Assembly: GCF_965363235.1 (NCBI RefSeq)
Contig: NC_134843.1
Coordinates: forward strand, 69,355,865-69,419,864
Reading direction: 5' to 3'
From: Mytilus galloprovincialis
Lineage: Eukaryota; Mollusca; Bivalvia; Mytilida; Mytilidae
Length of the DNA stretch: 64,000 nt
Position numbers and translations under genes: made by a program. Below the pieces are notes generated by a model, which saw only the letters and a list, made by a program, of their open reading frames with translations, had not been told where the DNA came from and ran no database searches. Positions within the stretch are counted from its first letter, which is position 1, and the number at the start of each line of letters is the position of its first letter. Positions 1 through 64,000 of this stretch are shown piece after piece.

Positions 1-2400
1 CAACAGTCTAATCTACGACAAAAAACGAGAAACTCTAATGAACCACATCAACAAACGACAACCACTAAACAAACACTATATGATTGGCAAAACCACCTAA
101 TGATGTCCTCTCTTGTACAACCAATACAACTTTGCTTTTGCACTTTTTTTAAATGTACTTCTTACTTACTAATCAATCTAATATCGTAACAATCATCCAT
201 AATTATATTAAGACCAGTTATATGCGGAAACGTCTATACCTCCCAATCCGGGGAACCAATGAGAAAAAAACGTAGGTAATTTGTTCTCGTTTGTATCGAC
301 GAATAAATCACAAGGAATTGGAACCCGTAAACTGTATATATCTACTTATGATTATCTAAAATGTCCCAATCGACGAAGTCAAAATTTTAAAAATGAAGTC
401 GTATATTTGTTTTTCGTCTCTTCTAACCGATTTGACAATTTCTATTGCGAAAATTGTAATTCAGTCTTCAAGCTCCAAGCTAAATAAATCTTGATGACAT
501 TATTATTGTCTGCATAATTTTTTACGAAATGACCATGAAAGTCTTGTATCAAAAAAAATAATGTTATCAAAACATTTTCTATAGCTTAAACTCTTTTGCT
601 TTTCATCAGTTGTCTACATTTTGTGAATAACTTTCGTAAATATTTTAACTGCATAACTTGATGATACAAAACTACTGGCATCAGTGAAAACTATTTTATA
701 TGGCAACACGGTATTTGAAATGAGGTTTTTTTTTTCAGAAATTGCGTGGGATGTTATCACATTTTTTTTTGTATTCCAATACCGGCTTGTGGATATTAAA
801 GTCATAAGAAACATCAAAACAAAACAAAATAGTGCATATGTTTTTTTTATAACTCAATGGATAGTTTTCATTATAAAACTTGTGTACATATACTTTTTTC
901 TGAAGAAATTTCTTTAATTTATTCATATTTAGAAGAAGTTTACTTTATTTTAATTGCTTCCCCGACATATTTTCCGTATGCAAAGTGACCTCAGTGTGAC
1001 GCATCTCGAAAAAATCCGGTGATCACAATACGCATGAATATCCTTAAAATAGACTATTATCTGAATTTACATGTTAAACACGTGCTCAATTGCCATGCCT
1101 TTTTGTTGATTTTTTGTCGATTGTTGACAAACAGGTGACAATCGTTAAACTTCGGCTTCAAAACACGAACTTTAATTACCTGCCATATTTTGTCAACAAC
1201 ACTGACCGATTGAAAAAAAAATTGACGATTATACGATATTTACACGAAAAAGATGATAAATTCGTGCACGGAAGACTAAGTTTATGATGTTTGTATGCAT
1301 TGGTTCAAGAATTGGAAGAACATTATTTTTCACCGGTCACTCGTTTCTTATGACTTTAACATTTGTATAAATATTTACTAATTCTTTAGCAAATATTTCC
1401 TTGACTTAAATTAAATAGATTTTACCAGTAATTTTGAGTCGTTTTCTGACTATAGGTAAAACAATGCAATGTACGTCAGCTTAATGCAAAATTTCTTCTT
1501 TATTGCTTATGACTGACCTCATACCGGTATAACAACATAACTGTAGAACTAGCTTTTACGTTTTCACGATAATAAGACAAAGTCGCTTGAAGACTTGTAT
1601 TAAGGTCTAAAACAGAATTACTTCTTAGTATGTAAAGAAATAAAGTTATAAAGAGTATGATTAGATTAGACATGTCATTATTATAGCATATATCATTTGT
1701 TGATTGCTTTTGGTACGATCCATAAATCTTCTTATGAAAATACATATCAGTCACTGCGTAAATTACTTGGTGATAAAGATGAAGGTCTTTATATTTTCTG
1801 TGGGAAAGACCTATTGTATGTCTTCTGATAATTTGTTTCCCGCAAAACCCTTTTCTTGCGGTATATAGTTTCGCAAGATGTTGCTTAGAAATTTTGGATA
1901 TTATATTTAACAGTTATTACGCTTTTAAAACTCATATTATGTATCCGAAGACATTTTTATAGTAAGAGTTGTCTCCCCAAACACAACGTGTTTGTGTATT
2001 TCCTCCGTAAAATCACAATCAAATGCTCTTTAATATTTGTTCGTTACATAATTATTGGCTGATTTTTATCGAAGCGATCCGGTGAAATTTTATACAATTT
2101 TTCCTAATAACATCATCTGTATAAGAACATTTCATACAAACTCTAATTGAGCGGATGTTTGGTGTGTATGTATTCCCATAATGAGTATAGGTTTTTTTTA
2201 TATAGGAGTAACAACGGTCATTCGACAAGAACAAAACAAGTTACACATTCTTCATTTATTTAAGACATTCTTGCAAATATTGTGCTGACTTGGTAACAAA
2301 TAGTCAAATCAGTTATTACAGAATCACAAAGAGATTGTTGAGCTACCACTGAAAATCGAAGAAAAATAATGCATTTATCTCTTTTATAACCTGAAATATT
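1..2400. other. AT-rich stretch with no recognisable gene
   Basis: No open frame here exceeds about 85 codons, and none resembles a family I know or is bounded by convincing splice sites. I see no terminal inverted repeats or tandem arrays. It is probably intergenic or part of a long intron of a gene outside the window. Confidence 0.5.
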
Positions 2401-2414
2401 GCAGATTGATTTCT

Positions 2415-2720
2415 TTTGATACAGATGAACATTGTCCGTTTATAAATTTTGAAATTATTAAGAAATTAAGGTTTCAACTTCCACAGGCAAAGTTGACTTT
2501 AGATAAATTTGGCTATTTATGTCAGGCATTTTTGACATATAGCTCTTCAACGGTTTCGGTACTTACACATCTTCGGGTTTCAAATGTTTGGCTTTGAGCG
2601 TTCCTGATGAAGGTAAATCCAGAAAAGCGCTTCGGACGCAAGAAATTATTAAACGTGTTGGTTTCATCTTTTTGTATAGAAAGCACATAAAACCGGCGAA
2701 AACCTTCTAAAATTTATCTT
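2415..2720 (+). repeat. Retroelement 3' tail fragment (family D)
   Basis: It contains GATGAAGGTAA followed by CCAGAAAAGCGCTTCG, preceded by a stretch reading 'aaattttgaaattattaagaa'-like sequence. The same blocks occur in the same order on the minus strand at about 16985-17200, next to a reverse-transcriptase fragment. The shared order suggests a dispersed 3' end of a retroelement family. Confidence 0.45.
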
Positions 2721-3270
2721 TAAATCATCATATCTCTAATTCTACTACATTGAATTTTCTTTAAAAAAAAAAAAAGCTGTAGGCTGTTGACACGTAAAGG
2801 AGTAGGTCCGGTAAGACCCCTTTTTGGCCCAAGAATTTAGCAGTTTTACAAAATTGTTAATATGTAATCTTTGAGTTATTTATAAGAAATTATAATGCAA
2901 TTATTTTGTATCAATGGTTCTGATTGGATGACAGTTAGCGTAAAATTCTCTATCGCCTTGTTTGTAACTAAGGAAGCCGACATTTTGAATTGCTGAATGT
3001 ATTGGCATGTAATTTCTACAATAATAAACTAAAAAAAACTCACATGTTGCACCTAAAAATCTTCTTTTTATCAAATTTTATTACATTCTGAAGCGGCACA
3101 GAAGCCAGAAAACGCCCGGTGTTTATATTTGACGCCGGAAACATACCTATGACGTCACCTAGTGTAGGGACCAAAGAAGATAACATCTTTTCGTGGAATT
3201 TTCTTTAATGAAGATTTTACACTGAAATAATGATTGCAGTTTGATTATGAACTTGTTTTGCATTAGAATA

Positions 3271-3436
3271 GAGATAACTGTATTGTATTTGAAGCTTTGC
3301 GGACGTCCATCGGTAGTTTTACTGTCGCAAATACCCGTTTACCTGTCTCCGCTACGCGTCGCCAGGTAAACTAAATTTGCGACAGTAAAACTACCGATGG
3401 ACGTCCTTAAAGCTTTAAATACAATACAGTTATCTC
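3271..3436. repeat. Near-perfect foldback (long hairpin)
   Basis: The left arm (3271-3331) and right arm (3374-3436) are almost perfect reverse complements. Each contains GGACGTCCATCGGTAGTTTT or its complement. An inner TTTACCTG/CAGGTAAA pair flanks a short GC-rich loop (CGCTACGCGTCG). High arm identity suggests a recent origin or continuing arm-to-arm conversion. Confidence 0.8.
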
Positions 3437-3570
3437 TTAAGTAGAATACTTCCGCTACATAAATATGGGCTGTTTTTGACAATACTATATCGGGTACTAG
3501 CATCATGTCATGATAAATAACTGAAATCTTCACAATTTTAGCATTTTAGTTAAATTTTAGACCGTCTTAA

Positions 3571-5014
3571 TACCGCAGTCCCACTAGGCCACGATCGCAC
3601 TACGATCTGTGAAAAAATGCAAAATTTGATGATCGTAGTACGATCGTGAAGATCGCAGTAAGTCGTATCACGGTCATTGTGTGGTCTTCAAGATCGTGCA
3701 CGTGATGAGCGTGGCCAACTTTGAACATGTTCAAAACAATCGTGGTGCGATCGTGGCGAAATAAGGCCACAGGAGAAGCGTATTGAGAGCGCAATAAGAT
3801 CGTAGTAAGATCGCAAAGGTCGCTGTACCTTTGTAGCGAGAGTGTAGCGAAAGCGTGATTCTATTTGGAGAGACTGCGCTACGATCTCACAGCGACGATA
3901 TTACGAACTCACTACGACCATCACGTTTTCACCGCGACCGAACTACGCTTCCACTTCGACTATACCACGCTGTTCACGACCACAGTACGATTCTATCACG
4001 CCCTTCTTACAAACTAACTACGTTCATACTACCACCATCATTCTGATTGACATTTTCACATAAAATATATTAAATCTCTCCAGGTTTTGTTTGTCGGTAT
4101 GTAATTAGGACTTCTTGTCCATTTTTCCTAACAGCTAAACCATGCTTTTCGTTTTTATATATAATAGACCGTTGGTTTTCCCGTTTGAATGGTTTTACAC
4201 TAGTAATTTTTTGGGCCCTTTATCATGTTTATAGCTTGCTGTTCGATGTGAGCCAATGCTCCGTGTTGAAGGCACGGTACCTTGCCCTTTAATGGTTTAC
4301 TTTTATAAATTGTTACTTGGATAGAGAGTTGTCTCATTGGCACATATACCACATCTTCCTATATCTATTGAAACATCTGTGTCATATCTGATATCGTTCA
4401 CTAAAATATCGTCATTTGAGCTTTATGGACCAGCAATAGGTTGTAATTTAGGTTGGATTGGTTGGTCCGACATCTCTACTTGATCAGAATTCGTAACTAT
4501 CAGATCTCCCTCTGCATCTACATCAACCCCTACCACCACGCCCACGTGTTCTAGTAAATTTTGGTGTCATGACTGTTTCCGAGAAATCTACGTATTAATC
4601 AGAAATAGAAGGAATGAAACGCTATTGATATGGAACACGAGGTTGACGTTATTGTTGAGAACGTAGTAAGATCACGGTATGAACGTAGTATAATCGTGGT
4701 AAGAACGTGCTATAATCGCAGTAGAAGCGTGGTAAGATCGTGTTGCAATCGTATAACTCTTGGTGTGGTCGTAGTGAGAACGTGACGAGAGTAGAAAGAT
4801 CTTGATAATCGTAGTGAGGTCGCAGAATAAGCGCGTTGAGAACGTGGTATAATCGTAGTGGGATCGTTGTAGAAGCTTAATGAGGACGTAGTAGCATCGT
4901 GAAAGCAACGAAAATTTACATTTTCATGCCACTCATACCGCGACCTCACCACGATCTGAATGTATTTTAGATCGCGGTGAGCGTGGTGCGATCGTGGTCT
5001 AGTGGGACTGGGGC
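3571..5014. mobile_element. Non-autonomous DNA element flanked by TTAA, with arrays of a ~12-bp motif
   Basis: TTAA lies directly outside both ends (3567-3570 and 5015-5018). The ends share CAGTCCCACTAG followed by CCACGATCGCAC in inverted orientation. Inside both ends are long runs of a degenerate 10-12 bp unit such as GATCGTAGTA, GATCGTGGTG and AACGTGGTAA; the unit switches strand near 3870. TTAA target sites are typical of piggyBac and Kolobok transposons. The motif runs may be transposase-binding repeats (inference). No transposase is visible. A retroelement tail lies in the middle (4195-4375). Confidence 0.65.
4195..4375 (+). repeat. Retroelement tail (family C) inside the TTAA element
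   Basis: It contains GCTCCGTGTTGAAGGC, then GAGAGTTGTCTCATTGGCAC and ACCACATCTTC. The same ordered blocks occur at 21.1, 27.7, 32.9, 42.4 and 50.1 kb. It sits between the two motif arrays of the surrounding element, which makes it a later insertion. Confidence 0.6.
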
Positions 5015-5374
5015 TTAACTGAAAGTGGCCAGATTTGTGTTTATTCATAATTTTGAAATATAAGTTGTATTTGATGATAATTCATAACATATTTAAAGGT
5101 TGAGGATGAACAAGGATGCTGCCACTTTCATTGTAGACAAAAAACATCTAAAAAATGACATTTTTGGCATATTTGATCGGTTTTTCATGTTTAGGCTTGT
5201 ATTGGAGCGTATTTAGTGACCAAATCAGTAAAAAATTTTCACTTAAACTTATTGGATCAACTGAAGTAGACACTTCAGTGTTTAAAAATTATCCAAAATC
5301 TTTCGTCAGATGAACCTGAAATTTGAGGCCAAAATAAGCCCTTACTGGACCTACTCCTTTCTGTTTTAATGATA

Positions 5375-6165
5375 TTAAAAAATCATATGGTCACCGACTT
5401 CGGTTTCTTTTTGTCTAACAATCAATTTCTTACCTTGTTGGTGGTAAAAAAAAACCATCAAAAATCAACGTTTTACGGCCTGCAACGCGATGACGTTACT
5501 ATTATTTCGACATTTTATTGCATGTTTTCAAAAGGAACACAACTATGAATAATCAATACCATAAAAACGAAGTCGGTGACCCTATCTTTATTTTGTACCA
5601 TTATAACAGAAATCTGTACAGCAACAACATATAGTTTTTTTATGAAAAATCTATGGAGTAGAAGTAGAAATTTGATGATTTTAAGACCAGTTTTTTGGCT
5701 GATATTATGTGATTTCTATACAAATATTCAACCATTTTGTAAGAATTTAATCAGTAGTATTTCAAATTATAAATGTGACAAATGCATTTTTTTTTCAATT
5801 TTCAGTTGAAGTTCATCGAGCTAAAGGTGTATGCAAAATTTTACTGAAATCCGTGACAAAGCCTATTCATGCCACTTGGCCTTAAGCCATTATTATAACT
5901 ATTTCTACACGTGGTTGTGTTAAATATCATTTTCTTTTAAAATTGTTCACCTATTTTGATTTAATTACCTGATTACGCTGATATGTGAAACTGTGTTTTT
6001 TGCCTTATGAATTGGATTTTGACAGGTTGAACTTAAAGTTTACATATTTGTAGTTTTTTTCTGTTCTGCTAAGATATTCCCAAAACTTAGAAATATATAT
6101 GAACAATTGCAATTTAATATTTAAACAAAGAATTCGGTGGTATAATTGTACTGCAACTCGGCTCG
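5375..6165. other. AT-rich stretch with nothing identified
   Basis: Only short frames and poly-A/T runs are present. The 77-codon frame at 5576 lacks splice context and similarity to any family I recognise. Confidence 0.4.
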
Positions 6166-6184
6166 TTTAACTTAGATATATTAA

Positions 6185-6394
6185 TATGGATTCATTGTTA
6201 TTCGTTCGATACCAATTTGCGTTTTTTGTTGTTGTAACAAGTGAATATAAATTCAAATGTCCAATGAATTACAAATTTTTTATAGACTTTGTATGCAGAG
6301 TTTGACAAAACCACGAAATAATATTTCCAAGAAATTGTAAATTTTCCTCAATCCACGAAAATTAATACCAACGAAAATGAACCAACCCACAGTA
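6185..6394. mobile_element. Small inverted-repeat element (GGATTCATT family)
   Basis: It begins GGATTCATTGTTATTCGTT and ends with the inverted counterpart around CCAACGAAAATGAA...CCCACAGTA. Better preserved relatives lie at 55265-55425 and 49823-50010, with a half copy at 49115-49150. A typical MITE length (~160-210 bp) and no coding capacity. Confidence 0.5.
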
Positions 6395-6414
6395 TTGGGA
6401 CAAGCGTTAAACAT

Positions 6415-6690
6415 TTGTAAGTAAAAGAGGGACGAAAGATACCAAAGGGACAGTCAAACTCATAAATTTAAAATAAACTGACAACACCATGGCTAAAACT
6501 GAAAAAGACAAACAGACAAACAATAGTACACATGACACAACATAGAAAACTAAAGAATAAACAACACGAACCCCATCAAAACCTACGGGTGATCTCAGGT
6601 GCTCCGGAAGGGTGAGCAGATCCTGCTCAACATGTGGCACCCGTCGTGTTGCTTATGTGATAACAAATCCGGTAAATAGTCTAATTCGGT
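6415..6690 (-). repeat. Retroelement 3' tail (family A)
   Basis: On the plus strand it reads AAGAGGGACGAAAGATACC, then CTGACAACACCATGGC, GGTGCTCCGGAAGGGT and CACCCGTCGTGTTG. The same series recurs at least nine times in this window. At 7.65-8.3 and 17.2-18.2 kb it is continuous with minus-strand reverse-transcriptase coding sequence, so it is the 3' untranslated end of that element. Confidence 0.7.
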
Positions 6691-7652
6691 AAAAAGCGTG
6701 TTTTTTTTAAAATATATTTTGTTTCGTTTGAGGGCATGAAGTGTGTTACAAATATTAGTGGACTGTTTAATAGCACGATATTCACGACTGGCTCTGTTAC
6801 AAGAAAATCTGAATCATGGTTAAAACGAGGAAGGACAGAGTATTGAACAGCAGTTACGGTGTAAATATATGGAATACGCCAAAAAGTAAAATATATATCA
6901 TCAAAGAAATATTAAAAAGATATGAAAAGAACATCCCGATGAACTAAGTGTAAGACAACACGGTCGAAAGATTGGGTCAAGTGGAACAAAATCCGACGCG
7001 ATAAGTTACGTAGAGAAAAAGAAGGATAAGATACTAAGGTACAGTAACAAAACAAAAATAGAAAATTACACCTTAACCACAAAAACAGAAAAACAAACAA
7101 TGAAACGAAAATGTAGTTCACCACACAATACATCCAAAACATAGGATTCAGTACACTGGACCACCAAAACCTAAACTTTCACAGCCATCACTATTTACTT
7201 AGCAGATAATTCTTAGCACCAATAAATATGAAAATGCATTTTAAGATGTACTTAAAATCTACAACGTAAAATAGATAATACAAGTCAGAAGAGCATTAGT
7301 TAAAGATCTCAAATCGAAAGAAAATAAACCTAGAATCTGCTTAAATTTTGAAAAATAACCAATAATTACCTAATGAAGTCTTTTATGAAATGAAAAATTA
7401 TGTTATGACTCAAAATATTCACCCTGTATCACGGGAAAAACACAATGAGTTTGAACATCAGACAAAAGTTCCTACGTACATGCTTATTGTGTAAACTTTA
7501 CAGTCATGTTGATCCTGATTTTCAATTATTCCGATTATTCCAATATTTTCAGTATTCTGGGGGTAACAATTATTCTGTAGAAACCAACAGCTCATTTTAC
7601 GCTATAATATAAATATAGAAGCCATTTTAGCAGCTCCTAAAAATACATTTTA

Positions 7653-8320
7653 AAAGAGGGGTGAAAGATACAAAAGTGACATTCAAACTCATGGGTAAAA
7701 AATAAACTGACAACGCCATGGCTAAAATAGAAAAAAGACAAAAAGACAAATAATAGTATCAAGACACAAATAAAACAAATAAACACTAAGCAATACGAAC
7801 CCCATCAAAATATGGGGTGATCTAAGGTGCTCTGAGAGGGTAAGCAGGTCTACAAGTGGCACCCGTCGTGTTGCTCATTTTATTACAAATCTGGTAAATA
7901 CTCTAATTCGGAAGGTCACACTCGTGAAAAGGGAACGGGATTGTTGTTACGACATAAGGAACATATCCGATATATCATCAGACTGAGTGAAACAGATATG
8001 TCATAACGGTTAACCAACTTGTGATTGTGGCCGTAAAATTCACAAAAAGCTTGATTTCAACTTAATCATTTGAAAATCTTGGTTTAATATTTTCTTATTG
8101 AGCAGCAACCCTCTTTCATGGAAATCATGATAAGAAATACAAACCAAGAAATATTATATCAATAGGAAGATATATACTTCGTAAGCAGGCCCTGCTTGAA
8201 TGTTGCTACATCGAAATGAAAAATTCACAATTGAGAAGCTGAAATCATCTCTTTTGTCGTATAGTTTTGTAATAAACAGATCCTTATTGTCAATTTCTAG
8301 ATATAAGTCAAGATTGATTT
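7653..8320 (-). mobile_element. 5'-truncated retroelement: family A tail plus the end of a reverse-transcriptase gene
   Basis: The plus strand starts AAGAGGGGTGAAAGATAC and passes through the family A series (CCCGTCGTGTTG, CATAACGGTTAACCAACT). It then reaches sequence near 8240-8300 that, on the minus strand, resembles the DKRDDF region of reverse transcriptases seen at 17.7 and 10.9 kb. It is 5'-truncated, as expected for target-primed retrotransposition. Confidence 0.55.
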
Positions 8321-8349
8321 CACGATTTTAAAAATTCATCATCATCATG

Positions 8350-8690
8350 TCAAATCGTAATCGCGAATTCAATAAGATTTTTTGGGACAACGAACCAAAT
8401 CTGTGAAAAAGAATTTGAAAAATCTTGTTCACAAATTCGTCATGTATTTAATCCAAAAATATGTGATAACGTATTAAAACTGGTGATAACGAGTTACATA
8501 ATTGATGATAACATCTTTATCCATGGAACCGATCCCTCAAATTCGTGACAACGAATTTAATCTGAAATCACAAATGGAATCAATTTATGATAACGAACTT
8601 AATACGTGATCACTAGTAATAATGTGTTCAAGATAACATGTATTATCGTTGTCACGAATTTCTGAAATCGCGAATTCAAAACTTATTTCA
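8350..8690. repeat. Cluster of GTGATAACGAATTTAAT-like motifs between AATCGCGAATTC blocks
   Basis: About nine degenerate copies of GTGATAACGAATTTAAT occur within 300 bp, with at least one on the opposite strand near 8650. AATCGCGAATTCAA occurs near both ends (8359 and 8666). No gene overlaps it. It is probably a non-autonomous element built from an internal motif array, like several others in the window. Confidence 0.5.
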
Positions 8691-8929
8691 TAGGTGTCCT
8701 TTATGAGCTTCAATACTTAAAACGATAAATGTTTTATTTTTAAAGTAGTTTGACAAACACACTTCATATGATAAATCTACAACAACGCTACGTATTACTA
8801 TACGTACTGTGTGTGTTGTAGTAAATAACAGGTTTGCATATAATTGCACCTTGTGCATATAAATATAATCTTCATATATTTTAAAACATCTAGTTTTCCA
8901 AGAACAAGCTTATTGGTAATATATCAAGA

Positions 8930-11900
8930 ACCGATTCTGTTAACATTTTGGATATAGTTTATAAAACTGCTCTTGAAAACCGTTCTCATGGGCGTAGAAA
9001 AAATCGCAATCAAAGAAAATTTCGGACCAACCATACAAATATTTCGGACCTAATTTCTATTTCAAAAAACAACGGCAGACATTATCTGTTAATTAAGCTC
9101 TGTTCTTTACCTATAAATAAATTAAATAAAACTTTAGAGGATTGCAACACAATTTCATATTGCAGTCCTAAGTATGAAATCGTTCAAATTATAATGGCAT
9201 ATTGTTTTTCTAAACTGTTTCCCAAAATTGATCGCCCTGAAGATCATAAAAACAATTCATTAAAATAAAGCATGCCAATAAAGGTTTTGATTTTGTAAAT
9301 ATTGTCGGTATTTTTAACGACCATTCTGTTAAAGAACAAATTCCTGGATATTTTGATAATACTGAACTCCCTCTTATTTGTTATATTTACAAGAAATCTA
9401 CCCGGAAATATGTGTTTAATTATAGGCAAGTGTGTAAAGATGTAAATATCAGTGAAAATTACACCTATATCATGTAATTGCAGTAATTCTGAATATACTT
9501 ATGGCCCTTACCATGTCATAACAGGAGACATTAACATCGTATGCGACCGAGAGTTGAAATCATTCTTCAGTAAAGGACCTAAATATCGTCCCCCGTCAAT
9601 TATTAATTGGAATGAATGTCGTAATATTATCCACGAATCACTCCGTACTAACGGTGTGAAATGTGTAAAACGGGAAAAAGCTGACAAAAAATCTTTGGGC
9701 TCTTTTTTTAATTGAGTAATAAAGATACTTGTTATTCGTGTACAACATTTTAAAGAACATTTACTCTTCAAAACAACAATAAAAACCATATTTTGCGTAT
9801 CAAACATAAACTAAAAGAACTAGCCAAGGAATTCGTTAAAGTCCCAGCTGATAAAGTTGCCAATAATATTATTGTTTATCGTAAATTTTACATTGAGGTT
9901 CTGCAAAAGGAAATCACGAATTCACCAACATTTCAACTGAGTTCATTTTCAAAAATGACATCTGTAACTAAAAGGTAAAATCACAAAAATACTGAACTTA
10001 GAGGAAAATCTAATCAGAAAGTCCCTAATCACATGGCAAAATCAAATAACAAAACACATCAAAAACGAATGGACAAGAACTGTCATATTTCTGACTTGGT
10101 ACAGGCATTTTTAACTGTAGAAAACACAATCTTAAAGCTTTATCTTTACAAGCAGAACCAAATACATGTTCAATGAAAGTCCCAACTATGTACTGGCTTC
10201 CGAAGCTACCCATAACACCTTACACATATAGATTTATTTCATCTTCAAGCCATTGTTCCACTACTAAATTGTCTATTCTACTTACTAATACACATGGTAC
10301 AATCACAAACCGGATAATAAATTGTTCTACCCTATATACCACTTTGCCTCATATTCCTATTATGAAAAAAACCACATCCCTAATTAATTGAGCATTTAAA
10401 AAGTCAGAATGCCAATAAAGATGTTCCAGCTCTTTTATGTCATTTTTTAGTAGCAACAAAAAAGAGAACTATGTCAATTTGACATGCTTTGATACTATCA
10501 TGACTATATTTGCGCTTGAATTTTTACTTGATAACATATCTGGTTCGCTTTGGAGATTCCGTTTATCGTCAAGTTATCGGAATTATAATGGGGAATAACT
10601 GTGCGCCATTTATTGCGGACCTGTTTTTGTATTGTTATGAGTAACAATTTATGACTTAAATCAGCAAAGACCCATCAAAACAACATTTGATTCAAAAATT
10701 TAACAATACTTTTAGATATTTGGATGATGTTTTTGCTCTCAATAATGACGACCTCAGTATGTATACTAAAGAAATTTATCCTGTTGAATTTACTTTAAAT
10801 AAAGCTAATACTAACAATGACCGCTGCCCTTTCCTCGATCTTGATATCTATATCATTAACGGGAAGCTTAATACACACATTTATGATAAAAGAGATGATT
10901 TTTCATTTCCTATCGTTAATTATCCATTTTAGACGGTGGCGTTCCCTTGTCACCATCTTATTGTGTTTATATATCTTAGCGTGTACTATTCGCTCGTGTA
11001 TGTAACAACGTATTAGATTTTAGCGAAAGAAATTTATGTATTACTGAAAAATTATTCCACCAGGGTTTTCGATATCACAAAATAGGCAAAACCTTAACTA
11101 TATCTTATCATCGGTATAAGGAAATAATTCGTAAATTTAACTCAACATGCAGGCATCTTATACGTTCTGGTATTTCATATCCAAGGTAATATTCTTTACA
11201 AAGCACAAAAATGTCAGTTTTCACCTCATAATCTAACAAAACAGACTTATTTAGAAGGGATATAGTTACGATACTGTTGTCAAGTAATTAAAGATTGCAT
11301 ATGTTGGCTTTAATAGTGATTCATCTATAGGGTCTTTGCATCGGAATTAAATACATTCATTCTAAAACCAGTTGTTGGCATGCACGGGTTATGTTCTTCT
11401 CATGTATTTCATAATGGTATAATACTAAACCCCTAACAGAAGGGATTGTGCCTGATATTCATATGATGAAGACATAATCTTTCAATCAGTTTACGAGTCA
11501 GGAGCTGGCATGTCAGTAACTGCTAGTAGTTTGTTGTTATTTATTTATTATTGGCATTTTGTTTATTTTCTTTTGTTGCATATTCTGACATCGGACTCGG
11601 ACTTCTTTAAACTGATTTTTACTGTACGTATTGTTGTGCGTTTGTTTTTCTACATTGGCTAGAGGTATAAGGGGAGGGTTGAGATCTCAAAAAAATGTTT
11701 AACCCCGTCCCAAGTCAGGAGCCTCTGGCCTTTGTTAGTCTGATATGATTTTTAATTTTAGTTCCTTGTGCATAATTCGGATTTAGTATGACATCCATTA
11801 TCACTGAACTAGTATGAATTTTTGTTTGAGGCCAGCTGACTGAAGGACACCTCCGGGTGCGGGAGTTTCTCGCTACATTGAAGACCCATTAGTGGCCTTC

Positions 11901-11985
11901 GGCTGTTGTCTGCTATATAGTCGGGTTGTTGTCGCTTTGACACATTCCCCATTTCAATTCTCAATTTTATTACGAAAGGTCAAGG
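8930..11985 (+). mobile_element. Degraded reverse-transcriptase retroelement, Penelope-like (best guess)
   Basis: Successive coding remnants are visible. There is an N-terminal part near 8950-9270 and a middle part at 9450-9715. A segment near 9790-9980 carries ADKVANNIIVYRKFYI, which resembles the DK-containing motif of Penelope-like reverse transcriptases. The region near 10560-10930 carries the catalytic core RYLDD followed by CPFLDLD and DKRDDFSFPIVN. A long 3' tail follows (11300-11985, family B), ending near CACATTCCCCATTT. The element is old and broken in several places. Two shorter relatives lie at 17.6-18.2 kb and 60-61 kb. Assignment to Penelope-like rather than another non-LTR class is from memory of the family. 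Confidence 0.6.
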
Positions 11986-12600
11986 ACATTGGGTTCTTTT
12001 AATTTGTAATTTTAATCATATTTTTATAACAACAGAAGACTTCCTGATAGGATTACATTTTCCGGACTTATGAAACAAAACAAAGTGCATAATGTCGTCA
12101 GTGCTGAGTAATTATAACCGTTTATATTGTGAAAACAAAACCTGTTACAAGGATTTAAACTGAACCTACATTAAAATCCCATTAACATTTTTTATATTTA
12201 GTTGTAGTTGATAACCTTAGTCGTGTATCTAAAATATAAGGAAGTAAAGTCACAGCTTAGTCTTTTATTTAATGATTGTTTTTGTATGTAAAGACCTTAT
12301 TATCCTGTCGATAAACAGTATAGGTTAAAGAGGGATGTAAATAAAAGGTTAAAGAGGGATGTAAAAAAATAAGTAACTTAATATACATAATCAACTGAAG
12401 ATGGTTTTCTAGCCTGAACATGCTGAACGAAAATCCGTATTTTTCACAAGCATTTAACTCAGAAAAACAAACACATATATACCTAGATATAACGTTTAGG
12501 TATAGATGTATATGAAAAATAATATAAAACCTCTCCTTTCCTCTCCTCTCCTCTCTTCTTTATCAACACTGATAAAACAATGCGCAATTTGCTGACAGAA
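11985..12600. other. AT-rich spacer with short direct repeats
   Basis: There is no gene signal. A 23-bp unit (GGTTAAAGAGGGATGTAA) occurs twice at about 12323-12365, and a CTCTC-rich tract lies at 12530-12556. Confidence 0.4.
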
Positions 12601-12621
12601 ACTGAAAAATGTCAGCTGTCA

Positions 12622-13012
12622 TTTCTGGCGTAAATACAAAATTTCATTCTGGTATCTATGATGAGTTTATTTACAACCACTGGGTGGAAGCCACTGCTGG
12701 TTGAGTTTTAATTCCTCGAGGGTATCACCAGCCTATAATCATTATTGATATGGTCATATCTATAGATAAACTGTTTACAAAAACTTTTGAGTTTTTGAAA
12801 TACTAAGTCTTTTCTATCCCAGGAATATATTACTTAAGCTGTATTTGGCAACACTTTCAAGAATTTTGGTACTCAATGCTCTTCAACTTCGTACTTCATT
12901 TGGCCTTTTTAACTTTTTTGGATTCGAGCGTCACTGATAAATCTTTTTTTAGACGAAACGTGCGTCTGGCGTAAATACAAAATTCAATCCTGGTATAGAT
13001 GATAAGTTTATT
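12622..13012 (+). repeat. Tandem retroelement-type repeat, ~341-bp period (family E)
   Basis: TCTGGCGTAAATACAAAATT is found at about 12623 and again at 12964, each followed by TCCTGGTAT-like and GATGA(G/T)AAGTTTATT-like sequence. The array therefore holds one full unit and the start of the next. The intervening GCTCTTCAACTTCGTACTT and GACGAAACGTGCGTCTGG match a repeat I remember as very abundant in Mytilus. Fragments also lie at about 28.05, 30.6 and 55.15 kb. Confidence 0.65.
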
Positions 13013-13198
13013 CTCTAGGTATAACTTTCTCGTATATTTCATTAAGTATTGAATATTGATAATATATCGCAATACACGAAGAAGTTAAAGTATACCAGAA
13101 TGAATACTATGTCATCTAATCTAGCATTATATAATGATTCCAATTCAGCAAATATCTAGTATTAATATAATGCATATCTGCCGTTTTAAAGTAACAAC

Positions 13199-14131
13199 TA
13201 GTGTTGTCAACGGTTAACCGGTTAACCGGTTAACCGTTCGAACGACCGAATATCGAATACCAAAAACGCTAACCGGTTAACCGGATTTTTTTTTTTCAAT
13301 TTTAATAGATTTGATAAAAATTTATATTGAAATCATTTCAATAGATGCGTTTTCTTTAAAAAGTGTCGTCGTGGTAATTAACTTGACTGATCAATTGTCC
13401 AGTATATTGATTGGTATTGTTAATCCAAAAATATAAAAATTATAAGAACTTATCTCTCAGCTCGGGGCTAGATCTTAAGGAAACATAATTAGTTACATGT
13501 TTTTAATAGTAATTTCTAATCAGTAACACGATTACATTTTACGATTTACTTCATTATTTCATTTTTGATCTTATATTGTGTAGACCTACATGTACATCTC
13601 AATGTGCAATCTCCGTCGTGCAAGTCTTTGTCATACTTTAAACTAAATGCTAACTCAAAAACTGTAAAAAATCAATGTCTACTTGATGGTACGAATAACA
13701 AATTTAATCAATTTGAATTGAAACATCTCACATTATGTTTTTGGAGACAACAAGACAAAATGGAAGAATTATCGGTTTCAGACATATTCAAATCTACGAG
13801 ATCAAGACGTTTTTTTTCAATCTGAAGTAACTACAAACGCCAAAGCCTTTGATATCATGTATTTGATAATGAACTTAGACAGGAATCTTCACCGACCAGC
13901 CTTATAATACCAAAGTACAAACTTCAATTCATTGTATTATAAAAACGTAAATGTATGACTTGGATGGAAGGTAGTCACATTGACACTCATACCTCATCCT
14001 CTTATATCTATGTGTAGGGTACTATTTGTAAGGCCTTCGAACATCAACTTTAACTACCGGTTAATCGGTTAACCGGTCGAACGATTATACGAGTAACCGG
14101 TTAGGCAAAAGTGTACGATTTGACAACACTA
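13199..14131. mobile_element. Non-autonomous hAT-type DNA transposon, 933 bp
   Basis: The terminal inverted repeats are TAGTGTTGTCAA (13199-13210) and its exact complement (14120-14131). They are flanked by a perfect 8-bp target duplication, GTAACAAC (13191-13198 and 14132-14139). Both the 8-bp duplication and the terminal sequence fit the hAT superfamily. Just inside each end is a run of CCGGTTAACCGG palindromes (three or more units left, about three right). An 86-codon frame at 13565 shows no transposase similarity I can recognise. Confidence 0.88.
13965..14015 (+). repeat. Fragment resembling a family C tail inside the hAT element
   Basis: The string reads like the family C block (GACTTGGATGGAAGGTAGTC then ATTGACACTCATACCTCATC), but diverged. 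It implies that the hAT element carries, or was hit by, a short retroelement tail. Confidence 0.4.
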
Positions 14132-14139
14132 GTAACAAC

Positions 14140-15190
14140 ACACTATATTTTACCATCGGATATTTTTATGTTACTGATACATGAACTATATCCTACTTCA
14201 CCGAAAACAACACCTCACATTCCTGGGCATCACATATATAAATGTCTTTTTGATATGTAATATGATGTGTCGTCAACGGTCGAATCATTATGCCGAACCT
14301 ATAAAAACTTGCAAAAATAATATGCTTGTTTTTTTTTTAATAAATTCCAAAGTTTGATGGATATGAAAATATGATCATTCCTCAACCTCTCCCGTCAAGC
14401 AGCTAATCCATGATATTGAGCGTCCGTATATTGAGCTGTGTAAAATGTATGATTACGCATAAAAGTCCGATCAAATAGGATCGAGCAATTTGGTGACACC
14501 TAAACGGAAAGTTTTGCACTATCTACAAATGAAACAAATCTTTTAACAACTCTTTGGATTATGAAAATAATTTGGCTCTTTTCTATCTCCATTTACAATT
14601 GAAATTCCAGTCTTTTATTCGAGCGTCCAATTCTGTTTCCATAGATATAGGAAACAAAGATAAACAAAAATCGAAATAAGAAACAAAGTACGCCACAGTT
14701 ATGGAATACTTCATTTACTTATAATTATTCGCCTCCGTGTAAACTATCTGATTAATATGATCATGCAGATCATGCCGAGCATGCAGTAATTTAAATGTTT
14801 GAACTAAATGGAAACAACATCAATTGAGTTTCAGAAAAAGACCAAGCGATATTTCAAAGTGTGAAGTTAATTGAAAATTCGCATTTTTTAAATTTCTTCA
14901 CGTACAAAATTAATGAAATTGATCTATATTTGGATTGAGCATGAACATTACCAGATTACTTCATTGTGAACACGTATGAAAATTTTATCATTCTTTCGGG
15001 TGTACTTTGAACCTCCCGGTTTTTTTAATTGTTTGCTCACTAGGACGAACTCTTTTAAACGTTAAGGGATATATTTTAAAGACAAGAAATCAATTTGTTA
15101 CACTTATATTAATCAAACCAAGTAGTAAAATTGTTTTAATAATTAATCTATATTTGATCTGATCATATGGTTCAATAACTCTACAATGAG
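14140..15190. other. AT-rich stretch upstream of the VWA gene, nothing coding seen
   Basis: There are no convincing ORFs or repeats with ends. It may hold upstream regulatory sequence for the VWA gene, but I cannot point to specific sites. Confidence 0.35.
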
Positions 15191-15210
15191 CACCTGTTAC
15201 ACAGTCGACC

Positions 15211-15217
15211 TATATAA
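15211..15217 (+). promoter_or_regulatory. Candidate TATA box of the VWA gene
   Basis: TATATAA lies in CGACCTATATAACCTCAGG. About 130 bp downstream is a consensus splice donor (GTAAGAAT at 15343), so this could be a promoter followed by a non-coding leader exon. The coding start exon at 19.3 kb is preceded by a splice acceptor (TTCTTTTTCAG), which calls for such an upstream exon. Confidence 0.4.
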
Positions 15218-15240
15218 CCTCAGGTTTGCCCACAAAAAGG

Positions 15241-15342
15241 TGATCTTCATCAATAAAACTTGAAGAGGTGCTCAATCAACAGTTACGAAACTCTTAGGAA
15301 AAAGAATTTAGACGTGCTAAGTCAACACACACAGAACACTTG
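15241..15342 (+). other. Candidate 5' non-coding leader exon of the VWA gene
   Basis: The boundaries are inferred: a start ~30 bp after the TATA box and an end at the GTAAGA donor. It contains no usable ATG frame and has two similar segments (GTGCTCAATCAACA and GTGCTAAGTCAACA). If correct, it splices to 19306 across a ~4-kb intron. Confidence 0.35.
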
Positions 15343-15344
15343 GT

Positions 15345-16850
15345 AAGAATATATGACTTCTTGAAATATATTTTATATGTTTACAAAGTAATTTAAAATA
15401 ATGAAAATTGTTCAAAATATTTACTTGAAATTCATGATAATTTCTTCAATTTTATTTATCGTGTGTTTGTTTGTTTAGTTATTTAATCCCTTTACTCCGC
15501 AAGCATGAAATTCAAACCAAGTGAACAACATATTAGCATGTGTTAAATTAAGTATACATATTACAAAATATATGTGACGATAAGTTTAAACTTTTTGTAC
15601 AGTAAAAAAAAATGTTAAGCAACACAATTTGGTAACAAAGACATCAATTTATATGAAATTAAGGACAAATTAGTATAGTAAATGTAGTAAGATTATTTTA
15701 AGAAGTTAGAACCTTTTTAATGACAAAACGGTACATATTTGACGGAGAAAAAAATATCTTATAGAAAACGTTCTAGTAAATAGTAAAAATAGAAATAATT
15801 TGAAATAAAACAAAAGTTCGCCTCTATGTCATCATTTTCCTCCTAAAGTAGCGAACTACGAGTTCCTCAGGCTATAGAAGGGTGTGAAATTTGTTTAAAA
15901 GGTTGCTATACGAATAAATTCCCAGAGTACCAACTTTTGAAACACTCCACAAATTGGTGACACGAAAGATCTGTCGATTGTGTATGTACATGATATTTTA
16001 CAATCTTTTTTTTATCAATATGCAGCAAAGATTATCATTTTTAAAATTTCGCAAGCTTCTGAAGCAATACTCTCGATAAATACTGAACCTGATACATCGT
16101 GTATTTGCATTTATATTTCTAATAATACAGTTGAACAAATGTTTCTTTAAAGTACAATTATTATTTAGAAATAAGTTTTGATCAGTATTGTGACTGGTAT
16201 TGTTTTATTATTGACATTCTCGACTCTATCAAAAGAAAAGTGAATTTTCTTTTGTTTTCGTTCACTGGAAATCCAACTGACGTATTTATACTGCTATGAA
16301 AACCTTTTAGTCGGCTATATCTGAAATGTCCATTATTTTTTTCTTTCTCTTGATTATAGTGTTTTAAATGTACATCCTTTTCCATGTTATTTAAAACGAA
16401 TTTGGGAGGGATTTCAATATATATTATCATTTTGCATTGTGAATGTGTTGTATCTTAGAGGAAAATGATATCTCCTTTTTATATATATAAATCCAAAATA
16501 TAGATAAGTTTAATAGCTTATTAAACCAATATTGTCGTAATTGCTACCTGCATATAAACTTCCTTACAGTATATAAGTTATGTTGATTTGCTTAATGTGT
16601 TTGTTGTTCTCATACCCTGAGGACCTTCCTGCACGAGGTCTCGAATTGATATAAAACTTGATATTTGAAATTCGACAAATTTGTATTCGACTAAATATTG
16701 TGTTGATGTACAAACCAACCGTCGACTTTTACTTTAAAATCATTCGAGGATTATACATGTTATAACAGAATGTCAGTACTTTCTTATTTTCTTTTTTGAC
16801 ATTGAAAAAATCACAAAATTTAGTGTAAATAGTTCAAACAAGCAACATTT
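15345..16850. other. Intergenic or first-intron sequence with nothing identified
   Basis: There are only short frames. The 82-codon minus-strand frame at 16182-16430 is lysine-rich and unlike families I know. No end repeats are seen. Confidence 0.35.
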
Positions 16851-16984
16851 TCGTCTACTAAGGTTTATCCAACTTACGATACCGTTGTTAACTGAGGATT
16901 ATCCAACCATCGATTTAATTTTTTTTAAATGAAGATTGTCAAGCAAACGATACAGCTCTGAAAAAATAGAAACAATCAAAGTGA

Positions 16985-18185
16985 AAATTGCATGCGTGCG
17001 AAGCGCTTTTCCAGATTAACCTTCATCCGGAACGTTCTAAGCCTAATATAAGAAAGCCGAGGATTTATAAACCGAACCAGTTTAAGAGTAATGTGACAAT
17101 GTAAACATTAAAATTTACTAATCCATCTAACGTCAACGTTGCCTGAGGGAGTTGAAGTCTCACTTTCTTCATAATTTCCAAATTTATAAACAGAAAATTT
17201 AGTAAGATTCTATATAAGGACAATAACAAACAAAACCAAGGAGTAAACAAAGACTCACAAAACCAAAGGACATTTACATCAACAGTTATAAATAATAATT
17301 AAGAAACTACACGAACTCCACTAATAACCGGGAGTGAAATCAGGTGCTCCGGAAGGGTAAGCATTTTCTGCACCGTATACGGCATCCGTCGTGTTATTTC
17401 TTTGTGTAGTTCGGTAATGATGGAAGGTTATTATGACTGAGGCAGAATATCAGATATGATTTCTGACACACTTTTGTCATAATGGCCAATCAGCTCATGA
17501 TGGCGACCGTAAAATTTCTTGAGTGATGACCTTAATTTAATTAATCAGCCCTGTCTTACCAACTTTTGAGAAAGCAATATTCCTCGTTCAACAAAATCAA
17601 CGTACTTTGAGCTAGCTCTAGAGTAACGTATCACTTGAGACACATATACTCCATTTGCTGGTGCCGCTGGGATGTTGCGAAACAGAAATTGACTATAGGA
17701 AAATTAAAATCATCGCGTTTGTCATAAATTTTGGTATTCAACCTACCATCAGTAGTCATTTCGAGAAAAAGGTGTAAATATGAAGCACATTTATCTGTGT
17801 CGGTAGTATCTATAATTTCAAGTTCACTTGGATATATTAAATGTAAGTGATCAATGAATCTATTATTATTAAGAGACAGTACATCATCAATATACCAAAA
17901 GGTGAAATTAAAAGACTGGGCTAATTTCTTTTCTCCTTTCTGTACAAGCCCTTGGATAAATGCTGCTTCATAGGAATATAAAAACAAATATGCAAGTAGA
18001 GGAGCGCAATTGGTACCCATTGGGATTCCAATAGTCTGTTGGAAGATCAAACCTCCAAATTCAACAAATATGTTGTTAATTAAAAAGTCCAGCATGGCAG
18101 TGATATCCTCGTCGGTATATTTTTTCCTTGACCTTGTATGATTTTTTTACAAAAATCATGTCATTTCCAGAAGTACTGACTTGAT
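16985..18185 (-). mobile_element. Reverse-transcriptase element fragment with 3' tail, inserted in the minisatellite
   Basis: A 154-codon frame at 18095-17631 on the minus strand shows the reverse-transcriptase core: IGIPMGTNCAPLLAYLFLYS, then YIDDVLSLNN, a YLHLFLEM block and DKRDDFNFPIVNF. The family A tail follows at 17600-17225, and a family D tail block lies at about 17200-16985. It is a truncated, broken copy. The same class of element is seen at 9-12 kb. I assign it to Penelope-like elements from the overall motif pattern, with moderate certainty. Confidence 0.65.
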
Positions 18186-18739
18186 GATTTCCTCTTGAAC
18201 TGATAGTTCAGCAGCTGAGGTATTGACTGATAACTCAAAATGGCCAGCCAACGATACAGTTTGTGAGTGAAGATTGTTTAGCCAACGATACAGTTGTTTA
18301 TTAAGGATTGTGTAGCCAACGATACAGTTGTGTATTAAGGATTGTTTAACCAACGATACAATTGCTTACTAAGAGATTGTTCTACCAAAGAAACCAGTCG
18401 TACACTGGGGATTACCAGCCAACAATACAGTTGTCAACTGATGATTGTCCAGCAACCAATAAATATTTTAACTGAGGATTTTCCAGTCACCAATATAGTT
18501 GTTTACTTAGGATTGTCCAACAAATACAACAGTCGTGCTATTGGGATTGTCCAGTCATCAATACAATTGTTAACTGAGGATTGTTCAGCCTACAATATAC
18601 TGTTAACTGGGGCTTGTCCATCCAACGATATGGAGGAGAGCCAGGCAATGTCAAGCAACTGATAAAATTTTAACAAAGAGTTTCACAGATGATACAATAC
18701 CCTTCCCTTTTCACGAACCTACATAATTGTATTATTTAA

Positions 18740-18985
18740 CGGGTTTGTAATAACATGTGAAACACGACGGGTGCCACATATGGAGCTGAATCTGCGTACC
18801 TTTCCAGAACACCTGAGATACTCCAAGTTTGTGGTGGCTTCGAATTGCGTAGTCTTTCGAAGATGTGTATTGTGTACTATTATTGTCTGTTTGTCATTTT
18901 CATTTTAGCCATGTCGTTGTTAGTTTATTTACGATATATGAGTTTGACTGTCCTTCTAATATCTTTCGCCCTTTTTCAAGACTGT
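18740..18985 (+). repeat. Family A tail, opposite orientation
   Basis: It reads ACACGACGGGTGCCACAT, then TACCTTTCCAGAACACCTGA and CATGTCGTTGTTAGTTTATT. This is the reverse complement of the 6.4-kb copy. It interrupts the minisatellite. Confidence 0.65.
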
Positions 18986-19313
18986 ATGAACCGATACAGT
19001 TATCAAATGAAGAACGTCCAATAAGTGATGTGGAAGTTAACTGGCGATTTTCCAGTCACAAATGCAATCCTTGTTATCGTCAAAAAAACGGTTGGTAACA
19101 AGAGGTGTCATAAAAAGGATAAAAGACTTTTACGAAATAATGTAAGATTTACATGTTTGATTCTCTAATAATGTTATGCGTTTCTGAAGCTTCGCATAGT
19201 ATTTTAAAAACAGTTTGAATGTTTAGTTTGATGTAAGGGTAATTAAATAAAAATTTCGGGATCATGGTTTTTTGAGCGATCTTTGTAATCTGCATTCTTT
19301 TTCAGATATCAAA

Positions 19314-19337
19314 ATGTTCTTCCTTACTGTAGTTAAG
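19314..19337 (+). CDS. VWA gene exon 1 (start of signal peptide)
   Basis: ATG with eight codons, MFFLTVVK, ends at a perfect GTAAGT donor. It is preceded at 19295-19305 by TTCTTTTTCAG, a good acceptor. Joining in phase 0 to the next exon completes a hydrophobic signal peptide, which is why this ATG was chosen. Confidence 0.75.
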
Positions 19338-22300
19338 GTAAGTTTAAATTTTAAAGTAGTGGTTGAATACCTCCTTATTATTCCAGTCTATGTATGCCAA
19401 TAGGTCTGAAAATATATTTGATTTCATTAATATTGTGGTTTTTCTTTATTATGAGTGTTGACTTTATATATGTGTTTTTATGTTGTACTTGGCACGGCTT
19501 AAGCAAACAACTAATTCACTTAAAACAATAGCAACATACCACACAAAAAGAAGAGCACTATCCCCATTATGTTTGTCGTAGAGATAACGTTTCTATTTTA
19601 TATAACTTTAACAAAATATTTAAAATGCACTAAAATTCTTTGAAAATTAAGATATTTTATTATCAGTTTTGACTTCTTAGCATTGTGAACCCAAACAAAA
19701 CCATTTTTTTCAAAATTTATTAAAACTTTTCACAAGACAAAAAAGGGTGATATCCGTTTGACATGACTCGGTACCTATACATCCCGTCAATGTGTTGTTT
19801 GTAATATCTTTCATTTTTGCTGGTGTGTTTCGTACGTGTGACTTTTTGTGTTTCTTTGGTACCTATGACGTGGCTCTTTACTTTTAAAGATTCCGCCATA
19901 ATGTTAGTGTTCTGTTATAATGCAATTATGTTATTGTTCTGTTATAATGCCATTATGTTATTGTTCTATTATAATTTTGTAAATATTGAGTGATAAAATT
20001 ATTTCACTCGCGTAGTGGTATATACATATCTGGATTCTTAAAAATTCTAAAGATCTTCTGGATAATTTTAAATCTCGGTCTTTTTCTGAAATTAGTTTTA
20101 ACAAAACTTTTCATTTTTCAACCCTGTATACCACCATTCCCCATATGAAAATATAACTTTGAAAATACTTTGAACGACAAAATTATTTTATATTTCTTCC
20201 TGTGTGACGTTTACATTCTGACGTTAAACACGCGACTCTACACTATATAGCCAGAGTTGATGTGAATGCAGTCACAGGACTTCAAATATTTCAATCCTTT
20301 ATAGGTTGATTTAATATGTATACATATGTAAGTAAGCAATGAATGTAGTTGTTAAATTTTATAGATACTTTTTGTGCCTATTTGTTAAATATTTGTTGTT
20401 GTTTTTTGTTCTAATTGCGATTGTGACACAGTGATGACTGTTGTACTCCTATTTTGACAATTTTACCGTTTATGTTTTGTTCGCGCATCGTTGTAAATAT
20501 AATGGAACTTGATGCGACTGTCATACAAGTGAGAGGTTTAGCGCTATAAAACTAGGTTCAATCCACCTATATCTACATTTGAAAACCCTATACCAAGTCA
20601 GGAATATGACAGTTGTTGTCCATTCGATTGATGCGTTTTGTCATTTCATTTTGCCATTTGATTTGGGACTTTCCGTTTTGAATTTTCCTCGGAGTTCAGT
20701 ATTTTTGTGATTTTACTTTTGAATAAGTTCTTTCCTGCTCAATTGTTTTTTTTCTAATAACAAATTTAGAACTGGCAAATTTAGAATTGACAAATTTCTA
20801 ACTTATGATTATTGACTTTTTAAATGAAATCCCCATTTTGGCAGCAAAATAATATTTTCACTTTAAATCCGTGGTTTGGTATCAATTTTATGAGTGCATT
20901 GATCTAGTTGCTTGCTATTTGTTAGCAAAATCAAGAAATCATGAAAGTACTATGTATGGAAGAGAAATTGTGCTTTTTTTGTTGTGTTCTTGGGTATAGT
21001 TAATCAATATTTACTTACACAGTATACTCATACTTTTATTGCTGACTATGTATGGGTTTGTTCATTATTGAAGGCCGTATAGCGACCAATAGTTGTTAAC
21101 TTCTACCTCATTTGGTTTACGGTGGATATTTGAAATCATACCACATCTTCTTATTTCTATATTAGCCATTATACATTATAACAGCCCAGAGAAATGAGAA
21201 TATTTATATAATGTTTTACTTATCGTATAGGTGTTGGTTATACTTGCCGCAACAGAAGCGCATTATCATTACACACCGAAATGTAATGCAGTGGCAGACA
21301 TCATTTTTGTATATGATACCAGTGGAAGTATTGGAAATCCAAACGACCCATCAAATTTTAATGACATGAAAATGTTTATGACAGAATTTGTGGATTTGTT
21401 CAACACAGTAGGAGTCACTGGGACCCAGTTTGCAGCCCTGTGTTTTTCGACATTACCAATTAAGCATTTCTACTTAAACGAAAATAACAATGATCCTGAT
21501 CCTAAACAGGCAACAAAAGATGACATTGCTGCTTTCCCAATTGGTCCAAATGGCGCAACAGCAATCGGAGACGCTTTACAAGTATAAAACTAAAATAGAA
21601 TGAGTATCTATATTTATTGATATTTATCTGGATCTGATTACCTACATTGTACATGTAATTAAACATTCAAAATAAGGGTATGATTACCATTCCTAGGAAT
21701 ATAATATTTAGGTCAAGTGTTTTAATCTCAAAGTATACAAAGTATAAATATTGAGTATTTTGAACTTGATAGGGAGTCAGTTACTGTGTGAACTCTTGAT
21801 TACGTACATTCGATATGCAAACTGTTTTGAAATTATTACCTAGCAGATATCAGTTCTTATTGGTTGAAGTATGCTTTGGCTAAAAGTTGATCGGTTAGAA
21901 TTTGAAATAGATATATAATATCACAGTTTCTGCATGTAAAGAACTCGTTCAAAAACTCTTTGTTTCCATCCCATCAACCTCCAATCACCTATTACATTAT
22001 ATATGGTTTGATTTTTCTCATTGGTGTATTTGGTCACGTGTTTTCCAATATTTATTTGGTATTCTTTCACTATTTTGCCATATTCACTCGACGTTACTAT
22101 ATTAAGAAAAGATATTGACGCTGTGTTACTAAAAATAGTAACAAAGCGTCGATAGCATTTCCCAAAATAGTAACATCGAAGTCAATATCTTTTTCAAACT
22201 TAAACTATGATCTACATAATTAATGTAATATAAAAATTAAGGACTTTCTCTCAGTAAATACTTTATATATGAGCCTGTTAGATAACACTGAACCTCGGGC

Positions 22301-25300
22301 TTTTTCATCGGTCAATATAGTCTGAACAGGTCCATATATAACGTAATGACCTCGTCAAAATTCCATTATTGATAAGTATTCAATGTGGACTTGGTTATGA
22401 ACACTCGTGTTATATTTGCCACCGAACATTTAAACAAACAGCAATCAATCAAATCCTTTTGTTCATATGTATACTGGTATAGAAGTTGTTAATGAAATAC
22501 AAAAACATATATGTCATTTCAGACATAGTTATTCCATAGATAATATATCTAATCAGTATTTCCAATGTTTTAAAAATCGAATAAACGATTCAAAGTTTCA
22601 CTGTGAGTACAACCAATGAATTGCAAGAACGACACCATGAGGCAATCAAAATTTAACAATAACAGACAATACCATGGCAATACCATGGGGGGAAACTACA
22701 AAAGGGCAAAAAGCAATAACAAAACATTACGTAGCAAACTGAAGACTGAGCAACACAAATCCAACAAAACATAGGATGACATATACGATATATAACAAAA
22801 GAAGAAAATATTGATATGTGAAGGATCATAATATTTCAATCTTAGTAATTTAATTTTGTACAATATTTGTTTAAATCTAACTTGCTAATGGCCTTAATCT
22901 GGTATCTGCTCTTTGGTCGGGTTGTTGTTGTTTCTTTTACATATCCGCCGTTTCCATTCTCTATTTTATTGCTAACCTTCTATATCTTTTAATTTCGATT
23001 TAGATATTTGTTTCGCAAACTCCAACAGTAATGTTCACGACTGTTCCAATAACTTTAAACTAAATAAACAAATAATAATTACAATGATTGCAATGAATTA
23101 CCATGATTTCGAGGTTATATAAACGAAGGCAACAGCAGTATACCGCTATTCGAAAGTCATAAGTCACAAACAAAAATCGAGAGAAACACCCCAACTTTAA
23201 GGTTCAAAACTTGACCAAATTACACTACTGATAAACTCATTCGATACGCACGTTCGTTAATAAATGTGTTGTTCGGTCACTTGTTGAATATTGTTTTATA
23301 TTTGAATTATTCGATAAATTATTTCTTAAGTATTCAATAACCTTAAGACAATTGACGTGTGTTGTTTTTATGTTGAATATTTATTGACTTGTCTGTTTTA
23401 TCTCAGTATACTGTATATATATTGTGACTTTATTCTGATTGCAAAAATATTTTAGGAAGTCAGTACCGATTTCCTTACTCAAGCGAATGGAATAGGTAGG
23501 ACGTGTGCTCAGTGTTTTGTTATTTTGATAACGGATGGTACACAGAATGCAGGCGTCGCTGATCCCGTGTCAGAAGCTAATGGACTACGAGCAAAGAACT
23601 GCATTGTCTTCGTAGTTTCAGTTGGACTAGCAAATAGTCCACAAATAGAGGCAATAGCCGGAGGTCCAAATAACGTCTTTAACGTAGATCAGTTTGGTGA
23701 TCTAGAAACCATTGTTCAAGAATTTGTGCAGGCTGTTTGCAAGAATGCAGCATGTAGTAAGTAAAATATTTACATTGGCGTACGACATTATGTACATACA
23801 ATGTATAAGGTAAAAAAAGGAATAATGGGAGTGATTGACCAACATGTGGGTTGTCCTACTTAAATATAAAAATAAGTATTTTAATGTGTTCAAACAAATG
23901 AACATATACGGCAGAAAATTTAAGTATACGATCATTTCCATCTCCCTTTGGGAGAGGTGACAGGATTGTAATATGTGGTATTGTCCTATTTCAAAGAAAA
24001 GGAGAACAAAAATATGTTGGTTTTTTTCCCGTGATTTTCAGAACAACATTCAAATGCTACTTATTGTCCTTAAAACTAAATTGAAAAATGTATTATGTTT
24101 AAGAGAATGATAGTTATCCCGTGTACAATTCTGTAAGTTCAAACTTAAGTGCATTGAAGTCGCCATTGTAAGATGAATATGTTAGATTGTTCGGTGTATA
24201 TACCATTAAAAAGCTATTGTTAATAAATTGACATGTATTACTATTTTGACAGTTTTGCTTTCAGTATGTCTCTCTATGAATGCCAATTTAGGACCTCCCA
24301 AAGATCTAATTTGAATTTGATATCTCAGAACTAGATCGTTATCACGAATTGTAGAATTAAGGTAGACGAAATAGCAAAAATAAAAAAAAAAAGTTTTACT
24401 GATTGATCTTTTTTTTTAAGTGGTCATCACCGTCATATGATTGTGAAAAAATGTTGTCTTGAAAATTACTTTAATTTCTGTCGTAATGTTCGATTACATA
24501 CAAAAGTATGGAGTGGGTCATTTCAATTAAGTCTCAAAGTCGGTCGATATGTCGATATCAATACCAAAAAGAGAATCACGATTATGTCTGTGCTGTAACT
24601 ATAAAAACATTAACATTGTCGAAGACGAATATCATTTTGTCCGATAAACAGACATGTGAGATCACATTATTCATCAAAATACTTTTGTCTTTAATGTCTG
24701 TACGCTAGACCAATTGTGTAAAGCTGGCAATACATTTCAGGTAATAAAAATATAGTTTAACTTGGACAGCACTGAATATGAGATGTCATATTATTTATCA
24801 ACATTGTAGAATTTGTGTTCTTATCTCGTGTTTATCATATTTATAATAAATATGTTTTTATTGCTATAGCATGTATATGCTTTTTTGGAAATAAAATTAT
24901 TTCAATGTTTGGTTTGTCATTCGTAATCACAGTTCGTGATAACTTTTGAAATCGTGATTTCTTGTTCACATATATATCTCGGTCCTTAATTTTCTTTTAA
25001 AGCTATTTAATACCATGAATACCTTACAATATCGAAGTAATTACCGAGAACTTCATGTAATTCCCAGTATTACGATACAATTTTTAAATAAATAGGAGGA
25101 ATCTAATCGAACTTTTGAGTATATTAACGACATTTTCTTTAAACAATTTGTTTTAGTTACTAACCTCACACAAGTGTATCTGATGCCAAAAACTAGATAC
25201 CAATATTTGCTGTGAAATAAAAGTTTGTTTAATTTTTTTAATAACTAAAATTTTGAATTTTCTTCATTATATAACGTCAAATATTTACTTGATTTTTTTA

Positions 25301-28300
25301 AGCAACTGACTCTGATAACAATGGTGGTGGATATAGCAACAATTATAAGAAGACTTACTCACATGGACATTACGGAGGAGGTATTTATTATAAGTTACTC
25401 ATAGTTTATTTAATAATTGAATGCTTCTTTTTGTAAATTTATTGGGGTGTAAAAGCGTTGACCGAAGTACATTTTGTATGAAGCGCGGAAGCGCTTCATT
25501 CTAAAAATGTACGCACGGTCAACGCTTTTACAACCCTATAAAGTTACAAAAAGAAGCATTTAATACTTATAATTACATTTTTAGCTATGATTATGAAAAC
25601 ACGAATTTTATATATCTTATTATTTAATTCACCTGTGCACTTTATTGTTGGAGCACGTGTTATCATGAATGAAAAGTTGTATTGAGCAATGCAACTGCTT
25701 ACGGAAAAACACGTGATGTGCAGTTAGCCAATCAGAATAAAATATTATAATGAAACATACATCTAATGTAATTATTCATATTTTAAAGTAAACGTATATA
25801 TAATGTAAGTAAAATAATTAATATAGAACTGTATGACCAACATCTGGATTGTGAACTTTTAAATATAAAAATAGTTTAACGTGCTCATACAAAATTACCT
25901 CAGCTGAAGAAAATCAAATGTAATTATGTTTATTATTTTTCACTTTTGCATTTTTCAGATAAAAGTACAAGGCTTCTTGTTGACCTAAAAAAACAATTAA
26001 CTAGAATATGTGTAAAGCAAATTGTTGTTCTTTGACATATTATCGCCCAATTTTTGGACTTTGACTTTGAACTCTTGTACTCTTCTATGAAAGAATTTCA
26101 CAATGCACAATTTTCCAGTTGAAATGTTTTCCATATACAGACTATATTTTATTATGTATCGTACGATGTTTTGACTTATAAGTATAAATGTTCCTCTTGT
26201 ATCTTTCTCCTGTCTTTTTATGATATGTATTGCCACCTACCGTTGTTAACCCTTTGCCTACATTTTATCTATCTACATAAAATTATCGAATTGAATGAAA
26301 AGAACGTATATATGTATTTACCTGATTTAGTCAACGCTTTCTGCTGTTCCGTTGTAAATAGCTATAAGACAGTACTCGTATTTAAACGTTGTACGTGGAA
26401 CCTGATGTTAGTATAGATAAAAACAATTTTGTCACCTGTTTTATTGAGAGGAGAACTAGTTTTTTTTATCAACTGATTTAAAGTAAGTTGATTTTGTACG
26501 TATTTGTATCATCTTTATGTTCAAGCCGTTGGAGACAAAGAAAAACCAAGTAAAAAAGAGAATGTTTGGTCGTAGCAATCCCAAATCTGAGATCACCCCA
26601 AGATTTTGGTATGGTTCGTGTTGATTAGTCTTTAGTTTCTATGTTAGGTTTTGTGTACTATTATTTGTCTGTTTGTCTTTTTCTTTTTTAGCCATGGCGA
26701 TGTCAGTTTGTTTTTTATCTATGAGTTTGAATTTCATTCTGGTATCATTCGCCCATGTTTAATTGAATACTGCATGTGTAACCTGCATACGTAGATATGA
26801 TTGTTTTATTATGTTGTTTGTTTGATTTGTATAATTTCAGACATTTATTGTTTGTATTTTAAGCTACTAAACCTAATTATAATGGTGGATATAGCGACAA
26901 TTACGGGAAGAGTTACTCATACGGAGGAGGTAGGTATTGACGGGTTTTCTTATTTCATTTCATACCTTAAAATTATACTGGTATATTTGTTTCTGGCATT
27001 CATTAGAATGATGTATTCTAAACTAGAGGTCCGTCATTTAAAGAATTTGTATTTATATAAGGAGAGTATTACCGACATCTGGATTGTGTTCATTTTAGAT
27101 TAAAAAAAAATATTTCAACGTGTTCAAACACCATTACATGTACATCATGTTCATAGGCAGCAGAAAATATGTTTATGTCAATATGTGAGAGGGAAATGGG
27201 GGGAAGTGTACCATTTTCAAAGAAAATAATGCATGTTCTTTATTGTTTAACAACAACACAAACTATAATGTAGCCGTCTTTAGTAATCTATGTTGTGTTT
27301 TGTGCTCTATTATTTGTCTGTTTGTCTGTTTGTCTTTTTTAATTTAGCCTGCCGATGTCAGTTTATTCTCCACTTATACGTATAAATGTCCCTCTAAAAT
27401 TTTTTGCCTCTCTTAAAAATGTATTTCCATCTTTTGCCCAAAACCTTCATTACATCTTTCTTAACAGTTCGAAATGAATAAAAAGAACTATCAAATCTAC
27501 ACTTTCTGCGCTTATGATATATCGAAATGCCTATCGTGCAGTACCCAATCAAAGAGAAAGTTGTATCGTCGGTCTTGTGTTCTTGATTATTTTTGTCACC
27601 TGTTTTGTTGCAGCGCCAATTGTAGAGTAATATCCAAATTGTAGAGCCAAGGCTCCGTGTTGAAGGCCGTACTTTAACCTATAATGGTTTACTTTTTTAA
27701 ATTGTTATTTGGATGGAGAGTTGTCTCATTGGCACTCACACCACATCTGCCTTTATCTACTAACTAATATCGTCACATCTTCTGTCAATTACAATGCAGG
27801 GTTTAAATTGAAGTATGTGTGTGTGTGTTTTTCAGTTCAGTCATCCTGCGGTGTATGTTGTATTTTACACCTTGTGTTCGTCCATAAAAGAATGTGTATT
27901 GACAACATTACTTTGATAACCTCTCCAAAATTCATCTACGTTCACTTTCTACGTAGTCAATGGCCTATACTGAGCTTGATGTAAGATACTGACACTTATT
28001 ATCCTTTCACGGATTTGGCTATACTTTTTGAACCTTTTGGATTAAAGCTCTTCATCTTTTATATAAGCTTTGGATTTCAAATATGTTGGCCACGAGCATC
28101 ACTGAAGAGACATGTATTGTCGAAATGCGCATCTGGTGCAACAAAATTGGTACCGTTAATTTTATTATTGAAGACTGCATCAGTAACCTGTTGACATATC
28201 TGTGTTTTCTCATGTTATTTTGTGTTTGATTTCCTTGTCCTGGATGTTCTCCACGTTACACATATGCTTTCTTATATGATGTCAAACGTTTTATGTTTGA

Positions 28301-29759
28301 TTTTTAAGCAACTTACCCTAGTAACAATGGTGGATATAGTGACAATTACGGAAAGAGTTACTCACATGGAGGAGGTATGTATTATCTGTTATTAATGTTT
28401 TATCTCATAATATTTCAAAATACTTTCTTAAACTAATGTAAATCCTTTTATCACTAGGTAACTGGACAATGCGACATATGCATTCAAAGAATACTAGTAT
28501 ATAATGAATTAGCATTAAGATTTTTATGATAATAGTCATTAACCGATAAAAGAGGGACGAAAGATACTAGAGGGACAGTCAAACTCATAAATAGGAAATA
28601 AACTGACAACGCCATGGCTAAATATGAAAAAAACAAAAAGACAAAAAATAGTACACATGACACAACATATACAACTACAGAATAAGCAACCGTGCTCCGG
28701 AAGGGTAAGTAGATCCTGCTCCACAAGTGGCACTCGTTTCTCATGTTATAACAAATCCGGTAAATAGTCTAATTCGGTAAGGGAGCTACCATTTGATTTT
28801 TATGGGGGGGGCTAGGATGAAATTTGAAAAAAAAAGGCAGGACAGGATTTTTGAGTAAAAAAAAAGGCAGGATGAGCAACTTGGCAAAAAAAAAAGGCAG
28901 GATGACATATTATGTATAAAAAGTCAGGATAAACTAATAAAAAAAAGGCAGGACCGAATAGAGTGAAAAATAAAAAGACAGGACCGAGATCACAACTAAA
29001 AAAAAAAAGGCAGGACAAAATTTTTCATCCTAGCCCCCCCATAAAAATCAAATGGTAGCTCCCTAAGTCACATTCATGAAAGATGAGGGGATTGTAGTTA
29101 CGACGTAAGGAACATAACCGATATCATCTATGACACGGTTATTCCATAACGGTCAACCAACTCATGATAAACTCGATTAATTACTCGTAATTATAAACAA
29201 ACAAATTAACGGTAATTATACATTATCAAAGGAATGATAAAGGGACCACCCTTCACCAAATCCTTTAATGATGAAGTTATCTACTAAATTAGTCAATGTT
29301 AGAACCAACTATATATATTATGAAAGAAATAACAATTAATTTTAAACAGATCGATACATCTATAAGTACTGTTACAGATAAATCATATGGAATTTCCATG
29401 TAACTGTATGAAAAGAATGTCTTTTTAAGTTAAATGATGTGTTCGCTGAACTAAAGAACTGATATTGGTTTAACTTTTCATTTGACACACGTCTAAATGT
29501 ATATAATTATGCTTACTAGTATATGGAAATACAGATTAACATTCAAATGAGTATAGTTATAATGTCCGTTTATTCTGTTTTAGTGAACACCAATATGAAT
29601 CCTGCACCAATGCCTAACAGGACACCAACAAGCTATCCTAAGTATTTAAATCAGAGGAATAATTTGAGAAATCTGATATCTAGATATGGTTACGGATATA
29701 ACTATCAACCCAAACCCAGTCATAATCACTACGTTTATCCTGGTCAATATAAGAAGTGA
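19314..29759 (+). CDS. Secreted VWA-domain protein with Gly/Asn/Tyr-rich repeat tail (byssus or shell-matrix-like), 7 exons
   Basis: The coding exons are 19314-19337, 21231-21581, 23456-23756, 25303-25380, 26864-26929, 28309-28374 and 29584-29759. All have GT-AG borders and agree in phase, giving 353 residues. Residues 1-18 are a signal peptide (MFFLTVVKVLVILAATEA). Residues ~29-225 are one VWA domain with an intact MIDAS: DTSGS at 37-41, Thr in GATAIGDAL at ~118, Asp in ITDG at 152. Then come three repeat units, each one exon, built on NNGGYSDNYGKSYS, and a 58-residue tail rich in Tyr, Asn, Pro and basic residues. Known family: mussel proximal thread matrix protein carries VWA domains, and thread matrix proteins are Gly/Tyr/Asn-rich. 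Combining one VWA with such a tail suggests an extracellular matrix protein of byssus or shell (inference). Tyrosines could be DOPA sites. Confidence 0.85.
19735..20715 (+). repeat. Retroelement tail in intron 1 of the VWA gene
   Basis: It contains TGACATGACTCGGTACCTAT, CCTATGACGTGGCTCTTTAC, then GGTTCAATCCACCTATATCT and GACTTTCCGTTTTGAATTTT. I recall these blocks as a common Mytilus repeat. Inside, a ~30-bp unit (TTATGTTATTGTTCTGTTA) is repeated three times at 19898-19972. Confidence 0.5.
21010..21165 (+). repeat. Family C tail just before VWA exon 2
   Basis: It reads ATTGAAGGCCGTATAGCGAC, then TTGTTAACTTCTACCTCATT and AATCATACCACATCTTCTTA. It ends about 65 bp upstream of the exon. Confidence 0.6.
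21231..21581 (+). CDS. VWA gene exon 2 (signal end and first half of VWA)
   Basis: The exon follows TATCGTATAG and ends before GTATAA; it has 117 codons in phase 0. It carries the DTSGSIG metal-site loop and the GATAIGDAL segment. Confidence 0.88.
22095..22200. repeat. Imperfect hairpin in VWA intron 2
   Basis: AAAAGATATTGAC (about 22107) pairs with GTCAATATCTTTT (about 22182). An inner GTTACTAAAAATAGTAAC hairpin and CGACG blocks lie between. It is a small foldback of unknown type. Confidence 0.45.
22610..22970. repeat. Degraded family A and family B tails in VWA intron 2
   Basis: At 22610-22800 diverged family A text reads minus-sense (ACCATGGCAATACCATGG, AACACAAATCCAACAAAACA). At 22885-22965 a family B end reads plus-sense (TTTGGTCGGGTTGTTGTT, CCGTTTCCATTCTCTATTTT). 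Confidence 0.45.
23456..23756 (+). CDS. VWA gene exon 3 (second half of VWA)
   Basis: The exon follows AATATTTTAG and ends before GTAAGTAAAA in phase 1. It encodes CFVILITDGTQNAG (third MIDAS aspartate) and the end of the domain, with cysteines near VCKNAAC. Confidence 0.88.
25303..25380 (+). CDS. VWA gene exon 4 (repeat unit 1, 26 residues)
   Basis: Phase 1-1 exon after TTTTTTTAAG. It reads TTDSDNNGGGYSNN, then YKKTYSHGHYGG. It is the longest and most diverged of the three repeat exons. Confidence 0.8.
25420..25750. mobile_element. Foldback element, copy 1 (VWA intron 4)
   Basis: GGGGTGTAAAAGCGTTGACC on the left pairs with the inverted GGTCAACGCTTTTACAACCC on the right, around a GCGCGGAAGCGC core (25440-25560). 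A side arm follows (AGTGCACAGGTGAATT read in reverse, ACACGTGATGTGCAGTTAGC). The same element, inverted, lies at 45180-45545 in PSMA7. Confidence 0.7.
26560..26765 (+). repeat. Family A tail in VWA intron 4
   Basis: It reads CTGAGATCACCCCAAGATTT, GTGTACTATTATTTGTCTGT and AGCCATGGCGATGTCAGTTT. It ends about 100 bp before repeat exon 5. Confidence 0.55.
26864..26929 (+). CDS. VWA gene exon 5 (repeat unit 2, 22 residues)
   Basis: Phase 1-1 exon of 66 bp after TGTATTTTAAG, ending before GTAGGT. It reads ATKPNYNGGYSDN, then YGKSYSYGG. Confidence 0.82.
27290..27765 (+). repeat. Family A and family C tails in VWA intron 5
   Basis: Family A text lies at 27290-27420 (TGCTCTATTATTTGTCTGTT). Family C text lies at 27630-27765 (GGCTCCGTGTTGAAGGCCGT, GAGAGTTGTCTCATTGGCAC). 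Confidence 0.55.
28025..28155 (+). repeat. Family E tail fragment in VWA intron 5
   Basis: AAAGCTCTTCATCTTTTATA is followed by CGAGCATCACTGAAGAGACA and GTCGAAATGCGCATCTGG. This is the same order as in the 12.6-kb unit. Confidence 0.5.
28309..28374 (+). CDS. VWA gene exon 6 (repeat unit 3, 22 residues)
   Basis: Phase 1-1 exon of 66 bp after GATTTTTAAG, ending before GTATGT. It reads ATYPSNNGGYSDN, then YGKSYSHGG. It is nearly identical to exon 5. Confidence 0.82.
28545..29170 (-). repeat. Family A tail split by a small TAA-flanked element
   Basis: Both halves are recognisable: AAGAGGGACGAAAGATACTA to CTAATTCGGTAA on the left, GTCACATTCATGAAAGATGA and CATAACGGTCAACCAACTCA on the right. In the uninterrupted copy at 7.9 kb the two halves are adjacent, which confirms the insertion point. 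Confidence 0.7.
28781..29063. mobile_element. 283-bp TAA-flanked MITE (PIF/Harbinger-like) with internal GGCAGGA array
   Basis: The inverted ends are GGGAGCTACCATTTGATTTT on the left and the exact complement on the right. TAA lies outside both ends (28778-28780, 29064-29066), as expected for PIF/Harbinger (TWA) targets. The interior is about seven units of an A-run plus GGCAGGA. It interrupts a family A tail. Related in its ends and in having an internal array to 37942-39222. Confidence 0.8.
29584..29759 (+). CDS. VWA gene exon 7 (C-terminal tail and stop)
   Basis: The exon follows TATTCTGTTTTAG. It encodes a basic Tyr/Asn/Pro-rich tail (ends HYVYPGQYKK) and TGA at 29757-29759. The phase matches the preceding phase-1 exons. 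Confidence 0.82.
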
Positions 29760-29918
29760 AGACCCACAATGGGAGGTGATGGACATGCTTATTCTTGGGT
29801 GTAAAATCAGTAATTATTAAAAAAAAATCTTTTTGACTTTATATATCTTATTTTTTGTTTCACACGAAGAATTATTTACTGATGCAGTACATGGAAATTG
29901 AATTGCATACGAATTTCA

Positions 29919-29974
29919 AATAAATCATGTATTAGTTGTTTTGGTACGATCTAGGAAACTTTATATCAATAAAA
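29919..29974 (+). promoter_or_regulatory. Candidate polyadenylation signals of the VWA gene
   Basis: AATAAA occurs at 29919-29924 and 29969-29974, 160-215 bp after the stop codon. This is a plausible 3' untranslated length. Confidence 0.5.
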
Positions 29975-30157
29975 TTAACGTATGACCGATATATCAATTA
30001 TAAATATCTAATGAGAAATTTTGAATTATTGCTTTCAAAGGGAAGGCATGTTGTCAATTTCATTCCCAGAACTTTATTTTCCAGTGTTCTGTCTAGTGTG
30101 TAGCACAGTTACACTAGTTATTTCCATACTATACATAGACAAAAAGGATTAAAATCA

Positions 30158-30205
30158 TAAAAGAGGGACGAAAGATACCAGAGGGAGAGTCAAACTCATA
30201 ATATT
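30158..30205 (-). repeat. Short family A tail fragment
   Basis: AAGAGGGACGAAAGATACCA then GAGGGAGAGTCAAACTCATA. This is the extreme end of the family only, typical of a very short 5'-truncated insertion. Confidence 0.6.
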
Positions 30206-30424
30206 CTTATTTTATTTTTAAAACCGACAAGGTAAAAGTAAAAGTAACAGTATTTGGAAGATAAAAATATTTTGATGTTTGTCCAAAGTAGTACGTACAT
30301 TGTAATCCTAAAATTCACAATATTAAAATGTAGTAGGATTGCCAAAGAGACAGGTCCACCAATCGGACGACAAATGTCTTGAAAATTAATTCATCAAAAA
30401 AGATTAACATATTTGTTATGTTTA

Positions 30425-30920
30425 GTTGCAGCAGTATTCTAGATACTCCACACATTACTACAAGTACAAGCGGAGCAACACTGCTCATGTCCTTGTTTGT
30501 TTGGTAATAAAATTGAGAATGGAAAATGGGAATGTGTCTAAAGTACCAGTCTTAAAGTTGAATATGCCAGACATGCGTTTCGTCTACATAAGACTCCTCA
30601 GTGAAGCCCAAATCAAAATAGTTAGAAAGCTTAACCAGTATAATATAAAGTTGAAGAGCATTGATTACCCACAATCCCAAAAGTGGTGCCAAATACGGCT
30701 AAGGTAATCCAGTTCTTGGCTTTTGCAAACATTTAATTTATAAAAATGACAATATTATTGATGTTCATGTCAACACCAAATTCGAAATGCCGACTACATT
30801 GCATTGGCTGTTGATAGCCTCGGGAACGAAAAAGACAACAATCCGACCAAAAAGCAGAAAACAACCGAAGGCAACCAATGGGTCTCTGTGATTGCGTACA
30901 ATATATTCGAAAAGATTGCG
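30425..30920 (-). repeat. Family E and B tail fragments
   Basis: At 30540-30725 the sequence reads CAGACATGCGTTTCGTCTAC, then GTTGAAGAGCATTGATTACC, which is family E reversed. At 30830-30890 it reads AGACAACAATCCGACC and CAACCAATGGGTCTCTGTGA, like the family B end reversed. Confidence 0.45.
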
Positions 30921-31324
30921 TGAAATACAATAAGAAATTCTTTCTATAATATGTTCCTCGTAAATAGTACACCTGTGTCAAGTTAAGCATGATAGTAAAA
31001 GCAAGAAATGGACTCAGTATACAATTATATCAACTAGGAGAAATACATACTTCATATAAACGCCGCCTTTCCGAAATGGATTTGGTAAAAAAATATTGTA
31101 TAAGTTTAATTCTCGCACGGCATTAAATGTTAGTATGGTAATAATGCAGACCATATTATATCCATTGTATCCTTTGTTTCAAGTAACTAATTTGTTTGAA
31201 GACAGACCTACCATGCTGCCTATAACTAAATATTTCGGCGTATAATTTGTCTACTCTTTAAAATTCCTTCAGTAGTTTTTTTTTATTATCATCTTAAATT
31301 ATGACTTAATTTATTTATAATACA

Positions 31325-31735
31325 GGTTACATCTTCTGACATCAGACTCGGACTTCTCTTGAACTGAATTTTAATGTGCATATCGTTATGCGTTTACTTT
31401 TCTACATTGGCTAGATGTATAGGGGAGGGTTGAGATCTCACAAACATGTTTAACCCCGCCACATTTTTGCGCCTGTCCCTAGTCAGGAGCCTCTGGCCTT
31501 TGTTAGTCTTGTATTATTTTAATTTTAGTTTCTTGTGTACAATTTGGAAATTAGTATGGCGTTCATTATCACTGAACTAGTATATATTTGTTTAGGGGCC
31601 AGTTGAAGGACGCCTCCGAGTGCGAGAATTTCTCGCTACATTGAAGACCTGTTGGTGACCTTCTGTTGTTGTTTTTTTCTATGGTCGGGTTGTTGTCTCT
31701 TTGGCACATTCCCCATTTCCATTCTCAATTTTAAG
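31325..31735 (+). repeat. Retroelement 3' tail (family B)
   Basis: It begins CATCTTCTGACATCAGACTC, runs through GGGGAGGGTTGAGATCTCA and GAGCCTCTGGCCTTTGTTAG, and ends GGCACATTCCCCATTTCCA. The same series lies at the 3' end of the 9-12 kb element and, reversed, at 60.0-60.4 kb. Confidence 0.7.
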
Positions 31736-31974
31736 AAAACGGGTGTCAAAAGTTGAACATGAAGTGCATTTTATAATCTTCTTTGATTTTTTTTTATTGT
31801 GAACTGTTTTACTTCTCTTTGTTTCTTCCCTTCTTTTGATAAAATATTGTTTCCACTTAAAATGTTTAATCTTAATATGCTAATTTATAAAGTTATGTGC
31901 ATATGTCAAAAGACTAAATTAATATCAACACTGAAATAGTACTTAAAAAATTTACGTAATTCTTCCATAGATAT

Positions 31975-32945
31975 AAAGATTTGGTTTTGAAGTTTGGTTG
32001 TACCTGTAAAAGACTTATTTCAATCGGTATAGCACATCCTCAATTTTACGGAAATGTTGTGGACCATGCCCAGAAATTTAGAAACGATCCTGGTAAACGT
32101 ATCGATCCTTTAGATAAACTTATCCTAAAAGGTTACAAATTCAACGTTAACACTGTAATTAAATCATTGAATATTGTTTTTTATTGGTATTAATATTGAT
32201 TTTGTTATCGGTAAATTAAAATCAAACTAAATATTATTGTTATATACATATAAAATACGCATTTATGGACCTACAATCTGTCGATACCTGTATCTTGGCA
32301 TTCATTTGCACAATGTCAAGTTTTTCTCTGACTGTTTATGACGTCTTTAACCTAAATCCCTTGGATGTTGGATGTGTACTGATTGTAATTTAGTCTTGGA
32401 TGCATGATTGTTTTTATTATTTGTTAGTGGCTTTGAACTAGATGTTAGCAACTGCCAATACTCTCAGATCAGTGCGTAGTGTTTTTTTGTTGTTGTGATA
32501 TACAAGTACCCGACCACGTTCACTCCTTGTTTTATTTATATGTATTTCTATTTATCTATCTGATGAGTTAAGCCTTTGTAAACTGATTTGTATAGTTTGT
32601 TCTTATATTGTACTGTTAAACCACTGTCCCAGGCAAGGAGGAGTGTTGCCGGGACTCGCTAACATGTTTAACCCCGCAACATTCTGTATGTGTGTGTCTG
32701 TACCAAGTCAGTAGCCTGTAATTCAGTGGTTGCCGTTTGTTGATATGTTACATATTTGTTTTTCGTTCATTTTTTGTACATAAATTAAGCTGTATTTGTC
32801 ATTTCAGGAAATTTTATAGATGACTATGTGGTATGGGCGTTGCTCATTGTTGAAGGCCGTACGGTGCCCTTAAGTTGTTAATTTCTGTTTCATTTTGTCT
32901 CTTGTGGAGAGTTGTCTCATTGGCAATTATAACACATCTTCCTTT
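31975..32945 (+). mobile_element. Reverse-transcriptase C-terminal remnant plus family C tail
   Basis: A 70-codon frame at 31981-32193 (CTCKRLISIGIAHPQFYGNV) resembles the C-terminal end of the reverse transcriptases that accompany these tails. It is followed by GGGACTCGCTAACATGTTTA, CAGTGGTTGCCGTTTGTTGA and the family C end (GAGAGTTGTCTCATTGGCAA). This links family C tails to a retroelement. The copy is 5'-truncated. Confidence 0.5.
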
Positions 32946-32947
32946 TT

Positions 32948-33270
32948 ATAAGCAGGGTACAAAGAGAGGCGAAAGATACAAGAGTGATATTGAAACTCTT
33001 AACTAGAAAATAAACTGACAACGCCAGGGCTAAAAAAGAAAAAAAAAGAGAAACAATAGAACACAAAACACAACATAGATAACTAAAGACTGAATAACAC
33101 GAACCCCAACAAAAACTGTAAGGTGATCTCAAGTGTTCCAGAAGGGACAGCAGACCCTGCTCCACATGTTGCACCCTACGTGTTGTTCATGTTAGAACAA
33201 ATCCGGATATGTGTTTTATTCTGTAGGTCACATTCAGGAAAAGGGGACGAAATTGTAGTTACGACATTAG
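32948..33270 (-). repeat. Family A tail
   Basis: It reads AAAGAGAGGCGAAAGATACA, ACTGACAACGCCAGGGC, GTGTTCCAGAAGGGACAGCA and AGGTCACATTCAGGAAAAGG. It abuts the family C tail on its left, in the opposite sense. Confidence 0.6.
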
Positions 33271-33460
33271 GAACAATATAGTTAAGAAAGTTGGATCATT
33301 TTGACAGACATATTTCATTGTTTGATTTGTTTCAAGCAGAAACGTTAACCCTTCGTTAACTCGTATGAAGCCAACCAGGTTAGCTTACAGTCATGACGCC
33401 ACGAATCTTACATATAGAGCTTATCGTGCTTTTCACTTTTAGTTAAGCAGCTAACCACAC

Positions 33461-33600
33461 AAATCATGCAAATGGTGATACAAGCATGAAACTTTGTACG
33501 AACATGCCTTTAGGTGTATGTAATCATATTAGGGGGGTAGCCACGAAAAAAAAATCATTCGATCATGGCGGCCATCTTGGATTTTCGAAATGACGTCTTC
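33461..33600 (+). repeat. Left terminal inverted repeat of the CxC element
   Basis: It starts AAATCATGCAAATGGTGATA, with ATCATATTAGGGGGGTAGCC 62 bp in and CATGGCGGCCATCTTGGA further in. Confidence 0.7.
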
Positions 33601-33604
33601 ACAG

Positions 33605-34318
33605 GGAACAGACATCATATGTATGGCCCGTTTTGCTTGTATTGTATCCAAAATGTTACAAATTGGAGTAAATCATTGTTATCTTAGATAAAGTATCACT
33701 TTCGGTCAAATATCGGTCGATAACCCACTCTTGGTTTTATGAATATCCCGAATATGAATGTTTTATAACCGAAATAATGTCAGTCGTTATATTCCACAAA
33801 ATCTTCGACTTATCTTCGATTGCGACATTAGGTTCAATAGGTTATGGACAAATAGAGGGAGTAATTTTATTATAGTTAACCTTTTTGAGAGGGTGTGTTC
33901 TCATTGTTATAAGACGTGTCTCGATCGGTACTTGTCTATCCACCGTTCATATTTTTAGTTACGAAGTTTTATTTGCAATTCTAGATCTGATCGGATATTT
34001 ATTTGAAGGAATTCTATCCCTATTACTAACACAGTTCTATAATAATACTGTTGTTAATACATCAAATACCATAATTAGAAAAGCTATCTTGAATTTTATA
34101 CAATTTCTAGAATTTTACCTGTGACGTTTCTCTGTGTTGCGTAAATTTATTCATGTTACAGACATACACTCTTCGTGCACTTCACTAATAGTTGATTAGT
34201 TTCACTCGGTTATAGTTTGCTGTTGCATTTATTTATTGCTCAGATAATATTTGCGTTATTGTTCTATAAGTTCATTGTTGATTAATTTTGTTTATATAAT
34301 AGTTACTTAGTTTTTGAA
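33605..34318. other. 5' non-coding part of the CxC element
   Basis: The region lies between the left TIR and the first recognisable codons. Short frames at 33758 and 33885 show no similarity I recognise. It may hold the element's promoter or an unrecognised exon. Confidence 0.35.
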
Positions 34319-37052
34319 ATGGCGAAACGAATTCGCTTATCAGCTTTTTCAGCAGATAGTTGGGAAACTGATTGGATAACATGTTGTTTGTGTCAGGAGG
34401 TCACAACAGACCTACTGAAATCGTCAGACAAAGGATATACAATGTTAGGCAAAAATATCCATCTTTTTCATGAATTAAATGCCCTCCCAATTACTCTTGA
34501 TATTCGGCGATTAAACCACGGAGAGGGTTTTGAAAGCACAATGAAAAAAGAAAATGCCAAGTACCATAATTTGTGTAGGACAAAGTTCAATAATACTAAA
34601 CTTGAGAGAGCCCAGAAACAAAATATGTCACTGATACCATCTGGAAGTTCTAGTGATTGTACGTCTCCTAAACTTTTTAGGTGTACTCCTCGTTCTATTA
34701 AAGATCAACAACAAAATCCAGTTGAAAATGTGCATAAATGTTTCATTTGTTATAAAGAGTGACCTTTATCTGTCTTAAAAGAGGCAATGACAATGAAACT
34801 AAACCAACGACTAGTGGGTTGTGCAACAGCTCTTCAGGATAAACAACTGTTAGCAAAGTTGAGTAGTGGTGATGTTATATCACAAGATATGAAGTATCAC
34901 CCGTCTTTTCTCGCAGCTGTATATAACAAAGAGAGATCAAAGAGACAAACAGAGATCGAAGCAGATGCACACAGGAGGAAACTATAATGAAAGAAACTTC
35001 ATTAGCTGAGCTGGTCACATACATTTTTGAAACTCAAAGAAACTTTGAAGAGTCGGTTGTGTTTCGATTAGCAGACCTTCCAAACCTGTACGAGGAAAGA
35101 TTGGCACAGCTTGGTTCTTCTTCTGCACAGGTACATTCTACTCGACTGAAGGACAAGCTATTGCAAAAGATGCCAGAATTGGAAGCACACCTAAAGGGCA
35201 GAGATGTACTTTTATGTTTGAAAAAGATATAGGACCAGCTATAGCGTTTGATTGTGATTATAATGACACCATGCATATGGCAAAGACGGCCGAAATGATT
35301 CGCTGCCAATTAGCTACAACGAAGACAACATTTTCTGGATCCTTGGTCTCTGAAGATGTCGATGATAGCATTACTCCGCCTTTGTTACAGTTGGTGAAAA
35401 TGATAGAACATGGACCTGATATCAAATCACAGTTATTCAACGTTTCTACAAAGTCTGACTTAGCTGTGGCCCAACTTTTAATGTTTAATTATCACCCAAA
35501 AAGCCAAAAGGTTACAGTACAACAAAGACATTCAGCTGATCGTGAGACACCATTTTGTGTGTATCTTGGACTATTACTCTTTGCAAAAAAAAAAACAGGA
35601 AAAGACATCTTATAGATACATTATTTCAACATGGTTTATGTATCTCTTACGGTCGGGTACGGGATTTCAACTCAACTAGGTGAAGCTGTTGTTGAACGTT
35701 ATTTAAATGAAGGTGTGGTATGCCCGCCTTTATTAAAGGGCAAAGTGTTTACCACAGCTGCAGTCGACAACATAGATCACAACCCAAGCTCAACAACATC
35801 AAAATCATCTTTTCATGGGACCGGAATCTCTATTTTTCAACATCCAATTAAAGATAATATCGGTGTTAGAAGGGATGAGTTAATATACCTACACATAAAC
35901 CAAAATCTAAAAAGGTACATGAACTCCCTGCTGCTTATATGAATATAAAACCTGCATATCTTAAAACAAAACCAGAATCTCTTATTCTGCCTGAATGTAT
36001 TACTAATATACTTAACCACAATTATATATTCATGAGTTTACAAAATGAGTATGAGTGGCTAAATACGGTGAGGTTAACAAGTGAAAATATTACGTCCGAA
36101 AATATTTCATGGTCATCATTTCATTCTTCAGAGAGACGTGGACCAACTGTTGAAATGAGCCTTAGCTGCTTAATGCCATTATTTCAAGAACAAGCTCACT
36201 CAGTTGCTACCATAAAACATTCGATGGATAAGCTCAGGGATGTTGTGTCGTTTCTTAATCCTGGTCAAACTCCAGTGATTACAGAAGACCAACCGCTATT
36301 TGTTTTGGCAAAGCAAATTCAATGGGAATGGCCAAATGAATACGGTGAAAACAAATTCCTTGTTATGTTCGGTGGATTACATATTGAGATGGCATGACGT
36401 TGGAAATACTTAATGATGTAACCGAGGTTTTTAATCGATTTAGTAAGAAACCTGTATTGGTCAGTGACGCTGATATGGAGTTGATAGAGGCATTTATTGT
36501 GCTTATGTACGACAGAACTACAACATTTGGCATCAACGAATCCAGACTTGAACTATTTGCACGCAAACAAAGACAGTATGACACCATTGGACCCACTAGT
36601 GCTGCACTGCTTGATCGTACCAAACTAGCTACATACCGAGGTGGCCATGTATGGGGACAGGCAGTCACACATGATCAACATCTACCTAGTCCTGGTGATT
36701 GGGGATGGGTTAAGGAGAATGCAGATGGAATGTGGATTCCTCATTGGACACTGTTGGAAATCACGCACAGAAGAGAACGTTAACGTAACGCGGCATTATT
36801 GTATATCCAACGTCGTTTACTTATAACGTTATCTTGTACTTCAGTTATCAATACAAATTCATACAGTTTAGACGTCTTTGTTATATTACATGCAGTTTTA
36901 GTAAAACCACTTTACGATAGACACAATTAGCAGCAATTGCTGCATCTTGCCAGGAGTTACACAAATGTGGTTGCAAGAAAACTTGTTCTGGTAATTGTAA
37001 GCGTTACAAAGCTGGCTTGACCTGTACAACGTTGTGTTCATGTAGCTGTTAA
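34319..37052 (+). pseudogene. Broken gene of the element: N-terminal Cys-motif, central GGLHIEMA region, C-terminal CxC domain
   Basis: The first part (34319-34762) starts MAKRIRLSAFSADSWETDW and has a CLCQ...H...CRTKF zinc-binding-like pattern. Further parts follow at 34787-35230, 35214-35615, 35631-35940 and 35939-36397, the last ending GGLHIEMA. Then comes 36394-36783 (YDRTTTFG, GHVWGQAVTHDQ, DWGW). After a gap with an acceptor-like CACAATTAG, 36931-37052 encodes CGCKKTCSGNCK...CTTLCSCSC and a stop. The reading frame changes about five times. Compared with homologues I remember, a central block after GGLHIEMA is missing. It is therefore a dead copy. The terminal CxC module resembles tesmin/TSO1-type cysteine motifs. 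Function (transposase or DNA-binding partner) is inference. Confidence 0.6.
36931..37052 (+). pseudogene. C-terminal CxC cysteine-rich exon of the element's gene
   Basis: The frame reads SCQELHKCGCKKTCSGNC, then KRYKAGLTCTTLCSCSC, then TAA. The nine cysteines are spaced C-x6-C-x-C-x3-C-x3-C-x9-C-x4-C-x-C-x-C. The exon is preceded by a possible splice acceptor, so it may be a separate exon rather than a frameshift. Confidence 0.65.
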
Positions 37053-37343
37053 AACGGAATACATCGGAAAATATTGTAGATTATTACACTAATCATTCCT
37101 CCAGCATGTCTAACATAATTACCGATATATCAAACGGAAATTTTGATCGTATATCTATACCACTATTATTTCACTCGTCGAGTGTACGAACTTTTTCGAC
37201 CCAAACCGGAAGTGGTGATTTTTTTTTACAATTGTTGTCTGTTTGACATATTTTTATATCATTTTATAGTATCTCAAATAGTTTTCATGACATATATAGC
37301 GTTGAAAATGGTAAGAACAGTTTTTCAATCTCCACGATTGAGC

Positions 37344-37483
37344 AAAATGATGTCAATTTTGAATTCAACATGGCCGCCGTGCAAAAAATCGAAAACATGT
37401 TGGCTACCCCTCTAATATGATAAAGTACTTCCTGATGAACGTCTATGCCAACTCCCTTGCTTGTATCACCATTTGCATGATTT
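37344..37483 (-). repeat. Right terminal inverted repeat of the CxC element
   Basis: Read on the minus strand it starts AAATCATGCAAATGGTGATA, then ATCATATTAGAGGGGTAGCC and CACGGCGGCCATGTTGAA. Block spacing is identical to the left end. Confidence 0.7.
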
Positions 37484-37941
37484 TGTCAAATTTCGGTACT
37501 AATTAAGCCGCCCCACTATTTAGACAACGTCTCTTTTTTTTTTAATTAAGTGCCACAAATATCATCATAATGGCATCATCCAAACAATTAAAGTGTTTCA
37601 ACGAAATGTTCTCCCATTTTAATTACTATCCAATTTTGAAATCAATACAACCAAATACAAATTCAAATCAAAATAAATCTCTGGATATGCCTTGTGTGCC
37701 GCTGACAAAATCTAAAAAAAATGTTTTCACTTTTTTTTTTTTTTTTGTCGAACTGTTTTAATTCAATTTTGACATATTTCCCTATGCCTTGGATAAAACC
37801 ATTGAATTCCAAACAACAAACCCAACAAACAAGTGTAATCTTACATATATGTATCTTTTCCAGAAAAAAACGTAACTAAAAACAATATATCACATGGACA
37901 ACAGTAGCAGCATCGTTTGCCCAAATAACTCAGTGATCTAA

Positions 37942-39222
37942 GGGGACGACCCTTTGATATTCGGGGGGGGGGGTGGGGGGTGGGGGGCAGGAGGATTTTG
38001 AAAATAGATAACTCAGCCTTGATAATCACAAAAATAAATGGTTTGTTCTGTGGTAGTTTGAAAATAAATTACCTGACTTGCAATGTATAGAAAATAAATA
38101 ACTCAGCAGGTCTAATCGAAAGTATATGAGATGGCACCAGATTTCTCATAAATTCATCTTTTTTCCCAAAAAAAATCGGGAAACACTTCCCAATTTTTTT
38201 AATAACAAAAGTATAAATATTATTTAAATATACTTGAAATGTCTGAAAATTGGTTTCATTTAACTTGAAGTATATTGTCTCAGGAAACCTTACCTCACCT
38301 TTATTTTAACAGGGCCGTAACTCCATGTAGGAAATTTCAAAACCAAACGCTTGTCTCCATATCAAATTGTGTTCACGGCCTTGCAAGAAGAAAGTTCTGT
38401 TTTCCCTCAGACTTATAGTCCTGATTTTTCGGGATCAATGTTTCTTATTTATTTGTCTTTTGTTCATTGATTGCCCTTCTGTATTCTGTTAGTGTTGCAT
38501 TCCTTTTGTAATCTAGTAATTTTGTTATGAACTTGATCATGAGTTTAAAAAAAAAAAACAGCATCCACAGGCTTAACTATGTGAATTCCATTTTTGCTTT
38601 ATCATGCACATTGGTCTTTTGATGTTTTCCTTACAAACTTCAGTCTTACACTGAATTTATACATTTTGCTTTGAGACCAAAATATTGTCAAAAAATTATT
38701 AAAACAAAACTTCATTTTCAGATTATGAAAGGGTCTTCCGAACACCCAGAAAGCATGATTTTGCATCATTTGTTCTATAGCTTCTTGGGCCTTCAGTGGC
38801 TCCAAAACCCTTCAAAAAAATTTTTGCCTCGCTCCTCTCGGCATAGTAGGTTTGACAAAACATTTAAAAGTGCCTAGTTATAACTTAACTTAATACTATG
38901 TGTATATGCAGTTGGGAATTTAAAAGGTTCATTTCTGTAGAGGGGGATGGTTAATCTAATTAAATGTTACATAATGACTTGACTATACTATATGTATTAT
39001 TTATAAACAAAACATTTAAAAAATTGTATGTTTTTCGAATATCAAAAATATAGTTGTGAAAATGAATAATCAGTCCCTTGCTTTAATGAAAATGAAAAAT
39101 CTTGCTTCAATAGTGCAGAAAATGAATAATCTGTCCTCTTAGTTTGCAAAGATAAATAACCGATCAAAAAACAAATCCTCCTGCCCCCCCCCCTCCCCCC
39201 AGAATATCAAATGGTCGTCCCC
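37942..39222. mobile_element. 1.28-kb TAA-flanked element (PIF/Harbinger-like) with subterminal motif arrays
   Basis: The ends are GGGGACGACCCTTTGATATT on the left and the complement of GGGGACGACCATTTGATATT on the right, each followed by long G/C runs and CAGGAGGATTTG. TAA flanks both ends (37939-37941, 39223-39225). Inside both ends a unit like GAAAATAAATAACTCAG is repeated several times (37998-38110 and 39058-39165). Short minus- and plus-strand frames in the centre (about 38600-38880) show no transposase similarity I recognise. Confidence 0.78.
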
Positions 39223-39544
39223 TAAACATGCTAAACGTTTCGAACCCTGAATGAAAAAAAAAATGTTTCTTTCGAAAGGTTTTATTTTAGGGCCATTATA
39301 CCAGAAATCAAGAAGCACTTTGCCTTAACTTTCCCTTTAAAATTCATACATTTTTTTTAAAGTTTAATCGTGGTTTAACCCTATCTGACGGTTTCAAATG
39401 CAAGTGAATGTGGAATGTATACTAGCCGGGTAGCAGAAGACTATGCAAATCCTTGCTAAGACGGACACAGATGACCATGATGGGTTTGCATGTGTATTAT
39501 CTTGATTGAAGTAATCTTTGTATAGTACTCAAAGTGTATTTAAA

Positions 39545-39625
39545 ATCGACCCACTTTATTTGAACTTGGATGGATATTTGTCTCATTTGCAATCATACCA
39601 CATCTTCTTATTTTCATAATACATC
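39545..39625 (+). repeat. Family C tail fragment
   Basis: GGATGGATATTTGTCTCATT is followed by GCAATCATACCACATCTTCT, about 700 bp upstream of the PSMA7 start codon. Confidence 0.55.
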
Positions 39626-39629
39626 AAGT

Positions 39630-50962
<11,333 letters not shown>

Positions 50963-51100
50963 TAATAGTGCTATTAATCTGACTTATCATATTACAGGAG
51001 TTGTTCTCATTGTCATTGTTATCATAATAAGTGATGATTTCCTATTGTGTGTTGTGCTCTACAAGGTGTCACATTTTAGGACATTGAAATTGCACGTTAC

Positions 51101-51181
51101 AATAAAATCAAACAATTCTAACACATTTTGATTACTGCATGACTTATAATTTTTGAACACTAAAGCAGATTAAGTAATAAA
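51101..51181 (+). promoter_or_regulatory. PSMA7 polyadenylation signals
   Basis: AATAAA occurs at 51101-51106 and 51176-51181, 140-215 bp after the stop codon. Confidence 0.55.
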
Positions 51182-51189
51182 CTTCCATT

Positions 51190-53100
51190 TTGTGGGCTTC
51201 TCATGAACAATTTAATTGATTCTTCTCTCATTTCTAAAGTTTTAAAGAAAAGTTGTATTTTTTTTAAGGAAATTGAGAACGAAGTAAATTCATTGATGAT
51301 AAACCTTGATGTTTTAATTATGGATTTACAGGATTAATTGATATATCACTAAACAATATTGTTTTCCTATTAGCCTTTACATACAGGATTCCAATTGTGC
51401 CTTGAAAAATAAGAAAAAACTTTGATCTTTGTTCATCATTCTAGGTCTGGAAATGCGTAGTCAAATTTTGTCAACACATCATAGGAAGTGCATTTTTTAT
51501 CTTCTTCAATTTTTGATGGGGAAGGATTTGTTTCGCCATGATGCCATCTCAGAGACAAGGTTTAGGTCGGATGTTTCCTAGGAGTGTTTTTTATGTTGGT
51601 AAATTGTTTAATTTTATGATTAGGTTAATTAAAAGGGAACCACCACAATTGTAATCACTGCTCATTTCCATGTGGATTATTTGGCCATTTACCCTCAATC
51701 TTGGACTGTTTAATTTGAAACTTGTGATCAGGTCAGTTGAAGTTAAAGTGAATGATATTTTTGCAGGCAGGTGTTTTATCATATCTTATTTCAATTGCTA
51801 TTGAATGGCTCGTAGCTATCAATCATGGTTCATTGACTTTGAAACTTTCACATAGTTTACATGTTAAATTGGTTTTGTTTTTGTTTTTTTTGGTATACAT
51901 TTATTATGGAAATTACACACAGGTGAGATACATATTTGTGTCCACATTTCATTTAGGTCTTTTGGTTTCTCTGCTCATTGATGAATATAAAAAAGAAGAT
52001 GTGGTATGATTGCTAATGAGACAATTCTCCACAAGAGAACAAAATTAACTTAAGCTTGCCTCAACCAAATATAATGAAACTTTTTACACAATCCTTATTA
52101 CCATAAAACTCCGATCAAGTAAGAATCTGGGTTACATCACTTATATCATTACTGAGTTATATATTAATGTCTCTTTGTACATAATGTGCAAGCCATCATC
52201 TTTGTCCCATACATATTCCCAATTAATTTTGAAAAAAGGTTAAGCATACAAACCTGATTTGTGTTTTGTTAAACATTTGAAATGTTTACAAAAGTGAGCA
52301 CATGTTGTAAATGATTGCCAATTAGACAACTACCAAACAAAAAAAATATAGGTTCAAATAAAGTGGATGTAAGTAAAGGTTGTTTACCATCAGCCATAAA
52401 AGACAAAACAGAACCCAAACTGAAAGTAAAAAAATCCAAATAAAAAAAGGTAGAAAATCATTATGCCTGAACAGTCAAAAATTAATAATGGATCTAAGAC
52501 ACCTTAACATAAAATTGTCCTTATTCTGATATAGAGCTGATAGACTTTTCTACCATTTTGATAAACATTTGATCCACAAGTAGTTCACTGTAAAAAATCT
52601 TATTGGGATAGAGCAGCCTGAGATGCGATGTTTTATACGCACGTTTATGGGATGTATTATTAGTCTAGTCAAAATAAGTGAAAAATGTGGCCAACCTAAA
52701 AATATTCCATAGAATTATTTTTGGAATTTTTCGATTCTAAAAAGGCATTCTTTGTATCATACTAGAAGTGTACCAAGAGATTTTAGTGTGAAAATGGACT
52801 TTTTATGTTGAGAAATAGAAAAAAATGTTAAAAATAGTGAAAAAATGGGAAAAGCTGGTAAAACATTTATTTTCGAAGATAAGCATTTCAAAGCAAAAGT
52901 TTTTCAACAGTTTATACTGTGTTTATGAAACTAAATAATAAAGAAAAACATCATTTAGGTGAAAATATCAATTTTGTTTGAATTTGAGATTCACAAAGAG
53001 TGAATTGATTAAGTTGAAAAGACCAGAACTATATCATATTCATTTCAAAACTTAACAGTAATTCTTAAATGGGTAAATAATGATTTTGGGTGAAATAAAG
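51190..53100. other. Intergenic sequence downstream of PSMA7
   Basis: It holds a minus-sense family C end at 51985-52045 (GAAGATGTGGTATGATTGCT, GAGACAATTCTCCACAAGAG). No gene is seen; the 85-codon frame at 51752 overlaps this repeat. Confidence 0.45.
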
Positions 53101-53119
53101 CAAAATCATCCAGAAATCC

Positions 53120-53620
53120 GCCTGTCCGTCCATCTATCTACACTTTGCACAATATCTCAAAATCACTTCCCCTTTTCATGAAACTTTGATGAATTGTTAA
53201 AATCTATCGACCCTTTCGATTTTTTAAAATTTTTAAATAGAACGTTCCAAGTTAATGGATTTTATTTCTAAAAAATAGGTGAGTTCCCAGTTTTCTGACT
53301 CGCACTCAAAAATGCTTTGAACTTTTTCATGAAACTTTGGTGAATTCCTTATGGATAATGAAATAAGCTCCCTTTTATTTTGTTTTATATATCGGCATAT
53401 ATATTTGAATTTCTGATGAGGCATCACTTCCCTTTCGGTTTTAATATATTCTGGTTTTTGGAGTTTTTGGGACTATGTTCACGAAAAAGGGGAGGGGGAT
53501 TTTCTAGTTTCGGACAATTTTTCAAAACGCTTGAGTAATTTTCATAAAACTTTGATGGATTGTTTATATCTTAAATAAATTATTGATATGATATTGCGTA
53601 GTAATGGAACTTTATTCGTT
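53120..53620. repeat. Three diverged copies of a ~190-bp unit
   Basis: TTTTCATGAAACTTTGATGA (about 53175), TTTTTCATGAAACTTTGGTG (about 53325) and TTTTCATAAAACTTTGATGG (about 53542) are each followed by an ATTNNTTAT-type segment and preceded by CACTT or TTTTCAAA-like text. Copies are poorly conserved outside this core, so it is an old tandem array or a set of gene-independent duplicates. Confidence 0.4.
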
Positions 53621-53699
53621 GAACAATCGTCGAAAGTTGTCACTTTTCATAGTTTGGACGGTTATAGAATTTTATTAGATGAAAACTATAGGCCACCAA

Positions 53700-54550
53700 C
53701 TTATTTAAACTTGAAGTAGCTGGATAGTGCCAAATCATTCATGTTTTGTGTCAATGAGTGTGTATGTTATTTTTTTTTTTAATTTTCTATGAGGTCCTAG
53801 AAACTCCCGTTGAGCAGTACTCACAGTATTTCTATTTGATCATATACATTCATTTAAAGCATACATACGAGCTTAAATTACGACGGACGTATTATGCGCT
53901 CATGGCCAAACCCTTTATTTAAATTGTCTGAAAGAAATACACTACGGAATAACTGTATTCCCGGGCCTAATGCTTGGATTAAACAGGTATAAATTTAATA
54001 AATAAATGTCAGAAAAAACCAGTGTGTTATATTTGGATGTAATATCGGTCATATTAGTATTGCATTTGAAAGCATCTTAAACAGATTCACCACAATTTGA
54101 ATTCATACCTTGCAATTTCAATATACAAGTTAACAAACAGGTTGTAAAAGCATGTATAGAATTTTAAGATGTGCGTATTTAAAGATTATACATTATATTG
54201 TCTCAAATTGTTTCTATATTTTATATGTCATTCACTTAAACTGTAAAACAATACATTCTAATACCTTTTTAACGTGTTTATCAATTAAAGAAAAAATCTT
54301 TATACTTAAAGGTCAAATGTGAACACTTAAATTATAAATGACTTGATTTTAAATTTTTGATTGTTAACAGTTCTTGGTTGAGTTAAATTGTAAAGCTGCG
54401 TTTTAACTTTCAAACTTACAATTTTAACATGATATTTGATCAATACAATACATTATACATGTGATTAATCAAATATTTTCTACGTGTACTATTGTATACA
54501 ATTTGTTTTTATACTATTTTATGTATTAAGATTCAAATTCTTACAAAGAC
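53700..54550. other. Region upstream of the claudin-like gene
   Basis: AT-rich, with no repeat ends or genes recognised. The promoter of the claudin-like gene probably lies here, but I cannot place it. Confidence 0.35.
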
Positions 54551-54791
54551 ATGTTTCTACCGACTCCTCCTGAATGGTACACTCGTCCAAACTGGGTTGC
54601 TGGCGTTTCCTGTTTTTCTGTTCTTTCTGTAATACTTCATGTTATTGCTGTGATAGCACCGTACTGGGGAGTGTTTAGTATTTCATCTCTCGGAATAACA
54701 ACATCAGTTTATTATGGACTATGGTCGAAATGTACTGCAATGAACACTGCAACTACAGTTTGCCTTGATTGGACTCCTAGTACAAGTTCAG
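54551..54791 (+). CDS. Claudin-like gene exon 1
   Basis: The ATG opens MFLPTPPEWYTRPNWVAGVS. The exon covers the first span and the GLW-C-C loop and ends at GTGGGT after 80 codons plus one base. No earlier in-frame ATG with better context is seen. Confidence 0.82.
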
Positions 54792-56399
54792 GTGGGTTTA
54801 TCAATGTGTTCTACTAAAGTATTTGTTGGTATGGCTATTAACTTTCAGCTGAAATTCTTTATAGGTCTCTAGTTTTATATTATAAGCAAAGGGGTGCATT
54901 AACTCCAAGAAACATTCAGCACATGTGTCATGCACATTGAAACGTGTGAATAACTTCATTTGAAAGGGGTCTTAACTAATATTATATCGGATATTCATCT
55001 CATTTTCTTCCGGACTAGTTTACAAAACAGAATTTATCAAATACAAAGATTATAGTTTTGTACCCCATACGCGTGTTTTGCCTTAAAAAGACTCATCAAT
55101 GACGCACGAACCAACAGTGTAAGAAATACCAATTAAAGTACGAATTTGAAGAGCTTTTAGGACTCAACATTTCAAAAGGTTATGCCAAATACAGGTAAGG
55201 CAATCTTTTCCTTGGGTAGAACATTCTACAAATGTAAGTATTTCGAGAAAAAAATCAAATAAATTACTGTGGATTCATTATTATTCGTTGGATCTCAATT
55301 TTCGTGGGTAAAGGTTAACCACGGAATTAAATGTTTAAAGATTAAAAATTTTCCTATTGCCTTGTATGCAGACCTCGGAAAAACCACGAAATGAAATATC
55401 CACGAAAATACATGAATCCACAGTATTCTTAACGAACATATTACTTATACATTTTAGGTGCACTGAAAGCGACACAAACTTTCGGAATGATTGGAGTATT
55501 AACCGCCATGGCTGGTTCTTTCATATTTGTTTTAATGGCATTAAAGAATCTGATGTCTAAACCTGCCATAATTGTCAACATTATAGCATTCTTTGTCTCT
55601 GGTAAGCTACTATTTACCGACAGTGAATTAAGTCTCGAACAGCCCATTACTGAAATAGTTATTATGGTATAGCGTTTCTTGAAATTTACACAACTTTAAA
55701 TAAAGAATCATGAAAAGCTACCTGTTTCCCTTCACGATATACAACATGCCAACATTTGGTTTGAAATTTTACAAATATTTTTTTATTGAAAAAAATAATC
55801 ATATATATATATCCGTATAGGAGTATCGATTACATGTACCTTCAATGCTTGTTGGAATTACATAACTGATTCTATTTATAATTCAAGTTTCGATGGGCTG
55901 CATGTATTGTTTTGAACTTGTTTAATGAATATATAAATATGAATGTTATACAATTATATAATGTAATAAGTACTCAGGACATATCCCCTAGATCTAAATT
56001 TCAAAGTATACTAAACTTTTCCATTGACTAACCGTAACATTTATTTTGCAACAGCCCTTTTTTCAATTTTCAGCTGCTTCCAGTTTCCTGGCAATCATTA
56101 CATTCGTTGTTACATTTGTGATGACTCCAGATTCCGATAGCCCTTCATGGTGTTTCATACTGGTATTTTTCCCTACAGTAATTACTGGTTTGACTGGAGG
56201 TTATCTGCTCTTGTTCGCTAAAAAGAAAGGTATATTATTTCAAAAGCCTCGAGAACCTATTGAATATATAAAACCTCCAGCTTCAGCAGGCTTACCTACG
56301 AAGTCGAAGATAAAGGTCAGGACGATCAATGAACCACACCCAGTAGACGAGGAAGAGGCTAAAAAGAACAAAGAATTAATTGACAGTAAAATCATATGA
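54551..56399 (+). CDS. Four-pass claudin/PMP22-like membrane protein, 3 exons
   Basis: The exons are 54551-54791, 55458-55601 and 56074-56399, with GT-AG borders and phase 1 joins, giving 236 residues. Predicted membrane spans are at about residues 17-39 (AGVSCFSVLSVILHVIAVIA), 88-108 (GMIGVLTAMAGSFIFVLMAL), 116-145 and 153-173 (FILVFFPTVITGLTGGYLLL). The first extracellular loop has YYGLWSKC followed by a second Cys and Trp (VCLDW), matching the W-GLW-C-C signature of claudins and PMP22 relatives. A ~60-residue cytoplasmic tail is rich in Lys, Pro and Glu. Claudins act in septate or tight junctions at the cell surface; which subfamily this belongs to is not clear. Intron 1 carries a retroelement tail and a MITE. 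Confidence 0.85.
55060..55230 (-). repeat. Family E tail fragment in claudin-like intron 1
   Basis: AAGACTCATCAATGACGCAC, GAATTTGAAGAGCTTTTAGG and TTATGCCAAATACAGGTAAG follow the order of the 12.6-kb unit, reversed. Confidence 0.5.
55265..55425. mobile_element. 161-bp MITE in claudin-like intron 1
   Basis: The ends are TACTGTGGATTCAT and its exact complement ATGAATCCACAGTA. Inside, ATTATTCGTTGGAT and CCACGAAATGAAATATCCAC give a second inverted pairing. It is the best preserved of four copies in the window. Confidence 0.75.
55458..55601 (+). CDS. Claudin-like gene exon 2
   Basis: Between TACATTTTAG and GTAAGC, 144 bp, phase 1-1. It encodes ALKATQTFGMIGVLTAMAGS to VNIIAFFVS. Confidence 0.85.
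56074..56399 (+). CDS. Claudin-like gene exon 3
   Basis: The exon follows TTCAATTTTCAG. It encodes the rest of span 3, span 4 and the tail, ending DSKII and TGA at 56397-56399. Confidence 0.85.
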
Positions 56400-56850
56400 A
56401 CTGGTTTTCCTGATTGTATTTTTCATTATCATACATACCCGATTCAAATACATGTATTTTATTTCACGGTTTTTTGTTTGTTTTCTTTAAAGTGACCAAT
56501 TCTATTTAAAAATTTAGGGAGGATGATATCAATAACCGGTATAAATATTTAAGACGTAGCTTGATTATTAAAAAAAAAATATATATATATAAAAACCGAA
56601 AGAACTACGCCAAAAACATACATAAAATCAATCATTATTGGTGTTTAATGACACTTTCAACACACTTGACTACATCATGAGTCGACGGCCATTGTTTAAG
56701 GAATAATATTCCGAGCGGGGTTCGAATTCAATTTATCATATAAACGTTTCCTTACTACTGAGATCCTACATTGGTTGATTAAAATAAGTTTTTTTGTTTA
56801 CAAATATATATTTTACTTTTTACTGAATTACATATCAATTAAAATTATTT
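56400..56850. other. 3' flank of the claudin-like gene
   Basis: No AATAAA is seen close to the stop. The stretch contains an A-run followed by (TA)n near 56570-56590 and no other recognisable feature. Confidence 0.35.
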
Positions 56851-56976
56851 GTTGACAATCTATCATTTTATATCCTTATACTGACAACTTTAAAATCGTT
56901 TAATTTCTTTTTTGGTTATGCTTTTATTAATTGGGAAATCACACAATATTATGTCATAAATTAATATAAACATCAG

Positions 56977-57164
56977 GGGCCTGTTTATCGAAACTATCCC
57001 AAGTTCCGTCCTAAAGACACCTAAATTGGTATCCTAACGTTAGGACAATTCCTATGATTTTCCTAAGTTGAGACATGTTTGATAAACCCACTTAAGAATA
57101 AAATGTGTCCTAAGTTAGTCTTAGGACACGTCCTAATCCTAAGAGAGCTTCGATAAACAGACCC
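56977..57164. mobile_element. 188-bp MITE (GGGCCTGTTTATCG ends)
   Basis: The left end is GGGGCCTGTTTATCGAAACT. The right end is the inverse of GGGTCTGTTTATCGAAGCT. The interior is rich in TCCTAA/TTAGGA repeats. The other copy of the surrounding duplicated block (61.3 kb) lacks it, giving an empty site near CACAGGTGCT. Confidence 0.75.
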
Positions 57165-57647
57165 ATGCAGGTGCTTATTTAAATTAAAGACTCATACCTT
57201 TATGTATGTTAAAGGAAACCACCGCAATACATAATATAAGTTGAAGCACGAGAAACTTTGTTCAATTGTATACGGGCGTTTTTCAATAAAAACGTATTTT
57301 CTTGTCCTAGCCACTTTAAAAAAAATGTGTTTGGTCTTTGCAAGTAATTTTTTGTGCAGTCAGTACATTGAATTAGATTTAACATTTTAAAGCAAAGAAA
57401 CAGTTTTTAAAGGGATTGCTAATTTATTGATTCCTGAATGGTCCAAAACAACCAAAATGGCATGTCCCTAGACCGCCTGTTCAACATTCATACTCTAAAA
57501 TATCGTAAAAAAATGTAGAAATAAATGTTATTTTTACTTAATATAAGTTCTTTAATAATTCAAAAGTATGTTTAGAGCCAACATATTATAATAAACAGCT
57601 TTTAACATAGGATTTTTAATTTCAGAAGGTGTGTCCCTAACAAAATG

Positions 57648-58446
57648 TCCACTACGAAACGAAGTCATTGAAATTTGCTAATAAACCGTTTTATAAAATC
57701 AATGTAATTTTTGTTTGCAAGAGATATAAACATTTGGGTCTTACAAAAGAAGTGATGCTTTTATAACTGCAATTAAATTGTTGGTAAAAAAAATTGATCA
57801 CATCAAATGGACCTGAGTGATACCGTATTTTTGTAAATGTCCACTACAAAACGGGTCAAATCTCTATCAGTATCTGGTTTTAAAATTATGAAAAAAATAT
57901 CAGTGTACAGCTTAATACATGCTTTGATGAATACAATCAGTCTTGTTACTTTTGCAATAAAGGGATTGTGGGAAAAAAATAAAACATGTGAATACGTCCC
58001 CTACGAAACGGTCACCTACGAAAAAAGTATGGGAGAAAAACGTTTCGTAGGGGACACTACCACTACCATTCAGTCTTTTTTTACTCTTTTTTCAATTATA
58101 TTCGTGCAAAGCAAATACAAAGGGTTAGTTTCATGTAATTTTTATTATGTTTTTATTAACATAGAATAGGGTTGATGTCAACTACGAAACTTTTTGTCCA
58201 CTACGAAACGGATTTGTTACCTACGAAACGCATCAAAATGTCCCCTACGTAACACGAGTTGTACCTTCATATGTGAAGTACTGTTTAATTTTTATCGATA
58301 AAAAATGGTTCTCCAATTCAGAAAAAAAATAGATTTTCCTAGTATATAAAGTAAACAAACTTGAATGTCTATAGGAAACATTTAAAATTGCAAACATATG
58401 TGTGTTTAGAAGCAGTTTCGTAGGGGGCAAAAGTCCCCTACGAAAC
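57648..58446. repeat. Cluster of 11 GTCCCCTACGAAACG motifs on both strands
   Basis: Copies start near 57648, 57839, 57996, 58011, 58041 (minus), 58176, 58196, 58216, 58239, 58415 (minus) and 58433. The core CTACGAAAC is nearly invariant, while the sequence between copies is ordinary AT-rich DNA. Two pairs form hairpins (57996-58010 with 58041-58055; 58415-58446). Spacing is irregular, so it is not a simple tandem repeat. Possible explanations are a binding-site array in an unrecognised element or in regulatory DNA. Confidence 0.75.
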
Positions 58447-59206
58447 AGTACTCAAATTATGAAAAAAATATCATTTTAAGGAGTAATTAAGATTGCACTT
58501 TCTGTTTACAAACAGGTCTATAATAGAGGTATTCAAAATAACTCTTGAAATTAAATTTTAGACAAGTTGATTTTCCATTTTTTTTTTAGGTCTGAAATAT
58601 ACGATTTTATTGAAAAACGGTATATATACAGACAAAACAATAAATAAATACATAAATTTTGTTGTTATATTTTCCTTTCTACATGTTGTCTCATGAGCTG
58701 CATCGAATCATGCAGGTAAGCATAATTACATGAAACAGCAATATTTATTATAGGGATTTGAGTATGTAATATAAAAATGAAGGACTAGAAGTAAATAGAT
58801 AAGTATCAGAGATTTACCAAAACATTTTTTTTTTCATATTCAAAATTTGACAATTTTCTTATATTCTTTATCAGTAATCCGAGTTTTTGTCCTTTTCTGA
58901 GGGGACTAAGCTTTACCAGGCAATCTAATTCCCGAAATTTTGATATCTAAACCTGTAAAATAACAGGAGGACATTAAACCAAATGGTTATGGAAAAGCTT
59001 ACTCGTCAGGTTAATTTCACTCTAAGATATCGTAAATGGGCTATGTTACGGATTTTGGAAAAAACAAAATGTATGTATATGACTTTGGTTCCTTGAACAA
59101 AAACTGAAAATCGACAAAAAACGTTTTGAAATTCATAAATCATAAAATCGCAAATAACAAACGCATATATCTTTTTTAAAAATTGTTTTATTGTTGATAC
59201 ATATCT

Positions 59207-59208
<2 letters not shown>

Positions 59209-59289
<81 letters not shown>
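59209..59289. repeat. (TAA)27 microsatellite
   Basis: An uninterrupted run of 81 bp. Such a long pure run is likely to vary in length between individuals. Confidence 0.95.
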
Positions 59290-59290
<1 letters not shown>

Positions 59291-59489
59291 GGATTTGTTA
59301 AAGTGTAGTTTGCAATATTTTTTTTTAATATAAAATAGTTACATTACATTTTCTATTTTTAAAGGAATACTTTATAAATAAAACAAAGCATATTTTAACA
59401 TAGAAAACGTTTAACCTTTAAGGTTTTGTTAATTATAATTTGATTTCATAAACATAAACAATAACAATTAAGCAAACACATAAGTCGAA

Positions 59490-59665
59490 TTCGAACTGAC
59501 AACCGCCATTGCAAAAAGGACAAAAAGACAAGCAAAAGTACTCAAGACTCAAGAACATAGAAAACTCTAGACTGATCAACACAAACTAACCCACAAAACT
59601 GGAGTGGTTGCAAGTATTCCAGAAGGGTGAGCAGATACTGCTGCACGTGTGGCACCATTCGTGTT
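59490..59665 (-). repeat. Family A tail
   Basis: It reads CTGACAACCGCCATTGC, CTCTAGACTGATCAACACAA, GTATTCCAGAAGGGTGAGCA and GTGTGGCACCATTCGTGTTA. Confidence 0.6.
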
Positions 59666-59994
59666 AAATATTTTTTGACTTCATGTTCTTGTAATTTTTT
59701 TTTCATAGACATTTGTTTTCCATGACCACCATATGTAGTTTTAGTATGAAACTAATTATAATTCAGAAAAACAATAGTTAAGGAACAGAATAGGCTAAAT
59801 ATATTGTTAGATTATGTAACTCCATTTCGAGATATGTTATTAAAAAAAATGGCGTAAAAAACTGACTCAAGACTTTTACCGTATACATAGCATTGTCATA
59901 ATTTGGATCCTTAATCATAAGAAAATAAATCTAGAATCTGTTTTAAATCTGGTAATGGAATTTTATCAGACAATCTGACTGTTTATTAGCTACT

Positions 59995-61040
59995 GGATAA
60001 AATTGAGAATGGAAATGGGGAATGTGTCAAAGAGACAACAACCCGACCAAATAAAAAACAACAGCAGAGGGTCACCAACAGGTCTTCAATGTAGCGAGAA
60101 ATTCCCGCACCCGGAGGCGTCCTTCAGATGGCCCCTAAACAAATATATACTAGTCCAGTGATAATGAACGCCATACTAATTTCCAAATTGTACACAAGAA
60201 ACTAAAATTAAAATAATACAAGACTAACAAAGGCCAGAGGCTCCTGACTTGGGACAGGCGCAAAAATGCGGCGGGGTTAAACATGTTTGTGAGATCTCAA
60301 CCCTCCCCCTATACCTCTAACCAATGTAGTAAAGTAAACACATAACAATACGCACATTAAAATTCAGTTCAAGAGAAATCCGAGTCTGATGTCAGAAGAT
60401 GTAACCAAAGAAAATAAACAAAATGACAATAATACATAAATAACAACAGACTACTAGCAGTTAACTGACATGCCAGCTCCAGACTTCAATTAAACTGACT
60501 GAAAGATTATGATTTCATCATATGAACATCAGGCACAATCCTTCCCGTTAGGGGTTTAGTATCATACCATCATAACATATATGAGAAGAACATAACCCGT
60601 GTCATGCCAACAACTGTTTTTAGAATAAATGTGTTTAGTTCCGATGCAAAGACCTTATCAGTGACTCAATATTAACGCCAAAATATGCAATCTTTAATGA
60701 CTTGACAACAGTATCGTAATTATATCCCTTCTTAATAAGTCTATTCAAAGGTTTTGTAAGTTTCTGAGGTGAATACTGACACCTTTGTGCTTTATAAAGA
60801 ATATTACCATAAAAAATTGGATGTGAAATACCTGAACGTATTAGAAGTCTGCATGTTGAGCTATATTTACGAATGATGTCTTTATACCGATGATAAAATT
60901 TAGTAAATGTTTTGACTAGTTTGTGATATCGAAAACCTTGGTGTAATAATTTTTCAGTAATACATAAATTTCTCTCGTTAAAATCGAAAACATTGTTACA
61001 TACACGAGCGAAGTCTTCTTTTGTTTTCTATTGAAATGAA
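59995..61040 (-). mobile_element. 5'-truncated retroelement: reverse-transcriptase end plus family B tail
   Basis: On the minus strand it carries the C-terminal part of the reverse-transcriptase region (61030-60780; matches 11000-11200) and the family B tail down to GGGGAATGTGTCAAAGAGAC near 60010. It parallels the 3' third of the 9-12 kb element across about 1 kb. The coding remnant is broken. Penelope-like by association with the longer copy. Confidence 0.65.
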
Positions 61041-61239
61041 AAGTGTGTGATATAGAGGAAATTATTTTACTCTGTATCGTAGGAAATCCTCAAGGAGTCC
61101 GAACAACTGACAAAACAAATCTTTAACCCGAAATGACTACATCCTTAGGCATATATATTATCTTGTTTTTATATATATATTTAATAACGTGTTTGGATAG
61201 ACTATTGTAAAAGATCAATTTTGTAATGTTTTCATGCGG

Positions 61240-62100
61240 TCTCAATTTATCATTTTATATCCTTATATTGACAACTTCAGACATCGTTAAATTTTTAGAC
61301 ATCGTTAAAAATGTTTTTGTATTATTTGATTAGTCGGAAAAGTAAATATAAACCACAGGTGCTCATTGTTAAATAAAGAATCATAGAGTGCATTTCTTTC
61401 TAACACAAACGATGCAAACGGTTATATGCGCGCACATGTTTTGATCATTTGTTTCTAACATACGCTTGCAAAGTTTACGTTAACTTTGACAAACTATGAA
61501 CTCGCTAGAAATGCGTCTAACGTTTGTCGTTCATCGTTTGTTAGTACACACGCTACATTTGTTTCTAACTTCAACATGTTCAACCTGATTAAACGATGTA
61601 TTTGTTTCTACGTTTGTAAAAAAGTCTGTTTACCAACAACATGTGCATGCATTATTGAAAGTTCAAACAGGGTCAGTAAACACTGATTGAACGATGTATT
61701 TGTTTCTACTTTTGTAGCGTTTAGAAAACAACAACAAACGCCACACAACGTTTACAGAAAGAAATGCACTCATAACTTCATCTACGTAACAGGAAACGAA
61801 CGAAATTATTACATACGTTAACGCTCGAGAAAATTGTTTCTCAGTTTTATACAGACAATACGATAGGATAAACACATTTGTTTACCATGTTTACCGTTTG
61901 ACATTTGACATCTTAAGCTGTACGGAATCATGCAGGTAAGCATAATTACAGGAAAACTTATAAATAGCAAAATAACATGTAAATATAAAGATTTGTGTAT
62001 GCAATAATGAATTGAACAACTAAAAGTAAATAAATAAGTATCAGAGAAGAACCAAAACAATTGAGTTTTACATTTTCTACAAAACAGAATGACATTCTTT
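61240..62100. repeat. Duplicated block, copy 2 (matches 56850-58800)
   Basis: It shares the ordered blocks listed for copy 1. The signal-exon relative near 61872-61934 has ATA where the 63-kb copy has the start ATG, but keeps GCAGGTAAGCATAATTACA. It contains the MITE at 61386-61771, absent from copy 1. Confidence 0.6.
61386..61771. mobile_element. 386-bp MITE with repeated ATTTGTTTCTAAC motif
   Basis: The ends GAGTGCATTTCTTTCT and the inverse AGAAAGAAATGCACTC are exact. ATA flanks both sides. Inside are about five copies of a unit like ATTTGTTTCTAAC or ATTTGTTTCTACG. Copy 1 of the duplicated block reads straight through the site (GACTCATACC), which supports the insertion and its boundaries. 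Confidence 0.75.
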
Positions 62101-62139
62101 TTATAGTGACTGACTTGATTAGTTATCTGAGCATACATA

Positions 62140-62185
62140 AGAAATGTGGTATGAGTGCCACTGAGACAACTCTCCATGCAGGTCA
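62140..62185 (-). repeat. Family C tail fragment
   Basis: GAAATGTGGTATGAGTGCCA then CTGAGACAACTCTCCATGCA; the end of family C in minus sense. Confidence 0.6.
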
Positions 62186-62189
62186 CAAT

Positions 62190-63200
62190 GTGTGAAAAAG
62201 AAACAATTATAGTTCAAAGTACGGCTTTGTTATGGTAGAAAAAAGGATAACACGCTATTTAAATGAAAACCGTGTAGTGGTGAAAGGTCGCATACTGTAA
62301 CAAAAATATGAACGTTTTATTCTCTATTCTATTTCCCAAGTAGAGCAAGTACCAGGAATGAAACTCTCTTCTCCTTATTTCTTTTGGTTTAAGTAAAAAC
62401 ATAATACCATGCTTTTTTTATTCATAGCAAAGAAAAGAGTTTTGATATTATTCCAATTCTAATTATTTACTAAAATGTAGCATGAAATTGAAAAGTGATA
62501 CTAGTATATGAATTTTTTTAAAACAAAATGAAAAAATAACTGCAAAATAATCCCATGACATTAGATTACATAAACACGGTTTAGCAGTTAAATGTGAAAA
62601 TGAAAATAGTGAGAAATTCAATGTAAATATTTGGTATGTGCTCTGAGGGTCTGTGTAGGTGTCGAACATATTTTGTGTAGATTAGAAAACGACTTCACCT
62701 ACAAAACAAAATAAAAACGTCATATTAGAATGTTTTACCTGTCATATATATATATCAACTTGTACACACATTTAAAAAGAATCGAAAAATATGTGTGACC
62801 ATATAAATTAGTTGTTGTGTAACAGATAAATCAAGACGTAATTTATTATTATAATTTTAAGACAGCAGTTGGGTCTCGTATAGATCTCTCTCCGAACATC
62901 ACATATGCTAAAAAGAAAGAAAAAGGCATGGAAAACTCCAATCATTTTTTCATATTAAGACGAATAAAAAAGGATTTATTATGATTATAATATGAAAAAA
63001 TACTTAAAGAACTAAGATCAAAGCAGTTGATAAACAAAAAAGACAATCTCTTTGATTTAACCTTTAATTAGGAAATGGAAAACTATGATGGCTAGAATAT
63101 GTTACAACACATATCTTTTTCCCCGGTGTTCCAGGATACATTTATTCAACTAACAAATGACTAAGTGCATGTTTATCCTTAATCATGACATCCTTTATCC
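62190..63200. other. AT-rich spacer, nothing identified
   Basis: There are only short frames, none with splice context or recognisable similarity. Confidence 0.35.
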
Positions 63201-63332
63201 TAAATATATTTTTTAGATGCATTGTTAAAAAGACTTCTGAATTCATATTCTCGACAGAAAACGTCCGCAAGGTATACAAAAGTCAACATCCGAGAAACTT
63301 GATCCTCAGCTTTATACAGACAACATGATATA

Positions 63333-63399
63333 ATGAACACATTTAGTGTCATAGTTATCGTTTTATATTTTGTCTCAATAGCCGTATCGAATAATTTAG
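63333..63399 (+). CDS. Signal-peptide exon of a partial gene running off the window
   Basis: ATG opens 22 codons reading MNTFSVIVIVLYFVSIAVSN and NL, a textbook signal peptide, ending at a GTAAGC donor in phase 1. Upstream TCAGCTTTATACAGACAA is shared with the decayed copies at 58.6 and 61.85 kb. A possible next exon follows TTGAATTAACAG near 63882, where the frame DGEGPSIKTQHLYKY continues, but this is uncertain. The mature protein cannot be identified from what is here. Confidence 0.5.
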
Positions 63400-64000
63400 G
63401 TAAGCATAGATACATTTGACTGCCATATCATATGTAATTTTAGGGGATTTGTGGTTTCAATTGAGGACAAAAAGTAAGTGAATATAAGTATCAGTCTTTG
63501 AGATGTTTTCATTATTCATGTTTTCATGTTTTCACGTTTTTATGTTTGAGTTTTGATGCATTTCAGTGTTCCTTTTTTTTTTTTTTTTTTTTTTTCCTCT
63601 TATAGTTGATACATTTCCCTCAGGTTTAGGTTGTCACCCGGATTTGCTTTCTCTCAACCGATTTATGAACACCGGTATACTGTTGCCTTTAATTATTTGA
63701 TCATTTTTTTTTACATTTAATTTTACAGTCCTGGTCATTTGTCCGAGCATTCGGTTCCATTTACAGCCGAACCTAACTCAAAGGACGTAAAATAGCTATA
63801 TATATCACCTAGAATCAAACGCTTTCGTTTGATTTCACTTTATAATCAAGGTTTCTGTTTGTGTTGTTGTTGTTGAATTAACAGATGGTGAAGGACCAAG
63901 TATTAAAACACAACATCTGTATAAATACATGTTTATGGTCAGAAAACTATATTTATTTTTGAAACAAAAAGTACTAATTTCAATTTTGAGGCTAATATCA
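63400..64000. other. Putative first intron and edge of the window
   Basis: The first ~100 bp match the post-donor sequence at 58.72 and 61.94 kb (AAGTATCAG block). Beyond the poly-T I see no repeat ends. The frame after 63882 may be coding. Confidence 0.35.
63573..63595. repeat. Poly-T tract
   Basis: A run of 23 T in the putative first intron of the partial gene. Confidence 0.9.

Follow-up and report, generated by a model that had tools for sequence, protein, structure and literature searches.

A decayed DNA transposon of Mytilus galloprovincialis, most likely of the Academ superfamily, carries a broken gene for an 'uncharacterised' CxC protein

A gene for an 'uncharacterised' CxC protein lies between colinear inverted ends in a 64-kb stretch of Mytilus galloprovincialis DNA (the window), and this arrangement raises the question of whether such genes belong to a transposon and, if so, to which kind. 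The preliminary description of the locus had placed the ends at 33461 and 37483. Inverted arms were indeed found at 33461-33543 and 37401-37483 (83 nt, 75% complementary), together with a second colinear inverted block at 33564-33583 and 37362-37381 (20 nt, 85%), the blocks being spaced at offsets of 103 and 102 nt. The inverted ends thus stood but the proposed extent did not: comparison with other copies, whose alignments break at or near both positions, set the true ends at 33440 and 37518, moving the left end outward by 21 bp and the right end by 35 bp. The whole element, an internally deleted copy, therefore spans 4079 bp on the plus strand (33440-37518) and is flanked by a 3-bp target site duplication (TSD), TTT, at 33437-33439 and 37519-37521. 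Its left terminal inverted repeat (TIR; 33440-33583, plus strand) starts with TAGTTAAGCAGC and contains the core CATGCAAATGGTGATACAAGCATGAAA and a CATGGCGGCCATCTTG block; its right TIR (37362-37518, minus strand) ends in CCGCCCCACTA. The two TIRs are asymmetric (TAGTTAAGC...CCCCACTA).

The ends recur in the genome, as the preliminary description had proposed to ask. A search with the left 240 bp gave 115 candidates, of which 40 were scored, and all 40 matched with E values from 7.5e-120 to 2.2e-68, the window's own copy included. The 27-bp TIR core, allowing up to three mismatches, occurs at 737 genome sites (364 + 373), whereas the reversed control gave 0. Because of these 40/40 matches and the 737 core sites against none in the control, a chance match of the ends is excluded. 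We then scored TSDs at 40 loci, in 22 of which both ends were recognised by script. The flanks of these copies were identical at 3 bp in 22/22 cases and at 4 bp in 0/22, compared with a mean of 2.08 and a maximum of 7 of 22 copies with 3-bp identity when flanks were shuffled. The target duplication that had been sought is therefore 3 bp long, with TTT at the window element, and its sequence varies, thirteen kinds of triplet being present among the 22 copies.

Duplications of 2-3 bp also occur in the PIF/Harbinger, EnSpm/CACTA and Zator groups, and membership of one of these would accommodate the 3-bp TSD, the TAA or TTA triplets seen in 5/22 copies and the right end ...CCCCACTA. The TSD of Harbinger elements is TWA, however, and 17/22 of our copies, with their thirteen triplets, do not have it; CACTA elements have the ends CACTA...TAGTG, not the TAGT...ACTA found here; and no Pfam transposase of any of these groups matched. 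We consider this assignment highly improbable.

Insertion sites were compared with empty ones by joining the flanks of 11 copies. For at least 5/11 of them, uninterrupted copies of the site are present elsewhere among the matches listed. The junction of the joined flanks of copy L033 was crossed by 40/40 scored places at 89-91% identity, and among the 10 further joined flanks those of L009, L010, L013 and L015 matched uninterrupted sites at 97-99%. The window element's own joined flanks had no uninterrupted site among the matches listed.

Family members also lie between TIRs elsewhere. The genes of three divergent relatives (L048, L049 and L050; 62% to 49% identity) are located inside their own TAGT... 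TIRs. L048 is an element of 5821 bp with the TSD TAA and L050 one of 6375 bp with the TSD TTA; in L049 the TIRs are present and the 3-bp flanks do not match (TAA versus AAT), so that duplications were found in two of the three. These longer copies, L048 and L050, hold the transposase gene inside their ends, and the gene is accordingly transposon-encoded, as had been suspected. The opposing reading, that the ends belong to a stand-alone MITE or an unrelated TIR element which captured or adjoins a host gene, fails because the L048, L049 and L050 genes lie between comparable TIRs. Nothing speaks for it except that the window copy is non-autonomous, and it is contradicted by L048 and L050, by the TIRs that relatives at 62% and 49% identity have of their own, and by the gene middle missing from the window element, which is partly present in 15/39 fetched loci (32 to 652 aligned residues); its probability is close to nil. 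The shared ends, the 3-bp TSDs, the empty paralogous sites and the TIRs that bound divergent members establish the family as a class II DNA transposon. Relatives sought in other collections (viral contigs and genome contigs) were not found.

The expectation of a coding region between the ends was correct, but the gene is broken and most of its catalytic part is absent. It consists of eight frameshifted, stop-bounded pieces, all on the plus strand. The gene start (MAKRIR...) with the first CxxC...HxxC motif occupies 34319-34762 and ends at a premature TGA; by eye, its counterpart in L048 lies at 1661-2296. The gene continues over 34763-35942 (pieces 34763-34987, 34927-35232, 35049-35615 and 35616-35942), where VDNIDHNP (35763-35786) contains an Asp that is the candidate for the first catalytic residue of a DDE core; VDNI has counterparts by eye in L048 and in the distant relative L051, and a catalytic role is presumed. 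The next piece (35879-36397) carries GGLHIEM (36371-36391) and, before it, TEDQP (36281-36295), whose Asp is the candidate for the second catalytic position. It is followed at 36391-36397 by the junction of a 1.9-kb internal deletion, which is spanned by 14/39 fetched copies. The deletion has removed about 640 residues (about L048 residues 477-1113), and with them the candidate catalytic Glu and all seven acidic residues of a nuclease-like segment. The piece after the deletion (36397-36783) has GHVWGQ and DWGW, and the gene is then interrupted by a 168-bp insertion flanked by GACAC direct repeats (36752-36919). Of the eight cysteines that the family conserves, the C-terminal cysteine module (CGCKKTCSGNCKRYKAGLTCTTLCSCSC; 36921-37049) retains seven. 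When seven pieces from the window were searched against Pfam, the single match was at chance level (UDI, E 0.12), and Rfam and tRNA scans of the 64-kb window were empty. The window copy is non-autonomous and cannot make the full-length protein.

In longer copies the protein has about 1500 residues, comprising N-terminal CxxC/HxxC motifs, a DDE-like core, a nuclease-like segment and a tail in which exactly eight cysteines are invariant in 5/5 proteins. In L048 the core covers about residues 200-760, with D251, D424 and E646 as the candidate catalytic residues, and the nuclease-like segment about residues 840-1185. Pfam DUF6589 (PF20231) matches the core of two of four members, with a best E of 7.4e-5, and that of L051 at E 3.8e-10, over the cut-off; L051 aligns with the family over 866 columns (E 1.1e-25). 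The likeness is uneven, as L035 scores 16.4 of 27 bits, under the curated cut-off, and L048 had no DUF6589 match in Pfam searches up to E 5, a nominal limit given that HMMER discards the majority of matches with E greater than about 0.1. The L035 protein and two profiles, A2 and A3, were also compared with the PDB and returned chance-level matches only.

The cysteine-rich CxC-type tail on a transposase is a feature shared with KDZ (Kyakuja/Dileera/Zisupton) transposons, which also have CxC zinc-chelating modules and with which comparison had been suggested. Pfam includes KDZ and CxC models, and none of these families was among the matches under the same nominal E limit of 5. Membership of KDZ is contradicted by TSD length, which is 3 bp in 22/22 copies, compared with the lengths printed for KDZ1 (8 bp) and KDZ2/3 (4-8 bp; PMC12810828). 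We give this reading only the slightest probability.

Seven carboxylates have a catalytic role in the active site of FEN1. Across the nuclease-like segment (residues 855-1110), only seven acidic residues are invariant in 5/5 family proteins, and their order and spacing are much as in P. furiosus FEN1 (1b43); in L048 they are D881, D924, E1014, D1016, D1040, D1042 and D1098. This arrangement is shared with the FEN1/XPG/EXO1/GEN1 nucleases, as is a GxGK-like stretch after the last carboxylate; unlike them, the segment is joined to a transposase and shows no significant profile similarity. Comparison with FEN1/XPG was not significant, with P 0.61 for four members, 0.19 with L051 added (0.39 versus archaeal FEN1 only) and 0.013 for L051 alone (or 0.031); reversed controls gave 0.42, 0.64 and 0.68. 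Pfam XPG models had no match in the family proteins, and XPG_I matched the genome at 3 places only. A strict acid-motif pattern was dropped, as it matched 2/5 family proteins and 0/5 archaeal FEN1s. A looser, acid-only pattern recovered the archaeal FEN1s (5/5), three of the five family proteins (L049 and L050 were missed) and 10 of 60,000 shuffles. We therefore base the nuclease likeness on column conservation. Judged by its residues, the segment is FEN1-like in motif order, and we do not file it as a member of the FEN1/XPG superfamily because the profile similarity is not significant.

Academ is a superfamily already named and little studied; it and AcademX reportedly go back to work by Kapitonov and Jurka in 2010 and by Kojima in 2020. 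An eight-cysteine zinc finger is an Academ criterion in Repbase. According to PMC10045372, AcademX elements have TSDs of 3 or 4 bp and a nuclease, and AcademH elements TSDs of 9 or 10 bp and a helicase; PMC10294476 counts 100 curated bivalve Academ consensus elements with a mean of 5565 bp. Our family resembles AcademX in its 3-bp TSD, its probable nuclease and DDE-like core, its elements of 5821 and 6375 bp and its many bivalve copies, and differs in none of the features compared, the comparison being with the printed description only. AcademH, which would be of the same superfamily if the Academ assignment is right, was rejected, as the TSD here is 3 bp and no helicase was among the Pfam matches. 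The 3-bp duplications and the probable nuclease therefore point to Academ (AcademX), and not to KDZ or to the unrecognised family with a new type of transposase that the preliminary description had envisaged. We conclude, with a probability of roughly 0.8, that the element at 33440-37518 is a decayed copy, unable to move on its own, of a cut-and-paste DNA transposon that most likely belongs to the AcademX lineage of Academ, a superfamily compared here by its printed description. Academ membership of the family as a whole is probable.

That the Academ likeness rests on descriptions, not protein sequences, would also suit a DDE superfamily distinct from Academ, in which an unnamed lineage combines a DUF6589-type core, a FEN1-like nuclease and an eight-cysteine tail. 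The literature searched contained no mention of DUF6589 that we found, and AcademX is mentioned in it once, in PMC10045372. Nor did we find a description of XPG or FEN1 together with Academ in that literature, which lay mostly outside subscription journals. Against a separate superfamily, the TSD length, the probable nuclease, the size of the elements and their abundance in bivalves agree with Academ as described in PMC10045372 and PMC10294476, and we regard such a superfamily as unlikely. It is equally doubtful that such a superfamily has spread through animals as 'uncharacterised protein' entries, with a nuclease in the same polypeptide processing transposition intermediates.

For the Academ-like element that we favour, we propose that the full-length protein would bind the subterminal repeats via its zinc-binding N-terminal part, and that the DDE RNase H-like core (VDN...ADQP...AHE) would excise the element and carry out its joining to the target strands at positions 3 bp apart. 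Trimming of flaps or of other intermediates, while the element is excised or gaps are filled, could fall to the fused FEN1/XPG-like nuclease, and the eight-cysteine C-terminus may add DNA or protein contacts. Longer copies probably mobilised deletion derivatives like the window copy in trans, because the same deletion is carried by 14 of the 39 copies sampled at other loci.

We know of no biochemical study of a transposase that has a FEN1-like segment in the same protein, and the candidate DDE residues and seven nuclease carboxylates provide a testable map for such a fusion. Together these results assign to a DNA transposon a gene family that is large, multicopy and labelled 'uncharacterised' (of 4386 first-look genome candidates, 61 were scored), and such genes should therefore be masked in annotation and in gene-family counts.

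The preliminary description had proposed inverted ends of about 140 bp around a CxC protein gene, and both ends and gene are present by inverted-repeat search and reading frames. The inverted-repeat search of the window returned arms of 83 nt at 33461-33543 and 37401-37483 (75% complementary) and a second colinear block at 33564-33583 and 37362-37381. We then searched the 1.38-Gb genome with these ends, as had been suggested, and found that they recur at many loci. With the left 240 bp of the element as query (115 candidates), all 40 scored places matched at 85-100% identity, the window included, and the matches listed were spread over contigs C1-C14, 13 of them of known length and all longer than 73 Mb. 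A 27-base core of the terminal inverted repeat (TIR) had 364 forward and 373 reverse sites at three or fewer mismatches, counts that may mix left and right ends, against none for a reversed control. The 39 loci besides the window were retrieved and aligned to the window element (33440-37518). Left alignments started at 33429-33447, with one exception (L029, 33460), and right alignments stopped at 37518-37527 in the 21 fetched copies having a recognised right end. Read across copies, the element begins with TAGTTAAGCAGC... and finishes with ...GCCGCCCCACTA.

Scripted end detection over the 40 loci recognised the left end in all and both ends in 22, the remaining 18 being without a script-recognised right end within the stretch examined. 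The 3-bp flanks were identical in 22/22 two-ended copies and the 4-bp flanks in 0/22, while shuffling the right flanks gave a mean of 2.08 and a maximum of 7/22 identities at 3 bp. Thirteen different triplets occur among the 22 copies. By eye, two of the 18 copies, with shortened right ends (L031 and L044), also carry a 3-bp duplication; no such duplication was seen at L027, whose right end is altered. We also compared insertions with empty sites, a check proposed at the outset, by joining both flanks with one triplet retained. When 10 of the 22 junctions were searched together, those of L009, L010, L013 and L015 had full-length matches at 97-99% among the 40 matches listed, and the window junction and the other five had none among them. 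The joined flanks of L033 (1534 candidates) were matched across the junction by 40/40 scored places at 89-91% identity, indicating that this copy sits in an abundant repeat. Uninterrupted sites were recovered for at least five insertions. The window-type element has multiplied with 3-bp staggered insertion, leaving a 3-bp target site duplication (TSD). The very abundant repeat around L033 (1534 first-look candidates) contains AAGGGCAATAACTCC. Two copies 19 kb apart (L020 and L022, C4:65.06-65.08 Mb) have the same left flank and so probably reflect one segmental duplication rather than two insertions.

In the window copy the gene frames between the ends are broken, with stop-bounded pieces spanning 34286-37049 (+ strand), and about residues 477-1113 of the protein of L048, a divergent relative, are missing. 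Of the 39 fetched copies, 14 at distinct loci span the deletion junction, a further 14 align to just one side of it, and 11 to neither side. The missing middle is partly present in 15/39 loci (32 to 652 aligned residues), including L030, which holds 32 of these residues and also spans the junction. At the deletion position L035 has ATGGCA on both sides (by eye), which fits deletion through microhomology repair. A 168-bp insertion in the window copy (36752-36919) begins TGTTGG and has GACAC on both sides; its sequence was not found elsewhere in the window or in the 39 fetched loci. Elsewhere in the window, an ORF at 17631-18146 (- strand) looks by eye like the reverse transcriptase of a Penelope-type element; it lies next to a tandem array made of 11 copies of a 34-bp unit (18244-18630).

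In the L035 copy, long ORFs of 685 and 735 aa overlap in different frames. Searching the genome with the 735-aa ORF gave 4386 first-look candidates, 61 of them scored, with 85 matching stretches. Three of these relatives were examined, and they lie between comparable ends. L048, 62% identical to L035, measures 5821 bp; its ends read TAGTGG, its TSD is TAA, and it carries ORFs of 211 and 1280 aa. L050 (49% identity) is a 6375-bp element with TAGTCC ends and TSD TTA, and L049 (50%) has TAGTCC ends 4290 bp apart with unmatched flanks, TAA versus AAT. The ends of all four (window family, L048, L049, L050) share a TAGT tip, and each has a AAGCATGAAA core at one end at least. Recurring ends, the 3-bp TSD, empty sites and the gene inside the ends show that the suspected DNA transposon was rightly recognised. 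Subterminal ATGGCSGCC/CAAGATGGCC-like blocks lie near both ends in several subfamilies (window 33564-33583 and 37362-37381; L048 and L050 ends); they resemble a YY1 site and could be binding sites for transposase or a host factor. In L019 an endonuclease/reverse-transcriptase-like retroelement coding region (2685-4704, by eye) downstream of the left end is apparently nested in the transposon copy.

The N-terminal ORF of L048 has CxxC...HxxC motifs (by eye), and VDNI (D251), ADQP (D424) and AHE (E646) provide candidate DDE residues, presumably catalytic. D424 is invariant in the 4/4 members reaching that position (the L035 ORF starts later) and E646 in 5/5. Pfam DUF6589 matched 2/4 members (best E 7.4e-5), L048 having no match in this search, and had 101 matches across the genome (184 candidates, 102 scored). 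A distant relative, L051, matches DUF6589 clearly (E 3.8e-10) and aligns to the family profile over 866 columns (24% identity, E 1.1e-25); VDNI recurs in it by inspection, unpaired in the multiple alignment. Its 2179-aa open frame (1908-8444, - strand) also has the same nuclease-like carboxylates and a CXC tail, and the stretch from its first candidate Asp to its second is longer by several hundred residues.

Within the segment 855-1110, exactly seven acidic residues (D881, D924, E1014, D1016, D1040, D1042 and D1098, L048 numbering) are invariant in 5/5 proteins, L051 included. They keep the order of the catalytic residues D27, D80, E152, E154, D173, D175 and D236 of P. furiosus FEN1, whose sequence we confirmed, and GCDTVSAFRGKGKKSA occupies the place of FEN1 GTDYNPGGIKGIGLKKA. 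Profile alignment reached the same register at non-significant scores (P 0.19 with L051, 0.61 without it; reversed controls 0.42, 0.64 and 0.68); L051 alone gave P 0.013, at the VFD motif, and against archaeal FEN1 only the values were 0.39 (with L051) and 0.031 (L051 alone). Motif order and conservation, rather than a significant score, thus suggest a FEN1-like segment. XPG_I matched the genome at only 3 places; one was retrieved and proved to be the XPG gene of the host itself. The C-terminal tail has exactly eight invariant cysteines, seven of which are kept in the window copy (CKC to CKR).

KDZ elements, put forward earlier for comparison, were rejected: their published TSDs are 8 bp for KDZ1 and 4-8 bp for KDZ2/3 (PMC12810828) against 3 bp here, and no KDZ family appeared among the Pfam matches. 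AcademX is described as having TSDs of 3 or 4 bp and AcademH of 9 or 10 bp, tied to the encoded nuclease and helicase (PMC10045372). For bivalves, 100 curated Academ consensus elements averaging 5565 bp have been reported, and of the molluscs covered in that work almost none but bivalves have the superfamily (PMC10294476). The present elements agree with these descriptions of Academ/AcademX in the length of the TSD, in the nuclease-like segment and in overall size. The gene is probably not the new transposase type first envisaged. The DUF6589-like core would carry out DDE catalysis and the fused nuclease would trim intermediates, and deleted copies such as that of the window would be mobilised in trans.
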